This document shows positions 1-64,000 of a stretch of DNA of 64,000 nucleotides, one piece after another. A program made the position numbers and the translations under genes. The stretch comes from Candidatus Poribacteria bacterium. Its GTDB lineage: Bacteria > Poribacteria > WGA-4E > JAJDTR01. The stretch's first letter is position 1; every line of letters starts with the position of its first letter. A model generated the notes under the pieces. The model had not been told where the DNA came from. It saw nothing but the letters and a program-made list of their open reading frames with translations, and did no database searches. Location of the stretch: assembly GCA_028820655.1 (NCBI GenBank), contig JAPPIK010000005.1, positions 1 through 64,000 on the forward strand. The letters run 5' to 3'.

Positions 1-640
1 CTGACAGATTGTGGTACAGATTTCCTTCTCTAAGACTCGTTTTGAAAAAGTGTTACTTGGTAGCGTGCCATTATCCCGGTCGGGATAATTCTTTCAGCAA
101 GTAACACTCTTGTACCGCAAACTGTTAGTTTGCGGATCAAAATCTGACAGATTGTGGTACAGATTTCCTTCTCTAAGACTCGTTTTGAAAAAGTGTTATT
201 TCGTAGCGCCCCATCATTCCTGTCGCGATAATTCTTTCAGCAGGTAACTCGCTTGTACCGCAAACTGTTAGTTTGCGGATCACAATCTAACAGATTGTGC
301 TACAGATTTCCTTCTCTAAGACTCGTTTTGAAAAAGTGTTACTTGAGAGCGTGCCATTATCCCTGTCGGAATGATTCATTCAGCAAGCAACACTCTTGTA
401 CCGCAAACTGTTAGTTTGCGGATCACAATCTAACAGATTGTGCTACAGATTTCCTTCTCTAAGACTCGTTTTGAAAAAGTGTTATTTGGTAGCGCCCCAT
501 TATCCCTGTCGCGATAATTCTTTCAGCAGGTAACTCGCTTGTACCGCAAACTGTTCGTTTGCGATTACAATCCATCAGCGGGACACATTCATATTTCGCT
601 CTATGACTAGCTTTTTGAGAGTGTTACTTCGTAGCGTTCC
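1..640. repeat. Tandem array of a 143-bp hairpin-rich repeat
   Basis: Units start at 1, 144, 287 and 430, so the period is exactly 143 bp. A diverged partial fifth copy runs from about 572 to 640. Each unit holds several inverted repeats. In unit 1 there is an 11-bp outer stem (49-59 with 98-108) around an 8-bp stem (70-77 with 82-89), then an 8-bp stem (115-122 with 128-135). At 281-299 the junction forms another 8-bp stem. Units 1 and 3 resemble each other and units 2 and 4 resemble each other in the segment about 50 to 115 bp into the unit, which suggests duplication of a 286-bp dimer. No plausible ORF crosses the array. The array may extend left of the window. Confidence 0.95.
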
Positions 641-1185
641 TTGGAGAAACCCGATATGTCAATACGCAGAAAAACGAAGTTTCACGAACCTCACGGAACT
701 GACCACATTCTTACTGGAACCCGCGCCACTACGGGATTCCACGCCAATTTGCGCCGCACAAGAAAAACGTCGTTTACAAACCATCAAGGGGCACATACGA
801 TAACCAATAAACCGAACACCCTTAAATATACGCGCGCACAATAGCGCACTAACGTAATACCGGGCATATCCTGCTTGAAGCCGCGTCCGGGGTGCATTAG
901 AGCGCGATTCTCGATTCTGTGCGACGTGTGCGCTATCCTTCGGACTGCACCGTAGGTGATTAACTGACATCAAGCGAACGAATAGATTGATTGACCGATA
1001 GCAGTTTCCGCCGTAGCGATCCCATAGAGATTCTAGTGCGGTGGAAGTCCTATAGAGATCTTTCGTTGTTCCCTACCACCGAGTTGGGAGGATTTGAGCG
1101 CTCGATTGCCTAAGTCCTAGCTCGATTTCTTATTCCACGCAATTCTGATGCGCCAGAAATACCTCAGTCGGGAAAGTGATACCAA
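641..1185. other. Intergenic region without a recognisable gene
   Basis: Short ORFs of 60 to 104 codons exist on both strands. They overlap one another, lack ribosome-binding sites, and have Arg/Cys/Ser-rich compositions typical of chance ORFs. No tRNA, riboswitch or transposon end was recognised. Confidence 0.5.
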
Positions 1186-1213
1186 TTGACGCTGTCCAAA
1201 GCCAACTTATTAT
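1186..1213 (+). promoter_or_regulatory. Probable sigma-70-type promoter of the cytochrome gene
   Basis: TTGACG (1186-1191) and TATTAT (1208-1213) are separated by 16 bp. Each hexamer matches consensus at 5 of 6 positions. The ATG of the cytochrome gene is 35 bp downstream. Confidence 0.55.
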
Positions 1214-1247
1214 GCTGAAACTGCTTTAAAGAGGAGATGAATTCATA

Positions 1248-2324
1248 ATGTCCACCGCAACAAGCACAATCATGGGGCTTGTCTTTCTAGTTCTCGGAAA
1301 CGCCTCGGTTTTCCTGATGTACAAGCTCTGGGGATATCCGTTCGATAAGGAAACCCGGACAAGCTCCGCGCCTCCCGCACTCATGTTGATACACCGTCTG
1401 ATCGGTTACGCCTACGCAATACTTTATGTGTTCATGATGTGGCACATGGTGCCCCGCTTGTGGAACTATCAGATTGAACTGCCGCCCCGCACGGTTGCTC
1501 ACTTAATGCTGGGAATCACGATTGGCGTGCTGCTTCTCGTGAAAATTGCCATCCTCCGCTTTTTCAGACATTTTGAGGAAGCGATGCCATATCTCGGAAC
1601 AACACTTTTACTGTGCACTTGGCTCCTAATCGGCCTCTCCGCACCCTTTAGTCTCCGCGAAACGACGCTCCAGACCAGTGCGTTCAGCGAAGCCGGAATG
1701 CAAAGAACGCGTAAACTCTTGACTAATGCCGGCTTACCTCCGGAAGCGCCGCTCGACCAACTCGCGACCAAGCGGAAACTTAGGGACGGTCAAAATACAC
1801 TTCGGAAAAAATGTGTTCAGTGCCATGACATGCGTACAATCTTGGCGCGCCCGCGAATCCCGTCCGACTGGGTTCGGTTGGTCAATCGAATGACGATAAA
1901 ACCGGTGATTGGAGAGCCGATCGGGGAAAAGGAATCATGGGCAGTATCGGCATATCTAATCGCAATCACACCCGATTTGCAAATCTCCGTGAAGGAACAA
2001 AGGAAACAGCAAATGCAGACGGGCATGGCGCAGGTGGCGTTTCAGGCCGCGTCGATCGCGTCTCCCGATGCGCCAGAAGACCTTGACAGCGCCGTAGTCC
2101 AGGATCCGGTTGACGGGAGTTACGATCCGGAGGAGGCACAGATACTCTTTGAGGACACGTGCTCCCAATGCCACCCTCTATCAGACGTTGACATCGCGCC
2201 CCCAACGAACGAAGCGGAAACCGGCGAGCTAATATCACGGATGATTGACAACGGTCTTTTTCTTTTAGAGGAGGAAATTGAGATTATTGCCCGCTACCTC
2301 AACGAAACCTACGTGAATCAATAA
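1248..2324 (+). CDS. Membrane protein with b-type-like helical domain and two c-type haem sites
   Basis: Residues 1-135 form about four hydrophobic helices (roughly 5-25, 48-70, 83-103 and 113-133) with several His residues (H49, H66, H85, H108), as in small membrane cytochrome b domains. The soluble part has two c-type haem motifs, CVQCH at 189-193 and CSQCH at 305-309. Each is followed by a short helical stretch ending in an aromatic-rich segment, as in small cytochrome c domains. The likely role is electron transfer from the quinone pool to a periplasmic acceptor; this is inference. The haem c domains should face the periplasm. An AAGAGGAG ribosome-binding site lies 10 bp before the ATG. 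I do not recognise a named family for the full chain. Binding of haem b by the N-terminal domain is the least certain part. Confidence 0.75.
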   Translation: MSTATSTIMGLVFLVLGNASVFLMYKLWGYPFDKETRTSSAPPALMLIHRLIGYAYAILYVFMMWHMVPRLWNYQIELPPRTVAHLMLGITIGVLLLVKIAILRFFRHFEEAMPYLGTTLLLCTWLLIGLSAPFSLRETTLQTSAFSEAGMQRTRKLLTNAGLPPEAPLDQLATKRKLRDGQNTLRKKCVQCHDMRTILARPRIPSDWVRLVNRMTIKPVIGEPIGEKESWAVSAYLIAITPDLQISVKEQRKQQMQTGMAQVAFQAASIASPDAPEDLDSAVVQDPVDGSYDPEEAQILFEDTCSQCHPLSDVDIAPPTNEAETGELISRMIDNGLFLLEEEIEIIARYLNETYVNQ

Positions 2325-2467
2325 ACTACTCTGCCGCAGTTCGGGTTCTGACTATTTAGCCAGGTTCTGTCGCGCCGACTGGAAGCTTTGATTTGCCGGC
2401 AGAAACGCTGACTCATATTGAATTTCTATGTGCACATGTTTTCTCATCTTCTCAATCCTTGATTTCC

Positions 2468-3340
2468 ATGACTCCATTCCAGAAGGTTCACGAATACTTG
2501 AGACGTACGGGAAAGCGGCCCAAAAAGCGTCTCAGCCAAAATTTCTTAATTGATCCAAACGTTCTGCCGGTTATCTTGGAAGCTTTACAGATAGAAGATG
2601 CCGATCTCGTCCTTGAAATTGGAACGGGACTCGGATATCTTACCAAGGCATTGGGAGACAATGCGAAAACGGTGGTCGGTGTTGAGATCGATTCCGATCT
2701 ATACGCGGAGTTACAAAGCGAGTCTATTGACCATCCACGAATTCGTCTTGTTCATGCTGATTTTCTCAAGCTGAACCTCTTTCCAATCTTCAGCGGTGTG
2801 TGCCGCCCTAACGCCAAAGTCGTTGGCAATCTACCGTATCATATTACCACCCCAATTCTCTGGAAATTATTGGGACATCACAAATCGATCGGTAGTTGCG
2901 TGTTGATGATGCAGACAGAGGTCGCCCAACGTGTGGTTGCTTCGCCGGGTGGAAAAGACTACGGTGCACTTTCTGTGGCAGTTTCCTACTACGCCAAGTC
3001 CAATATCATTCGTTCTTTCTCATCAAATCAGTTTTATCCCGCTCCGAGCGTGGACTCGTCGTTAGTCCGACTAAGCATAGAAGAATCCCCCACTGTTGAG
3101 GTTGAGAACGAAGCGCTTTTCTTCCGAATTCTTCGCTCTGCGTTTCAATTTCGGCGGAAGATGCTGCGGAATGCAATGCTAAGAGGCGGGCTAGCAGTAT
3201 CGAGTGAAGTGCTTGATGACATCTTTGATGAACTCCGTATTGACGGCCGCCGCCGTGGTGAAACATTGAACATTCTTGAGTTTGCATCTCTTGCAAACGC
3301 CGTAAGCCGCATAACAACGCGGACACAGACAGCACGCTGA
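2468..3340 (+). CDS. rsmA: 16S rRNA dimethyladenosine transferase RsmA (KsgA)
   Basis: RsmA dimethylates two adjacent adenosines in the 3' terminal hairpin of 16S rRNA during 30S maturation. The protein has the family's N-terminal SQNFL segment, the SAM-binding motif I (LEIGTGLGYL), an acidic motif II (VGVEID), and the catalytic NLPYHI motif, followed by the small helical C-terminal domain. An in-frame TTG at 2393 would add 25 residues with no family resemblance. The ATG at 2468 gives 290 residues, the usual length, and begins just before the conserved region, so it is preferred. It stands alone on its strand, with no close operon partner. Confidence 0.95.
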   Translation: MTPFQKVHEYLRRTGKRPKKRLSQNFLIDPNVLPVILEALQIEDADLVLEIGTGLGYLTKALGDNAKTVVGVEIDSDLYAELQSESIDHPRIRLVHADFLKLNLFPIFSGVCRPNAKVVGNLPYHITTPILWKLLGHHKSIGSCVLMMQTEVAQRVVASPGGKDYGALSVAVSYYAKSNIIRSFSSNQFYPAPSVDSSLVRLSIEESPTVEVENEALFFRILRSAFQFRRKMLRNAMLRGGLAVSSEVLDDIFDELRIDGRRRGETLNILEFASLANAVSRITTRTQTAR

Positions 3341-3537
3341 GCTAGTCTTGCCCGCATCTACGCAAAAAGAGTTGACCAAGCCCATCTCCATTATGTAGAA
3401 TAAATCACGCCGTGCGCTAGACCGTACGACATTCGAAAGCAACCTTCTTCTAAGTGCAATTGAGACTGAACTGTGCGATTCAGACGATCCTTGGGGCAAC
3501 GATGATTTGAAGAAGACTTTAGCTACAGGAGAGTCGC

Positions 3538-4248
3538 ATGCTCAATTCTGGTGAGATTCAGCAGTTTGAAAGAGACGGTTATTTTGTCATTCGGCGTCTG
3601 CTCAAAGGTGATTTGCTGGATCGTATACGTGAAGCATTCGATCGGTTGGATGGCTATCACAATCTGCTCGATCGAGATATGACATTTCTTGAAGTTGCCG
3701 CAATGCCGACACTATTGAATCCGATAAAGTCTTTGCTCTGTCCTCACCCTCATCTGCTACAGTTCGATGGTGTTGATCGAGCCCCTGGTAGTGGAGATCA
3801 GCGGTGGCATTCGGATTTCAAGTTCCGTTGCAATAAACCCTTAATGCTCAATGTCGGCATCTACCTAGATGAGCTAACAGTGGAGAACGGTCCGATTTGG
3901 GTCACTCCGGGATCACATCGTGATAGCGATTCACCTCCCGATCCTGACGTGGATGGTATCCCACTCGTTCTTCCCGAAGGCTCGGCGGTCATTTTCGACT
4001 GTACCCTCGCTCACAAAGGCGGTGGCAATAAATCGGACGGACCCCGCAGGGCAGTTTTCCCTACCTACGGACATTACTGGATGAAGCGCTTTGAAACGTG
4101 GATGCCCTACGCAACACGCGAGCGATTTCCTAATGCGTCGCCCGAGATGCAGCAATTACTCGGAATCCAACTTCATGCCCCAAGTGACTACGGCGGGTAC
4201 GACGAAACGCGCATTATGCGGAAGAACTTGGACGGTGAGTGGGAATGA
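3538..4248 (+). CDS. Phytanoyl-CoA dioxygenase (PhyH) family oxygenase
   Basis: A 236-residue Fe(II)/2-oxoglutarate-dependent oxygenase of the double-stranded beta-helix fold. The HxD metal motif is seen in RWHSDFKF and the distal His in LAHKGGGN. An Arg follows (PRRAVFP), as expected for 2-oxoglutarate binding. VENGPIWVTPGSH is the usual strand before the second His. The substrate cannot be told from sequence; PhyH relatives in environmental bacteria are diverse. A GGAG ribosome-binding site lies a few bases before the ATG. The next gene downstream starts about 95 bp later on the same strand and is functionally unrelated by sequence. Confidence 0.88.
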   Translation: MLNSGEIQQFERDGYFVIRRLLKGDLLDRIREAFDRLDGYHNLLDRDMTFLEVAAMPTLLNPIKSLLCPHPHLLQFDGVDRAPGSGDQRWHSDFKFRCNKPLMLNVGIYLDELTVENGPIWVTPGSHRDSDSPPDPDVDGIPLVLPEGSAVIFDCTLAHKGGGNKSDGPRRAVFPTYGHYWMKRFETWMPYATRERFPNASPEMQQLLGIQLHAPSDYGGYDETRIMRKNLDGEWE

Positions 4249-4342
4249 TTCAACCAGCAGATCGCGGGTATGTTACCTTGACACTCTCCCATAGATGGAA
4301 TCTGCCGCCAGAAACAAATCTTGTGACGAGGAGTTTGTGCGA

Positions 4343-6358
4343 ATGAAAAAAGTGTGCATATCCCTGTCCACCGTGCTCTGCATTGGAATTCTCCTTGGTG
4401 TCAATACAGGTTTTGCAGTGAGTTTTCTGAAACTCGAACGCGAATTTTCCGGTAAGGGCTCAACCGACGGTGCTTTTGGCGCGAATATCCATGTCGCGTT
4501 TGATGCCGAAGGACAGATTTATGTGAGTGATTCAGACAACCGATTGATACAAAAGCTCTCCCCCAACGGCGAATTCCTCATGCAAATTCCCGAAGAACCG
4601 CAAGCGATTGACAACAAGCTAAAGAAACCGGGCGATATCGCAGTTGATGAAAACGGGAATATCTATGTTGCAGAGACCACCGCACACCATATTGCTGAAA
4701 CTGCAGATCCAAAGATATATATGTTTGCGCCCTGTGTGCACAAATTCGACCCTGGCGGTAACTTAATTTACACCTACTTTGTCGATCCGATCGACGTGCG
4801 TCCAAAGCAGGCCTTGGCTGCTAGTTTAATCGTGGATGAAGAAGGAAAAACAGCATTTGGCATTCAGCCAAAAGGCCATGACCGCGCACTTCTGATCGCC
4901 GTGAATAGTCAGAACCAACTCTTCGTGCTTGATGCGAAAAGAGGGCGCATTCATAAATTTAACGCCGACGGTGAAAAATTGCATGTATTCGGGCGATATG
5001 GAGCGGGAAACGGCGAATTTGATCGCGACGCTTCCGACATTGCGATTGACACACGAGACAACGTATTGATTGCGGACACAGGCAATCATCGAGTAGTCAA
5101 GTTCAATTCGGGAGGCCAGTTTATCCTAAACTTCGGTGTGAAGGGACGCAATGATGGTCAATTCACAAAGCCCATTGCAGTCGCCCCTCTGATTACGGGC
5201 GAAATCCTCGTCAAGGATTCTAGCCAATACAAGCGGCATTTGGGCGAGTTACCGAGCGGCGGCGTTTTGAGCCTTATTCCACCAACAACTGCGGGAATAC
5301 AGGATCTGGTCATTCAATCTGGGCGATCCCGCTCCGCACTACTCGGCGGTGGATTCACGAATCAGTCCAATTTCGATGCCTTGAATCGCCGCATCCGTTT
5401 GCTGGAAGAGGCCGAATACAGACGTTACTTTTCCGAATATTTTGATGATAACGAAGAAGGAGATAAGGACGAAAACAAGAAGGAAGAAGATGAGGATTTG
5501 AAAGCGGCAACGATCCGAGCCACCGTATATCACAACGTGATCATGCGCGTGCAGAGATTTGATGGCAACGGGAAATACCTCGGGCGGATAATATATCAAA
5601 TTGACAAACAAGACGAAGAAAATCGGGATGTCGCCTTTCTCACACTGGATGCTCTCGGAAACATCTACCTACGAGATGGAAGCGACTTTGTCATACGTCA
5701 ATATTCGGTAGAAGGGTTTAGCCTTAATCCATCTCGGATGGATGGACTCTACAACGCACGTGCAGCCACTGTTGACAATAGGTTTTCGGAGGATTATGAA
5801 GATATAGATCCTAACACTGATATTCAAGACGATATTACACAGTTGGAGTTGAGCAACGCATTTCTATGGAATTACAATCTATCTGAACGTTGGAGTTTGA
5901 TGTTCGCCGATACGCTTGTCTACAGTGAACTGGACGAGCGATACCTTACGCCGCCAAAAGCGGAGGACAGCTATGACCTTCAGACGAAGTCGCTGTCGAA
6001 CACGCTCGCAGCCAACCTTAAGTTTATCACCGATCCTAACCCATATCGTTATCAAGAATTGAATGTCTATTTGGAACGAATAGATGGAACGTCAGATCTC
6101 GACCAGGAAGCGATATTCCAAGAAGTCAACAGACAGCGTCAGGACAGCGAAGGTGATGCCAGCGCACTCTCCGTAGGATTGAATTGGGACATACTGTCTA
6201 GAGCAAATCTCTGGATGGAATATGCAAACTTCAATCCCGCAGACACAAGCCGTAATTATGTTCGCCGCTATTTTGATGTATCGGGAGATCTCTACGAAGT
6301 GTTCGGAAGTCGCAATGAAATGAAGAAGCTTGCCGGTGAATTGACTATTAAATTTTGA
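4343..6358 (+). CDS. Secreted NHL-repeat protein with possible beta-barrel C-terminus
   Basis: The ATG at 4343 follows AGGAG and begins a clear signal peptide (MKKVCISLSTVLCIGILLG...), so it is preferred over the ORF's first ATG at 4295. The mature protein starts with NHL-type propeller repeats (GQIYVSDSDNRLIQKL, GNIYVAETT, NVLIADTGNHRVVKF). Next is a very acidic linker near residues 370-390 rich in D, E and K, then two more propeller-like segments (GNIYLRDGSDFVIRQ). The last 190 residues have alternating hydrophobic and aromatic strands and end in TIKF, as in outer-membrane beta-barrel proteins. NHL propellers usually bind ligands or partners. The barrel reading is my inference. No enzymatic motif was seen. 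Confidence 0.75.
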   Translation: MKKVCISLSTVLCIGILLGVNTGFAVSFLKLEREFSGKGSTDGAFGANIHVAFDAEGQIYVSDSDNRLIQKLSPNGEFLMQIPEEPQAIDNKLKKPGDIAVDENGNIYVAETTAHHIAETADPKIYMFAPCVHKFDPGGNLIYTYFVDPIDVRPKQALAASLIVDEEGKTAFGIQPKGHDRALLIAVNSQNQLFVLDAKRGRIHKFNADGEKLHVFGRYGAGNGEFDRDASDIAIDTRDNVLIADTGNHRVVKFNSGGQFILNFGVKGRNDGQFTKPIAVAPLITGEILVKDSSQYKRHLGELPSGGVLSLIPPTTAGIQDLVIQSGRSRSALLGGGFTNQSNFDALNRRIRLLEEAEYRRYFSEYFDDNEEGDKDENKKEEDEDLKAATIRATVYHNVIMRVQRFDGNGKYLGRIIYQIDKQDEENRDVAFLTLDALGNIYLRDGSDFVIRQYSVEGFSLNPSRMDGLYNARAATVDNRFSEDYEDIDPNTDIQDDITQLELSNAFLWNYNLSERWSLMFADTLVYSELDERYLTPPKAEDSYDLQTKSLSNTLAANLKFITDPNPYRYQELNVYLERIDGTSDLDQEAIFQEVNRQRQDSEGDASALSVGLNWDILSRANLWMEYANFNPADTSRNYVRRYFDVSGDLYEVFGSRNEMKKLAGELTIKF

Positions 6359-6479
6359 ACTCCACCCAGATCAGGTTGTCTCGCATTCCAGTTCCAAATC
6401 TGAATCTAGTTGCTCGCAGGTATCCTGCAGCCCAACTCACGACGGCGACACTGATATAATTCCCTGGCTGCAACCTGAA

Positions 6480-7349
6480 ATGGTTACAGAAAGGGCGATG
6501 GATAACACGGTACATAAGGACTATCAATATATCGCGGTAGAACCGATTTCGGGCGCCCTCGGCGCGGAAATCAGGGGACCAAATCTTTCTGAGTCGCTAA
6601 AACCCGTTGCAATTGCGGAGATTCGCGGCGCTCTCCTCGATCATCTCGTGATCTTCTTCCCGGATCAAGAACTTACCCCCCGCGAGCAACTTTCATTCGC
6701 CCAATACTTTGGATCACCAATGGAATACCCGCAATTGAAAGGTCTTCCAGAGAGTCCGTTGGTCACGGCTGTGACCAAAATGGAGCAGGAGCGCACAAAT
6801 TTTGGCGGGGTGTGGCATTCGGACACCACGTATCTCGAATTCCCGCCCGCCGCAAGCATGCTCTATGCGGTAGAGATTCCGCCGCATGGTGGTGACACGC
6901 TGTTCGCTAATCAGTACCTTGCCTACGAAACCCTTTCAAATGGCCTTAAAGAAACACTTGATAGTCTTGTTGCGGTAAATGTGTCCACGAAGCCCGAGGT
7001 GTCCAAGACACGGGAGCACCGCTTGCGTGAGGCGGGCGACAAATTGAAGTCGCTTGTAAGCAAGCATCCGGTCGTGCGCACGCATCCGGAGACTGGTCGG
7101 AAAGCCTTATATATTAATAATGCACACACGCTAAATCTTGAGGGATGGACCGAAGAGGAGAGCCTACCGCTGCTGAACTTTCTCTTCAGCCACCAAGTAA
7201 AACCGGAATTTACCTGTCGTTTCCGCTGGAGCAAGGGCTGCCTAGCCTTCTGGGATAATCGCTGTACTCAACACCACCCGGTGAACGACTATCAGGGCTA
7301 TCGCAGGGTCATGCATCGCGTCACATTGGCTGGAGACAAACCCCGTTGA
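6480..7349 (+). CDS. TauD/TfdA-family Fe(II)/2-oxoglutarate dioxygenase
   Basis: The 289-residue chain has the TauD signature: HSDTTYLEFPP with the HxD metal pair, the distal His in FWDNRCTQHHPV, and the 2-oxoglutarate Arg in RVMHRVTL. Family members hydroxylate taurine, alkyl sulfates, aryloxyacetates and other small acids; the substrate here is unknown. No sulfur-transport genes lie nearby, so a taurine role is not supported. The ATG at 6480 has no clear ribosome-binding site. An in-frame ATG at 6498 follows AAAGGG but too closely, so the true start is uncertain by six codons. It converges with the PhyH gene at 7491-8360. Confidence 0.88.
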   Translation: MVTERAMDNTVHKDYQYIAVEPISGALGAEIRGPNLSESLKPVAIAEIRGALLDHLVIFFPDQELTPREQLSFAQYFGSPMEYPQLKGLPESPLVTAVTKMEQERTNFGGVWHSDTTYLEFPPAASMLYAVEIPPHGGDTLFANQYLAYETLSNGLKETLDSLVAVNVSTKPEVSKTREHRLREAGDKLKSLVSKHPVVRTHPETGRKALYINNAHTLNLEGWTEEESLPLLNFLFSHQVKPEFTCRFRWSKGCLAFWDNRCTQHHPVNDYQGYRRVMHRVTLAGDKPR

Positions 7350-7490
7350 GCCGAAGATTGGAAATCCGAAAAAGATCCGGTTCTCGTTCATTTCAGTCTG
7401 ACAGGTGCAAACCATCCGTCGACTCAGAGGGAGGCCTGGTAATTCACCCATAAACGCACTGTACCCACCACCTTGACTTCCATTGCTCGT

Positions 7491-8360
7491 CTAACTCAAA
7501 ACTACATCATCGGTCATTGCGATGGATTTGGTGTGGAAGATTTGGTCTTTCGCGAGTAACTCCTTGGTCTCGGGTGATAAGCGGTTCATTACACCGGCCG
7601 GCAGGTTTAGGTCGCCGTCACTCATGTAAGCCAACAAATACTGTGTAGAATAACGCAGGACTAGAAAACGACGCATACGGTCCTTGGCCTTCCATTTCAA
7701 TCCGCCATGGCACACTTGGTCCGAAGCAATGATGACATCGCCGGCGTTCGGTGCAAGGTTAACTAGGCCGTGAGGCAAAATATTATTCGTGATACATTTG
7801 TCATAGTCGTAGTCAAATTCCGCCATTGTTTCATGTATGCCATCGGAAAACGGAATTGTGTTCTTGTGGGAACCCGGCAGCATAATTACACCGCCGTCGC
7901 CCGGGCGCACATCATCAAAATACCAGAAGATATTGAAGTAGTCGCAATATACCCTGTCCCCGTTCGGACTCGTCCAGTGAATGTCACGTGCAAAGCCGTT
8001 TCCTTCCAGCGATTGTTCACGCAGCGAATGAAGCGTCAGATAGGTGCATTCATGCGAATCTACCTTTAGATTACCTCGCATGAAACCGGGTTTCTCGGCT
8101 GTTAATTCCTTGATAATCGGCCACGTGGCGCGGTGCGTTACAAGCCTTTCAAGCGCCTTGTCGTATGCGAATGCGTGATAGTAGTGGTGAAACACGCCAC
8201 CTTGGTCGACATAGTCAAACTCACCCTTCAGTTCCTCGTGAGGTGTGGTCATTAGTCGGTCAATTGCATTCCGGGCTTCCTGCAACTCCTCCGGGCTCAT
8301 TGCATTGGGCAAGTAGAGATAACCGGCCGCATCGAACGTATAGCGTTGTTCCGGTGTCAT
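7491..8360 (-). CDS. Phytanoyl-CoA dioxygenase family protein, atypical metal motif
   Basis: The 289-residue chain has the PhyH architecture: N-terminal AAGYLYLPNAMSPEEL, a core with GGVIMLPGSHK, a distal His in VCHGGLKWK and an Arg in MRRFLVLRYS. At the place where the HxD metal motif is expected, the sequence reads DIHWTSPNG, so the carboxylate is replaced by Thr. Either the metal centre is altered, or an Asp nearby (NGD or YCDYF) takes over. The gene has a good GGAG ribosome-binding site before its ATG. Function and substrate are unknown. Confidence 0.8.
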   Translation of the reverse strand: MTPEQRYTFDAAGYLYLPNAMSPEELQEARNAIDRLMTTPHEELKGEFDYVDQGGVFHHYYHAFAYDKALERLVTHRATWPIIKELTAEKPGFMRGNLKVDSHECTYLTLHSLREQSLEGNGFARDIHWTSPNGDRVYCDYFNIFWYFDDVRPGDGGVIMLPGSHKNTIPFSDGIHETMAEFDYDYDKCITNNILPHGLVNLAPNAGDVIIASDQVCHGGLKWKAKDRMRRFLVLRYSTQYLLAYMSDGDLNLPAGVMNRLSPETKELLAKDQIFHTKSIAMTDDVVLS

Positions 8361-8715
8361 TCGATAGTCTCCTCTATTTACTGATCATCGGTTTGCGAAT
8401 CCGGCGTTAGGTCGAGGTTGGTTCATCATAGCACAGTTCATAACACACGATTATAATCGATGTACCACTAAAGTGCTATTCCTTCTTTGCGCTTTGATAT
8501 CAACTGTAGTGGTCGGTCACATTACCCGCATCGATGTCTGTTCCGCGCAAGACAGGAATTCCGCGACATGGGAATCGCAGATTGGTTTGGAGTGCTAAAT
8601 CCAAAACTTGATCTATGAGGGCGCCGAGCCACAGGATCAGCATGGCGTGTAATCCATCTCATTAGCTAATACACTTTTTGCATGAATTCGGTTTCTATCA
8701 GGTGGAGAGCGAAAA
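8361..8715. other. Divergent intergenic region
   Basis: This separates the minus-strand PhyH gene from the plus-strand kinase gene. A palindrome CGATTATAATCG lies near 8449-8460 and contains TATAAT on both strands. No convincing -35 partner was seen on either side, so I do not call a promoter. Nothing else was recognised. Confidence 0.4.
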
Positions 8716-10341
8716 ATGGCGAGATTAGCCCTGGCACTAGACTCCAGTACGCAAAGCCTATCATCAATCGTCGTGGATATCGACACTGCGGAGAAAGTTC
8801 TTGAGCATTCGCTAGATTATCGGCAGGACGATAGGACAAACGTCTTCGGAATTGGGTCGGACTACATTATTCCACCGCGCGTAGAGGGTGAAGCAGATCA
8901 ACCAATCGAGATGATATTGGCATCCGTTGACGCCATGTTTGACGACCTCCGAACCGCCGGAGTCGCTGTCGAGGACATTGTTCTAATTAATAACTCCGGC
9001 CAACAACACGGGCATGTGTACCTGAATAATCGGGCTGAGAATCGCTTTGCACGTCTTAGAGAAAGGGGCTGTGGAGAATTGTCCCTCGTAAGGCTACTTC
9101 GAGGGAGTTTTTCGTACCTCACAGCACCCATATGGATGACATCCAATACCGCAAATCAGGCAGACTGCGTACGTCACGGCGTCGGAGGAAAGGGAGAAAT
9201 GATTCGTCTTTCCGGATCCGATTCGCCGCTAAGGTTCACAGGGGCGGTCGTGAGGCGGGTTGCCGAGCAGTTTCCCGATGTTTATCGTGCTACGGAAAAC
9301 ATTCAATTGATAAGTAGCTTAATACCTTCGATTTTGACCGGGAATTCAAAGACCCCCATTGACTACGGCAACGCCTGCGGAATGTCCCTCATGGATTATA
9401 GTACGAGGATTTGGTCGCGTGAGTTGCTGAATGCAACATCAAAAGGATTACTGGGAGGAGGCGACGCGTTGATAAAGAAATTGCCGAATCTGGTACCCCC
9501 CGACTCCGTAGTAGGTAATATCGGCATGTATTTCGTAGAGAAATACGGATTTCATGCTGGATGCAAGGTCATCGCCGGATCCGGAGATAATCCTCAAGCA
9601 AAAACTTTGGTGGAAGGAGATCTACTCAGTTTGGGAACTAGCTTCGTGAACATGGTGTCGACTGATGGCAACGTACACGATATGAGTGGAATGGCAAATG
9701 CGATGTATGACGGCGTCGGAAGACCGTTCATGTTTGGTTGCAGGACGAACGGTGCATTGGTGTGGGACCAGATTAGAGCGCTTTACGGATTGGGAAAAGA
9801 GGACTATCAACCCGCTGAATCGGCATTGAAGGCGGTGACACCTGGATCCTCCATGACCTTCTGGCAGCCAAAAACCGAGTCGTTCCCACCCTCCGGCAGC
9901 TTCGACATCATTCGAAAAGCCCCTCACATCGACACAGGGTTAGGCTTAGATTATTCCGGGGTCATTGAGACAAGCTTGGCTGCGGTGTACGTACATTCAA
10001 AACAGTTCACCGGAATCGCCAATGCGCCCCTGCACGTCACCGGCGGCGCGACACACAGTCCGGAAATCATGAGACGTGTCGCAGCAATCTGGAATCGCAA
10101 GATTGTCCCTATCGAAAAGGGAGGGCCCGCTCTGGGAGCCGCGGTCGCGGGAATCCATGCATACTACAAATCTCGAAATGAACCGTTTTCACTTGAAGAT
10201 TTTAACCAATCAGTCTTGAGAAGAAGCCAACCTATTGTGCCGCGCGCCGAAGATGCCACGGTGTTTCACTCGCCCCGTAAATACCTCGAACGGTTCATAT
10301 CAGAGGAAGCTAAGATTCTAGCGGAACATCCGGTCAGATAG
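8716..10341 (+). CDS. FGGY-family carbohydrate kinase, xylulokinase-like
   Basis: FGGY kinases phosphorylate sugars such as xylulose, glycerol or ribulose with ATP. The N-terminal ATPase-fold phosphate loop is visible (LALDSSTQSL), as are GQQHGHVYL, the TAPIWMTSNTANQ segment, the hinge GSGDNPQAKTL followed by LSLGTSFV, and the C-terminal adenosine motif HVTGGATHSPEIM with GPALGAAVAG. The match to xylulokinase is the best I can give, but the usual D in the PIWMD segment is replaced by T, so substrate specificity is unsure. At 541 residues it is slightly longer than typical xylulokinases (about 490-510). GGTGGAG lies upstream of the ATG. No sugar transporter or isomerase is adjacent on this strand. 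Confidence 0.85.
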   Translation: MARLALALDSSTQSLSSIVVDIDTAEKVLEHSLDYRQDDRTNVFGIGSDYIIPPRVEGEADQPIEMILASVDAMFDDLRTAGVAVEDIVLINNSGQQHGHVYLNNRAENRFARLRERGCGELSLVRLLRGSFSYLTAPIWMTSNTANQADCVRHGVGGKGEMIRLSGSDSPLRFTGAVVRRVAEQFPDVYRATENIQLISSLIPSILTGNSKTPIDYGNACGMSLMDYSTRIWSRELLNATSKGLLGGGDALIKKLPNLVPPDSVVGNIGMYFVEKYGFHAGCKVIAGSGDNPQAKTLVEGDLLSLGTSFVNMVSTDGNVHDMSGMANAMYDGVGRPFMFGCRTNGALVWDQIRALYGLGKEDYQPAESALKAVTPGSSMTFWQPKTESFPPSGSFDIIRKAPHIDTGLGLDYSGVIETSLAAVYVHSKQFTGIANAPLHVTGGATHSPEIMRRVAAIWNRKIVPIEKGGPALGAAVAGIHAYYKSRNEPFSLEDFNQSVLRRSQPIVPRAEDATVFHSPRKYLERFISEEAKILAEHPVR

Positions 10342-10743
10342 ACTTTCGCCGAAGCGAAGGGGGAAAACTCTTAACAGTTGAAGCATGGACAAACAGTCGT
10401 ATCAAGCAACCGAGAATCCAATGAATTCGGTTTTTCTTCCCCCACACTGCGATTTGGGGATCGGCATCTGACATATAATCGCGCCGTCGGTAAATGTGGA
10501 ACGAGTTGAAAGTTTTACCAATTTTCTGCGGCCGAGCCGCTTCATCTGATTATGTATTTGACAGATTCTCATTATCCTGATAACGTGTATGAACGGCAAA
10601 TAGCCCACAGGGATTCCCGCGAACTACGCGACACACCTTTAGGCTATGTTTCTACCGACAGAATCGTTCTTATTATGTCCTGCATGCTGTAGTGTGATAC
10701 CGCCTAAACATATTGTTAATACACACTTCGAAAGGAGAGTTTC
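10342..10743. other. Intergenic region before the dihaem cytochrome gene
   Basis: A short 5-bp hairpin (TTCGC/GCGAA near 10344-10358) follows the kinase stop without a T-tract. A TTGACA at 10558-10563 has only a poor -10 partner (TAACGT, 17 bp away). No gene is recognisable. Confidence 0.4.
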
Positions 10744-11523
10744 GTGCGTAACATCATCTTCCGATTGTATCCACTCATTACAATTTTGTGTCTATCTCTA
10801 GTGTTCTCTATCCCAACTTACGCCAAAATGTCCGAAGAGGCCCAACTCGGTCGTGAGCTATTTTACGATCCGTCATTTGGAGGCACTCTAGAACCCAAGA
10901 AGATTAGCGGGCTTGCTTGTGCGGACTGCCATGCGGATTTCGATGAAGAGGCCAATCCGGATGGCAAGATACGTGCGGGCCACAGCATCATTGGTGTACC
11001 GTACCGTGGCGAAGCAAAAGGGGGGATGATAAAAGCTGATATCTTCCGTCGTGCTGCCGGCGGCGGCGGGTACTGTTATCAACGCTTTCTACAGCGTGTT
11101 CCAACCGCCAAAGTAGACCCAACCGCTATCCCGGAAGAGCAGGCGGAAGCACTAATGGCGTATTTCGAGCATGTGTCGGGCGACAACAAGGGACCGCAGT
11201 TTCAACTGCAAGAACTTGATAAAGAAGCGGCGAACTCTGCGGCAGACAAGATTGTCGAGATGGCGGGCGATGCAAAAAAGGGGTGGAAGTTATATAGCCG
11301 AGCTTGTAACGATTGTCACCCAACCGCACGGAAAGCCGGGATCGGATCGCAGCTAATCCGTCGTAGACCGCCGTCTAACGTGCCAAAGCAGTTACACAAA
11401 TACGCAGCCAAGATTCGCGGCGGCGGTTTCATCATGCCGTTTTACTCCGAGGATCGGCTGTCTGATCAGGACATCGCAGATATTATCGCGTTTTTACACC
11501 AAGAAATGACGGCCGGTAAGTGA
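10744..11523 (+). CDS. Secreted dihaem c-type cytochrome
   Basis: The GTG start is preceded by GAAAGGAGAG and opens a typical signal peptide of about 27 residues ending in TYA. The mature protein has two c-type haem motifs, CADCH near residue 59 and CNDCH near residue 191. The first domain begins QLGRELFYDPSFGG, a phrase seen in MauG/cytochrome c peroxidase-like and related dihaem proteins. The second ends in a class I cytochrome c helix with MPFYSEDRLSDQDIADIIAFL, in which the Met is the likely sixth ligand. A periplasmic electron-transfer or oxidase-partner role is probable. A lone CYQR follows the first domain and could be an extra ligand or a structural Cys. No enzyme partner is adjacent. 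Confidence 0.8.
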   Translation: MRNIIFRLYPLITILCLSLVFSIPTYAKMSEEAQLGRELFYDPSFGGTLEPKKISGLACADCHADFDEEANPDGKIRAGHSIIGVPYRGEAKGGMIKADIFRRAAGGGGYCYQRFLQRVPTAKVDPTAIPEEQAEALMAYFEHVSGDNKGPQFQLQELDKEAANSAADKIVEMAGDAKKGWKLYSRACNDCHPTARKAGIGSQLIRRRPPSNVPKQLHKYAAKIRGGGFIMPFYSEDRLSDQDIADIIAFLHQEMTAGK

Positions 11524-11549
11524 CATCGGTTTGCGCAAAGAATCTAAAC

Positions 11550-12209
11550 TCATTGTTTCGTCAATTTGACGCCTTGAATCTCCTCCAAAGCGGTAAGTTC
11601 TTGGAAAAAAGGCTCCCAGCCTTCAGAGTTCTTAAAGGAGACATGATACCTGAGTTCAATCCCGCCGGTTTTTGACGTTTCTTGATGGATGAGCCGCTCG
11701 TGAACGAGATATCTGTCGAAAATTGTGCGAATAGTTGGTTCGGAAGCACACGCCAGCGGCGCTTTGAAGTTAAGTTGATAGGTGTCCCGATAGGGATGCC
11801 TGCCGTGCCACCAGTGAAGTAGGATGATGATCCCGCCAATCAGAAACGTCCCCAAAATGGCTATGGGCGGGTCGCTCGCACCCACTGCCATTCCCGTTGC
11901 CAAAGCGAAAAATACGAAGGCAATATCGCGAGGATCTTGAACGACGGTGCGAAACCGAATAATCGACAGTGCACCTACTAGGCTGAATGCTCGTGCCACG
12001 CTGTCGCCGATAACAACCATAACAACCGAAATTAACATACAGAGAATTATAAGTGTATCTGTAAAAGACCGCTCGGTAATTCCCAAGTGCGTCCAATGGT
12101 AAACAACGGAAATGACAATGCCAAGCGCAAAAGCTAGTAGCAACTTGAGAGCAATAGATCCAACTGTCGCTACGGAGTACGGTACCAAGAATTCGTTCAA
12201 AAAATCCAT
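11550..12209 (-). CDS. DUF4956-type integral membrane protein
   Basis: About four transmembrane helices lie between residues 15 and 135, with the conserved segment ARAFSLVGALSIIRFRT and the DPRDIAFVFFALATGMAVG stretch typical of DUF4956. A cytoplasmic alpha/beta C-terminal domain of about 80 residues follows. Relatives are often neighbours of VTC-domain polyphosphate polymerases or CotH-like kinases, but neither is present here, so the role remains unknown. No strong ribosome-binding site precedes the ATG. It converges with the dihaem cytochrome gene, with 26 bp between the two stops. Confidence 0.75.
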   Translation of the reverse strand: MDFLNEFLVPYSVATVGSIALKLLLAFALGIVISVVYHWTHLGITERSFTDTLIILCMLISVVMVVIGDSVARAFSLVGALSIIRFRTVVQDPRDIAFVFFALATGMAVGASDPPIAILGTFLIGGIIILLHWWHGRHPYRDTYQLNFKAPLACASEPTIRTIFDRYLVHERLIHQETSKTGGIELRYHVSFKNSEGWEPFFQELTALEEIQGVKLTKQ

Positions 12210-12257
12210 ATCTTACTAAGTTTACGGACTGTTTTTGCTAGGTGAGAAGATTGCTCG

Positions 12258-13112
12258 TTACTGCAAATGTTTAGCTGACATGCGCTTGAGAAACGCCAAA
12301 CCTTCCGTTGCCAAGATTTCGGCGCTCGGAGCGATGTCCCGCCAGATGGCAGTGGCCGCGGCGATTTCTTTAACCGCCGGTGTGAACGACTCGATTACCA
12401 ACCACCGATCATAATTGACTCTTGCCAGAGCATTGAATACCTCCTCCCAATCAACTAATCCGGTGCCCGGAGTTCCTCGATCATTCTCGCATGCGTGGAG
12501 ATGATGTAACAGTGTTCCAGCATTGGTAATTGCCTGCGCTAGGTTTTTCTCTTCAATATTCATATGAAACGTGTCTAGATGAATCTTGAAGAATGGACTG
12601 TTAACGGCACTAGACAGTTTTATAGCGTCGGCGACAATATTGAGGAAGTACGTTTCAAAACGGTTTAATGGCTCCATTGCGACGGTAACGCCACGCTGTC
12701 CCGCGAAATCTGCCACTTCGCCAAGTATATCGACACACCAATCCCACTCCTGCTGGTTCCTACCACGACCAACTAATGCGCCGACAGCACTGTATACTGG
12801 TCCGACAAGTGTGTCGCCACCCAATTCCGCGAGAACATCGATTGAATGTTTCAGGTAATTCTTTCCTATCTCGCGAATTGCGGCATCTTCATGAATCGGA
12901 TTGCGATCATGCGTCATGATGGCACATCCTATCGGGTGCAGATTCGTGTCTCTTAACGCCGCCTTTGTGTGCCGTATATCCACGGTTTCGTGGTCGAAGA
13001 TTGGGATCTCAACACCATCGAAACCCATTTCCGCGACCTTTGGAATCAAGTCAACGGATTCGCGGTCAAATTTGTCCGCCCACAACAATAGGTTGACCCC
13101 ATACTTTGGCAT
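12258..13112 (-). CDS. Sugar epimerase/isomerase, D-tagatose/D-psicose 3-epimerase-like
   Basis: A TIM-barrel protein of the xylose-isomerase-like superfamily, 284 residues. The four metal-site segments of ketose 3-epimerases are visible: AMEPLNRFETY (Glu), KIHLDTFHMNIEE (Asp), HLHACENDRGTPGTG (His) and WLVIESF (Glu). The N-terminus MPKYGVNLLLWADKF also fits that group. The reaction would be C3 epimerisation of a ketose, but other sugar isomerase activities are possible. GGGAG and AAGG precede the ATG. It sits about 50 bp downstream of no gene of its own strand and just upstream of the DUF4956 gene, with a 48-bp gap, so the two may be co-transcribed. Confidence 0.83.
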   Translation of the reverse strand: MPKYGVNLLLWADKFDRESVDLIPKVAEMGFDGVEIPIFDHETVDIRHTKAALRDTNLHPIGCAIMTHDRNPIHEDAAIREIGKNYLKHSIDVLAELGGDTLVGPVYSAVGALVGRGRNQQEWDWCVDILGEVADFAGQRGVTVAMEPLNRFETYFLNIVADAIKLSSAVNSPFFKIHLDTFHMNIEEKNLAQAITNAGTLLHHLHACENDRGTPGTGLVDWEEVFNALARVNYDRWLVIESFTPAVKEIAAATAIWRDIAPSAEILATEGLAFLKRMSAKHLQ

Positions 13113-13225
13113 AACCTTGTCTCCCTAATTCCGACGCTGCGTGTGCTTTCTATAGTTGATTCTAAGAATGTCCGACATGTTTATTCCGGTATAGAAATCC
13201 ATGGGTCTCACATATTGTTCCGACG

Positions 13226-15148
13226 TCAACGCCGATGAAAGCGCCGCTCTAATTCACTTTTGGTTAATTCGACTGTTATTGGCCGAGCGTGTGGACAATT
13301 GAATGGTAATTTTGCCTTCGATAACTCCTTAATCAGGTTCACCATCTCCTCCATTGTCAATGGATCGCCGGCTTTGACAGCGGATTTGCAGGCAAGTGTA
13401 ATCAAAGCTCGATCTTGAACTTCAAGCATTTCTACCGCAGGTCCATCGGCGGTAGCAACCTTATCAAGAAGATCCGTGACAGTGTTGGAGACAAGTCGAA
13501 TAGGAAGCGCCGAAGGAATCGCGCGCACGAGAACGGTGTTTCCCCCGAAAAATTCTATGTCAAAGCCCATCATTCCAAAGAAACTTTCGTTTGCGCTAAA
13601 AGAGCTCAGCTGTTGCGGGGATACTTCAATCGTCACGGGAAGCAACAGTCCCTGTACCGGTATACCGTCAGCCTTCAACTGTTCGGTAAATCGTTCGTAG
13701 AGCACCCGTTCTGCCGCGACATGTTGATCTATGATAAACACCCGGTCTTGACTTTCCGCAACTATGTAGGTGTTGAAGAGATTGGTCTTTAACTCTACAT
13801 TTTCGAATTCAAACAATTCAAGGTTCACGCCGTCCGGTATTGTCCGATGAGGAGGCTGGACGGCGGTAGAAATTGGTTGTATCTTAGGTGGTAATCCATC
13901 TTCCGATGTTACACTCTTCCTATTCCCAACTGTATCTATCGGAGGCCTTGTCGGTATATTCTCCGTGCGTTGATTGAATTGCCCAGTCTCTACTCCCTTG
14001 ATAAGTGCTTTGGAATTGATACGTGGCGACGAATCTATTGACCCTTCTGTCGAGGCAGTGTCCACATTCGTCTTAGTAATTCCCTTAATGCCGCAAGAGA
14101 TTTCCTCCTTCTCCTCTTTTGTAGTGTCCCGCTCATCGGTTTCTATTCTTGGAATGTATTTATGCTGGAATACTCCACTGTGAATCACCCTCACTATACC
14201 GCCGTACATTCCTCTTTCATTCCGAAACCGAACTTCAGTTTTGGCGGGATGCACATTGACGTCAACCTCCTCAGTATCTATGGTCAAAAAAAGGAAGGCG
14301 ACCGAGTATCGATCTTTGGGGATCAATGAACGCATAGCTTCTGCGAGTGCAGCTCCGAGCAGTCTACTGCGAATGGGGCGTCGATTCAGAAAGAAAAGTT
14401 GATAATTGCGATTCGACTTCGTCAACTCAGGTCTGCCGATGAAGCAGTGGAGGTGAAAATTTGCTAGATCGGCATCAAATTCAATCAAATTGTCGGCGAA
14501 TTCCCTTCCGTACAGCAGACGAATTCGTTCAATGTGCGAATCACAGGAACGCACATCAACTGAGGTGCGTCCATTGTGGGAAAGGGAGAATTGAACCTTC
14601 GGATGAGCAAGTGCCGCCCACATGACTTGATTGTTGATATGGTTGAATTCCGTCGTTCCACTCTTGAGGAATTTTTGACGAGCCGGCACATTATAGAAAA
14701 GGTTGTTAACTACAATTTGAGTGCCTGGCGAACAGCCGCATTGTTGAACAGAGCGAACCCTGCCGCCTTCCACCGCCACTCTGGTGCCCTCAAGCGCGTC
14801 TTCGGTTCTAGTCAATAATTCAAACCGTGATACGGAAGCGATGCTCGGTAACGCTTCGCCGCGAAAACCGAACGTGTGGATCCGCTGGAGATCTTCAATG
14901 CTGCGAACTTTGCTCGTAGCGTGACGCTCCAAGGCAATCAGAGCATCTTCTCGACTCATCCCGGTCCCGTTGTCCGAAACGCTCAGGCGGACCGTTCCTC
15001 CGGCGCGCACTTCAACGGCAACACTCGTACTCTTTGCATCAACAGCATTCTCGATCAACTCTTTGACTGCAGAAGCTGGACGTTCTACCACTTCGCCGGC
15101 AGCAATCTTGTTCGAAACATCGGGCGGTAAAATCTTAACCTGCGCCAT
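13226..15148 (-). CDS. mutL: DNA mismatch repair protein MutL, endonuclease type
   Basis: MutL couples mismatch recognition by MutS to strand incision. The GHKL ATPase motifs are clear: ELIENAVDA, SDNGTGM, RHATSK and GFRGEALPSI. After a Ser/Thr-rich linker, the C-terminal domain shows DQHVAAERVLYE, matching the endonuclease signature DQHA(X)2E(X)4E with one A-to-V change, plus ACKSAVKAGD and CPHARP. It is therefore the self-nicking kind, not the MutH-dependent kind. The ATG at 15148 follows GGAGCC and gives 640 residues. The upstream in-frame start at 15208 would add 20 residues without family similarity. MutS is not in the window. Confidence 0.96.
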   Translation of the reverse strand: MAQVKILPPDVSNKIAAGEVVERPASAVKELIENAVDAKSTSVAVEVRAGGTVRLSVSDNGTGMSREDALIALERHATSKVRSIEDLQRIHTFGFRGEALPSIASVSRFELLTRTEDALEGTRVAVEGGRVRSVQQCGCSPGTQIVVNNLFYNVPARQKFLKSGTTEFNHINNQVMWAALAHPKVQFSLSHNGRTSVDVRSCDSHIERIRLLYGREFADNLIEFDADLANFHLHCFIGRPELTKSNRNYQLFFLNRRPIRSRLLGAALAEAMRSLIPKDRYSVAFLFLTIDTEEVDVNVHPAKTEVRFRNERGMYGGIVRVIHSGVFQHKYIPRIETDERDTTKEEKEEISCGIKGITKTNVDTASTEGSIDSSPRINSKALIKGVETGQFNQRTENIPTRPPIDTVGNRKSVTSEDGLPPKIQPISTAVQPPHRTIPDGVNLELFEFENVELKTNLFNTYIVAESQDRVFIIDQHVAAERVLYERFTEQLKADGIPVQGLLLPVTIEVSPQQLSSFSANESFFGMMGFDIEFFGGNTVLVRAIPSALPIRLVSNTVTDLLDKVATADGPAVEMLEVQDRALITLACKSAVKAGDPLTMEEMVNLIKELSKAKLPFNCPHARPITVELTKSELERRFHRR

Positions 15149-15265
15149 GGTTGGCTCCTGTAGAACAGCAATTGAACGTAGAAGCAACTGACAGTATTGC
15201 CGATCCAAAATCTTGGCTACAGAATGTAATTCTAGGAATTGCAGTCATTGTGTTGTTGAATCCCT

Positions 15266-15662
15266 TCAACGTCCCGCGTTAGTGTTGCGAAATAGCCAAG
15301 ATTCAGCCTTCAATGTAGAAGCCGCACCGAGAGCGGATTCAGAAAATTCTGGAGCACTCTGATCATCTAGCGCATAAAGATGGTAGGGACAGGCGTGCGT
15401 GTCGATGAAGACAGATACGGAAGGATAGAATTCACGACAATGCGCAATTAATTTAGGACAATGCGGAAGAAAACGGTATCCTGTGGGGAATGGTACATCA
15501 CCATTGAGACAAATCTTCTCAACCCGTGATTCCGCCATAACCTTTTGTGCAGCCGTCAACAACGCACACGTGCGGAGTCTGCGGGCTATCAAGTTTCATT
15601 TCTGTCTTGACACGTTCAACAATCTCGCCATGATGCGTTAATTCCACGACATTGGCGAGACA
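15266..15662 (-). pseudogene. Decayed gene of unknown family, split between two reading frames
   Basis: Two overlapping minus-strand frames both look protein-like. One (15519-15662) reads ...VVELTHHGEIVERVKTEM... then CVVDGCTKGYGGITG and a stop. The other (15266 to about 15535) continues with VEKICLNGD, RFLPHCPKLIAHCREFYP and VFIDTHACPYHLYALDD. Neither has a convincing start or ribosome-binding site, and a stop codon lies directly upstream of the first. A one-base indel near 15520-15535 would join them. Composition, with repeated HCP/ACP motifs, looks like a real Cys/His-rich protein. I do not recognise the family. Confidence 0.4.
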
Positions 15663-15983
15663 CTAACAAAGCGACAGCAGGTGTTTAAGTAATAGGTAGT
15701 CCAAATGCAACTCCGCTTGACATTTTCGAGGAAGTTTCAGAACCCGTGCCCGGATTGTCACTTTAAGGGCGGTGGCTAGCTCTTTGGTGATTGGTAATCA
15801 AGGACGGCAGCACACAAACCCCTCAATAGTCCAGAGTCATGCACTCAAATGCTAAACGTGCGGTTGTACTTCGTTCAGAGTAAGGTCGCATGGTCGCTCA
15901 TCCGTATTCGCGCGACACGACTACTCTAACATGGCAGTAACAGAGTGTCAACTGCAAAAACGTAGCATAGCATCCTGAACGGC
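15663..15983. other. Intergenic region without a recognisable gene
   Basis: No ORF of useful length and no RNA gene was recognised between the decayed gene and the promoter at 15984. It could hold the lost 5' part of that gene, but no coding-like stretch remains. Confidence 0.4.
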
Positions 15984-16012
15984 TTGACACCGAGCTGCAA
16001 ACCATCTATAAT
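15984..16012 (+). promoter_or_regulatory. Perfect-consensus sigma-70-type promoter
   Basis: TTGACA (15984-15989) and TATAAT (16007-16012) are separated by exactly 17 bp. The start point should be near 16019. This gives an untranslated leader of about 130 nt before the ATG at 16151. Confidence 0.8.
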
Positions 16013-16150
16013 GATTCCACCTGAATCCATAGAATCCGAATATTGAGGAAGCGTGTTGCCGAATCTATAATTACAGTACGGAGATTTCGAGCTAGCGGAC
16101 TATTTTTGGGACGCGGAATTCACCTTGAGATAGGAAGGAGTATCAACCGA

Positions 16151-16858
16151 ATGAAACTCGTACCTATGATTTGGCTCGTAATTATTCAACTGCTCCTTTT
16201 GTGTCCCTGCCAAATCGCTCAGTCTGGAACTTGGCGCGACGATTTTGAAGACAAGGCAACCGACGAATGGACAATATACAATCTGGACCGTCGGGTTGAA
16301 AAGTGGTGGATTGAAGACGGTGAGGCAGTCGGCGAAATATTTCATCCGGGATATATGAGTTTGTGGCTGACGGGAGAGTTAAGTTGGCGAGAATACTCCG
16401 TTTCGTGTCGAGCAAAGTTGGTAGAGGAAAAAAATGATCCTGCGACTATCGGACTTACTCTTCATGATAGAGGTGAAGAAGATACTCGTTACCTCTTCTT
16501 TGTTGAAATTACCCTTGGAATCGTCCGCATTATCAAGGCCACACCAAATGGCTGGTTCATACGACATTTTCCTTTTGTAACGGAGATAGACACGTGGTAT
16601 GTGTTAAAGGCTACAATTAACGGGGAATTCATGGAATTTCAGGTTGACGATGAGGTTTTTGTGAGTCGGGATTTAGATCCATTGAAAGGCGGACAAGCTG
16701 GACTGGTGGTTTCAGATGCGCGCGCTCATTTCGACGACATTGAAATTAGCGGATCAAATATTAAGAACGGCGGGCCCGGACGTCCGCGCTCAGTTGATGA
16801 AGGACGGAAATTACCAACGATTTGGGCCAAGATAAAATCTAACGCATCGGCCAACTAA
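16151..16858 (+). CDS. Secreted lectin-fold (DUF1080/LamG-like) protein
   Basis: The ATG at 16151 follows GGAAGGAG by about 10 bp and begins a signal peptide (MKLVPMIWLVIIQLLLLCPC...). A TTG at 16043 in the same frame would extend the chain by 36 Arg-rich residues and is not favoured. The rest is a single beta-sandwich of the concanavalin/LamG/DUF1080 kind: DDFEDKATDEWTIYN, WWIEDGEAVGE, YSVSCRAKLV, WYVLKATINGEFMEFQVDDE, GGQAGLVVSDARAHFDDIEI. Such domains often bind or hydrolyse glycans, or serve as carbohydrate-binding modules. No catalytic assignment is possible. The LLLLC within the signal could also serve as a lipobox, so a lipoprotein is possible. Confidence 0.75.
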   Translation: MKLVPMIWLVIIQLLLLCPCQIAQSGTWRDDFEDKATDEWTIYNLDRRVEKWWIEDGEAVGEIFHPGYMSLWLTGELSWREYSVSCRAKLVEEKNDPATIGLTLHDRGEEDTRYLFFVEITLGIVRIIKATPNGWFIRHFPFVTEIDTWYVLKATINGEFMEFQVDDEVFVSRDLDPLKGGQAGLVVSDARAHFDDIEISGSNIKNGGPGRPRSVDEGRKLPTIWAKIKSNASAN

Positions 16859-16950
16859 CTGAATGGGCGCGGGACAGCCCGCTACTTCTCCCGTTTGACC
16901 AAGCGCCGATGTTCTCTTTTGGGTAAAGTCCTTTGTAAGGTTCAACACGG

Positions 16951-18558
16951 TCAATCCATCAATTGATCCGCCAGACATCGTGGATTGAGTTTCTCCCCCG
17001 TTGCATTAACGAGCAATTCTTTCCAATGTACACTCCTGCCCGGTTTGAAGACCTTTTCGCGCAGATATTCACCGACACGCTCTTGGTTGACATATCCCGT
17101 CTTTTCGACTCCGGCGCCACCCAATACGCAACGATCAATGGTATGCTGTAATTGAGAGGCGACTATCTCTCCCAACAGATAATTGTGGTAGTAGACCGGT
17201 GCCGTCGCAATGTGAATCTTGGCTGCCCAGTCAGGTGCATCCCGACCATCTGGACGGGTCAGAAATTGAAAGCGCTCGACCAAATCCCACCATATTTTAT
17301 TCAGGTTTTGATCTGGATTGCGGTAGAACTCACGTTCAAAGCAGATCATCACCATCGCCCACCGGATAAAGATGAGCATCCGCAAACGAAATGTTTCGTC
17401 CATTTCAGCCGAAATTAGTTGCTTCAGGTGAGCCGGAAGACCGATCATACGATCCAACCATTCCGCATTGTGAGCCAGGCGTCCCAAAAGCATTGCCGTT
17501 CCCTCCGTAATGATCAAGTGCGCAGGAGTCCGCAGCGTGAATGGAAGTGCCCTGTCTAATTCCCTGTCGTAAACTGCATGCCCATACTCGTGAAGCACCG
17601 TTTCCATCCACTTTGCAGTTGGTCTGATATTCGCGAGCACACGTACATCACCCAGTCGATCAATGTGAATACAAAACGCATGCTGATTCTTGCCGCCTCG
17701 CTCGTAAAGATCGCTATTTTCGACAAGATCATCGATGGGCAACTTGATACCTTGAAAGAAAACCTCTGCAACTTCCACTATGTCTATGTCGGCGAACAGT
17801 TCATCAAAATTGACCTCGCCGACATGGGGCGCTTCTTGAAAGAAAACATCTGAATAATGCCAAGGACGAAGTGCCTCTACGTCGATGTCAAATCGCCTCG
17901 CGAGGTTATTGTCTAGTTTTAATTTAATCTTGGAATAGGGCTCGTTAGTTAAGGCTTCCATCTGGCTGACTGTTTCCAAGAGTTCTTCGGAGTCAATCTC
18001 GTGAAGCGTCAGCGACATCTGATAGTAATCCTCGAACCCGACCGCTTGTGCTGATTCGTTTCGCAAGCGGGCTAGTTTAATGAGGTCCGCTGCAACTCTG
18101 TGTCCAATCTGCTTGCTAGCTTCCCACACAATTCGCCTTCTTTTCTGGTCGATTTCCGACTTCAATACATCGCGGATAGCGTTGTCATTCATCTCTACTC
18201 CACCAACGACCGCGCGATGTGTAGTAAAGATCTGTTCAATCGCGGTCTGCTGCCTGACAAGCTCCTTGATTGCCTCTGAAGGTAGTTGCTCCGATGTAAA
18301 TTCCAAGAGCAACAACTGTAATTGCCGTGACAATTGACTAGGCACATTTTGGGATTCTGCATGGAATGCCTTCAACTCCTCGAATCGGTCGTGGTCGGCG
18401 AAAATGAGACGATATTCTGTTTCTAGTTGCTCAACCCTTTGAGTTGCTTCATACGATCCCGTTATACTCGCCTCCCAATATGCTTCAGCCAAACGCCCGG
18501 CGAGGGGCTCGACGACTGCCGTAAGGTCATCAACAAACCGCTGTATTTTTGATTCCAT
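16951..18558 (-). CDS. Gluzincin zinc metallopeptidase, M2/M3-like
   Basis: The 535-residue chain is largely helical. Its zinc-binding motif is HEYGH at residues 323-327, and the third ligand is probably E352 in the ITEGTAML segment. The spacing and the phrase HEYGHAVYDREL place it near the M2 (peptidyl-dipeptidase A) and M3 (thimet oligopeptidase) families. It should cut short peptides and, having no signal peptide, act in the cytoplasm. The ATG has a strong GGAGGAG ribosome-binding site. An intrinsic terminator of the preceding transcript lies just upstream, so the gene must have its own promoter. Confidence 0.85.
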   Translation of the reverse strand: MESKIQRFVDDLTAVVEPLAGRLAEAYWEASITGSYEATQRVEQLETEYRLIFADHDRFEELKAFHAESQNVPSQLSRQLQLLLLEFTSEQLPSEAIKELVRQQTAIEQIFTTHRAVVGGVEMNDNAIRDVLKSEIDQKRRRIVWEASKQIGHRVAADLIKLARLRNESAQAVGFEDYYQMSLTLHEIDSEELLETVSQMEALTNEPYSKIKLKLDNNLARRFDIDVEALRPWHYSDVFFQEAPHVGEVNFDELFADIDIVEVAEVFFQGIKLPIDDLVENSDLYERGGKNQHAFCIHIDRLGDVRVLANIRPTAKWMETVLHEYGHAVYDRELDRALPFTLRTPAHLIITEGTAMLLGRLAHNAEWLDRMIGLPAHLKQLISAEMDETFRLRMLIFIRWAMVMICFEREFYRNPDQNLNKIWWDLVERFQFLTRPDGRDAPDWAAKIHIATAPVYYHNYLLGEIVASQLQHTIDRCVLGGAGVEKTGYVNQERVGEYLREKVFKPGRSVHWKELLVNATGEKLNPRCLADQLMD

Positions 18559-18630
18559 GAATTACTCCTCCGAACTTAGCGTCACACACGACGTTCAAGC
18601 TGCTGAAGGCCCATCGGTCACTCGGGTGAA

Positions 18631-18685
18631 GAGAAGAAAAAAGGCGCTCTTAAAGGGTTGGGATGACCTGCCTTAAGAACGCCTT
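18631..18685 (-). terminator. Rho-independent terminator after the ftsZ/radical SAM transcript
   Basis: A 13-bp stem with one mismatch (18641-18653 with 18673-18685) is followed on the minus strand by a T-run interrupted once (TTTTTTCTTC). It lies 137 bp past the stop of the radical SAM gene and upstream of the peptidase gene. Confidence 0.85.
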
Positions 18686-18821
18686 ATTGATTCCGATAAT
18701 GTAACTCTTATTTTAGCAAGCTAGATGAATGACACCGATTGGTGCTCCCAAATTCACCACCCAATTGGGAATATTCAGCCACTTGGCTGGTAGAATACGG
18801 AGGCTTCTGCGACTTCATGGA

Positions 18822-20564
18822 TTAGCATGCGCCACATTTCTTGCAAACAGTCGTGTCACATTGTCCGGTCATAAATCCTTGGGTTTGTTTCTTAAACTCG
18901 TGACTAAGGTATTCAGGTTTTACATTTAGATCAAGGTGATCCCAAGGGTGGACCTCAGTGAGGGAACGTGGTCTAAGCGCATAGAAATCAGGATCAATCT
19001 GATGTTTCTTAAACGCATGCTTCCATGGCACCCCCCGCGAAAGATCAAGAATGACTTTGCCGAGCCGCCGATCTCCGCGCGCAAAAACTGCTTCCTGATA
19101 AGCTAAACGAGCACTTGCGGACGATACCTTTAATCCTCCAATGCTGTTGATTTCCCGCTTCAGAAAATCCAGTTTGCGAGCAATCGTCTTCGGGTCCTCC
19201 ATCGCCACCCACTGGAACGGCGTGTGGGGCTTGGGAACCATTGGAGATATAGTGAAACTAATCCGTCCCATTCGTCCCGTTGACTTAGCGTACGGCAAAA
19301 GAATGGTTCGCATCGTTTTTGCCATATCGGCGATGGCCTCTACATCGGCCGCGGTCTCATAAGGCACTCCAATGAGGAAGTACAATCGCAAATTGAGAAT
19401 GTCTCGCTTCAAGGCTTCTTCAAACACATAATATAGACGTTCACGCGGAATCGCCTTGTTTACGACGTTTTGTAGATTCTCAGTTGCCACCTCCGGTGCA
19501 ATAGTTATAGTGCCCTGTTCGCTCTCAGCAAGTGCATCAAGCAACGGAGGACGAACAGTTTCCGCCCTCAACGAGGCACACGATATTCGGAATCCTTTAT
19601 CCACGAGTCCAGTGGCAATCTCATCAATCTGAGGATGATCCGAGATTGAGGCGCCAACTAAACCGATTCGATCGGTTATGCCACGCGCCATCTCAGCAAG
19701 CTTCAATGTGTGTTCGACAGAACGGTGCCTAGGCCATCGGCGGGCATAATCGGCGACGCAGAAGCGGCACTGCCGACCACAGCCGCGCACAATTTCAATC
19801 AGGTGGGCATTGGAGAATTCTGTGTTAGGTGTGTGGATTTGGGTGCAGGTTTCAACATCATCAAGATTTGCAACAGCGCTCGATCGAATTGTTTCGGGCG
19901 CACAAGCCTCGGTGCTCGCGCGTTTTATCGTCCCATCATCATCATCATAATCAACATTGTAAAAATTGGGAACGTAGAAGCCAGGAATTGTAGCGAGGGA
20001 ACGTAGAAGGTTTGTCTTACTGTCGTTGTTCTTGCTGCCTTCACTAATGCAATCTATCAAGCGATGGATAGTGATTTCCGCTTCGCCGACGACAAAAACG
20101 TCAACAAAATCGGCGATGGGTTCCGGATTATACGCGATGTTGATGCCTCCCGCGATAATCAGCGGATCTTCATCCGTCCGATCGGAAGCTAACGGAGGTA
20201 TATTTGCTAATTCCAATGTTAGCGGTATGTTGACGTAATCCGATTCAAACGAAACAGAGAAGCCTAGTAGATTGAACTGATTAAGCGGGGTCTGAGTTTC
20301 AAATGAGAAGAGCGGGGTTCGATCCTTACGGAGATGTGCAAGTATCTGCGGTGGTGGTAAGAAGGCACGCTCACAGGAAGTGTCGTCGCGCCGGTTGAGC
20401 GTAGAATAGATGACCTGGACGCCAAGACTTGACATCCCAAGTTCATAAGTACCCGGGTAAACCAATACAGAACGAATGCTCTTCCGAAAATTGTGGTGGG
20501 GGCGGTGCTCCTGACTCAGCAGATCCGCGTACGTCTGGCGGAGATTTGGTTTCATTCTGCCCAC
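18822..20564 (-). CDS. B12-binding-type radical SAM protein (TIGR03960-like)
   Basis: The radical SAM cluster is CGRQCRFC (CxxxCxxC) in EIVRGCGRQCRFCVADY. The N-terminal 200 residues look like the degenerate B12-binding/Rossmann domain of this group (VLVYPGTYELGMSSLGVQVIY, IAGGINIAYNPEPIADFVDVF). The C-terminus ends in VCKKCGAC, a short Cys cluster typical of TIGR03960 proteins. In many genomes relatives sit near rng/obg or division genes and often carry a DUF2344 half, which is missing here. Substrate unknown. The first start is GTG at 20564, three bases past the ftsZ stop. An ATG at 20555 is equally possible. Transcription with ftsZ is likely. Confidence 0.82.
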   Translation of the reverse strand: MGRMKPNLRQTYADLLSQEHRPHHNFRKSIRSVLVYPGTYELGMSSLGVQVIYSTLNRRDDTSCERAFLPPPQILAHLRKDRTPLFSFETQTPLNQFNLLGFSVSFESDYVNIPLTLELANIPPLASDRTDEDPLIIAGGINIAYNPEPIADFVDVFVVGEAEITIHRLIDCISEGSKNNDSKTNLLRSLATIPGFYVPNFYNVDYDDDDGTIKRASTEACAPETIRSSAVANLDDVETCTQIHTPNTEFSNAHLIEIVRGCGRQCRFCVADYARRWPRHRSVEHTLKLAEMARGITDRIGLVGASISDHPQIDEIATGLVDKGFRISCASLRAETVRPPLLDALAESEQGTITIAPEVATENLQNVVNKAIPRERLYYVFEEALKRDILNLRLYFLIGVPYETAADVEAIADMAKTMRTILLPYAKSTGRMGRISFTISPMVPKPHTPFQWVAMEDPKTIARKLDFLKREINSIGGLKVSSASARLAYQEAVFARGDRRLGKVILDLSRGVPWKHAFKKHQIDPDFYALRPRSLTEVHPWDHLDLNVKPEYLSHEFKKQTQGFMTGQCDTTVCKKCGAC

Positions 20565-20567
20565 TAT

Positions 20568-21794
20568 CTACTTCTTGTCCTTCGGATTTCGGACGCGGAG
20601 AAACGCCGGAATGTCAAGCACTTCGTCTGGATTCTCGTTCGAGTTACGCTGTGGAAAATCTTTCGATTGCGGTGGTTCGGTGCCGGGGCGCGGAGTAGAT
20701 TCCGTGAAAGAACCTGATTGCTGTCTCGACGACTGAAAATTCTGACGGCTCGGACGGTTGCTGGGAGGAGCGGAAGAATAATCACGATTAAAGAGGTCGT
20801 CCATGGGGCCTGTCGCACCAGGCCGTGATGCTTCATGATAACTGTTGAATCCGGTCGCAATTACAGTAACACGTAACATTTCTTGGAGTTCCTCATTGTA
20901 TGCAAGCCCGAAGATTACCTGTTCAGTTTCAGAGGCGTCTTTAATCACTGCCATTGCTTCCTCTAGTTCTTGCATCGTCATGTCGGGAGGACCAATGATA
21001 TTTACGATGATTCCGGTGGCTCCCTTGATAGATCCTTCCTCGAGCAACGGGGAAGAAATGGCCTCCTGTGCCGCGAGTTCTGCGCGATTGTCGCCCGATG
21101 CAGTACCGATCCCCATAAGTGCACCGCCTGCATTGGACATGATTGTCTTTACATCAGCGAAATCCAGATTGATTTCTCCCGGGACCGTAATAAGATCAGA
21201 TATGCTCTGAACACCGTGGTGTAAGATTTGATCGCCCATACGAAACGCCATGCGAATAGGCAATTTTCGATCAACAACATCAATGAGACGTTGATTTGGA
21301 ATAACAATAACGGAATCGGCATTCTCGCGAAGGTTCTCTAAGCCGGATTCTGCCTGATCAGCGCGCCGCCTACCTTCGAAATCAAAAGGCCGAGTCACGA
21401 CGGCGATCGTCAAGGCTGTGCTTTCTTTGGAAAGAGCGGCGATGATTGGAGCCGCGCCTGTGCCGGTACCGCCTCCCATCCCGGCCGTTACGAAAACCAT
21501 GTCTGCTCCCTCTACGACACCTTGAAGTCGCTCCCGGTCCTCTTCAGCGGCTTTCTTGCCAATCTCGGGATCCGCCCCGGCACCTAGCCCGCCCGTCATA
21601 TTCTGGCCGATTGGAATTCTCGTGGCATTCGGACATGCTTGAAGCGCTTGGTGGTCGGTATTAACGACATAGAACTCAACACCCGCCATGGCTTGCTCAA
21701 TCATGCGTTTGACCGCATTACTTCCGCCACCGCCGACTCCGATGACTTTAATCTTTGCAAGCGCTTCAAAATCCTCCTGTTCAAATTCAATCAT
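20568..21794 (-). CDS. ftsZ: Cell division protein FtsZ
   Basis: FtsZ is the tubulin-like GTPase that forms the division ring. The GTP-binding loop [10 protein letters not shown], the N-terminal [13 protein letters not shown], and the T7 segment with [11 protein letters not shown] are all present. The C-terminal tail ends in [15 protein letters not shown], the conserved peptide that binds FtsA, after a variable Ser/Pro/Gln-rich linker. The ATG at 21794 (MIEFEQED) fits family starts and gives 408 residues. An upstream non-ATG start at 21821 would add nine residues. It is separated from ftsA by 418 bp that contain its own promoter. Confidence 0.98.
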
Positions 21795-21899
21795 AATTAG
21801 CTTCAGTTGCAAGTGTGGCAAACTAGCAACCTAATTTCCTCCTTCGCGTTAGGACATAAGCTAATACAGAGTTCTTCATCTTTGCATCGCCCATGGCAG

Positions 21900-21928
21900 A
21901 TTATAATGTACTTTACAACTGAAGTCAA
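21900..21928 (-). promoter_or_regulatory. ftsZ promoter
   Basis: On the minus strand TTGACT (21923-21928) and TATAAT (21900-21905) are separated by 17 bp. The predicted start lies about 100 nt before the ftsZ ATG. The rest of the 418-bp ftsA-ftsZ gap holds no recognisable gene. Confidence 0.75.
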
Positions 21929-22212
21929 CGTTTTTTTCAAAACCGCACTCCTTGACGTGCGTTTCAACATGTTTCCCCACAATCTTGAGCACGTTATTCT
22001 CTTTCGCGAGTATCCTAATTCAAAAATGGGGCATGAAACCGATATCCCATTGTTTGAGTTAACACAGTCCCAATCGGATAGGATTTCCCCAAAAAAAGTC
22101 TCTCTCAAACACGGCCTTGGCCGCTCAAAGACGATTAAGCCATCGTTACGATAGACCAACTCAAGTCCAAAGATTGACAATTCAGTCGACAAGTGGCAGA
22201 TTCGACATCGAT

Positions 22213-23454
22213 TTAAAAATAGTCTCGAAACCAATCCTTCATCCGCTTGAGAACTTGCTCGAAAAGATTGTTCCCCTTGATGAATGTTCGTTGTGGTTTC
22301 TTGTGGCGTAGCATAGCACCGTAAAGAACCAGACCAACACCCGTTGCGTAGATTGGACTATGGACACGGTCAGTTAAGCCCTTTAACGGCGTCGGATAGC
22401 CGACTCTTACAGGATACGGGAAACTTTTCTCCGATAGTTCGATGAGGCCATCAAGCAACGACGTGCCGCCAGTCAGCACAACGCCTCCCGGGGTCACCAG
22501 TTTGCTCCTAGTAATCTCGTTTGCAATCAGTGTTAAGACCTCCTCCATTCGACACTGGATGATCTCGACAAGATCTCGTCTTTGATGAAATCGCGGTCGA
22601 CGTGCACCGCCTACCGTCGAGATTTGAATAGTGTCATTCAAATCCACCAAATCCATTGAGGCGCTCCCCTTATGCAGCTTTAGTCGGTCTGCCTCTTGAG
22701 GTGTTATTCTCAATACCTGCGCGATGTCGTTTGTCACATGGTCGCCACCAATTGAAAGTACGGCAGTGTGATGGAGCGCATCCTCTTTGTAGATGACTAC
22801 ATCCGTGGTCCCACCTCCCATGTCAGCGAGAACAACACCTACCTCGCGCTCATCGTGAGTCAATACAGATTCAGCGGAGGCTATGGGCTCCAAGACAATG
22901 TTCTCCACGGAAAGCCCTGCTTTAAACACGCTATTGAGAAGATTCTGAGCCGCGGCGACAGCGCCCGTGACGATATGGACATAGACTTCAAGGCGAACAC
23001 CTGACATTCCAATTGGATCCTTGATGCCATCTTGATTGTCAACCGCATATCCTTGAGGAATAATGTGTAAGACTTCGCGTTCAACCGGAATCGAGACGGC
23101 TTGAGCAGCTCGAATAGCCCGGTCTACATCTGCTTGATTTATTTCGTGTCCTTCGCCCGCCACCGCGACCACTCCAGGCGAAGTTTGTCCACTAATGTGG
23201 CCTCCAGCAATTCCGACATAAGCTGACCCAATCTCCACGCCTGCCATTAGTTCAGCCGCTTCAACGGCCTGACGAATTGCGGCAGTAGTGAGGTCGATGT
23301 CGACGACGACACCTTTGCGCAAGCCATCAGATGGTGCGGTTCCCACACCAATTATTTCTATCTTTTCAGGATCGTTTTGCCATGTGTTGCCAATAATAAC
23401 AGCAATCTTGCTAGTACCAATATCCAAACCAACAACAATATCCTCTTTAGGCAT
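22213..23454 (-). CDS. ftsA: Cell division protein FtsA
   Basis: FtsA is the actin-fold ATPase that anchors FtsZ to the membrane. The phosphate-1 motif VVGLDIGTSKIAVII, the SHS2-type 1C domain region and phosphate-2 motif VLADMGGGTTDVVIY, and the adenosine motif GVVLTGGTSLLDGL are visible. The chain ends in an amphipathic stretch (LKRMKDWFRDYF), the expected membrane-targeting helix. It has a strong GAGGAGGGGT ribosome-binding site. Length, 413 residues, is typical. Confidence 0.97.
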   Translation of the reverse strand: MPKEDIVVGLDIGTSKIAVIIGNTWQNDPEKIEIIGVGTAPSDGLRKGVVVDIDLTTAAIRQAVEAAELMAGVEIGSAYVGIAGGHISGQTSPGVVAVAGEGHEINQADVDRAIRAAQAVSIPVEREVLHIIPQGYAVDNQDGIKDPIGMSGVRLEVYVHIVTGAVAAAQNLLNSVFKAGLSVENIVLEPIASAESVLTHDEREVGVVLADMGGGTTDVVIYKEDALHHTAVLSIGGDHVTNDIAQVLRITPQEADRLKLHKGSASMDLVDLNDTIQISTVGGARRPRFHQRRDLVEIIQCRMEEVLTLIANEITRSKLVTPGGVVLTGGTSLLDGLIELSEKSFPYPVRVGYPTPLKGLTDRVHSPIYATGVGLVLYGAMLRHKKPQRTFIKGNNLFEQVLKRMKDWFRDYF

Positions 23455-23634
23455 TCATACCCCTCCTCCCTCACAGATAGTGTGACTATTTTGGCAAGCC
23501 GCAAGATTCCATTTGGCTTTTGCTTTACGTATCTTGCACAGTTTAACACATATATGGTCCAAGCGACTATGCCAAAGCGTTCGCAGACGTTGTTTTGAGG
23601 TATTAATCCCAATTATTGGGCTGATTAACAATAT

Positions 23635-23664
23635 AGTATATCAAACATTTCGCTATGTGTACAA
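23635..23664 (-). promoter_or_regulatory. Possible ftsA promoter
   Basis: On the minus strand TTGTAC (23659-23664) and TATACT (23635-23640) are separated by 18 bp in an AT-rich stretch about 180 bp before ftsA. Confidence 0.45.
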
Positions 23665-24343
23665 CAATAATTCGTGACCTTCTTATATAATCACTTTATG
23701 GAGTTCTTCATTTTTTACAATTGTGGAAATTTTGTACACCCGCGATATGCACAGAACATGATGTAGTTCATCAAGTGGACCTACAGCGATCGCGAAAGAG
23801 ATTTCCTCCCGATTGCGATCTCCCGCCGCAATCAATATGAACTTTTATAGGTGGTGCGCAAAAATGGCGGGGGTACAAGCGAATTACCAAAGATCAAAAT
23901 CTAAGGGTCTTTGTTGAAATGACAATGAGTCACTTCAACCGCAAGGATGCCCCGCCTACGACAGAACACAATTTGATAATCTTGCAAGTGTCTGCGCTTA
24001 AGTTTGGAAAGCGGATTGAGAGATTGGTGGTATTTCTCGTTACTTAAGCATGGGTTGGAGACGGCACTGCGGAGATCTGCGGCGTTCGAACCGACTTTCC
24101 GCAAATTAACAGATGATCAGATTCGGTGTCGCATCATAATTACAGCATACTTGCTACGCAATTAATCACTAAAAGGTATGAACGACGGTGACGAATCACA
24201 TAAAACGGCACTCGACAATTAGAAAAAACAGCTTACCATACATATAGAATCTTTCTGTCCGGTTATTCGGGCGGTTGCCAATCGAGATGCCCATTTCGCG
24301 TGCTTGACCGTACGAGCGTGTCTCAACATGCATGATCGCCATT
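23665..24343. other. Gap in the division cluster where ftsQ would be expected
   Basis: No FtsQ/DivIB, MurB or Ddl coding sequence was seen. The best ORF is a 67-codon minus-strand frame (23901-24104) whose end, DYQIVFCRRRGILAVEVTH, vaguely recalls the last strands of ParE/RelE toxins. It has no ribosome-binding site and no antitoxin neighbour. It may be a remnant or chance. Confidence 0.4.
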
Positions 24344-25705
24344 CTATTGAAGCCTTCTCAATAGCTCTCGACCAACTTGCCAGATGTCACCCGCCCCGAC
24401 AGTAACTACAATATCGTTTGGTCGAATTTCGGGCATTAGTGCATCTACGATTTGACCTTTATCGGGGATGTAAATTACGTGCCGGTGCCCACGCGCTTTA
24501 ATGGCATTTGCTAAGTTCTCACCCGTAACACCTTCAATGGGTGTCTCGCCTGCACCATATATTGAGGTTACAATCAATACATCTGTGTTGCAGAAGGATT
24601 TGGAGAATTCCTCTGCAAGATGCCTCACGCGTTGGTAACGATGGGGCTGGAATACCGCGACTACACGACGATTGTAGCTCTCCTTCACCGCGCGGAACAC
24701 GGCTTGAAGCTTGGCAGGATTGTGTGCATAATCATCGACGACAATAATGTCTTGCTCATTCCCAATTATCTCAAATCGGCGATGGATTCCCTGGAAAGAC
24801 TCTAACGCACCTTGAATGTGACTGAATGGAATGTCCAATTCAATCCCGACGCCAATTGCCGCAAGTGAATTGGAGATATTGTGATTCCCTGGCATCTTGA
24901 GATGCAGTTCACCCAATACCTCACCTCTAAACTTTACTTGATACCAAGAGGTAGGACCTTTCACTCGAATTTTTTCGGCCATTAAATCGGCGCGGGTATT
25001 GATGCCATACGTTATGTAGCGCCTCTCAACTTTAGGGAGCAATTGCTGTATGTTTTCTTGGTCAATACATAGCACCGAAGTCCCGAAAAACGGTACTTTG
25101 TTGATGAATTTCAAAAACGTCTGACCGATTTCTTCAATACTGTTGTAATAATCCAGGTGATCGGCATCAACCGAGGTAACAACCGCGACTGTTGGAAAGA
25201 ATTTTTCAAGGGACCCGTAAGCTTCGTCGGCCTCAACCACCATGACTTCTCCCTGTCCAATTCGGGCGTGGCTTCCGAGGCTTACAAGCTTTCCACCGAC
25301 GACAACGGTGGGATCAAGTTTGTCAAGAACGGCAGCTGTCATAGCGGTTGTTGTGGTTTTTCCGTGTGTTCCGCTAACTGCCACACTGAATTTCATTCTC
25401 ATAATTTCTGCCAGCATCTCGGCCCCGCGGATTACCGGAATCTGGCGTGCTTTCGCGGCGAGTATTTCAGGATTGTCAAAAGGAATCGCCGGAGACATGA
25501 CAACCACATCCGCGTCCGTCACTTGGCGATCCTGATGACCATGGTATACAGTCGCACCGAGTTTAATCAACTGTTCGGTGATTTCGGTGCGGCTCATGTC
25601 TGACCCTGACACGTGAAAGCCGAGACTTAGTAGGATTTCGCTAATGCCGCTGAGTCCCGCACCGCCAATTCCAATGATGTGAACGTGACGTGTTTTTCCG
25701 AACAT
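24344..25705 (-). CDS. murC: UDP-N-acetylmuramate--L-alanine ligase MurC
   Basis: MurC adds L-alanine to UDP-MurNAc, the first step of the stem peptide. The Rossmann N-terminus (VHIIGIGGAGLSGISEIL), the ATP loop SGTHGKTTTTAM, and the DDYAHNP motif of Mur ligases are visible over a 453-residue chain. It follows murG with 33 bp between them and is the last gene of the uninterrupted mur/fts run. Confidence 0.98.
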   Translation of the reverse strand: MFGKTRHVHIIGIGGAGLSGISEILLSLGFHVSGSDMSRTEITEQLIKLGATVYHGHQDRQVTDADVVVMSPAIPFDNPEILAAKARQIPVIRGAEMLAEIMRMKFSVAVSGTHGKTTTTAMTAAVLDKLDPTVVVGGKLVSLGSHARIGQGEVMVVEADEAYGSLEKFFPTVAVVTSVDADHLDYYNSIEEIGQTFLKFINKVPFFGTSVLCIDQENIQQLLPKVERRYITYGINTRADLMAEKIRVKGPTSWYQVKFRGEVLGELHLKMPGNHNISNSLAAIGVGIELDIPFSHIQGALESFQGIHRRFEIIGNEQDIIVVDDYAHNPAKLQAVFRAVKESYNRRVVAVFQPHRYQRVRHLAEEFSKSFCNTDVLIVTSIYGAGETPIEGVTGENLANAIKARGHRHVIYIPDKGQIVDALMPEIRPNDIVVTVGAGDIWQVGRELLRRLQ

Positions 25706-25738
25706 ACGAGTAGTCCGCTTATCAACCCCTGCTGAAAT

Positions 25739-26860
25739 TCATGAAATTTTTGCCTTGAGCCCCTTATGCGCTAGAGACAATATAAATTTAGCAATTTCTT
25801 CGCTGGCATGTGGATTTCCAAATTTGCGGCTAGCATCCGACATTTGTTTCTGTTTATTTGGGTTTCCAATAATACCTGTAATCTGTTCCGCAAGGAGTTG
25901 GCCAGTCAGCGTTTGTTGATTCACAACCACACCCGCACCACTTTTGGACACAACCTGCGCATTTAGCTCCTGATTATTTCCAGGGGTAGAAGGCAACGGG
26001 ATGAAGATGGCGGGAAGTCCACACGCAGTAATCTCGGAGATAGTCATCCCACCCGCCCGACAAACCATCAAATCCGAAATGCTGTAGATTTCACCGATTG
26101 GATCAAAATAGGGCTGCACAACATGCTTCATCGGTGATCCATCATAATGCCCTTTCACCTGTTGTAGGTCTGTTTCGCCTGTTTGATGAACTAGCTGCAG
26201 GTGTTTATGTAGATGTGCCAATTCAGGTAACATTTTGATTACAATTTGATTGATTGCATTTGCTCCTTGGCTACCACCCATGACGAAGATTGTCTTCCGG
26301 TCTGGATCTAAACCTAGTTTCTTGTAAGTTTCCGGAGAACGTGTAAAAGATACAATCTGCGGACGAATTGGATTTCCAGTGATTTTTACGATGTCAGCCG
26401 ACAAACCGTTTGCGGCCGAAGGAAACGCTAAATACGCCATCGTTGCCCAACGTGCCAAGATCCGATTCGTCAGTCCGGCAGACGCATTCTGCTCTTGTAT
26501 CGCAGTTGGTATGCCTAACCTCGAAGCTGCAAAGAGCACCGGGCCAGAGACATATCCCCCTGTCCCAACGACAACACTTGGTTTCAGCCTGCCAATGAAC
26601 TGCAAGGATTGAGCGAAACCACGACACGCCTTTCCAATGACCGAAAACCATTTCCAGGTCAGTTTTCTCGGAAAACCGGCTACTGAAATTGGCAAAAACC
26701 GGAAACCGTGTTGGGGAACAATTTTTGACTCAAGACGATCTGCGCCGCCGATGAAGCAAATCCCAATATCCGGTTCAATCTTCACAATTGCTTGAGCCAG
26801 TCCGACCGCCGGATAGATGTGACCACCTGTTCCACCGCCGGATATCACAATTAGCGGCAC
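25739..26860 (-). CDS. murG: Lipid II synthase glycosyltransferase MurG
   Basis: MurG transfers GlcNAc to lipid I on the inner membrane face to make lipid II. GGGTGGHIYPAVGLAQ at the N-terminus, GTGGYVSGP, QEQNASAGLTNR, the donor-site GGSQGANAIN and CRAGGMTISEITACGLPAIFIPLP are all diagnostic. The start is GTG, with AGGAG six bases before it. Length 373 residues. Confidence 0.98.
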   Translation of the reverse strand: MPLIVISGGGTGGHIYPAVGLAQAIVKIEPDIGICFIGGADRLESKIVPQHGFRFLPISVAGFPRKLTWKWFSVIGKACRGFAQSLQFIGRLKPSVVVGTGGYVSGPVLFAASRLGIPTAIQEQNASAGLTNRILARWATMAYLAFPSAANGLSADIVKITGNPIRPQIVSFTRSPETYKKLGLDPDRKTIFVMGGSQGANAINQIVIKMLPELAHLHKHLQLVHQTGETDLQQVKGHYDGSPMKHVVQPYFDPIGEIYSISDLMVCRAGGMTISEITACGLPAIFIPLPSTPGNNQELNAQVVSKSGAGVVVNQQTLTGQLLAEQITGIIGNPNKQKQMSDASRKFGNPHASEEIAKFILSLAHKGLKAKIS

Positions 26861-26904
26861 GGCTTCTCCTATTCGTTCGCGTTCTGGTGGGTAAATCGGT
26901 GCCG

Positions 26905-28095
26905 TTAGGATAGTGGTGAGATATGCCGGATTTCCATTCTCATATTCATCTTGCGCGAAATATTCAGAAGGATTCCAATGCTAATCATGCTGACCAACAG
27001 GGAAGAACCCCCGTAACTGACAAAAGGTAACGTAATCCCCTTGGTAGGCAACACACCTGCTACAACTCCAATGTTTACCATGGCTTGTAGCCCAATCAGT
27101 GTTGTAATTCCGATTGCAAGTAAACCTGCGAATCGATCTTTCACCCGTCGGGCGATGTAGATACCACGCCAGATGAGTAACATAAAGAGGACAATCACAA
27201 CAACTCCGCCAAGGAATCCTAACTCTTCGCCGATGATAGCAAAGATAAAGTCGGTATGAGGATAAGGTAGGTAGAATAATTTATATACGCTATCGCCAAT
27301 GCCGGAACCGAGAACTCCGCCCAATGCAAGCGAATTTAAGGACAGGGAAACTTGATAACTCCCGGAATAAGGCGATTTCAGAGATTGAATGTAATCTTGG
27401 AAGCGCTGCAGTTTATAAGGATCAAGAAGCACTGCAACATAGAACAGTCCAAGCGCAAAGACGCCAAGAAACACAATTGGCCAGACACGTGCTCCTCCCA
27501 CGAACAGCAGAACGAGAACAACGGCACACAGTAAAACTGCTGAACCAAAATCGGGCTGTTTGAACAAGAGTAAAAAGGCAATGGTGAGAATCAGCAGACT
27601 TGGAACCATCCCGCGCATAAAGGTATGAATTCTGTTGCGCTTCTGCTGGAGAAACTGACAGACGTAGATTATCACACCTAGTTTAGCCAACTCAACCGGT
27701 TGAAATTGCGTTCCACCAATTCGCAACCATCGAGAAAACTCTCCGCCTGCTACAGAACGCACACTATAACCGAGGGGAGAGAAAACCAGCAGCATCCCTA
27801 TGAGGCAGAGGAGAAGAATTTTTTTTGCGTGCCGCTCGTAGTAATGAAATGGGAATCGCGAAGCGCAAATCATGCCCACGAAACCCAACACACTGGCAAT
27901 TAGCTGAACTTTAAGGTAACGAAAGCTATCCTCCTGGTAAAGTTCGAATGCCAGCATGCTGCTCGAACTATACACCATCAGTATTCCGATGGCAACCAAA
28001 CACAGCGTTAGATATAGAAGAACGTGATCTATGCCATTGTCAAGTCTATTGGAAGTAAATACTGGGGAATTAATCCATTGAACCCATCGTTTCAA
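26905..28095 (-). CDS. ftsW: Peptidoglycan polymerase FtsW (SEDS family)
   Basis: FtsW is the septal glycosyltransferase of the SEDS family, with about ten membrane helices. Conserved pieces include VYSSSSMLAF, QFQPVELAKLGVIIYV, LLLFKQPDFGSAVLL, FIFAIIGEELGFLGG and LPFVSYGGSSLL. It begins at a TTG within the end of murD (26-bp overlap), which suggests translational coupling. The position after murD and before murG supports FtsW over RodA. Confidence 0.95.
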   Translation of the reverse strand: MKRWVQWINSPVFTSNRLDNGIDHVLLYLTLCLVAIGILMVYSSSSMLAFELYQEDSFRYLKVQLIASVLGFVGMICASRFPFHYYERHAKKILLLCLIGMLLVFSPLGYSVRSVAGGEFSRWLRIGGTQFQPVELAKLGVIIYVCQFLQQKRNRIHTFMRGMVPSLLILTIAFLLLFKQPDFGSAVLLCAVVLVLLFVGGARVWPIVFLGVFALGLFYVAVLLDPYKLQRFQDYIQSLKSPYSGSYQVSLSLNSLALGGVLGSGIGDSVYKLFYLPYPHTDFIFAIIGEELGFLGGVVVIVLFMLLIWRGIYIARRVKDRFAGLLAIGITTLIGLQAMVNIGVVAGVLPTKGITLPFVSYGGSSLLVSMISIGILLNISRKMNMRMEIRHISPLS

Positions 28096-29509
28096 GTTTT
28101 ATTGCGGCCTCCCGAAAGGCACATCCACGTGCTTTATAATCATCAAACATATCAAAACTCGCATTCGCCGGGGACAAAAGGATAACATCGCCGGGAACAG
28201 CATGCGAGTAAGCAACTTCAACAGCGCGATTCATGGTCATTGCATCCCACGTAACGACATGGGATCCTAGAGCGTTTCGGATTCTTCCAGTGTGCTTTCC
28301 GAGTAGAATCAGCGCCTTGACCTTAGATTTTACAAGGTCAATCAACGGGGTGTAATCATTCCCTTTATCGTATCCTCCCATAATCAATAGGAGCGGATCA
28401 GATATTGCCTCGATGGCGGCTCTTACCGCATCTACATTCGTAGCTTTAGAATCGTTGACGATTCTTACGCCACGAACGGTTCCAACCGGTTCCAGAGTGT
28501 GTTCGAGCGCATCATGTTCTTTAGGACTGAATTGACAGATTGCAGACCTAATCTGTTCGCACGATACATTGAGAATTCGCGCGACAGCAGTGGCGGCTAG
28601 CACATTGCGGACATTATGCCGTCCAACCATAGAAATGTCGGTTACATCACAAATCCAATTCAATGCCCCATTCTGCCTCGCAAGTATTTCATTTTCACTC
28701 CCCATCACTACCAGATGCTCTTCGGCTTCTTTCGTGCTAGTGTAAGCGCCTGACCTCATGGTCGCCGCATCCTCTGTGAAATAGACCGGCGTTGCAGCCG
28801 TATGCCCCGAAAAGTTGGCGACAACTGGATCGTCAGCATTCAACACAACCCAATCCGTCGGCGATTGGTTTGCACAAACCTTGAGTTTTGCATCGCGATA
28901 AGCCTTCACTGTCTTGTGCCGGTCAAGATGATCTCGCGTAAAATTCAGAACAGCACTTACCGCCGGCTGAAATAATGTGGTTGTTTCGAGTTGAAAGCTA
29001 CTTGCCTCCAACACCACGATGTCTTTTTCGGTGAGCCGTTGGACATTATTTGATAAGGGAACACCGATGTTACCCGAGGTGCACACGAGTGGAAACTTCC
29101 GGCTCTGCTTGAGAATTTCAGCTATCAGGAGAGTCGTTGTAGATTTTCCTTTTGTTCCGGTAATGGCAACCATTTGAGCAGGACAAACACTTGCCGCGAC
29201 CTCCAACTCTCCTATGATTGGGATGCTCAAGGCTCGCGCTGCTTTCAGGACTGGTATATCCAGCGGCACACCGGGCGAAACAACCATCAGGTCCACACTT
29301 TCGATACACCGATTGTCATGGCCTCCAAGAATGAAGCGGATTGCTCGATCTTTCAATGCCTGAACTTCAGATTGGAGCTCGTTCGCCGGTTTGGAATCTG
29401 TCACCTGCACGTCCGCGCCAAGGTCATCGAGCAGTTTCGCAACAGCAACGCCACTGCTATGAAGACCAAACACGGTGATTCTTTGCCCTCTAAAATTCGC
29501 CGGTTTCAT
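28070..29509 (-). CDS. murD: UDP-N-acetylmuramoylalanine--D-glutamate ligase MurD
   Basis: MurD adds D-glutamate to UDP-MurNAc-L-Ala. The chain has the N-terminal GLHSSGVAVAKLL, the ATP loop ITGTKGKSTTTLL, FTRDHLDRH, VNDSKATNVDA and the C-terminal LLSPANASFDMFDDYKARG motifs of MurD. It lies 44 bp after mraY and overlaps ftsW by 26 bp. Length 479 residues is slightly above typical, partly because of insertions in the central domain. Confidence 0.97.
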   Translation of the reverse strand: MKPANFRGQRITVFGLHSSGVAVAKLLDDLGADVQVTDSKPANELQSEVQALKDRAIRFILGGHDNRCIESVDLMVVSPGVPLDIPVLKAARALSIPIIGELEVAASVCPAQMVAITGTKGKSTTTLLIAEILKQSRKFPLVCTSGNIGVPLSNNVQRLTEKDIVVLEASSFQLETTTLFQPAVSAVLNFTRDHLDRHKTVKAYRDAKLKVCANQSPTDWVVLNADDPVVANFSGHTAATPVYFTEDAATMRSGAYTSTKEAEEHLVVMGSENEILARQNGALNWICDVTDISMVGRHNVRNVLAATAVARILNVSCEQIRSAICQFSPKEHDALEHTLEPVGTVRGVRIVNDSKATNVDAVRAAIEAISDPLLLIMGGYDKGNDYTPLIDLVKSKVKALILLGKHTGRIRNALGSHVVTWDAMTMNRAVEVAYSHAVPGDVILLSPANASFDMFDDYKARGCAFREAAIKLETMGSMD

Positions 29510-29553
29510 GCGAAAATCTCGTTTTCCGGTAATCTTGCCGCTGAATCATTGGC

Positions 29554-30657
29554 TCATCTCAACTTGAGTGTACTCAATGCCATTAACATCAAAAGCAGCG
29601 CAACAATCCAAAATCGAATCACAACCTTAGACTCTTCCCAGCCACCTAACAAGAAATGGTAATGCAAAGGTGACATCTTAAAAATACGCTTTTTATAAGT
29701 TCGAAACGACCAAACTTGAAGGATTACTGAAAGGGCCTCTGCCACGAAAATCCCTCCAACGATTACAAGCAGAAATTCCTCTCTAATTAATATTGAAACC
29801 GTCCCAAGCGCCGCCCCAAGGGACAGGGACCCTGTGTCACCCATGAAAACTCGGGCGGGATGGCAATTGTACCACAGGAATCCCAAACCCGCTCCAATGA
29901 GTGCAGCACAAAAGACGGTCGCTGTTTCTCCGACAACCGGTAGATGAACAATGTCCAGATATCCTGCCAACTGTTGATGGCTCGTCAAATAGCCAAGAAT
30001 GCCAAACGTCGCCGCAACAAACAGAGTGCAGCCGATTGCCAAACCATCCATGCCATCCGTAAGGTTTACGGCGTTAGATGTGCCGACAATGACTAAGGTG
30101 GCAAATGGGATAAACCATATGCCCAAATCAGGCTGAAGATCCTTGAAAAACGGAATGATGATTGACGTTTGTGATGTCAAACCATCCTTCGGAATCGGTC
30201 CCCAACGGTAAATGAAAAAAGCAATTGCAATTGCACCGAGTGTTTGTAGCACAATCTTCTGCCAACCGCGCAATCCCAAAGACCGTTGATTCGTAATCTT
30301 CTTGTAGTCATCTAGGAATCCGAGGGCACCAAACCACACTAAGCTGAAAATTAGAAGAAAGATGTATGGTTCATCGAGACGGGCCCAAAGGAATATCGAG
30401 ATTAGTACGGACGAAATAATCAAAATACCCCCCATTGTGGGCGTGCCTGCTTTGGTTTGGTGAGTCTCGGGGATTTCGTCCCTAATCTGCTCGCCAATTC
30501 TCAATCGCCTCAAGCGCTCAATAACGAACGGCCCAAAAATAAGGGAAATCAAGAGCGCTGTTACGGTAGCGTAAATGGATCGAAAACTGATGTAACGAAA
30601 TACGTTGAACGGAGAGACGATTTCAGCGAGCTCTTGAGAAAATAGGTAGTAGAACAT
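29554..30657 (-). CDS. mraY: Phospho-N-acetylmuramoyl-pentapeptide-transferase MraY
   Basis: MraY attaches phospho-MurNAc-pentapeptide to undecaprenyl phosphate, forming lipid I. A ten-helix membrane protein with HQTKAGTPTMGG, the DDYKK aspartate pair (LGFLDDYKK), NAVNLTDGMDGLA, and the VFMGDTGSLSLG and LHYHFLLGGWEESKVVIRFW segments. Length 367 residues. It follows murF by 12 bp. Confidence 0.98.
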   Translation of the reverse strand: MFYYLFSQELAEIVSPFNVFRYISFRSIYATVTALLISLIFGPFVIERLRRLRIGEQIRDEIPETHQTKAGTPTMGGILIISSVLISIFLWARLDEPYIFLLIFSLVWFGALGFLDDYKKITNQRSLGLRGWQKIVLQTLGAIAIAFFIYRWGPIPKDGLTSQTSIIIPFFKDLQPDLGIWFIPFATLVIVGTSNAVNLTDGMDGLAIGCTLFVAATFGILGYLTSHQQLAGYLDIVHLPVVGETATVFCAALIGAGLGFLWYNCHPARVFMGDTGSLSLGAALGTVSILIREEFLLVIVGGIFVAEALSVILQVWSFRTYKKRIFKMSPLHYHFLLGGWEESKVVIRFWIVALLLMLMALSTLKLR

Positions 30658-30669
30658 AAATCATCAAAT

Positions 30670-32043
30670 TTAAACACTTGTTGTGGCGCCGCAATTAAAG
30701 AGGTATTCATCGACAATCCGCTCCAACTTCATGCCGCGCGAACCCTTGATCAAAACCAAATCGCCGGATTGAGAATACTCTCGCAACTGGTTTGCGGCTT
30801 CTTCCGCTGTTTCACAAGCGAAAGTCTTTTCTACGCGCCCCGATGCTCCTCGAACAATATCAAGACTGCGTGCCCCGACGGAGATTAGGACATTGATATT
30901 CTCGGGCAGATTCACTCCCGCTTCGTAATGAAGCTTTTCGGACTCTGTTCCGAGTTCCAGCATATCTCCGAGTACAGCAATTCGCTTGCCAGAAGTTCGC
31001 GTGGTGCTGAGGAACTCTAGCGCCTGTTCTAGTGAGTCTGGGTTTGAATTATAGACATCGTTGATGATGTGCAGTCCATCGCGGTCGATAGGCTGCATAC
31101 GCATATCTGCCGGTTGGTAATTCTCGAGCCCAACACGAATCTCGGTACTTGTCAATCCAGCCCATAATCCTACGCATGACGCCGCAAGTGCATTCGAAAT
31201 ATTGTGTGTGCCGAGACATGGGAGATTGATCCTAGCCGCGTATTTGTCTCTAATTCGCAGGGTGAAGGATGGATTTCCAAGAGTTTGCATCTCTATTTCA
31301 TGTGCCGAAACATCCGCATCATTGACGCAACCAAATGTGGTTATCTTGCCGCACGCCCTGCTTGCAAGTTGTGGTGTCATTGGATCATCGGCGTTCAGCA
31401 CGGCGCAATCAACATGTTCGGTCAGAGAGCCTTTTTCTTTGGCGACTCCTTCTAAGGAACCGAGGAACTCCAGATGGCTATGACCAATGTTAGTAATGAC
31501 ACCTACGGTTGGCTTGACTATTTGTGTTAGCCTCTCAATCTCACCCGGGCGGTTCGTTCCAATCTCTAATACCGCTATCTGATGGTCATGGTCCAATTCG
31601 AGAAGTCGGGACGGAATGCCAATTTGGTTGTTGAAATTCTTCTCGGATTGAAAAACGGAGAACCGTTCGGATAGCACAGTTGTGATCATATCCTTCGTCG
31701 TCGTTTTACCATTACTACCCGTAATCGCGACGAACGGAAGGTCAAAACTGCGTCGGTAATAAGCTGCGATGTCCCCAAGCGCTATCAGTGATTCTTTGAC
31801 TTCAATCACAATCGGGAGATCTGTTTCAACTTGCTTAGAGACAATTGCGCCGCTAGCCCTTGCTTGGCTTGCGGAACTAATGAAGTCATGTCCATCAAAT
31901 CGTTCGCCGATTAACGCGACGAATAGGTCATCTTCGCAGATGGTCCGTGAGTCTGTCGAGATTTTCGAGATTACTTCATTGAGAGCGCCACGGATGAGTA
32001 TTCCCCCCGTTGCCGTTAAAATGTCATTGACTGTAAGGTTCAT
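30670..32043 (-). CDS. murF: UDP-MurNAc-tripeptide--D-alanyl-D-alanine ligase MurF
   Basis: MurF adds D-Ala-D-Ala to complete the pentapeptide. The ATP loop ITGSNGKTTTKDM, GTNRPGEIERL, the NVYNSNPDS-like segment (INDVYNSNPDSLEQAL) and VLGDMLELG, typical for MurF, are present. It is nine bases downstream of murE. Ddl, which makes D-Ala-D-Ala, is not in this cluster. Confidence 0.97.
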   Translation of the reverse strand: MNLTVNDILTATGGILIRGALNEVISKISTDSRTICEDDLFVALIGERFDGHDFISSASQARASGAIVSKQVETDLPIVIEVKESLIALGDIAAYYRRSFDLPFVAITGSNGKTTTKDMITTVLSERFSVFQSEKNFNNQIGIPSRLLELDHDHQIAVLEIGTNRPGEIERLTQIVKPTVGVITNIGHSHLEFLGSLEGVAKEKGSLTEHVDCAVLNADDPMTPQLASRACGKITTFGCVNDADVSAHEIEMQTLGNPSFTLRIRDKYAARINLPCLGTHNISNALAASCVGLWAGLTSTEIRVGLENYQPADMRMQPIDRDGLHIINDVYNSNPDSLEQALEFLSTTRTSGKRIAVLGDMLELGTESEKLHYEAGVNLPENINVLISVGARSLDIVRGASGRVEKTFACETAEEAANQLREYSQSGDLVLIKGSRGMKLERIVDEYLFNCGATTSV

Positions 32044-32052
32044 TATCGTGCG

Positions 32053-33513
32053 TCAACCGTAATGTTCAAGGCATTCTGCTGCTACTTCTCGATCATCAAA
32101 GTAAATCGTTCGGTCTCCTAGAATCTGATAATCTTCATGGCCTTTACCGGCAATGGCAACAAGGTCTCCGGCTTTCGCTAGCCTGATAGCATGAACGATT
32201 GCCTCCTTGCGATCAGGTATGCAATCATGACTCGTACCATTTGGAACTCCCGTAAGAATATCATCGATAATTCGATCCCTGTTTTCCGTACGAGGATTGT
32301 CTGAAGTGATTACGCTGTGATCGGCAATAATTGCAGAGATTCGTCCCATCTTTGGGCGCTTGCCACGGTCCCGGTCACCGCCACAGCCGAATACGCAGAT
32401 CAAGCGCCTCTGGGTAATCCGGCGTGCGGCAGTTAGAAGGTTTTCAAGCCCATCGGGGGTATGAGCGTAATCAACGACGACCGCGAAATCTTGTCCTCGG
32501 TCGACCAACTCGAAGCGACCGGGCACAATTGTGTTCTCAAGTCCCTCTTTTATTTCATTTATAGAGCATTCATGATGCTGCGCGACCCCAATCGCAGCAA
32601 GGGCGTTGTACAGGTTGTAATCCCCGTTGAGACGCAATTTAACCTGAATATCTCCTCGGGGAGTAACCGCAGTAAAGGCAAGTCCTTTTAGCGTTGATTC
32701 AACATCTCGGGCGGTGAGATCCGCACAATTGTCAAGCCCGTAGGTTTGGATGGCTGCGCCTGTCTCCTGGCGCATCTTTTTTGAAGCGGAATCATCCGCG
32801 TTTAGAATCGCCAGTCCATCATCCCGACGAATCTGTCGAAACAACATGGCTTTAGCGTCAAGATATTGGTCCATAGTTTCATGATAGTCAAGATGGTCTT
32901 GCGTCAAATTGGTGAAAACTGCCGTTTCAAACATGAGACCGGCGAGTCTATATTGAGCTAAGCCCTGAGAGGAGGTTTCCATGATTACATACTGCAAACC
33001 CGTGGCAACGAATTGTGCAAAAAGACCATGAAGAGTGAGAGAATCGGGAGTAGTCGTGGGCGCTGGCACCACTTCGTCACCATAGCGATGGCCAACGGTG
33101 CCCATTACTGCTGATTTCAGCCCGGCTGCTTCAAAAATCGCGTGCGTGAGATAGGCAGTTGATGTCTTGCCATTCGTGCCGGTAATACCAATCAACTTCA
33201 GGTGATCTGCGGGATTTCCGTACCAGTTGGCGGCAATCAGGGAAAGCGCTGCTCGACCGTTCGTGGTTTGGATGTAGGTGGCCTTCTTTGGAAGATTCCT
33301 TGGCGGCGGGCGTTCTCCAACAATTGCCTCTGCGCCGTTTTGAACCGCCGGGGAGATGAATTCATGTCCGTCAACCGTTACCCCTTCGTAGCAAGTGAAC
33401 ACACAACCCTGTTCCACCAATCGGTGATCGTGTGTTACGCTTGATATCTCCCTGTGGCAATCTCCTACCGTTGAGATTACATCCACATTGCGAAGCAGAT
33501 GTTGAAGATTCAA
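32053..33513 (-). CDS. murE: UDP-MurNAc-dipeptide--meso-diaminopimelate ligase MurE
   Basis: MurE adds the third residue of the stem peptide. The ATP loop ITGTNGKTSTAY, the carbamylated-Lys region (METSSQGL) and DYAHTPDGLENLL are clear. TSDNPRTENRD contains the DNPR motif that selects meso-diaminopimelate, so peptidoglycan is predicted to be of the DAP type. The start is TTG with AAAGGGA eight bases upstream, 18 bases after ftsI. Confidence 0.97.
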   Translation of the reverse strand: MNLQHLLRNVDVISTVGDCHREISSVTHDHRLVEQGCVFTCYEGVTVDGHEFISPAVQNGAEAIVGERPPPRNLPKKATYIQTTNGRAALSLIAANWYGNPADHLKLIGITGTNGKTSTAYLTHAIFEAAGLKSAVMGTVGHRYGDEVVPAPTTTPDSLTLHGLFAQFVATGLQYVIMETSSQGLAQYRLAGLMFETAVFTNLTQDHLDYHETMDQYLDAKAMLFRQIRRDDGLAILNADDSASKKMRQETGAAIQTYGLDNCADLTARDVESTLKGLAFTAVTPRGDIQVKLRLNGDYNLYNALAAIGVAQHHECSINEIKEGLENTIVPGRFELVDRGQDFAVVVDYAHTPDGLENLLTAARRITQRRLICVFGCGGDRDRGKRPKMGRISAIIADHSVITSDNPRTENRDRIIDDILTGVPNGTSHDCIPDRKEAIVHAIRLAKAGDLVAIAGKGHEDYQILGDRTIYFDDREVAAECLEHYG

Positions 33514-33531
33514 ATTCGATTCCCTTTTAAT

Positions 33532-35424
33532 TTAACGTCTCCCGGCCAATGGCGGCGGGGCAAACACATCTGTTTGATTCAAATATGCGACAGTTTCACT
33601 TGCAATCTTTTTAAAAATGGGAGCGACCACGCGACTACTCAAGGCACCGCCTGCCGGCTCATCGACAACTACGACAATCGAGACTTGAGGGTCATCGGCA
33701 GGTAGAAATCCAACGAACGTGGTAACCACCTTGTTGTCGACGTAACCTTTCCCTTTTTCAGCCTTCTGCGCAGTACCGGTTTTTCCCGCAACATGATAGC
33801 CTTCCACACGGGCATTCCGCCCCGAACCGCCTTCGGTGACGCCTACGAGCATTTCCGTCATCTGCGCCGCAGTTTTGGATGAAAGAACACGACGCAATCT
33901 TTTGGGTTTTCGCTGAGCAATCACTTTCCCATCTCGTGCACGAATTTCTTTCGTGATATACGGTTGCAGCAATTCGCCATCGGCAGCAATAACATTCATT
34001 GCGTTCAGTACCTGAACCGGCGTCGCCGAAATCCCTTGTCCGAATGGCACGGAGGCAGATGAAAAGGCATCCCAGTGGTGAAAGCCACGAAGACTGCCCA
34101 CTTGTTCATGTGGCAGGTCGATTCCTGTTTTCTCGCCAAAACCGAATTGAAGGGTATAGGTTTCAAACTGCTTCTTGGTGAGCCGATTCGCAATTTTCAA
34201 AATGCCAATATTGCTAGATTTTCTAAGAATCTCGCTCAGTTTGAGCCAACCATTTGGTTTGACATCATGTATTGTGTGCCCTCTTGAAAGGCGGTATGAC
34301 CCATTCTCACAAAATTCCTTCGATTCCGGCGTGGCAACTTTTTCTTCCAACGCGGCGGCGGCGGGAACAATCTTGAAGACAGAACCAGGCTCATACTGCA
34401 TCCAGATTGTGAGGTTGCGCTTAGCGGCTTCTTGGCTGGTGGAGTATGCATTCAGATTATACTTAGGGTAATTTGCCATAGCGAGAATTTCGCCGGTCGT
34501 CGAATGCATGACGATGGCCGCACCGCCTTTTGCTTTCCAATTTTTGCAGCCGGTCATTAATTCTCGTTCTGCAATGTATTGAATGTTGTCGTCAATGGTC
34601 AATATAATGTCGTTCCCACTGGCAGACATCGTTTCATAGACCGCTCTGGGACTAATCGGACGCTTCTTTCCGTCGGTCGCAATACTCAGTTCTACAGATG
34701 ATTCGGAACTTGCAATTTCAGATTTGTTGGCGGCACCTAGCAAATGAGAATCGTGCAAATATTCAATCCCATCTACCCCCTCATTGGAGAAATCTGTATG
34801 TCCAATAATATGACATGCATAATCATCCTTAGGGTAAAAACGTCTTTCGTGGATTTGGTACTTCAAGCCGCGAATTGGCTGTACGATTGATTGAATTTTA
34901 GCTAGCCGGTCAAACGGCAAATCTCGCGCCAACCAAATGAATTCCCGCTTTTTCTTTTGAAGTGAGGCAAGGATTTCAGATTTTGGTGTCTCCAACACCG
35001 GAGCGAGCTGAGCCGAAATTTCGCGGGCATCAGCATTGAAAAATCTCGGGTCTGCCCATACCGAAATAAGATCCAGATTGAGCGCAAGCAAATTGTGGTG
35101 ACGGTCAAGGATCTTGCCCCTCGCAGCTCTCGGAGTTTGAATCTGTCGATGTTTCTCCGATCTACTGGTCAATTCGTCATTATGCAACAATTGGACCAGA
35201 ATTAGCCTTCCAATCATAAGCCCAAATCCAAATTGTAAAGCGATGAACAATATTGCAGTACGCGTACGAGAAATACGCACAATTTTCTCGCCATACTCAT
35301 CAGAATCCCATTCGCGAGTTGAGAGGTCTCTCCTTCGAAATAACTTGTTGAAGAGTCTGCGGATCAGCGGTTTGATTTCGTGATTGTGATGCTTGCCGAC
35401 GAATCGATTTCTCAATTTATTCAA
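33532..35424 (-). CDS. ftsI: Septal transpeptidase FtsI (class B penicillin-binding protein)
   Basis: FtsI cross-links septal peptidoglycan. There is one N-terminal membrane helix (about residues 55-80), a pedestal domain (from AARGKILDRHHNLLA) and a transpeptidase domain with SVFK (S348 catalytic), SSN (403-405) and KTGT (548-551). No PASTA domains are seen at the C-terminus. The start is TTG with GGAGA close upstream. The long, basic cytoplasmic N-terminus (about 50 residues) is longer than usual. Confidence 0.96.
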   Translation of the reverse strand: MNKLRNRFVGKHHNHEIKPLIRRLFNKLFRRRDLSTREWDSDEYGEKIVRISRTRTAILFIALQFGFGLMIGRLILVQLLHNDELTSRSEKHRQIQTPRAARGKILDRHHNLLALNLDLISVWADPRFFNADAREISAQLAPVLETPKSEILASLQKKKREFIWLARDLPFDRLAKIQSIVQPIRGLKYQIHERRFYPKDDYACHIIGHTDFSNEGVDGIEYLHDSHLLGAANKSEIASSESSVELSIATDGKKRPISPRAVYETMSASGNDIILTIDDNIQYIAERELMTGCKNWKAKGGAAIVMHSTTGEILAMANYPKYNLNAYSTSQEAAKRNLTIWMQYEPGSVFKIVPAAAALEEKVATPESKEFCENGSYRLSRGHTIHDVKPNGWLKLSEILRKSSNIGILKIANRLTKKQFETYTLQFGFGEKTGIDLPHEQVGSLRGFHHWDAFSSASVPFGQGISATPVQVLNAMNVIAADGELLQPYITKEIRARDGKVIAQRKPKRLRRVLSSKTAAQMTEMLVGVTEGGSGRNARVEGYHVAGKTGTAQKAEKGKGYVDNKVVTTFVGFLPADDPQVSIVVVVDEPAGGALSSRVVAPIFKKIASETVAYLNQTDVFAPPPLAGRR

Positions 35425-35440
35425 TACTCTCCATTTCGAA

Positions 35441-35731
35441 CTAATCTTCTAAATTACGGGCAGGCGGCGCCGGCTGGACCATATGATGTTCGCGTGCATA
35501 GGCGTGAACGCGTTTTGCCGAAGTCAATCTCGCCTCCTCCAGTTGCAGCCCGCGAATTTCGTTTGTTAGCCGGTTCTTTTCTTCTCTAAAATCCTCCCTG
35601 ATCCGCAATGCAATCCTATTTTGCGCTGAGGAAAACCAAGCCGTTGCGAAGGCAATGCAGATGTAACACAGCAGAAGAAAATACGCTAGTAGAGGTAGTT
35701 TTTTTCCCGAAGTTTTTTCGTGATGATTCAT
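35441..35731 (-). CDS. ftsL: FtsL-like small bitopic division protein
   Basis: A 96-residue protein with a short cytoplasmic start, one membrane helix (about residues 13-33), then a charged coiled coil (REDFREEKNRLTNEIRGLQL) and an end reading YAREHHMVQPAPPA, which matches the usual FtsL/FtsB ending. Its position between rsmH and ftsI is where ftsL sits. FtsL forms the FtsQLB complex that licenses septal wall synthesis. Sequence conservation in this family is weak, so the call depends on context. Confidence 0.82.
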   Translation of the reverse strand: MNHHEKTSGKKLPLLAYFLLLCYICIAFATAWFSSAQNRIALRIREDFREEKNRLTNEIRGLQLEEARLTSAKRVHAYAREHHMVQPAPPARNLED

Positions 35732-35860
35732 TCCAACAAACCCAAAAGTATACTTAAATTCACCAGAGAAACAATCTGTTAAAGACTTTCAGATTTTGTT
35801 TCTTTCAGTTGCTGAGTTGCAACCAACTTCATACAAGAAGAAAAACGCTTGATCTAGTTT

Positions 35861-36868
35861 TCAAGATTCACGGATTTTGACTGCAACGCGTAATTTTGCG
35901 CTCCGAGATCGTGGATTCCGCTCGATTTCCTCTACGGTTGGAGAAATCGGGCGTTTCGTCAATATTTGAAGAGAAGGAGTGTGCCGGCATACACATTTGG
36001 GAATGCTAGGCGGACAAATGCAAGCACGAGACAAAGCCCGGAAGCGATGCTTTACAATTCGATCTTCAAGCGAATGAAATGAGATGACACAGATACGTCC
36101 TCCAGGTTTCAGGCACGAAACCGCCGCATCCAATCCCGTTTCAAGATTCGTCAGTTCATTATTGACGTGTATTCGGAGCGCCTGGAATATCCTCGTTGCT
36201 GGGTGGATTCGTCCACGATAGGAACTTTTGGGTAGAGCCTCTTCAACAATCTCGGCAAGTTGAAGTGTCGTAGTGATTCGTTTAATCTGTCGGGCGCGGC
36301 AAATCCGATAGGCTATTTTTTTTGACCATCGTTCTTCGCCAAATTTCAGAAAAATGTCGGTGAGCGCATGTTCACAATAGTCATTAATCACCTCTGCAGC
36401 CGAGAGCGGTTGATTTCTGTCCATACGCATGTCCAATTTTCCCGACTGAGAAAAGCTAAATCCCCTCGACGGTGTATCTACTTGCAAAGAAGAAACTCCC
36501 AAATCAAGTAACACTCCGTCTAATTTTCCGACTGAAAGTGTTTTCAATTGTTCATTCAAATTGGCATAGTTCCCTTGAATTAGTGTGCACCGTTCTCCAA
36601 ACCCGCACAAAATTGTCTTCGAAATGGCGAGAGCATCCACATCCAAGTCGATTCCGATGAGTCGTCCGCTCGGTGCGGATTCCTCCAATATATGTGTCGC
36701 ATGCCCTCCCAAGCCAGCCGTACCGTCGACGTAAACTCCGGTGTCCCGAGGCGTCAAATACCTGATGACTTCGCGTACAAGCACCGGGATGTGTACTCCG
36801 CCTTCTATCTCTTGACTGGCTGTTGTTTCATCTACTTCTATAATTCTTGTCAATCGATTATCATTCAT
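35861..36868 (-). CDS. rsmH: 16S rRNA m4C1402 methyltransferase RsmH
   Basis: RsmH (MraW) methylates N4 of C1402 in 16S rRNA with SAM. The family markers HIPVLVREVI, DGTAGLGGHA, LDLGVSSLQVD, RGFSFSQSGKLDMRMD and ISFHSLEDRIVKHRF are all visible. The chain is 335 residues, with about 24 extra N-terminal residues before the usual HxPVL start. There is no better internal start. It heads the division cluster; mraZ, which often precedes it, is missing. Confidence 0.98.
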   Translation of the reverse strand: MNDNRLTRIIEVDETTASQEIEGGVHIPVLVREVIRYLTPRDTGVYVDGTAGLGGHATHILEESAPSGRLIGIDLDVDALAISKTILCGFGERCTLIQGNYANLNEQLKTLSVGKLDGVLLDLGVSSLQVDTPSRGFSFSQSGKLDMRMDRNQPLSAAEVINDYCEHALTDIFLKFGEERWSKKIAYRICRARQIKRITTTLQLAEIVEEALPKSSYRGRIHPATRIFQALRIHVNNELTNLETGLDAAVSCLKPGGRICVISFHSLEDRIVKHRFRALSRACICPPSIPKCVCRHTPSLQILTKRPISPTVEEIERNPRSRSAKLRVAVKIRES

Positions 36869-36920
36869 TGTGAACCCCGAACTGTTCCTTCAGCCGACTT
36901 TGACACCATGGATTGACGGC

Positions 36921-36948
36921 ATTATAATGGTAGGACATACGGTGTCAA
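36921..36948 (-). promoter_or_regulatory. Division-cluster promoter before rsmH
   Basis: On the minus strand a perfect TTGACA (36943-36948) and a perfect TATAAT (36921-36926) are separated by 16 bp, and the start is expected about 45 nt before the rsmH ATG. No MraZ-type direct-repeat operator was noticed. Confidence 0.8.
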
Positions 36949-37056
36949 GCCGAAACGAAGTCCTATTTGGATTGAAGATCCTGGCAAAGATACCGTTACA
37001 CCTAAGTTTGCGCACGATTAAGTCAGATTACTCAAATCCCTATGAATAATTACCAC

Positions 37057-37085
37057 TTTACAATTTTCTCGATATGAGATAAACT
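37057..37085 (+). promoter_or_regulatory. Promoter of the unknown gene/MtaA-like pair
   Basis: TTTACA (37057-37062) and TAAACT (37080-37085) are spaced by 17 bp. The ATG is at 37109, after an AGGAGG ribosome-binding site at 37094-37099, so the leader is very short. Confidence 0.55.
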
Positions 37086-37108
37086 TGCATCTTAGGAGGA
37101 CTATAATA

Positions 37109-37738
37109 ATGGGCGAAACGCTGGATCTCGGCAGAAGAATCGAAGTCGTTCCAATGGACGCGCATTTTCACGACATAACCGTTGCTCTCTATCGTCAGTT
37201 GCGCAATGAAGTAGCTACATTTGTGGTTCATTCCTATAGCCGTATTGATGGTTCCTATGGACGCATTGCATCGATTGTCAATGCAATGCAAATTTTGGGT
37301 GGCATGGAGTTGACGTCTGACGGACAGCTTCAGTTCCCCTGTAAAGAGAGTCATGAACTAGCGTGTCGACGAGTTTTTTTGGAAGCGTGTAAAACCAGTT
37401 CGAACGAACCGGTTGAATCGCGTCCTTTGAATGTCTTAGACAAAAAATCCGGCCTAAACATCACTGTTTCCAGCACTGGCGCTGGCGTTTACGATGTCGG
37501 CGCCAATGGAGACGCCAAGAGCAAAGACCGACGAATTTCTGCGATTGCGGGCGGTTTAATTAAGTTAGGACAGATGGTGGACGAAAGAGTAGACCGCGTC
37601 TCTTTTTCCTGTGGACAACCCCATGACGCTCTAGTCGGTTTGTTGCTTGTTCGTGCACCTAATGTAAGAGCTATTATGCGCGAGCAAGAGATGGCGTCCT
37701 CACGTGGAGTTCTTTCAGCTCCAAGCCAACAAGAATAA
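37109..37738 (+). CDS. Conserved-looking protein of unknown function beside an MtaA-like gene
   Basis: I do not recognise this protein. The ATG at 37109 has an excellent AGGAGG site, giving 209 residues; the upstream ATG of the same frame at 37085 is inside the promoter. It has no signal peptide or membrane helix. It looks like a globular alpha/beta protein: RRIEVVPMDAHFHDITVALY at the start, two Gly-rich hinge segments (AMQILGGMELT and AIAGGLIKLGQM) and a near-terminal SFSCGQPHDALVGLLLVRAPN that could hold a metal or active-site Cys/His pair. It ends 43 bp before the MtaA-like gene, so the two are probably co-transcribed. A role in the same methyl-transfer process is inferred from position only. 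Confidence 0.65.
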   Translation: MGETLDLGRRIEVVPMDAHFHDITVALYRQLRNEVATFVVHSYSRIDGSYGRIASIVNAMQILGGMELTSDGQLQFPCKESHELACRRVFLEACKTSSNEPVESRPLNVLDKKSGLNITVSSTGAGVYDVGANGDAKSKDRRISAIAGGLIKLGQMVDERVDRVSFSCGQPHDALVGLLLVRAPNVRAIMREQEMASSRGVLSAPSQQE

Positions 37739-37781
37739 CCTTAGGGATAAGACACCAAATCAAGAGAGTAAGGACAATACT

Positions 37782-38831
37782 ATGAAAACGCAGACAGTCG
37801 GTTCGATGACCAGTCGCGAGCGTGTATTGGCGGCGTTACGCCGCGATCCAGTAGACCGAACTCCGGTTTGTAATCCTACTTCGGTTGCTACGGTGGAATT
37901 GATGGATCTCGTAGATGCCCCATTTCCGGAGGCAAATAGAAAACCTGATTTAATGGCGCGTTTGGCAGCAACCGGATATACTGAACTGGGTTTTGATACC
38001 ATCATGCCAGTCTTCACGATTATCCAAGAATCATCCGCGTTAGGCTGCAAGATTCAGTGGGAGCAGAAAGACAATTGGCCCACAGTGAAAATGCGTGAGC
38101 CAATCTGGGAAGACGTTGATGACATCAAAGTTCCGTCAAATTACTTAACTCATCAAGATACCAAATGTGTTCTTGATGCAATCCGGATTCTGAAGAGGGA
38201 ATATGGCGATGAGGTCGCTATCATTGGTAAAACAATGGGCCCTTGGTCGTTGGGCTACCACTGCTTTGGCGTAGAACCTTTCCTGTTATTGTCATTGGAC
38301 GATCCTGGCAAAACTAAGCTTGCACTAGACAGAATGAAGGAAGCCACCATAGAATTCGGGATAGCTCAAATAGAAGCGGGGGCGGATGCGCTGACTTTGC
38401 CGGATCATGCGACAGGAGACTTGGTCAGTGGGGACTATTACAAAAGGTATCTGAGAGATTTGCACACCGAATTTGTCGAACGCATTCCCATACCTTTGAT
38501 TCTTCATATCTGTGGTCGGACGGTGGACCGCATGGAATACATTGCTCAGACGGGGATGGCTGCCTTCCATTATGACTCGAAAAACAAACCTGCCGAATCA
38601 ATGGATGTAGTGAAGAACCGAATCGCTCTGGTAGGAAACATAAATAATCCTGAGACGCTTTTCGCAAAAGAACCTGAGGATGTTCGTCAAGAAGTTCTTA
38701 AAAACCTTGATGCGAGAGTACAGCTTGTTGGCCCAGAGTGCGCGATCCCACTGCAGACGGCTTTAGAGAACCTCAAGGCAATACCTGAAGCTGTACAGGA
38801 CTGGCATCGTGAAAAAGCAGCAATGAATTGA
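37782..38831 (+). CDS. UroD/MtaA/CmuA-family methyltransferase
   Basis: A TIM-barrel protein of the uroporphyrinogen decarboxylase superfamily, 349 residues from the ATG at 37782 (AAGGA upstream). It has the zinc ligands of the corrinoid-dependent methyltransferases rather than the decarboxylase: His and Cys in LILHICGRT and a second Cys in GPECAIP. Such enzymes move methyl groups from methyl-corrinoid proteins to coenzyme M, tetrahydrofolate or other acceptors. Neither a corrinoid protein nor a methyltransferase I is adjacent, so the substrate is open. The N-terminus TSRERVLAALRRDPVDRTPVCNP is typical. Confidence 0.85.
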   Translation: MKTQTVGSMTSRERVLAALRRDPVDRTPVCNPTSVATVELMDLVDAPFPEANRKPDLMARLAATGYTELGFDTIMPVFTIIQESSALGCKIQWEQKDNWPTVKMREPIWEDVDDIKVPSNYLTHQDTKCVLDAIRILKREYGDEVAIIGKTMGPWSLGYHCFGVEPFLLLSLDDPGKTKLALDRMKEATIEFGIAQIEAGADALTLPDHATGDLVSGDYYKRYLRDLHTEFVERIPIPLILHICGRTVDRMEYIAQTGMAAFHYDSKNKPAESMDVVKNRIALVGNINNPETLFAKEPEDVRQEVLKNLDARVQLVGPECAIPLQTALENLKAIPEAVQDWHREKAAMN

Positions 38832-39012
38832 CCTTTTCTGCGAAATCCATTAGATTCTTGCACGGCATACTTAGGTCAAAGGTTTGCCTTTCCGCCCTAA
38901 ATTTGGCGCACTGCTTCCCCAATGAACCCGATTGGATTGGGATTTAGAATGAGAATGGCACGGGAGTGGAGCTATCAAGAAGTGACTCCGTCGAATTTGC
39001 AAAGGAAGATCA

Positions 39013-39972
39013 ATGACAACGAGTCGTTTCATATTTTTCTTGGCTGCTTTCTGGATCGCGTTGCCGTTTGTTAGTTGCACCAGCGAAGAATCAATCTCTG
39101 AAGAGACGCCCTCCCTGTTTTTCCCGAACGCACAGAACTTTGTTTTGAAAAACCTCTCACTCTCAGTAGACGAGGTCTCCTCCATAGAGCGCGCGCTGGG
39201 CGCAAAGCTCAAGTCGAGCGATCTCTCCCCAGCCTTTCATATTGCAACGAACTCTAACAATAAACCGCTAGGTGCGGTTCTGTTTCTCAAAGTTGATGGT
39301 CAACAGGGCGAAATTCGGGGTGGCGTCGGTCTCAACATGCAAGGAAAAGTCGTGCGTGTCGAGATATTGGAGAACGCGGGCACAACTAGCACATTGAATA
39401 GGGAATTTCTCGACCAGTTCACAGGCATGGGAATTGAGAACGTATTTCAAGTGGGAACAGATGTGAAACCTATCGCCGGACATCAGGAGATTTCTCAATC
39501 GGTCGCGCTCTTGCCTCAGAAGGCACTCTTAATGACATATGCGCTGTTTTCCAAGGAGTCGGAGCATATTCCCGAATCGACCGGCGTGCCTGAAGAGCCG
39601 CCTGATGAAGTTTATGAGCCAGAAACACTAATAGAACTGATGGAGATGATGAAGGACGAGTATATTGTAGTTCGTGAGTATTTACGTTCGCCCACCGACC
39701 GAAACGCCGCAATAAAAGCGGCCAAGCAACTTGAATACTATATTGCCTATATTGACTATTTTGAGCCTCCTAACAACCCAAACGAGACTGAAGAATACGC
39801 CTATTTCCAGGATCAATTGTCAACTTCCCTTGCCCGGTTCGTCGACATTCTTGAAATAGAGGGAGCTTCTACCAATAGTAATCATCAGTGGGAAACGATT
39901 TTAGATTTGGTCAATAAAGCACATTTGAGGTTTAGCATAGACGACGTTGACCTGGACGAAGACTTGGACTAG
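39013..39972 (+). CDS. Putative lipoprotein with FMN-binding-like domain, partner of the bc complex
   Basis: The N-terminus is a signal with a possible lipobox (LPFVSC). Residues about 85-180 resemble the FMN-binding domain of RnfG/NosR proteins (GAVLFLKVDGQQGEIRGGVG, VVRVEILENAGTTSTLNREF, FLDQFTG), but the usual covalent FMN site (S/T-G-A-T) reads ISQSV, so the flavin is probably not covalently bound. The C-terminal 110 residues are helical (EYLRSPTDRNAAIKAAKQLEYYIAY) and recall a cytochrome c-prime bundle but have no CxxCH. The gene is 38 bp before the Rieske gene and probably in the same operon, with AAGGAAG as its ribosome-binding site. Confidence 0.6.
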   Translation: MTTSRFIFFLAAFWIALPFVSCTSEESISEETPSLFFPNAQNFVLKNLSLSVDEVSSIERALGAKLKSSDLSPAFHIATNSNNKPLGAVLFLKVDGQQGEIRGGVGLNMQGKVVRVEILENAGTTSTLNREFLDQFTGMGIENVFQVGTDVKPIAGHQEISQSVALLPQKALLMTYALFSKESEHIPESTGVPEEPPDEVYEPETLIELMEMMKDEYIVVREYLRSPTDRNAAIKAAKQLEYYIAYIDYFEPPNNPNETEEYAYFQDQLSTSLARFVDILEIEGASTNSNHQWETILDLVNKAHLRFSIDDVDLDEDLD

Positions 39973-40010
39973 TAGTAAAAGCGTGCAAAACATACTAGGA
40001 GAAGCCCCCG

Positions 40011-40499
40011 ATGAATCTTCATGCGGACAAAGCTGAATCGTCCCCGCGGCGTTCTTTCGTCAAGGCAAGCCTATTTTTCATCGGCGGTCTAATAAATACA
40101 GTTATTGCGGTACCGCTTTTGGGCTTTGCAATCCTGCCCGCCTTGCGGAATAAGCCTAGGAAATTTGTCGTCTTGGGAATCGTTGACCTCCTCAAAGGAA
40201 GCCGATACAAGAAAGTGAATTACACATTTCAGTCTAAAGACGGGTGGGTAAAAACCAACAAGAAACGTTCAGTCTACGTGACGGATACCGGAAATGGAAA
40301 CTTTGTCGTCTTTTCGAGGGTTTGTTCCCACCTAAATTGTCTCGTTCGATGGGAAGAATCGAAACGACAGTTTCTGTGTCCATGCCATGGAGGCGTGTTT
40401 GATGAAGAGGGTGACGTAGTGGAAGGACCGCCACCAAAAGCCTTGGAAAGGTTGCCTGTCAAAGTAGAAGACGGTGTCTTATATGTCAAGGAGACTTAA
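40011..40499 (+). CDS. Rieske iron-sulfur subunit of a cytochrome bc complex
   Basis: A 162-residue protein with one N-terminal membrane helix (about 19-44) and a Rieske domain with CSHLNC and CPCHGG, the two cluster-ligand loops with the extra disulfide cysteines of bc-type proteins. It passes electrons from quinol at the cytochrome b Qo site to a c-type acceptor in the periplasm. AGGAGA precedes the ATG, and the cytochrome b gene starts three bases after its stop codon. Confidence 0.95.
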   Translation: MNLHADKAESSPRRSFVKASLFFIGGLINTVIAVPLLGFAILPALRNKPRKFVVLGIVDLLKGSRYKKVNYTFQSKDGWVKTNKKRSVYVTDTGNGNFVVFSRVCSHLNCLVRWEESKRQFLCPCHGGVFDEEGDVVEGPPPKALERLPVKVEDGVLYVKET

Positions 40500-40502
40500 C
40501 GA

Positions 40503-41654
40503 TTGAAGCGGAAGATTGTTGAATTTTTCGAGGAGCGCATTCCATTACGCTCAATCGAAGAGCACATGAAAAAGCCTTTGCCGAGGCACATCAATTGGAT
40601 GTTTTCACTCGGTGCCATGGCACTGTTTTTGTTGGTACTGCAGGCCGCGACCGGGGCTTTTTTAGCGATCTACTATTCTCCGTCTCCAGACCACGCCTAC
40701 AATTCTCTGACGTATATCCGCAACGAAGTGCCTTTTGGCAACTTTATACGTGGACTACATCATTGGGGTGCGAGCGCCTTGGTAATAGTAGTGTTCTTGC
40801 ACTTGTTACGGGTCGTGATTTACGACTCTTACAAAGCGCCACGCGAATTGACATGGCTTGTCGGTGTATTGCTACTCTTGGTTGTTTTGGGATTCGGGTT
40901 TACCGGCTACCTCTTACCGTGGGATCAGAAGGCTTACTGGGCTACCGTGGTGGGCGCAAAAATCGCAAGCACTGTCCCCATCATCGGCGATGCTGTCGGT
41001 AAAATCCTGCGAGGCGGAGAGGAAGTGGGTGCGGTAACGCTGGCTCGTTTCTATGCAATCCACACGATTTGGCTACCGTGGATTGTATTTGGACTGGTTG
41101 GTTTACATCTTTTATTGGTTCGCCATCTTGGCTCGTCCGGTTTGCCAAAAAATTCACCCGAGGACATGGATACGGGCAAACCCTTCTACCCCAATCAGCT
41201 CTTTGAAGACGGCGTGGCGATTCTTATTCTCTTCAGCGTGCTAGTGGCAATGGCACTGGTCGTTCCCGTGCCCACGGAAGAGATTGCTGATCCGACTGAT
41301 GCTTCATACGATCCTCGTCCGGAGTGGTACTTCCTCTTCTTGTTTCAATTGCTCAAATATTTCGAGGGACCGCTTGAAGTGTTTGGGACTTTCGTTATTC
41401 CTACCGTTGCGATTCTTCTTCTTTTCTTGGTTCCTTTTCTATCTCGTAAGGAGAGATTACCCATTCGTAAACGCCCTGTTGCCCTAACAATCACCAGCCT
41501 GTCGGTTCTGTCGCTAGTCTCTCTCACAATTCTTGGAATCCGGTCACCCAAGCTGAATTCTACTGCCACTGCAGCACCTGAAACTGAGCAAACGGAAGCA
41601 CCAAGTTCGGCTGGTACCGAGGTATTTGACTTCCGACTTGAAGAGGGCGATTAA
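40503..41654 (+). CDS. Cytochrome b of a bc complex (fused b6/subunit IV type)
   Basis: A 383-residue membrane protein with both the haem-binding four-helix half and the C-terminal half. Haem ligands lie in RGLHHWGASALVIVVFLHLLR and FYAIHTIWLPWIVFGLVGLHLLLVRH. The Qo-site motif PEWY is seen in PRPEWYFLFLFQ. The start is TTG, with AAGGAG ten bases upstream; the N-terminal phrase EERIPLRSIEEHMKKPLPRHINW matches the family, so a later ATG is unlikely. There is no cytochrome c1 gene. The C-terminus has a 30-residue acidic tail. Confidence 0.95.
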   Translation: MKRKIVEFFEERIPLRSIEEHMKKPLPRHINWMFSLGAMALFLLVLQAATGAFLAIYYSPSPDHAYNSLTYIRNEVPFGNFIRGLHHWGASALVIVVFLHLLRVVIYDSYKAPRELTWLVGVLLLLVVLGFGFTGYLLPWDQKAYWATVVGAKIASTVPIIGDAVGKILRGGEEVGAVTLARFYAIHTIWLPWIVFGLVGLHLLLVRHLGSSGLPKNSPEDMDTGKPFYPNQLFEDGVAILILFSVLVAMALVVPVPTEEIADPTDASYDPRPEWYFLFLFQLLKYFEGPLEVFGTFVIPTVAILLLFLVPFLSRKERLPIRKRPVALTITSLSVLSLVSLTILGIRSPKLNSTATAAPETEQTEAPSSAGTEVFDFRLEEGD

Positions 41655-41858
41655 ATGTCCCAATCTTTTTTATGTCTTCTAAGTCAGGCCAACCATTTGG
41701 TGTGAAAATCCGTGTTTAGAAGGGACTCCAAACGGTGAAGGCACTGCATTAAGTGCACTCGGTAGACGGTCGTATTGGTTTTATTCATTTGTTCGGATAC
41801 TTCAACACAATCTTTTGTCTCTGTTTTCAAGGATGTGGCTTCCATCGGAAACCCATTT

Positions 41859-43151
41859 TTACATCACCGTCCCGGGCATTATTGCTGCACCTTTAGGGAT
41901 TATGACGATTCCTTCACGGATATAGTAATCCTCTCCATCGAAGTCGCATTTCTGCTCAGTGTTCGCGATAATTGAATCTTCGCCCACGCGTGCATTCTTG
42001 TCGATGATAGCTCCTCGAATCAAGCAACCTCTCCCTACACCAATGTTAGGAATGCCGGCCTTCTGATTCTTGGATTTCTGTTCGTCTGTCTCATAGAAAT
42101 CAGCTCCCATTAGGATAGACTGGTAAACTCGGGTTCGTGCGGAGATAACAGTGCGAATTCCCACAATCGAGCGATCTATTTCAGAATCATCAATAATCGA
42201 CCCTTCGGAAAGGATTGAGGACCGAACGCTACTATTGTTTACTTTCGTGCTCGGAAGATGTCGACGGTGAGTGAATATCGGCGTCTGTTCATCGTAAAAG
42301 TTAAATTGTGGCGTCGCATCAGTGAGTCTGATATGTGCTTGATAGAACGCCTGAATGGTCCCGATGTCTTCCCAATAGCCATCAAAAAAGTAAGCGAACA
42401 CCCGGTGCTTATGGATGCAGTTTGGGATGATGTCCACGCCAAAGTCAACGTGCGACTCATTTGAAAGCACTTGATCCAAGAGTGCACGATTGAAGATGTA
42501 GATTCCCATCGAAGCAATGTGTTGTCTGCCACGCGGGTCAATTCCTCTTGAGATGAATGTCTTCTCTGGAACTGCTAGCCGCTGGAGCTCCTCCTCCGTC
42601 CGTGGCTTTTCCACAAAATCGGTGATTTGACCGTCATTGTCGGTTTGCAAAATTCCAAAGCCGCCGGTATTTTCCTTATCGACCGGAATAACGGAGATAG
42701 TGACGTCCGCCCGTGATTCAACATGCACATCCAACATCTTGCGATAGTCCATGCGGTATAGCTGGTCGCCAGCAAGAATGAGTACAAATTCATCCGTAAA
42801 CCTCGGACTAATGATGTACGATTCGTTTTGCCGCACAGCGTCAGCAGTCCCTTGGTACCATGCCTCACCATCAAACGTCTGCTGGGCAGCCAGCACCTGC
42901 ACAAATCCGCGACGATAAGAATCAAATCGGTAGGTTTGGGCAATGTGACGATTCAATGACACTGAATTGAACTGAGTCAGGATGAAAATCCGCTCCATTC
43001 CGGAGTGTAGACAATTGCTCACCGGTATATCGACAAGTCTGAATTTGCCAGCGATTGGCACGCTCGGTTTCGCTCTTTCCCTGGTTAGAGGAAACAGACG
43101 TGCTCCTCTACCACCTCCGAGGATGACCGCAATTACCTTGTCTTCGTTCAT
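41859..43151 (-). CDS. glgC: Glucose-1-phosphate adenylyltransferase GlgC
   Basis: GlgC makes ADP-glucose for glycogen synthesis. The N-terminal nucleotide loop AVILGGGRGARLFPLTRERAKPSVPIAG, RLVDIPVSNCLHSG, the EAWYQGTADAV catalytic region and the C-terminal left-handed beta-helix are present over 430 residues. It contains the common EDSII and YEDIGTI-like motifs. No other glycogen genes are adjacent. Confidence 0.96.
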   Translation of the reverse strand: MNEDKVIAVILGGGRGARLFPLTRERAKPSVPIAGKFRLVDIPVSNCLHSGMERIFILTQFNSVSLNRHIAQTYRFDSYRRGFVQVLAAQQTFDGEAWYQGTADAVRQNESYIISPRFTDEFVLILAGDQLYRMDYRKMLDVHVESRADVTISVIPVDKENTGGFGILQTDNDGQITDFVEKPRTEEELQRLAVPEKTFISRGIDPRGRQHIASMGIYIFNRALLDQVLSNESHVDFGVDIIPNCIHKHRVFAYFFDGYWEDIGTIQAFYQAHIRLTDATPQFNFYDEQTPIFTHRRHLPSTKVNNSSVRSSILSEGSIIDDSEIDRSIVGIRTVISARTRVYQSILMGADFYETDEQKSKNQKAGIPNIGVGRGCLIRGAIIDKNARVGEDSIIANTEQKCDFDGEDYYIREGIVIIPKGAAIMPGTVM

Positions 43152-43282
43152 AAACTATCCCGTTCGATTTATTGAGCGATGGCATACTAGTGCGGTTCCC
43201 TATCGCGTGAAAATCGGGAGAATCGCAAATCTTCTGAAATCGACACTCTTCAACCCGAGTGGTGAATTTCACCATCATTCCC

Positions 43283-43870
43283 CTATAGCGTCCCTTTCGT
43301 CGAAAGCACCCCGCTGACGCGAGTATCTATCCGTGTGGCGAAATCAAGTGCCTTTGCAAATGATTTGAAGATGGCTTCGATGATATGGTGGTGATTTGTT
43401 CCGTAAGGAACATTGATGTGGAGCGTTGTTCCACTGTGATTCACAAATCCGTGGAAGAATTCTTCTACCAATTCGATATCGAATTCGCCCACTTTACCGT
43501 GACGCAGCGGGGTGTCGTGGCGAAAAAATGGCCGTCCGCACAAGTCCAAACTAATGTGGGCAAGTGCTTCATACATCGGCACGGACGAATTTCCGAAGCG
43601 GCGCATTCCAACTTTGTCGCCAACCGCACGGTTAAACGCCTCGCCTAAACAGATGCCCACATCCTCCACCGTGTGATGGGCATCCACATGAAGATCGCCG
43701 GTTGCATCCACCGTGAGATCAAAGAAACCATGCTTGGCAAAAAGTTCAAGCATGTGGTTCAAGAAGCCTACCCCCGTGTCGATTTTGGATTTGCCGGTAC
43801 CATCGATGTTCAAATTCAACTTGATTTGTGTTTCACGTGTTTCACGTGTGATTTCAACTTCCCTCTTCAC
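43283..43870 (-). CDS. hisB: Imidazoleglycerol-phosphate dehydratase HisB
   Basis: HisB dehydrates imidazoleglycerol phosphate in histidine synthesis. The 195-residue chain has the paired HHTVEDVGI and NHHHIIEAIFK motifs that bind the metal pair, and TGVGFLNHMLELFAKHG at the start. The start is GTG with AAGGAAG upstream. No other his gene is nearby, so the histidine pathway is dispersed in this genome. The leader carries a 7-bp inverted repeat at 43912-43928. Confidence 0.96.
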   Translation of the reverse strand: MKREVEITRETRETQIKLNLNIDGTGKSKIDTGVGFLNHMLELFAKHGFFDLTVDATGDLHVDAHHTVEDVGICLGEAFNRAVGDKVGMRRFGNSSVPMYEALAHISLDLCGRPFFRHDTPLRHGKVGEFDIELVEEFFHGFVNHSGTTLHINVPYGTNHHHIIEAIFKSFAKALDFATRIDTRVSGVLSTKGTL

Positions 43871-43924
43871 GATTGGTCTTCCTTACTGTTTTTATCGAAA
43901 TCGGATGTATTAACTTTCTAAGAA

Positions 43925-43953
43925 AGTTTAGCATAAGGGCAAAGCGCACACAA
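43925..43953 (-). promoter_or_regulatory. Possible hisB promoter overlapping an inverted repeat
   Basis: On the minus strand TTGTGT (43948-43953) and TAAACT (43925-43930) are separated by 17 bp. The -10 overlaps the 7-bp palindrome at 43912-43928, which could be an operator. The -35 is weak. Confidence 0.3.
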
Positions 43954-44122
43954 GTGCAAATCACGGTCGGATTTGTGCTCCGGGCCGGACTATGATATAC
44001 TTCAATCTGTCAATTGACTGCAATGGTTAGGCAGCCAAGACCCAATGAATTGGACGCATTTTCCTTGCGCGGTCAACGCCTTTAATACTAAGTACCGAGA
44101 TGAATAACAGGAAAAAGGACGG

Positions 44123-45544
44123 ATGGAAATGTTGCGAATTTTTTCAACACGGCTTGTTTGGACGACTGTGGTTATCTGGTTGGTTGTTGAAAGTGTGATC
44201 ACGATTGACGTCACTGCGCAGGCCCGCCGGATGCGACGTAACCGCGTAGTAATGCCTCAACAACGCCAAGAGATACCAAAGACGATTGTAACAACCGGCG
44301 TAACCGACAACCTTCTAGAGATTGCGCGGAATCTGTGCAGCCAAACTCAAAACCCCATGATAGATTTCGTGTTCATTATTGATGGGAGTCGAAACATGAT
44401 GGATAGCATATCCGCAATCGGAGACAAACTCGTTGATGTTGCTGACATATTCGAGGAAAACCTGACTGATTATCAATTCGCCCAAGCCTCGTTCGAGAAA
44501 ATCGCAGGCACATCCAAAATATCGGTGCAATCATTTGAAAGCGATCTGGTTGCCAGCCAAGCATGGTTCCGTAAATTGAAAATGTCACGAAGCGCCGAGA
44601 CCGGATACGGACTTGATGCAATACTACAGACGGTAAGGGAGACTGACTTTCGACAGGAGGCTCTAAAACATCTATTGGTAGTGACCGATTCACGGTTGCA
44701 GACCGCCTGGACCGTGGACAAGGCGAAAGACAAAATCGTAAAGGAAATCGTCAACCTATGCATTCAGGACAACATACATGTCAACATCATCGGCACGAGC
44801 GAAACCGCGCAGATGCAATTGACTGCAAAGACCGGAGGCAAATTCTACGCTATTTCCGGCCATACGAAGCAGGGGATAAAATATGTCAACTCGGGTGACC
44901 TAGACAAGTCAATTCTCAAGATTGAAGGCGTTTTCAAGCTAACCGCAGAACACATCGCCGCGACAGTGAAGCGACCTGCCGATGTTGTTTTCATGTTTGA
45001 CTCAAGCTTAAGCATGGCGGCAAAATCCGACAAAACCAAAACTAACAGAATCTGTAAGGGAATCGATGGGTTGGCAAATATCTTAACTTCGGCTGGAATC
45101 GATTACCGATTCGGAGTTGTTCGATTTTGGTCAGCAATTGGTAGCGGTGAAAGCGTCACAGTCTTTTCCAAGCCGCCACTAAACACCGAGCAGGTAAAAC
45201 GGCTTTTTCGCGCACCCAAACAGGGCGACAAACATCTCCTCGGAGCAGTCATAAAAAGTGTGCCGAAAATTAAAACTCCCGCAGATCGCAAGCTTGTCCT
45301 TGTGATTGTCACAGATGGGTCGTCGCGGCATCGCGCAGAAAAGGGGAATTCTGTGGATTACGCCATCGGTGTCTGTCGGAAGGCTGGCGCTCAAGTGAAT
45401 GTCATCGGAGAATCTTCGATGAGTATCCATTCCTATAAGGGGCGATTTGGCGGTCGTGCGACTTCTCCTTCTGTTGAATTTCAAAAACGCGTTGCTGAAG
45501 TCACAAACGGCGTACATTACGTTATGCCCGGTGACTCCGACTAG
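44123..45544 (+). CDS. Secreted protein with two von Willebrand A domains (paralogue 1)
   Basis: A signal/anchor helix lies near residues 9-30, followed by a basic linker. Two VWA domains then follow. The first has FIIDGSRNM at about 85-93, where the MIDAS motif DxSxS is broken at its last Ser (Asn). The second has the intact DSSLS at 293-297 and the partner VIVTDGSS. The VWA fold usually binds a divalent metal and a protein ligand. Nearly every segment is repeated in the two following genes, showing a tandem triplication. AAGGAC lies just before the first ATG; a second ATG at 44129 is equally possible. Function unknown. Confidence 0.85.
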   Translation: MEMLRIFSTRLVWTTVVIWLVVESVITIDVTAQARRMRRNRVVMPQQRQEIPKTIVTTGVTDNLLEIARNLCSQTQNPMIDFVFIIDGSRNMMDSISAIGDKLVDVADIFEENLTDYQFAQASFEKIAGTSKISVQSFESDLVASQAWFRKLKMSRSAETGYGLDAILQTVRETDFRQEALKHLLVVTDSRLQTAWTVDKAKDKIVKEIVNLCIQDNIHVNIIGTSETAQMQLTAKTGGKFYAISGHTKQGIKYVNSGDLDKSILKIEGVFKLTAEHIAATVKRPADVVFMFDSSLSMAAKSDKTKTNRICKGIDGLANILTSAGIDYRFGVVRFWSAIGSGESVTVFSKPPLNTEQVKRLFRAPKQGDKHLLGAVIKSVPKIKTPADRKLVLVIVTDGSSRHRAEKGNSVDYAIGVCRKAGAQVNVIGESSMSIHSYKGRFGGRATSPSVEFQKRVAEVTNGVHYVMPGDSD

Positions 45545-46565
45545 CGCTTTAATCGGTGCCGCATGTTCAAGTATAACGCGACACGAGTCTAGAGAATTCA
45601 GCCCTGTGGTAAGAGACATCACTCCGTAAATCGGGTTGAAAGCTACTCCCCGCCACTTCATACCTAATCTGTCCTCTGCATTTGAACTGCGATTTGGACA
45701 CTCTCATACGACAGAAAGTCCCGGTCTCACGGCTAACCTTCAATTCAAGTCAAAGAACGCACCATAAACGGATGATTGGTTTGCTTTCCGTTTGTGTTAT
45801 CAAGGGTCAGCGCCCCGCGGCGATTGCCTGCCTCTAGTTTTGAAGCCTTGTGTCTCAACCCTCCCATCTCCCTGTTCAATCCCGTAATCCATTTCAATCT
45901 ATCAAATCAATCGCCTCCACCTTTCCCCCAAGTGAACACTGTCAGTTTAAGAATTTGATCTGTTTAATTGCCACTGGCACCCGGTCTTTCTTCATGTTGA
46001 CTGGCTATAATCGCCCCGCGGAAACAGATGTCTCCCATGCACCACGTAGTGCAACACGACAGAATTCGCTGACCCATGCTGTGCACCTTACAGTAATAAC
46101 TGTACTCTGTTGTCGGTAATATTGGATGCCCACGAATGGCCTAGAAGTTGCATGGCATAAGGGATTAGAGAAAGACGGCACCATCACAAGGGAGAGCATT
46201 CGGGCCCGAAAATAGTATTTAAAATGTACTATAACGCTTTTGACACTGGTCGTCGAACACAGAATGGAGACAACCTTTTCCGAGCAGTGATTGTTTGGTC
46301 GCAGTTGTTTAATCACATCCACAACAACCCACTGTAGATGTTCAGATCCCAATCATTAGTGTCTAGAAAATGGTATTCTCGTCCAATAATTCACATCACT
46401 GTTAAACATCGAACATCAAGCTAGTCAAATCCTAGAGGGGTCAATTTAAGGTTTTCTGTTGTCGGATTGCGCTCCGACATGATGTGCTAATTCAGTATTG
46501 AAATCGACCTTCAGAATCAGTTAATTCAAATCAGGAAATGTAGCCACATGACAAGGGAAGGTCAC
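45545..46565. other. Long gap between the first and second VWA paralogues
   Basis: About 1 kb without a convincing gene; the ORFs seen are short and lack ribosome-binding sites. A perfect 7-bp hairpin (46460-46479, TGTCGGA/TCCGACA) lies about 85 bp before paralogue 2. A similar phrase, GTCGGATTTGTGCTCCG, is found at 43967-43983 before paralogue 1. They may be related operators or leftover repeats. Confidence 0.5.
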
Positions 46566-47993
46566 ATGTTAAACTACGATGCCTTGATGAAACGGATCAC
46601 TGTGGTGATAATGGCAACCTTTTTGAGTATTGATGGGATAGTTGATTTGGAAGCCTCGGCGCAAAATCGCCGGAGGGGACGCGATGGAACGATGCCGCTT
46701 CAGCAGCGGAAGGATACGTTAAAAGCCGATATAACGAAAGATTTGCCACAAAATCTTCTCAATTTCGCTCGGCTCATGAGCGACCAAACCGAAAACCGCA
46801 TGGTGGATCTAGTGTTCGTAATAGACGGTGGCCGAGGCATGCTGAACGCAATCGCCCAGATTCAGCGAACATTGGTTGATGTAGCTAACGTATTTGAGGA
46901 GGAGTTGATTGATTATAGGATTGCGGCGACCTCGTATGGGAGAACTGTTGGCGAACCGAGAATTGCTACGCGATCCTTCGAGACCGACTTAGCTGGTATT
47001 CAATCGTGGCTGCGTGAATTGCGAATGTCGAGGAACTCCGAGACCGGTTACGGACTTGACGCCATTCTACAGACGCTCAAGGAGACCGGGTTCAGATCAG
47101 AAGCACTAAAACATTTGATCGTCTTTACGGATTCACGCTTGCAGACCGCTTGGGCCGCGGAGAAAGCAAAGGACAAAATGTTGAAAGAGATTGTCGACCT
47201 GTGTAAAAAAGCCGATATTCACATTAACATCATCGGGGTGAGCGAATCGGCGCAGATACAACTGACAGCTAGAACTGGCGGCGAATTCTGCGCAATCTCC
47301 GGTGACGGTAATGAGCGAATTAAATTTCTCAAACCAGGTGATATAGACAAGTCTATGCTTAAAATCGAAGGGGTTTTCAAGCTAACCGCACAGCATATAG
47401 TCCAAACAGTAAAGAAATCGACTGATGTTATCTTTATGTTTGATTCAAGCTTGAGAATGGCGGCCAAGGTTGACAAGACTAAAGTTGCCAAAATCTGCCA
47501 CGGAATTGAAGACATGGCAGACATTCTGAATAAAGCCGGAATCGATTATCGATTTGGCGCAATCCGTTATTGGGCGGCGATAGGCAGCGGCGAAAGCGTG
47601 GTGACACTCACCCGGCCTCCACTGAACACCGATCAGGTCAAGCGATTGTTTCGTGCATCAAAGCAGGGAGAAAGGAATCTCCTCGGTGCAGTGGTAAAAG
47701 GGATACCGAAACTGAATACACCAGCGCACCGACAGTTAGTTCTCGTGATTGTCACGGACGGATCGCCTACTTTTCGCTTGGAAAAAGAACATACGGTCGA
47801 CCAAGCTATCGACGTGTGTCGCAGGGCGGGCGCGCAGGTGAACGTCATCGGCCAATCTTCGATGGGTGCTCGTTCGTATTCCGGCCGATTTGGCGGCCGC
47901 GCAACTCTTCCTTCTATTGAGTTTCAAAAACGAGTTGCCAAGATTACAAACGGGGTATTTTTCGTTATGCCCGGATCTCTTGGCCGACATTAG
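46566..47993 (+). CDS. Secreted protein with two von Willebrand A domains (paralogue 2)
   Basis: Closely similar throughout to the gene at 44123-45544. The ATG at 46566 follows AAGGGAAGG and matches the family start (MLNYDALMKR); the ATG at 46548 is six codons earlier. The first VWA domain reads FVIDGGRGM and the second FDSSLRM, so both MIDAS motifs are damaged in this copy. The partner VIVTDGS is kept. This copy is the most likely to have lost metal binding. Function unknown. Confidence 0.85.
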   Translation: MLNYDALMKRITVVIMATFLSIDGIVDLEASAQNRRRGRDGTMPLQQRKDTLKADITKDLPQNLLNFARLMSDQTENRMVDLVFVIDGGRGMLNAIAQIQRTLVDVANVFEEELIDYRIAATSYGRTVGEPRIATRSFETDLAGIQSWLRELRMSRNSETGYGLDAILQTLKETGFRSEALKHLIVFTDSRLQTAWAAEKAKDKMLKEIVDLCKKADIHINIIGVSESAQIQLTARTGGEFCAISGDGNERIKFLKPGDIDKSMLKIEGVFKLTAQHIVQTVKKSTDVIFMFDSSLRMAAKVDKTKVAKICHGIEDMADILNKAGIDYRFGAIRYWAAIGSGESVVTLTRPPLNTDQVKRLFRASKQGERNLLGAVVKGIPKLNTPAHRQLVLVIVTDGSPTFRLEKEHTVDQAIDVCRRAGAQVNVIGQSSMGARSYSGRFGGRATLPSIEFQKRVAKITNGVFFVMPGSLGRH

Positions 47994-48275
47994 TAAGAGC
48001 ATCACTCAGATTTGCGCTTTTGCGCTTCATCTTCCTTTCTTCAAAGTAATTTTTTGAACGGAAAATAATTCCCTGATATATCAAATGACAACCCAATTTT
48101 AAAATCCTCGATTTTTTTACTGTCCGGCGCAATTTGTGAGCATTGGCTACAGAAGTGAATTCTGTCATCTGATTGTCGAACGTCTAGGTCTTGAATCGCG
48201 AGACTAAATAAACCCTGACAGATTGGCTTGAATTCAACAGTGGAATCGCCGAGAAACAACGAGAGAGGAGGTCAC

Positions 48276-49748
48276 ATGGCAAACCACGACACCTTAATGA
48301 AGCGAATTGCTTGGACCGCGGCCACAATCTGGTTGACTATTGATGCCACAGTTGCGGTAGAAGCTACGCGACAATCTGAACATCGTATAGTTGAGATACC
48401 TGAACAGACGGGGGGTGAGTCGAACACGGTTTCAACCGAACGTATGACTGAACACATTCTTGAAATTGCTCGAAATGTCGCCGGTCAATCCCAGAACCAG
48501 ATGGTAGATATGGCGTTCATCGTTGATGGAAGCCGGGGCATGATGGGTAGAATTTCAACGCTTGAGGATACACTTTTTTACGTGGAAGAGGTATTTGACG
48601 AGGAGTTGATCGACTCTCGATTCTGGTTCCAGAGACTTGACGCTGGCGCGAACATTAGCGTCTCGCCGTTCGCAAGTGATATATTCAGTAGTCGGGCATG
48701 GTTTCAAAAATTGCGGTTAACTCCCGGGGATTCTGCTCGCTGTTACGGACTTGATGCAATCCTGCAGACGTTGAGAGAGGTAAACTTCCGACCGGAGGCG
48801 TCGAAGCACTTGCTCGTTGTATCGCATTCAAGCTTGCGGACGGTCTGGGACGTTCGAGGAGCAGAAGATAAAATGGTCAAGCAAATCATTAGAGAATGCA
48901 ACAATGACCAAATATACATTCACGTGATTGGATTAAGTGAACCCGAACCGTTACGATTGGCGATTGGGACGGGGGGAAAGTTGTATCCTATATCTAACAG
49001 CCACAATAACGCGGTTAAGTTCCTCAAACCTGCTGACCTAGATAGGTCCATCCTGAAGACTGAAGGCATCTTTGGGTTAACAGCGAAGCACATCGCCGAA
49101 ACTGCAACACAATCTACGGACATTATTTTTTTGTTCGATTCAAGTTTTAGTATGGAGGCAAAAGCAGAGAAAATGTGCCGTGGAGTTGATGAGATGGTAA
49201 ACGTACTACATATGGGCGGGGTCAATCACCGGTTTGGAGTCATCCGATTTTGGGCTGCCAGCGGCGGCGGACAGAGCATCGTGCTGTTGACAAAACCTCC
49301 AATAAGCGCCAATCAAGTCAAACAACTGTTCCGCATACCCAAGCGCGGAGATGAGCATCTCCTTGATGCCGTCGTAGAGGGCGTACCAAAACTAAGGACT
49401 TCCAAAGATCGGAAACTCGTTCTCGTAATCCTCACGGACGAACCACCAAGTAGTGACTCCGCGAAGGGGTATACAGTTGAGCAAGCCGTTGAAGTTTGTC
49501 GGAGGGAAGGAGCGCAAGTGAACGTCATCGGGGCATCTTCAATGCGCAATGATTTATTTCAGGATAGAATGCGAGGCGATATGATTCGCGTGGTCAGGGA
49601 GAAAACGGTCGGCAACATGCGTCGAAGCAATCCCTCCGCCGCCACTTTCCAGAATAGGGTTCCATTTGAGAAGAGCGTTACAGAGACGACAAACGGTGTC
49701 TACTATATAATGCCTGGTGCCGCCATTGTTGCCGATAATAGGCGATAG
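48276..49748 (+). CDS. Secreted protein with two von Willebrand A domains (paralogue 3)
   Basis: The third copy. The ATG at 48276 follows a strong GGAGGT site and aligns with paralogue 2 (MANHDTLMKR); the first in-frame ATG at 48228 has no ribosome-binding site. The first VWA domain has FIVDGSRGM; the second keeps DSSFS. It is the most diverged of the three. It has a unique 35-residue insertion near the C-terminus (around RMRGDMIRVVREKT), where the other two copies have RFGGRAT. The start of the first domain is intact, but the segment after it (FWFQRLDAGANISVSPF) differs strongly from the other copies. Confidence 0.83.
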   Translation: MANHDTLMKRIAWTAATIWLTIDATVAVEATRQSEHRIVEIPEQTGGESNTVSTERMTEHILEIARNVAGQSQNQMVDMAFIVDGSRGMMGRISTLEDTLFYVEEVFDEELIDSRFWFQRLDAGANISVSPFASDIFSSRAWFQKLRLTPGDSARCYGLDAILQTLREVNFRPEASKHLLVVSHSSLRTVWDVRGAEDKMVKQIIRECNNDQIYIHVIGLSEPEPLRLAIGTGGKLYPISNSHNNAVKFLKPADLDRSILKTEGIFGLTAKHIAETATQSTDIIFLFDSSFSMEAKAEKMCRGVDEMVNVLHMGGVNHRFGVIRFWAASGGGQSIVLLTKPPISANQVKQLFRIPKRGDEHLLDAVVEGVPKLRTSKDRKLVLVILTDEPPSSDSAKGYTVEQAVEVCRREGAQVNVIGASSMRNDLFQDRMRGDMIRVVREKTVGNMRRSNPSAATFQNRVPFEKSVTETTNGVYYIMPGAAIVADNRR

Positions 49749-49795
49749 TTACAAGAGATTCATGTAATCTGTTCGGTACCCGCCAACGACAACCG

Positions 49796-50773
49796 TCAAT
49801 TGTCAAGTTCCTTTTCAAACTGTCTCGCGTACATCGCGATGAGCGCAAAGCAAGTTGATTGCAAGTTCGTCATTGGTTCTTTCAATTCAACCGGCGTGTC
49901 GCTTTCGAAACCCCCATCCTCCTGTTGGACTGTCGTCAGGTATCCAAGTGCAACACGGTCCGCATTTAACGGGTCTTTTCCGGCAGCAAGCGCCATAACA
50001 GCATACGCGGAAATCTCGGGATCGCTCGCCTCTCCTTTTGTTCTGCCGAAACCGCCGTCCTCATTCTGCATCTGCTTCAGCCAAACGATCTGAACATCAA
50101 TGTTGTAGACAGGCGCTAACCCCTGCAACACCCAAGCGGTAACAAGCACATCTGAGCGGCCAGCACGCTTCAAAGACCATCCGCCATCCACGTTGATTTG
50201 CTCGGCTAGCCAATCGGACCCCCTTGAGATCCAATTGCCGCCCCTTGAGACGGGCCGAAAATCAGCCTTGAAACCCAATCGCTTGAGTCCTGCCAGCACG
50301 GCGGCGGTGTACAGTGAATTACCGGGTTTGTGCATTTCTCTTGCCCAACTACCATTCTCGTTCTGCGCGTCTCTTATCCATTTCAATCCCGCGAATCTTT
50401 CGTCTGAATCATCCGTTTCTGCTTGGGCGAGCGCCACCAGCACAAAGATGGTATGTGCGGTATTACCGTTCCAGCTGCCGTCTTGCAGCTGTTGGCTCGT
50501 CAGATACTTCACTCCCCGACGAATGACGGTTGAACCGGTGCCCCATCCTTTGAACATTAGGGCTTGCATCGCAAAAGAGGTGATCTCAACATCACTCTCT
50601 CCTCCAGGTAAGAGAGGCCAGCCGCCATCATCGTTTTGAGCGGCAATGATATATGATTCGGCCCGTTCAATGGTCTCGAACAGAGTTGATCCCGTCAGAC
50701 GCTTTTCAGGGACAAGCAGTAAACAAACAATACAAATCCACCACAATGAAACTCGAGATTGAACCTTACGCAT
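49796..50773 (-). CDS. Secreted prenyltransferase/squalene-cyclase-repeat protein
   Basis: The chain has a signal peptide (MRKVQSRVSLWWICIVCLLL...). The rest is a set of QW-like repeats of the alpha/alpha toroid: DGGWPLLPGGESDVE, DGSWNGN, NGSWAREM, DGGWSLKRAG, DGGFGRTKGE and DGGFESD. This fold is shared by squalene-hopene cyclases and prenyltransferases. The chain, at 325 residues, is about half the length of a terpene cyclase, and the cyclase DXDD motif is not seen, so it is probably a non-enzymatic or new member. A GGAGAAG site precedes the ATG. It converges with the VWA genes. Confidence 0.75.
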   Translation of the reverse strand: MRKVQSRVSLWWICIVCLLLVPEKRLTGSTLFETIERAESYIIAAQNDDGGWPLLPGGESDVEITSFAMQALMFKGWGTGSTVIRRGVKYLTSQQLQDGSWNGNTAHTIFVLVALAQAETDDSDERFAGLKWIRDAQNENGSWAREMHKPGNSLYTAAVLAGLKRLGFKADFRPVSRGGNWISRGSDWLAEQINVDGGWSLKRAGRSDVLVTAWVLQGLAPVYNIDVQIVWLKQMQNEDGGFGRTKGEASDPEISAYAVMALAAGKDPLNADRVALGYLTTVQQEDGGFESDTPVELKEPMTNLQSTCFALIAMYARQFEKELDN

Positions 50774-51446
50774 GTCGTCTTCTCCGTGGTTTTAAGACGA
50801 AATTCCGTGCCGAGTCCATAGTCAAAGAAATATGTTTTTTTGACTCGTGACTCCAATCTAACCGGCAGTGGTGATTTCTAGCGATCTTTTATTGAGTCGC
50901 CCTAGCGGGTACATCAACCGTATTTTGCTCAAGCGATTTACGAAAACAATTGTACATCCTTCAGACGAATTGCCAATCTGTCATGTTGCTCTTCCAATCC
51001 GGAAGAACACCTGAAATAGCGGATCGTTGCTGTCGATTCAAAGTTTCGCGCTAAAAATTTACTTCATGAACCACTGGTCAAAAGGTGGAAATCTAGCGGG
51101 GCCGGGCATTGATTAACAACAAGGGCATTTAACCTGCCGATACCTCAAAAGCGTGAACCATTATCCCATCAAAATAATCCTATTTCTATCACACCCCATA
51201 AGTGACACCAATTGTTCCCAAAATTGGGTTGGACGAACTTTGACACTATATTGACCTTCAAGCGTGCAGTCCGGGGACGATTGAACCAAGAGAGGATGCT
51301 TGAGTCGCGGTTGGCGCTGGACGGAATGAGGAGACAACAAATCAATGGACAACATAGAGAGTTGCCAGATTTAAGCGATGATTACACATGGACAAAGAAT
51401 GTTGTCATCGCATGGCTCACAGATCATGTCATTGCCGGCAACTGTT
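50774..51446. other. Intergenic region without a recognisable gene
   Basis: No promoter with good -35 and -10 hexamers and no RNA gene was recognised. The 127-codon plus-strand ORF at 51212-51595 runs into the antisense of the CoxE-like gene and lacks a ribosome-binding site, so I do not call it. Confidence 0.4.
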
Positions 51447-52628
51447 TTAGTGAGACCAGATCGGTATCAAAACTTTGGTTAACTTCACGAGACTTTCAAG
51501 ATTGTGAGCGGGTAGAAAATAATCGACATATGGCAGTGCGGTACGAATGCCTCGGCAAACGGGTTGATATCCGCTACTACCAAGTAACGGATTAAGCCAT
51601 ATTAGCTTGTAGGCGTGCCGATTTAGCAATTCCATCGATCGCCGTAACACATCTGCATCTCCTTGATCCCAACCATCACTAATGAGAATGACTACAGATC
51701 GATTGGCCGAAAAGGAGCGGGCAAATTCGCGATAAAATCCTATTACACTTTCGCCGATTTTCGTCCCACCCGACCAATCGGGGACTACCTCTGCTATTTC
51801 ACGGAGTCCATCTTCGACGCCCTTGCGGCGAAGGAGTCCGGTGATGTTCGTCAGACGCGTGCTAAACACCGCAATTTCGATCTCTCTGATCTCTTTTTGC
51901 ATGCCATAGATGAATTGGATTAGAAATTTTGAATAACAGTCCATCGATCCGCTAACATCGCATAGCAGGAGAATCTTGTTTTTCTTGATCTTGCGACGCC
52001 TGTGGATGAGGCTTATCGTCTCACCGCCATACGCGATATTTCTGCGCCAACTCCTCCTGAAGTCAATAGTTTTGCCTTTGGTTGCAGGTTCTTTGCGCCG
52101 ACTCAATTTTGTCGCAAGCAGCGCCGCAAATTTTGCGATAGCTTTGCGCGCCTTTTCAATCTCCTCAGGTGAGAGCTTGCTGAAATCTTTCTGCGTCAGG
52201 ACATCATCCGGACTGTAAGCAATCGTGTCCCCCGCTGACTGATCTTCGTTTTCCTCGTTGTTCGTTTCCAACCACTCATTGACGGCAAAATCTCCGTCGT
52301 CGTCCTGCACTAGGTCGGCGAGTTCTCGAAGCGATGATTCGTCCGTAGATGGCCCATCAGTACCATCGTCATCAGGTCTCAATTGATCCAGCGCCGGGCG
52401 AGGATATTTCCAGAACAGGTCAAATGCCAAGTCGAAAGTTTCACGATCAGACTCGTTTGCTATTAGATTCGTCCTAGCAGTATGGTAAAACTCGTCGCGT
52501 TGTCCAATGTCGATGAATTCCAAACTGCGGCAGAAACCAATCTGATTTGTCGTGGTAACGTTGATGTCCATCTTTTTGAGAAGGTGACAGAAACCAACGA
52601 TTTCCCGGGATAGCGTTCGTTGTCTCAT
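51447..52628 (-). CDS. CoxE-like VWA-domain protein
   Basis: The C-terminal half is a VWA domain with an intact MIDAS (LLCDVSGSMDCYSKFL) and the family phrases AVFSTRLTNIT, WSGGTKIGESV, VILISDGWDQGD and KLIWLNPLLG. This matches CoxE, a partner of the AAA ATPase CoxD in maturing molybdenum-containing CO dehydrogenase-type enzymes. The N-terminal half is charged and acidic in the middle. The ATG at 52628 follows AGGGGTGA and is preferred over the start at 52676, which would overlap the coxD-like gene by 44 bp. Confidence 0.87.
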   Translation of the reverse strand: MRQRTLSREIVGFCHLLKKMDINVTTTNQIGFCRSLEFIDIGQRDEFYHTARTNLIANESDRETFDLAFDLFWKYPRPALDQLRPDDDGTDGPSTDESSLRELADLVQDDDGDFAVNEWLETNNEENEDQSAGDTIAYSPDDVLTQKDFSKLSPEEIEKARKAIAKFAALLATKLSRRKEPATKGKTIDFRRSWRRNIAYGGETISLIHRRRKIKKNKILLLCDVSGSMDCYSKFLIQFIYGMQKEIREIEIAVFSTRLTNITGLLRRKGVEDGLREIAEVVPDWSGGTKIGESVIGFYREFARSFSANRSVVILISDGWDQGDADVLRRSMELLNRHAYKLIWLNPLLGSSGYQPVCRGIRTALPYVDYFLPAHNLESLVKLTKVLIPIWSH

Positions 52629-52632
52629 GACA

Positions 52633-53577
52633 TCACCCCTGCGAATAGACCCATTCCGTTTTCTCCGGCTCGCCATGCGAAGACGAATCCGCTAAGCGTT
52701 TCGCCCGAGCGACAAACTCATGAAGGTCAGCCCCTTGCGCGCGCTGAACGTCATCTTGATATTTGAAGAGACAGCCAAGAGTTTCATCAACGATCTCCGG
52801 ATCAAGCGTATCTTTTCCAAGTGCGATAAGCGCCAACCCCCAGTCGAGTGTTTCGGCTATTCCCGGTTTCTTATAATAATCTCCTTCCCGCCAAATTTGC
52901 ATCATCGAGCACAACTGCTGTGCGAGGCGATGGTCAATATTCGGGATTTTCGTCTTCACGATTGATAACTCTTTTTGGAGAGAGGGATAATCAATCCACT
53001 GATACAGACAGCGTCGTTTCAGGGCTTCATGAACTTCGCGCGTACGATTCGAAGTCAACACCACGTAAGGAATGTGTTTCGCTCGAATCGTACCGATCTC
53101 CGGTATGGTGATTTGGAAATCTGACAGGATCTCGAGCAAGAACGCCTCAAACTCGCTGTCACTCCGATCCACTTCGTCAATCAGCAAAACAGGTGCTACA
53201 TCTCCATCGCTTTGAATTGCATCAAGAAGAGGGCGCTTCAAAAGAAAATCTTCGCTAAAGAGGTTCGCGCCGATTTGATCTTTTTCAATTCTTTGGGCTT
53301 CATCGATACGTAACTGTAGAATTTGCTTGGCATAGTTCCATTCGTACAATGCGCTGTAGGCGTCCAGACCTTCATAGCACTGCAGACGGATTAGCTTCCC
53401 ATCAGTTATCGTAGCTAGGACTTTAGCGACTTCTGTCTTTCCAACTCCCGGCTCGCCCTCAAGAAAGATTGGTTTGTTCAAGTTGTGGGCTAAGTAGAGG
53501 GTCGTTGCCAACGCCCGGTCGGTAATGTATTCCCCCTTCGCGCATGCACTTTGTACTTCTTCAATCGATTCAAACAT
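52633..53577 (-). CDS. MoxR/CoxD-type AAA ATPase
   Basis: A 314-residue AAA+ protein with Walker A in LEGEPGVGKTEVAKVL, Walker B in VLLIDEVDRSD and a sensor at LTSNRTREVHEALKRRCLY. The phrase RLQCYEGLDAYSALYEWNYAKQ is characteristic of CoxD. CoxD and CoxE act together in inserting the Mo/Cu centre of aerobic CO dehydrogenases; the pair also occurs with other molybdenum hydroxylases. It ends four bases before the CoxE-like start. The ribosome-binding site is weak. Confidence 0.9.
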   Translation of the reverse strand: MFESIEEVQSACAKGEYITDRALATTLYLAHNLNKPIFLEGEPGVGKTEVAKVLATITDGKLIRLQCYEGLDAYSALYEWNYAKQILQLRIDEAQRIEKDQIGANLFSEDFLLKRPLLDAIQSDGDVAPVLLIDEVDRSDSEFEAFLLEILSDFQITIPEIGTIRAKHIPYVVLTSNRTREVHEALKRRCLYQWIDYPSLQKELSIVKTKIPNIDHRLAQQLCSMMQIWREGDYYKKPGIAETLDWGLALIALGKDTLDPEIVDETLGCLFKYQDDVQRAQGADLHEFVARAKRLADSSSHGEPEKTEWVYSQG

Positions 53578-53645
53578 TTAGATTTAACCTAGCTTTTGGT
53601 GCAGAGTATTTCGGATGCGATTATGGCTTGAAGTCATCAAATCCA

Positions 53646-54257
53646 TTACACCACTTTGTCGTCCTGCAGTGCTTCGTAGTAATCTCTACGATAATCTATG
53701 TCTCTTATGACATGGTTTGTATCAACGATGACGTAATGGATATCGTCAGCATTTTTTTTAAAAAGCGATCTAATGCCACCGCTATCCGCTCGGAGAGCGA
53801 GTATCTCAGAAGCATAGCACCGATTGAAAACGGCGGGATGCCCGCGACGATAGTCAAAACTTGGTACCGCGATCCCCTTGCTAGTTGCCTTGTATTCGTC
53901 TAAGACGCAGTCGATCAGGTTTGACGTTATAAACGGTTGATCGACGAGCATCAGTGCAAATGCATCTGCTCGATTAGGTAAAGCCTTGATTCCGCACTGT
54001 GCGGAGGTGTGCATCCCTTGTTGATAGTGTGAATTAAACACGACCCTGACAGGTTTATTTCGGATCTTCCCACGCACTTTCTCCGATTCGTGACCGATTA
54101 CGACGATGACTTCATCCAGCTTGGAGCCGAGCATGTTATCGATTATCGTTTCGATTATGGTACTGTGTCGGAAGGGAAGTAGCTGCTTCGGTTCACCCAT
54201 TCGGGTGGATAACCCTGCCGCCAGGAGTATCCCATGGATATTGTCTGTTGTTGGCAT
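53646..54257 (-). CDS. MocA-like nucleotidyltransferase
   Basis: A 203-residue NTP-transferase of the MobA/MocA type, with the loop LLAAGLSTRMGEPKQLLPF and the metal-site phrase LMLVDQPFI. MocA adds CMP to molybdopterin to make the MCD cofactor used by xanthine-oxidase-type enzymes, and adjacent CoxD/CoxE genes fit this. The exact nucleotide (CTP or GTP) cannot be read directly; the neighbourhood favours CTP. It lies 68 bp before the coxD-like gene and probably forms an operon with it. Confidence 0.83.
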   Translation of the reverse strand: MPTTDNIHGILLAAGLSTRMGEPKQLLPFRHSTIIETIIDNMLGSKLDEVIVVIGHESEKVRGKIRNKPVRVVFNSHYQQGMHTSAQCGIKALPNRADAFALMLVDQPFITSNLIDCVLDEYKATSKGIAVPSFDYRRGHPAVFNRCYASEILALRADSGGIRSLFKKNADDIHYVIVDTNHVIRDIDYRRDYYEALQDDKVV

Positions 54258-54369
54258 AACGCACGACTGATTCAGACGTAATCGGGCAGGATAACGCGAG
54301 GGATGTTAGTTGTATTCATGTATTGATTTGGACAGTGAGCGCCAAAGTGCAATGGACCAACCCACCACC

Positions 54370-54639
54370 CTAGATGCGAATCTCGAAATTCGAGTATTCG
54401 CCGTCACAATCGCGTTCATCAATTCGGACGCGGTCGACTATTCCCATGGGAGGCCCCTTTTCCAGCACAACGAGGAATTCATGCAGTGCTATTCTAGCTC
54501 CTTCTGCGACAATTTCAACGTCGCCGTTACCTAGGTTCTTGGTATAACCGTGAATCCCATGTTTCTCTGCACTTCGTCGTGCAAAATCGCGAAAACCGAC
54601 CCCCTGAACTCGACCACTAATGAGAATATGAAACTGCAT
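54370..54639 (-). CDS. Acylphosphatase
   Basis: A 89-residue protein with the two acylphosphatase signatures: GRVQGVGFRDF (with the catalytic Arg) and GYTKNLGNGDVEIVAEG (with the catalytic Asn). It hydrolyses acyl phosphates such as 1,3-bisphosphoglycerate or carbamoyl phosphate. The frame opens at 54708, but residues 1-23 of that version do not belong to the family. The ATG at 54639 gives the usual length, although neither start has a good ribosome-binding site. It lies about 110 bp before the MocA-like gene. Confidence 0.9.
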   Translation of the reverse strand: MQFHILISGRVQGVGFRDFARRSAEKHGIHGYTKNLGNGDVEIVAEGARIALHEFLVVLEKGPPMGIVDRVRIDERDCDGEYSNFEIRI

Positions 54640-54991
54640 AGGCTGGTTGAACACTTTCGTCAACTTCACCGCCGCATTGCGCGGTAAAAGTCGCTTGGCA
54701 TTCTTCATTCATGACGTTCGTTGAGTATATCACAAACTCTTCCAGAATGGATGAAATATCCCTCTGCTCCCAAGGCAATGGCATCAAATCTTTTTTTGAG
54801 AGACTCATTTGGTCGCATGTCCGACAACCGCCTGAATTGGCGATTCATCTCCACTGAACACAAGCTTCATCGCTCGTCAAGTCAAACAACCTGCCTCGTT
54901 TAGGGGCTCTGATTCTCAAGTTGAGCCAGAACACAGAGGCAAACAATCGCGACCAATTTCGCCATGCAACGCTGAATTGTTAAACTTCTAA
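54640..54991. other. Intergenic region before the acylphosphatase gene
   Basis: No gene was recognised. The 23-codon 5' extension of the acylphosphatase frame lies here (to 54708). No promoter of good quality was seen. Confidence 0.4.
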
Positions 54992-57223
54992 CTATCTCAC
55001 AACAACCATTTTCTTTGATGCACGATAATCGCCCGCTTGAAAGTCGTAAAAGTACATACCGTTGGCAACCGGTACCCCCTTTTCGTTTTTGCCATCCCAA
55101 TACACGGCTGTACCGCGTGTTGTATAGACACCACGAGTTCGATTGCTTGCTTGAAGCGTTCGGATATGGCTGCCATCAGCACTGAAAATTGAAATCTGCA
55201 CATCTGTATTGTCGACAAGTTGATAAGGTATCCAGGTTTCGAATTTAAAGGGATTTGGAAAGTTGGCAAACACTTCTGTTTTTTCCACCTCCGGCTCAAC
55301 GGTTTCAGTGGATTCGGACGTAACTGAAGGAATCGTATAGGAGTAAAAACCTGATGTGCCAGCCGCAATCAGTTGATTCATCCGCCCTTGGATTAGACCG
55401 ATAGATGTTAAATTCAAGCTTTCTAAACCGTTGTTCATCTCAACCCAATGATCACCTGCATTGGCGGAATAGTAAATGCCGCCGCCGCCAGTTGCGATAA
55501 AGAGATAGTCAGGATCCCACGGTGCAATCAGCATATCCCAGATCTTCAGTTCACGAAGACCCTGGTTAATACTCTGCCATGTTTCGCCGCCATCCAAGCT
55601 TTTGAACATTCCGCTGCCATGTGTGCCTACATAAACCCTGTCTGGACGAGTTGGATCGATTGCCAGAGCCAGTGCGGCGTCCTGCAACTCAAGCACTATC
55701 TCCCATGTCGATCCTCCGTCAGTGGTGCGGAGCACAGCAAGCCCCTCGAAAGCATAGGCTGTAATTCCCCACGTTCCGACATAGATGACATCAGGATTTT
55801 GGGGATTGACAGCTATTTCCCAAATCGCATAGCGATCCAAATTCGTCTGTTGCCAACTTTCTCCTGCGTCGTCGCTGCGATAGAGTCCACGATATTCGCT
55901 ACCTGCATAAATTCGATTTGGATGTACCGGATCAAGCAAAATGCTGGTGACAATGCCCGCATTTAGCCCTTCATTAATAGGGCGCCATGTCCTACCCGAA
56001 TCTTCACTCAGAAAGACTCCTCTGCCGTCTGAGGTGGTGTAAATTCGAGTCGGATCGCCTGGCGAAATAACCGTGTCAATTGTCATCTTATTGGTAATTC
56101 CTGTATCCGAGAGATGCCAGTTCATTCCCCCATCCCTTGTGACGTACAATCCTGCGCCCCATGTGGTTGCAACCATCATGCGTGAATCTTCGGGGTCAAT
56201 TACAAAACCGCTGATGTTGATGTTTGTCAACCCGTCATTCCACAGAATCCACGCGTCAGACACCGTCTTTTGAAACACACCCGCAGCCCACGTTCCTATC
56301 AAGAGTCCCGTTGCAAGAGGCTCAATCGTGCGCACATCAAACGGCAGGAGTGCGTCAACGCTTTCCCAAGTATCTCCCCTGTCACGACTCACAAAAAATC
56401 CTTCACGCGAACCTGCGTAAACCAGATCCGGATTTTTTGGATCGACTTCCAGCACTTGGACGTAACTGTAAGGATAGATTCTCGGTATTCCGGTGTTAAT
56501 TGGTTCCCAGCGTTCACCCATGTCGTAGCTACGAAAAACGCCATGTTCATATGACCCCGCATACCAGATATCTGTTAAAGGCTGGTGCGCTAGACAGAAA
56601 ACGCTACTCGAGGTAATCCCAGAATTGGCCTGAGTCCAAGTCGTACCGCCATCCTTGCTCCGATACACTCCTCCTCCCGTGGTCGCCGCAAAAAGAATAC
56701 TCTCGTCTTCAGGATGGAATTCAACCGAACGTATTACGGCGTCGTGTGCAAACCCATGATTTCTTGATTCCCAAGTCAGTCCTCGATCACGGCTGATTGC
56801 GACTCTATTGAAATAACTTACTAAACATATCAGATTGGGATTCTTGGGATGCCACTTTATGTCGAGAATGCTGTCGTCGGCAAATCGATTCAATTTCGCC
56901 CATGTTAGTCCACCGTTGTGACTGACGTATAACCCGTCCGACTGGAGACCGGCGAATATCGTGCCGGGAACCTGTGAGTGAATTGCCAGAGCATTTACTG
57001 AAAAATTATGCAAGCCAATCTGTTTCCATTCCGCACAGGCGATTTCCCGCCGGAACACCCCGTCACCCCTTGTGCCAACATAGACATAAAGTCCGTTTGA
57101 AACCATCGCCCGGACCACACCGCCGTAAATGGGTCCGAGCGGCGACCAACGCCCAATATCCGCATAAATGCTTGCCACAATGCCGAAATACAATCCAACG
57201 ACAAAACCAAATCTCTTACTCAT
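54992..57223 (-). CDS. Secreted BNR/Asp-box repeat protein with FlgD-like C-terminal domain
   Basis: The 743-residue chain begins with a signal peptide and then holds eleven Asp-box-like repeats (for example SKDGGTTW, SRDRGDTW, SEDSGRTW, SLDGGETW; the first and last have Asn for Asp). They form one or two beta-propellers related to sialidases and Ycf48-type proteins. The last 90 residues (NFPNPFKFETWIPYQL through WDGKNEKGVPVANGMYFYDF) form a FlgD-type Ig-like domain that often serves as a sorting or surface-anchoring domain, as in type IX secretion substrates. No T9SS gene is in this window. AAGGAA lies four bases before the ATG. Its function could be glycan binding. Confidence 0.88.
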   Translation of the reverse strand: MSKRFGFVVGLYFGIVASIYADIGRWSPLGPIYGGVVRAMVSNGLYVYVGTRGDGVFRREIACAEWKQIGLHNFSVNALAIHSQVPGTIFAGLQSDGLYVSHNGGLTWAKLNRFADDSILDIKWHPKNPNLICLVSYFNRVAISRDRGLTWESRNHGFAHDAVIRSVEFHPEDESILFAATTGGGVYRSKDGGTTWTQANSGITSSSVFCLAHQPLTDIWYAGSYEHGVFRSYDMGERWEPINTGIPRIYPYSYVQVLEVDPKNPDLVYAGSREGFFVSRDRGDTWESVDALLPFDVRTIEPLATGLLIGTWAAGVFQKTVSDAWILWNDGLTNINISGFVIDPEDSRMMVATTWGAGLYVTRDGGMNWHLSDTGITNKMTIDTVISPGDPTRIYTTSDGRGVFLSEDSGRTWRPINEGLNAGIVTSILLDPVHPNRIYAGSEYRGLYRSDDAGESWQQTNLDRYAIWEIAVNPQNPDVIYVGTWGITAYAFEGLAVLRTTDGGSTWEIVLELQDAALALAIDPTRPDRVYVGTHGSGMFKSLDGGETWQSINQGLRELKIWDMLIAPWDPDYLFIATGGGGIYYSANAGDHWVEMNNGLESLNLTSIGLIQGRMNQLIAAGTSGFYSYTIPSVTSESTETVEPEVEKTEVFANFPNPFKFETWIPYQLVDNTDVQISIFSADGSHIRTLQASNRTRGVYTTRGTAVYWDGKNEKGVPVANGMYFYDFQAGDYRASKKMVVVR

Positions 57224-57510
57224 TTCCTTATCTCCGGTTCATTGATACTCAAGATGGAAATTCAGGCTTAATAGGAATGTATTGGCGCGTAATTTGCATA
57301 ATGAAACTCCATCTAACGTGCTTCCGGTTGCCGCTCAATGTAGAGAGAGCTGCGAGATAGCACTCACCAAGTATTGTGCCACATTTCCATGTGGTACGCA
57401 AGGGAAAGGACGGAAACCTGCTTTTGGCTTGACGCAATCGCCTTGCGTTTGTTATGCTTTTCCTGAAGAATTGCCAGTGTTGGCATCGATTCACGATGGG
57501 GAAAATACGT

Positions 57511-57816
57511 ATGCCGAACTATGAAACGCTTGCGAAAGCATCGGATATTCGACCAGGGCGTGGCAAAGCATTTACTTTCCACGGACGCCGAATTGCGGTT
57601 TTTAACGACGATGGAGAATTTTGCGCTTTAAGTAACGTATGTGCTCATGCAATGGGGTCGCTTGCGAGGGGGCGAGTCAAGAATGGGGTAGTCACTTGTC
57701 CGGTGCACGGCTACGCATACGACGCCAAGACTGGAGCATGTCAAACCGATGCCCGTTTACGAGTCCAAGCGTATGAGGTTATGGTCGAAGATGGTGAAGT
57801 CAAAATCTTGCAGTAA
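57511..57816 (+). CDS. Rieske-type ferredoxin
   Basis: A 101-residue soluble Rieske protein with the cluster motif CAHAMG and CPVHGYAYD (CxH and CxxH, about 17 residues apart), typical of dioxygenase ferredoxins or the small subunit of nitrite reductase. The ATG at 57511 (MPNYET) follows GGGG and fits the domain start. Upstream starts at 57496 and 57454 are less likely. It is the first gene of a probable three-gene run with the pseudo-caspase and DAC-like genes. Confidence 0.9.
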   Translation: MPNYETLAKASDIRPGRGKAFTFHGRRIAVFNDDGEFCALSNVCAHAMGSLARGRVKNGVVTCPVHGYAYDAKTGACQTDARLRVQAYEVMVEDGEVKILQ

Positions 57817-57850
57817 GAATAACCTATCTCCAAAGTATAAAGGGCAAATG

Positions 57851-59485
57851 ATGAAACGCCAACTTTTACTCGTCGTAATCATTAGTGGTTACTTGTCGGT
57901 TTCCATTCTTCCGGCATTTGCCCAGCCCACGGATTCTTCAGTCCACTGGCTGCTTGCAGACACCAACCCTGATGCTCGATCACGCGCAGATTTCGAGGCA
58001 TTTGTCCGCCTCTTGGATACTCGCGGAAGCGTACCTTCCAATCGGATACAGCATATTGATGCAGAGCAATGCACCAAGGTAGGGATTCACGAAGCAATTC
58101 GGAATCTCGCCGCCCCCATGCACCATGAAGACCGGTTTATATTCTATTATCGCGGAGGTGTGACCAAGCCGCCCAGAACAAACTCGATATACCTGTTACC
58201 GCACGGCTCCGGAACCGCGAATTTAGCGGAAGCGGTACAGGATACTCAATTGAATCGTTGGTTTCGCGAAGCTGGAGTTAAAGATGTGATGGTTCTCTTT
58301 GATAGCTACACCGATGATCGAAACATCTATGCGTATCTTGCCAATCGTGAACTGCTCGGTACTTCCGCTCTGGTTTCGATTAGGTCAACCGGAAAGGGTG
58401 AAGATTCGCTGCTCCGGAAGGTGGTGTCGGCGCTGGAAACGGATGCAAGTGATTTGGATGACAATCGAAAGATTACAATTGGTGAACTTCATGAGCATCT
58501 TGTCACCACAGCACCGCCGCGGGAAAGCATCGTCGTACCGACCGGCGATGTGGAGACGCCCGTGCTCAAACTCACCCCCATGCTTAAGATCACTTCCGTC
58601 CCGCCTGGAGCATCAGTTTTCCTAAATGGCAAGAATATTGGATCCAGTCCTCACCGTGTCATTGACAACCTCAAGAGGGAAGATTACACAATACAGGTTA
58701 AGAAGCAAGGCTATTTTGTTCCGCCTACGCGGTCTGCGGAAACAACTATGAGCCAAGGTGAAACCGTTGAAGTTTCGTGGGAATTAAAGCCAATTCCGGT
58801 GTTTGGAAGAATCACCCATCCCGAAGGAAAGGTGATAGAACAGATAACCGCTTGGATTGAGGATACCACTTACCATCAGATAGTAAATCTGGACGGTACT
58901 TTTCGCTTCGAAGATTTGAACACCGGTGAATCCTTGGAGGTCGGAAAATCGTACACGCTAAAAGCGGAGGCGGAAGAGATTTACAGTGCCGAAACCACTT
59001 TTACCTTTGAAGGGCATGATGCGATTGAACGCAATTTGGCACTGGCCGAAAAAACGTGGTTCCAACTCGCTGAAGAACGATTCGATCAAAAGGATGATGA
59101 AGGAGCTATCGCGGCGTTTCAAAACGCTATTGAAACTACGACTGAGATTCCGCCACTCTCGCCGGAACTAACGGTGCTCCTATTCAACTCGTTCTCCGCC
59201 GCCGTTGATAGCATGGACATAGAGAATATCGCCTACTTTGTCGCGACGGCAAAATTGGCGGACAGATTCGGCAACAAAGAAACGGCCAAAACCTACTGGG
59301 AAATGGTCAAGACGGAAGCGAGTAAAGGAACCGCCGAGCACAAATTGGCGACAAAACGACTGAGGCAACTGAATCTGCGGCACTATATCATCAATAGTGT
59401 GCTTGTCGTTCTTCTCGTCGTTGTATTGATTTCCGGGGGATACACCGCAAGAAAGTACTATAGGGGTAGAGCAAATAGGTCGTGA
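57851..59485 (+). CDS. Secreted/anchored pseudo-caspase with PEGA and TPR-like domains
   Basis: The ATG at 57851 follows AAAGGG and opens a signal peptide of about 24 residues. A caspase-fold (peptidase C14) domain follows: HWLLADTNPDARSRADF, RFIFYYRGGVTKPP, then VKDVMVLFDSYTDDRN and DDNRKITIGELHEHL. At the catalytic His site the family reads FSGHG, here YRGGV; at the catalytic Cys site it reads DSCHSG, here DSYTDD. Both catalytic residues are lost. Next is a PEGA domain (LKITSVPPGASVFLNGKNIG), a beta-sandwich (FGRITHPEGKVIEQ), a TPR-like pair (QLAEERFDQKDDEGAIAAFQ) and a C-terminal membrane helix. So it is an envelope-anchored, probably inactive caspase homologue; the role is inferred as scaffold or sensor. 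Confidence 0.83.
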   Translation: MKRQLLLVVIISGYLSVSILPAFAQPTDSSVHWLLADTNPDARSRADFEAFVRLLDTRGSVPSNRIQHIDAEQCTKVGIHEAIRNLAAPMHHEDRFIFYYRGGVTKPPRTNSIYLLPHGSGTANLAEAVQDTQLNRWFREAGVKDVMVLFDSYTDDRNIYAYLANRELLGTSALVSIRSTGKGEDSLLRKVVSALETDASDLDDNRKITIGELHEHLVTTAPPRESIVVPTGDVETPVLKLTPMLKITSVPPGASVFLNGKNIGSSPHRVIDNLKREDYTIQVKKQGYFVPPTRSAETTMSQGETVEVSWELKPIPVFGRITHPEGKVIEQITAWIEDTTYHQIVNLDGTFRFEDLNTGESLEVGKSYTLKAEAEEIYSAETTFTFEGHDAIERNLALAEKTWFQLAEERFDQKDDEGAIAAFQNAIETTTEIPPLSPELTVLLFNSFSAAVDSMDIENIAYFVATAKLADRFGNKETAKTYWEMVKTEASKGTAEHKLATKRLRQLNLRHYIINSVLVVLLVVVLISGGYTARKYYRGRANRS

Positions 59486-59558
59486 CTAGGACATTTCCGA
59501 AGATCCAAATGCTTTTCGGCATTTTGCGGCATCTCTTGCTACTTGTTGGAGTATAAGG

Positions 59559-60599
59559 ATGTTCCTCTTCAAATTTCTAGGGCGCAGACATTATCAACAG
59601 TTACTTGATGCGCCAAGACATCTTCGGCAGCAGTGCAGGCAGGTTGAAATGAACGCCAAACTCCTAGAGAAGGAGAAAGAGGACTTACAGGGGGAATATC
59701 GGAGAGAGAGATCCGATCTTGATGCACGAGTGAAGAAACTTCGGCACCAAACACAAGATTATGAATCGCTTCGAACAAGATTCGAAAAGTTGAAGGACGA
59801 TGTAGAAACCGAGATTGCGGAGGGAATCAGCACAGAATTCAAGAAATTGGGATTTAGCCCCGAACAAGTCGAGACCTTCCGGGAAGACAGAGAAGATCTC
59901 ATTGAACTGCACCTTACAAAACTCTATTCGCTTGCGAAACGGTTTGCCCTGTCCAACAAAGAGGCGAAAACGAACCGTGGTATTTTCCTGCTGCTAGTTG
60001 ATGAGCGCAACATGGTGAGCGAAAATTTCTCGGAATTTCATGGTGGCCAGACGGAATACCTCACGCAAGAAAAATTCAAGGATATCGACGGACTACCGCA
60101 CATTTTCTCGTCCAACATCGATGAAGTCCTTGATTATATGGGCGAAAGAGTTGCCATTAAGAATGAGAACGGGGAGATTACCGGTTATGAAGAACGCGAT
60201 GGCGCTCTGCTTATAAATCTGCAAGGAATTGCTTTTCGTTCCTGTGTCATGGTGGAAGGGGTTCGTACTCATCGCGTCTACGAAAAAGTCGAGGCATTGC
60301 AGAAAGGAAGTGCCAAGCACAATGCTGGAATTTATGCCTCATCATTGGACGAAGTTTTGGCTGCTATTATAGTCAGCGAGGAAAACAGCGAGGTGGTTCT
60401 GTTTCGCGAAGGACGCTTCGTCAAAAGCTACAATCCTTTCTCGGACACAGAAATGTTAAGTCAAGAGCAACTCACCCAAACTCAACTCCATGAGGAGATC
60501 GGTTCGGCACAGGTCGGAGAGATACCGGAGATCGGCGCTGTAGAAGACGAAGAAGTGAAAAGAGAAGATTCGCGTATTGCCGCATCCCCTACAGGTTGA
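59559..60599 (+). CDS. Coiled-coil protein with divergent diadenylate cyclase (DAC/DisA_N) domain
   Basis: Residues 20-90 are a charged coiled coil. Residues about 138-290 match the DAC fold: NRGIFLLLVDERNM, then DGALL at 214-218 (the catalytic DGA motif), SAKHNAGIYASSLDEV at 251-266 in place of the family's RHRAA segment, and IIVSEENSEVVLFREG at 270-285. DAC domains make cyclic di-AMP from two ATP. Here DGA is intact but RHR reads KHN, so activity is uncertain. The acidic C-terminal tail is probably disordered. It follows the pseudo-caspase by 73 bp. There is no membrane helix or DisA helix-hairpin-helix domain. Confidence 0.72.
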   Translation: MFLFKFLGRRHYQQLLDAPRHLRQQCRQVEMNAKLLEKEKEDLQGEYRRERSDLDARVKKLRHQTQDYESLRTRFEKLKDDVETEIAEGISTEFKKLGFSPEQVETFREDREDLIELHLTKLYSLAKRFALSNKEAKTNRGIFLLLVDERNMVSENFSEFHGGQTEYLTQEKFKDIDGLPHIFSSNIDEVLDYMGERVAIKNENGEITGYEERDGALLINLQGIAFRSCVMVEGVRTHRVYEKVEALQKGSAKHNAGIYASSLDEVLAAIIVSEENSEVVLFREGRFVKSYNPFSDTEMLSQEQLTQTQLHEEIGSAQVGEIPEIGAVEDEEVKREDSRIAASPTG

Positions 60600-60719
60600 A
60601 TCATCGTTGCAACGTCGGTGCACACGGTAATCAAGCATAGATTTTGAAACGGAAAACAGTGAAGGACCAAGAACATCGTTTCGCTTTTTTAGCTTTCCGC
60701 CAGGCCGATTTTACTCGAC

Positions 60720-62240
60720 TTATACGTCGTGGCGCAAATGGACAACCTTGTTGATTGCGTCAATGTACGCCTTAGCGCTCGCTTCAATGATGTCTGTACT
60801 CGCACCGTAGCCGACAATTGAATGTAGATTGTCCTGAACCCTAATTGTCACCTCTCCTATGGCATCTTTCCCTTCCGTTACCGACCTAATACTGTAGTCT
60901 GAAAGAACAAGCGGGATCTTGGCGACACGATCAATCGCTTTGTAGGCGGCGTCGACCGGACCGTCGCCCGTCGACGCCTCTTCGATGAGCCCCTCCTCGG
61001 TCAGTATACCCACCGTAGTTGTAGGTGAAATCCTCGTTCCGCAAACGACTTGAATGTATTCAAGTTGGAAGGTCTCCGGCACCGAGCGAACTTCGTCGCG
61101 CATGATGGCATCAAGATCTGCGTCGTGGACGGCCTTTTTCTTGTCCGCGATCTCAAGGAAGCGTTCATAGATTTTGTCGAGATTTTCTTGAGTGAGATCG
61201 TAACCAAGCACGTTGAGTCGGTGTCTCAGCGCGTTTCGACCGGATCGCGGACTGAGGATGATTTGGCTCTCTTGCCAACCCACATCTTCGGGATCAATAA
61301 TCTCAAACGTGTCCCTCTGTTTGATTACGCCATCTTGATGAATTCCCGAGCTATGGGCAAAGGCATTGGCGCCGACTATGGCTTTGTTCGGCTGCACAGG
61401 AATGCCCATGGTTCGACTGACTCTGCGGCTTATTGGCACAATCTCCTTCGGTTCGATTCCGGTGTGGAATCCATCGAAATAATCGTTGCGCGTTCGAATT
61501 GACATCACAATCTCTTCCAACGAAGTGTTGCCCGCCCGCTCTCCAAGTCCGTTAACAGTGCACTCAACTTGGCGTGCGCCATTTTTTATTGCTTCCAAAC
61601 TGTTTGCCACGGCAAGCCCGAGATCATTGTGGCAGTGGACACTAATGACCGTATCTTCTATGTTCGCAACACTTACGAATATTTCGGCGATCAACTTCCC
61701 GAAGTCCGACGGCATAGCGTATCCGACGGTATCGGGGATGTTTATGATGGTTGCCCCGGCGTCAATCGCTGCCTCAATCACGTTGAACAGATAATCGGGT
61801 TCTGTGCGGGCGGCATCCATTGGCGAAAACTCAACAGTTTCGCACAGGCTCCTCGCGTAAGCCACGGCATCAACCGTTCGCTTCAGAATTGTCTCGCGAT
61901 CGGTGCGGGTGATTCCAGTGACGTGAATATCCGAAGTGCCCACAAACGTATGGATACGCGGCTTTTGGGCATCCTTGATTGCACCCCAAGCCGCGGTGAT
62001 ATCTTTCTCAACAATCCGCGAAAGCGCGCATATTTCCGGTCCTCCGACCTCGTTCGCGATGCGTTCCACCGCATCGAAGTCGCCGGGTGACGAGACTGGG
62101 AATCCAGCTTCGATGATGTCAACGTTCAGCTTAGCTAGATGGTGTGCGATCTCTAGTTTTTCTTCGAGATTCAGCGCGGCGCCCGGAGTCTGCTCGGCAT
62201 CACGAAGGGTTGTATCAAAAATGTAAACTTGCTCAGACAT
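60720..62240 (-). CDS. leuA: 2-isopropylmalate synthase LeuA
   Basis: LeuA condenses acetyl-CoA with 2-oxoisovalerate, the first step of leucine synthesis. The HMGL-like TIM barrel has FDTTLRDAEQTPG and the metal-site HCHNDLGLAVANS; the C-terminal leucine-sensing domain is present (SIRSVTEGKDAIGEV). The ATG at 62240 follows AAGGAGAAC and gives 506 residues, the usual length. A second in-frame ATG at 62351 has an even stronger AAGGAGGTGAT site and would add 37 charged residues (MGLKTTEESDLRDAERE...). Both could be used. It lies close after aroF and is probably co-transcribed. Confidence 0.96.
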   Translation of the reverse strand: MSEQVYIFDTTLRDAEQTPGAALNLEEKLEIAHHLAKLNVDIIEAGFPVSSPGDFDAVERIANEVGGPEICALSRIVEKDITAAWGAIKDAQKPRIHTFVGTSDIHVTGITRTDRETILKRTVDAVAYARSLCETVEFSPMDAARTEPDYLFNVIEAAIDAGATIINIPDTVGYAMPSDFGKLIAEIFVSVANIEDTVISVHCHNDLGLAVANSLEAIKNGARQVECTVNGLGERAGNTSLEEIVMSIRTRNDYFDGFHTGIEPKEIVPISRRVSRTMGIPVQPNKAIVGANAFAHSSGIHQDGVIKQRDTFEIIDPEDVGWQESQIILSPRSGRNALRHRLNVLGYDLTQENLDKIYERFLEIADKKKAVHDADLDAIMRDEVRSVPETFQLEYIQVVCGTRISPTTTVGILTEEGLIEEASTGDGPVDAAYKAIDRVAKIPLVLSDYSIRSVTEGKDAIGEVTIRVQDNLHSIVGYGASTDIIEASAKAYIDAINKVVHLRHDV

Positions 62241-62416
62241 CGGTTTGTTCTCCTTGTTGGCAGTTGCTTCAATTTCGTTTCGCTGTTTTAAGGACGTGAG
62301 TTCGCGTTCAGCGTCGCGCAAATCCGATTCTTCGGTCGTCTTTAAACCCATCTACATCACCTCCTTCGCAGAATTAAATCCGCCTTGATTAGGTCTTGAA
62401 TGCCATGCTTGATTCT

Positions 62417-63433
62417 CTAAACTTCCCGACCTATTGCGCGGGCAATTGATCTGAGTTCAAGCATGAGTTGATCAAACTGATCAGGAAATAACGACTGCGC
62501 CCCGTCGCCGGTCATCGAATTGTCTGGGTCGTGATGAACTTCTAGAAGCAGTCCATCCGCTCCGGCGGCGATTGCCGCCTTCGACATTGGTGAAACAAGA
62601 CTTCGGATGCCTGTTCCGTGACTTGGATCTACGACGATTGGCAGATGGCTCAACTCCTTGATCACTGGTACCGCGTTGAGGTCAAGAGTATTGCGCGTAT
62701 GCGTCTCAAACGTACGGATTCCGCGCTCGCATAGAATCACGTTTGGGTTGCCTTCGGAAAGGATGTATTCGGCGGCAAGCAACCATTCCTCAATCGTCGC
62801 TGCCAATCCACGTTTCAAAACAACCGGCTTCCCCGTTCTGCCGACCTCGCGCAGAAGATAGAAATTCTGCATATTTCGCGTTCCAAGTTGAAAGATGTCT
62901 GTGTAACTGCCAACGAGTTCTACGTCATGCGGCGTCATAACTTCCGTGATAATCCCAAGCCCTGTGACACGCCTTGCCTCCGCCAGCATTTTGAGAGCAG
63001 GCTCGCCGTGACCTTGGAAATTGTAGGGCCCAGTCCGTGGTTTGAACGCGCCGCCTCGAAGGAAGGTCGCGCCTGATTTCGCTATCTCTTTGGCAATCGT
63101 GACAATCTGCTCGGAATTCTCAACTGCGCATGGGCCCGCCATAACGATAAGCTTCTTGCCGCCTATCTTCGTGCCATTGGATTCAACAGTAGTTGATTCG
63201 CCACGAAACTGACGGCTCGCCAATTTGTAAGGTGCGCTGATCGTCATAGTTCGTTCAACGCCCGACATTGATTCGATCGGCATGTCACCAAGCCGTGATT
63301 TATCACCAATGACTCCAATCACGGTACGTTCTTCGCCGACAGACGGCTGTGCTTGCACTCCCGCAGCCTCGATTCGTTTGATTACATGGTCAATCTGTTT
63401 TTCCGATGCCCCAGGTTCCATAATAATCACCAT
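62417..63433 (-). CDS. aroF: 3-deoxy-7-phosphoheptulonate (DAHP) synthase, AroF/AroA(beta) type
   Basis: DAHP synthase condenses phosphoenolpyruvate and erythrose 4-phosphate, the first step of aromatic amino acid synthesis. The 338-residue chain has the N-terminal ferredoxin-like regulatory domain ([17 protein letters not shown]) typical of the KDO8P-synthase-like DAHP synthases, then [44 protein letters not shown] and VVDPSHGTG. The ATG at 63433 follows GGAGGT; an upstream in-frame start at 63484 would lie inside the terminator. It is preceded by a leader peptide, antiterminator and terminator. Confidence 0.97.
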
Positions 63434-63476
63434 AGTCTCTACCTCCGTATCGGTTTTCAATCTGTCTTCCATATAC

Positions 63477-63523
63477 AAAAACAAAAAAGCCCACCATTGA
63501 ACCTTGTGTCAATGATGGGCTTT
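63477..63523 (-). terminator. Intrinsic terminator in the aroF leader
   Basis: On the minus strand a 15-bp stem with one mismatch (63509-63523 with 63486-63500) has an 8-nt loop and is followed by six T, G and five T. It sits 44 bp before the aroF ATG, between promoter and gene, so it must be bypassed to express aroF. Confidence 0.93.
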
Positions 63524-63589
63524 GTTAATCAAAACAGTGTGGACTATTTTTATGAAGCCTTTACAATCACCGCCAGCCCATCATTGGGA
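63509..63589 (-). promoter_or_regulatory. Antiterminator pairing in the aroF leader
   Basis: On the minus strand the segment 63575-63586 (CAATGATGGGCT) is exactly complementary over 12 nt to the first arm of the terminator (63511-63522). Pairing of the two would prevent formation of the terminator. The upstream segment also has a small 4-bp self-hairpin, and it lies inside the leader peptide codons just after the last Tyr codon. Confidence 0.8.
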
Positions 63590-63702
63590 CGCAAATACAA
63601 CAAGAGTGCATAAAGCGCCCATGAATAATAACTACGGTAAAATAGAACGCTGTAGTCGTGGTGTAGATCCACTAGGCTGGTATGTAGAAGCGAAATGCAC
63701 AT
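63550..63702 (-). CDS. Aromatic-rich leader peptide of the aroF operon
   Basis: A 50-codon ORF begins at the ATG ending at 63702 and stops with TAA at 63550, 27 nt before the terminator. Codons 17-36 encode YSVLFYRSYYSWALY followed by ALLLY: six Tyr, one Phe and one Trp in 20 codons. That is 40 percent aromatic, far above the ordinary level. The peptide has no other obvious function. In classic attenuators ribosomes stall on codons for the scarce amino acid. The ribosome-binding site is weak (GAG only), which is the main reason for caution. The ORF is too short to appear in ordinary gene lists. Confidence 0.78.
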   Translation of the reverse strand: MCISLLHTSLVDLHHDYSVLFYRSYYSWALYALLLYLRPNDGLAVIVKAS

Positions 63703-63746
63703 GAGTCTCGATTATCGAACCAGACGTATTAGCATATTACCATCAT

Positions 63747-63775
63747 AGTTTAACAAACATGTTGGATAATGTCAA
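63747..63775 (-). promoter_or_regulatory. Promoter of the aroF leader
   Basis: On the minus strand a perfect TTGACA (63770-63775) and TAAACT (63747-63752) are separated by 17 bp. It begins five bases after the tyrS stop codon. The start is expected near 63740, about 38 nt before the leader ATG. Confidence 0.65.
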
Positions 63776-63780
63776 GTATT

Positions 63781-64000
63781 TTATTCGATTACAACACGGT
63801 GGACGTGTTTTTTCCCATGCCGCAGTAGCAAGGCACCGCGATCAAGATGTTCACCCGTGAGAATCGCATTAGTATCATTTATTTGCTCGCCATTCAGGTA
63901 CGCGCCCCCCTGTTGAATCAAGCGACGAACCGCACTCTTGGACCCGCCCAAGCCCACTTCATTGAACAGATCGACGACTGGGATACCTCCGTTCAATCTA
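63781..64000 (-). CDS. tyrS: Tyrosyl-tRNA synthetase, C-terminal S4 domain (partial)
   Basis: Only the last 72 codons are in the window; the gene continues past position 64000. The sequence GGIPVVDLFNEVGLGGSKSAVRRLIQQ, then GGAYLNGEQINDTNAIL and ALLLRHGKKHVHRVVIE, is the S4 RNA-binding domain that ends bacterial TyrRS, in which it binds tRNA-Tyr. The catalytic domain is not visible. It lies directly upstream of the aroF leader on the same strand. Confidence 0.88.
   Translation of the reverse strand, partial: RLNGGIPVVDLFNEVGLGGSKSAVRRLIQQGGAYLNGEQINDTNAILTGEHLDRGALLLRHGKKHVHRVVIE

Follow-up and report, generated by a model that had tools for sequence, protein, structure and literature searches.

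The tandem array that opens the window (the whole stretch of 64,000 nucleotides of Candidatus Poribacteria DNA analysed here) belongs to a dispersed, intergenic, non-coding repeat family, here called A, which is nearly genus-restricted and apparently mobile, site-specific and arranged in arrays. The reading we prefer, at a probability of about 0.5, is that an array consists of non-autonomous mobile units in tandem, inserted 3' of the motif TTNNNAG by a trans-acting Y1 transposase of the IS200/IS605 type. For a mostly uncultured phylum, this puts on record a repeat family that is both abundant and site-specific and whose insertion sites could be resolved through a congener (genome G001). At the level of titles and abstract openings, the papers listed in literature searches hold no description of such repeats in Poribacteria.

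The window array occupies positions 1 to 634 of the plus strand and includes the end of one unit and four units with an A core, the last with a decayed tail. Tandem Repeats Finder reports a period of 143 over positions 4-572 (4.0 copies, 89% matches, 0 indels, score 921), and a decayed fifth copy matches at 79% over 599-640, with a spacing of 142, the array ending at about 634; the original prediction of a 143-bp tandem with four copies and a decayed fifth was thus confirmed. The A-B-A-B dimer pattern proposed with it was borne out in modest form: the dimer solution (period 286, 2.0 copies, 94% matches) has the higher score, 1017, and 7 of the 10 sites that split the copies two against two pair copies 1/3 against 2/4 (two others pair 1/2, and one pairs 1/4). 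Whole-unit identity is 93.0% for copies 1/3, 90.9% for 2/4 and 85.3% for 3/4; the dimer signal is real but only modest, because copies 1/2 are also 91.6% identical. The inverted repeats predicted in each copy are real (arms at 46-59/98-111, 93%, and at 110-123/127-140, 86%), and there is no open reading frame of at least 80 amino acids in 1-650, in keeping with the earlier statement that no ORF explains the array. Among named public records, the closest relatives of the KsgA-like gene of this DNA (78%, 50% and 50% identity) are encoded in Candidatus Poribacteria MAGs. The window starts at the first base of contig C46 (draft genome of 5.88 Mb), and the array's left end is therefore missing from the assembly; the array end that was expected to the left was not recovered, as C46 itself starts there and the loci read offer no candidate for its left neighbour. 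At the same locus in G001 there was no A in the 17 kb read.

Each 143-nt unit is a mosaic of the 59-nt A core, a module B of about 51 nt and a roughly 30-nt tail. The four cores, all HMM matches on the plus strand, lie at 50-108, 193-250, 336-394 and 479-536; the first, also supported by its fold, has the arms GTGTTACTTG/CAAGTAACAC and the inner hairpin ATTATCCC/GGGATAAT. Module B, two inverted hairpins with complementary loops, of the CGCAAACTGTTAGTTTGCG and CACAATCTAACAGATTGTG types, follows at 111-161 in unit 1, at 254-304 and 397-447 in units 2 and 3, and as a decayed copy from about 540 in unit 4. The last junction motif, GTGTTACTTCGTAG at 621-634 of the plus strand, is the probable right end of the array according to the right-border profile of 27 arrays. 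Units have CGCGCCATTATCCC at their left end and TTGRKAG at their right end. Elsewhere in the genome other modules come after the core instead, and core-to-core spacing ranges from 90 to 419 nt (78 intervals), with clusters near 143, 188 and 236.

Module B half-sites are mainly of two stem types (CGCAAAC/GTTTGCG and CACAATC/GATTGTG), and in other families of the order the module stands by itself; it is best regarded as a separate, order-wide module of about 51 nt, similar to a REP doublet. The hairpin CCGCAAAC..GTTTGCGG, which the original prediction had offered as a probe for the array, consequently turned out to be unspecific, since it belongs to this module. REP-doublet-like repeats of the B type were seen in many genomes of the order (L064-L072), and exact copies of the 19-mer half-site occur in three IMG/VR contigs (L179-L181), one of them holding three; these contigs are possibly poribacterial viruses or host DNA. 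Comparison of window 1-640 with phages and plasmids gave no match, and no viral contig holds an exact A 24-mer. Another module, D, of about 35 nt and of the GATCAAGCGAGTGGATAGCGAGTGCGATAGAGATC type (L025-L061, L075, L076), splits the hairpins of several repeat families, among them REP-like ones next to Y1 transposase genes, and also occurs nested within itself.

In the stretches of the genome that were read, 120 A cores form 42 head-to-tail arrays of 1-7 cores each, a count that covers the window and 37 stretches around clusters of 91 matches and is not the full set. All cores of an array lie on one strand in every one of the 42 arrays. Only 2.9% of array bases fall in open reading frames of at least 150 amino acids, versus 71.8% of the surrounding bases. 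A census with a 30-nt pattern (at most 3 mismatches; the reversed-pattern control gave 0) found 114 sites in this genome, some of them outside the stretches read, 95 in G001, 9 in genome G014 and none in six others. Among 84 genomes of the phylum, the A core was present in these three under strict filters by which weak copies may be missed. The G014 copies are confined to three contigs (C72, C83 and C116; L121-L123), which may be misbinned or an acquired island.

That the tandem is an assembly artefact was suggested by the position of the window array at a contig end, by several other contigs that likewise end in A arrays, and by the identity of window positions ~560-1070 with a stretch of contig C10. 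This is hardly credible against a family that recurs in two separately assembled genomes, with many arrays inside long contigs and a base-exact empty site. Artefact is refuted for the family, and the repeat is not peculiar to this place; neither of the outcomes that the original prediction had named as fatal to it applies. The copy number seen in the window is that of the assembly and may not be exact. A arrays also explain several contig breaks in these assemblies. To the right of the array, window 560-1155 is 97.5% identical to C10 (L041:6357-6954), with no difference over ~560-1070, and 650-981 recurs at 81% on contig C18 (96910-97241), each of these copies lying just 3' of an A array; this flank is either another repeat or a segment that was copied recently. 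The open frame at 650-981 shows no sign of a gene, its changes being spread 12/12/12 over the codon positions.

The borders of the arrays are sharp. TTNNNAG stands at 22 of the 30 true left edges in this genome and at 15 of 20 in G001, compared with a background of 0.36%. When 40 first units were aligned on the core, there was little conservation before position 7 and a strong TTGRKAG at positions 8-14, whereas in 75 internal units conservation reaches further left. On the other side, 27 arrays end in GTGTTACTTGRKAG and the sequence is random immediately beyond; the motif was the criterion by which these arrays were selected, the loss of conservation beyond it was not. Arrays thus begin abruptly right after a chromosomal TTNNNAG, and the units, head to tail, end on the right with a TTGRKAG of their own. 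A hairpin lies about 6 nt inside the left border; it is present without covariation. Near the right end, only some unit types have an obvious hairpin.

Orthologous places in G001, located by a joined protein query, could be compared for 23 left edges of 22 loci. By eye, 11 of these are colinear and empty in G001 (L025, L028, L033, L035, L037, both L047 arrays, L052, L054, L058, L061), two loci (L044 and L030) have an array in both genomes, and the remaining ten edges are not alignable at the edge. At the aligned empty place an exact TTNNNAG is found in five cases (L033, L035, L037, L054, L058) and is absent in six: L061 has ATGATAG, and the other five are loose, shifted or without similarity. 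In L035 both flanks align, and the array is inserted between TTGGTAG and the next base without duplication. The left and right 7-mers of 21 arrays likewise gave no sign of a target duplication (an agreement of 96 versus a shuffled mean of 101, p = 0.97), and on both grounds a MITE with target duplication was rejected. The non-consensus left copies at L058 (TTTTTAG) and L061 (ATGATAG) resemble the respective empty sites, indicating that the chromosome supplies the left copy and the unit the right one. With sites empty in the relative, the A arrays are apparently mobile insertions.

Within an array, cores are more alike than across arrays (0.838 versus 0.810, 0/1000 permutations), and in the orthologous array of G001, L096, three units of 143 nt follow one another at 88-95% identity. 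Together with the dimer pattern of the window, this suggests that tandem duplication contributed in addition to insertion.

Some features could point to the host: it might keep the array as a structured RNA, a terminator or a protein-binding array, considering that some units have stable hairpins and that some left ends are separated from a start codon by ~10 nt or less. Among four stretches folded as RNA (200 shuffles), window 44-140 has z = -5.6, a value matched by 0/200 shuffles, and z is -4.7 for the A core of copy 1; the same stretch is weaker in copies 2 and 3 (z of about -2.5). The named A stems, however, have no covariation beyond shuffles, the RNAalifold consensus of 51 A cores retains only 3 pairs, and there is no Rfam match; structured RNA was rejected on these results, which leave the RNA-structural array of the original prediction unsupported. 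Gene orientation around the arrays is not uniform either and, given the empty sites in the congener, retention by the host is very improbable; a host function is neither shown nor needed. In both L035 and L054, the upstream gene has the TAG of the target as its stop codon.

An IS200/IS605 layout is suggested because insertion occurs 3' of a short target without duplication and the unit's own right end resembles that target. In the general plan of these elements, as outlined in PMC6006769, a conserved target flanks the left end, hairpins are subterminal, and the right end is recognised by its last bases in the same way as the target. A putative Y1 (HUH) transposase of this superfamily, acting in trans, would cut 3' of TTNNNAG, and the same enzyme would also cut 3' of the terminal TTGRKAG of a unit. 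The TTGRKAG terminus of one unit would then be the landing site for the next, seeding an array, and unequal recombination or slippage could multiply the units, of which the window's dimer pattern would be an example. Small repeats of other kinds, such as module B and CACTCCAGCGGAGTG-type hairpins, would travel along once caught inside units. The family would be a concrete case of target-matching ends building arrays, and its target motif can be used to seek the missing enzyme. More speculative, and rather unlikely in our view, is that this amounts to a new array-building route, in which a right terminus that recreates the 7-nt target lets repeated single-strand or recombinase insertion produce head-to-tail mosaics at scattered sites.

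The genome has seven Y1_Tnp matches, several of them with other hairpin repeats on their flanks. Of 28 Y1 loci (these 7 and 21 from seven other genomes searched), none carries A and none carries module B; no transposase was found inside or beside an A array, the open frames between neighbouring A arrays at five loci included none recognisable by eye as a transposase, and no guide complementary to TTNNNAG was evident by eye 5' of the left hairpin. Array strand shows no bias with respect to local GC skew, a weak proxy for the replication strand, agreeing with it in 17 of 42 arrays. We infer a Y1 transposase as the moving enzyme of A; a site-specific recombinase is possible.

Such a recombinase, of the tyrosine type, would integrate and excise circular units at TTGRKAG, producing gene-less, integron-like arrays. 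N units bounded by N+1 similar 7-mers, a single orientation and no duplication would all fit, and the genome has phage-integrase-family genes (3 matches above the cut-off). On the other hand, the arrays lie at many scattered sites with no single acceptor, and there is no A core in the stretches around four integrase matches. The attC pattern of integron cassettes is RYYYAAC..GTTRRRY; the borders, compared by eye with this motif, do not have it. Overall, we regard this mover as unlikely, though it is the strongest of the competitors to the Y1 transposase.

It is quite improbable that A is a strict REP whose mover is a RAYT protein of its own genome. The palindromic, intergenic, high-copy, mosaic and often tandem character of A, which REPs and BIMEs share (as described in parts of PMC3733652 and PMC8266576), and the existence of Y1_Tnp genes in the genome are consistent with it; but GTAG is not fixed, positions 11-14 being RKAG, and the repeats beside the genome's own Y1 genes are of other kinds, never A. 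These Y1 genes (L073-L078) have differing REP-like hairpins beside them, such as TGTAGGAGCGACCTCCCGGTCGCGA and AAAGCCCCAGCGGGGCGACAGGTG, and there are probably several REP/RAYT systems in this one genome.

Compared with known systems, A is closest in layout to the non-autonomous derivatives of IS200/IS605: it inserts 3' of a short target without duplication, the right end of the unit resembles that target, and a hairpin follows shortly inside the left border. It differs from them in a longer and looser target (TTNNNAG), in its head-to-tail arrays, in the lack of a recognised guide, and in that no Y1 parent with these ends was found among the 28 Y1 loci. The label REP/MITE-like given by the original prediction holds for a dispersed, intergenic and non-coding repeat whose sites are empty in a relative, and does not hold for a fixed GTAG, a linked RAYT or a target duplication. 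With REP, BIME and REPIN elements (whose RAYT is TnpAREP), A shares small size, intergenic position, palindromes, high copy number, mosaic composition and tandem occurrence, and module B looks like a REP doublet; strict REP membership was rejected on the RKAG at 11-14 and the lack, among the Y1 loci examined, of any RAYT gene flanked by A, and the cores of an array share one orientation instead of alternating. The MITEs of DDE insertion sequences are likewise short, non-coding, dispersed and gene-free, but A has no target duplication and the borders of its arrays are not mutual inverted repeats. Unlike integrons, A arrays have no cassette genes, no attC motif (by eye) and no single acceptor locus; like integron cassette arrays, they have N units, N+1 similar core sites and one orientation, and if the proposed array-building route were true, such arrays would be integron-like in form, without genes or a dedicated acceptor locus.
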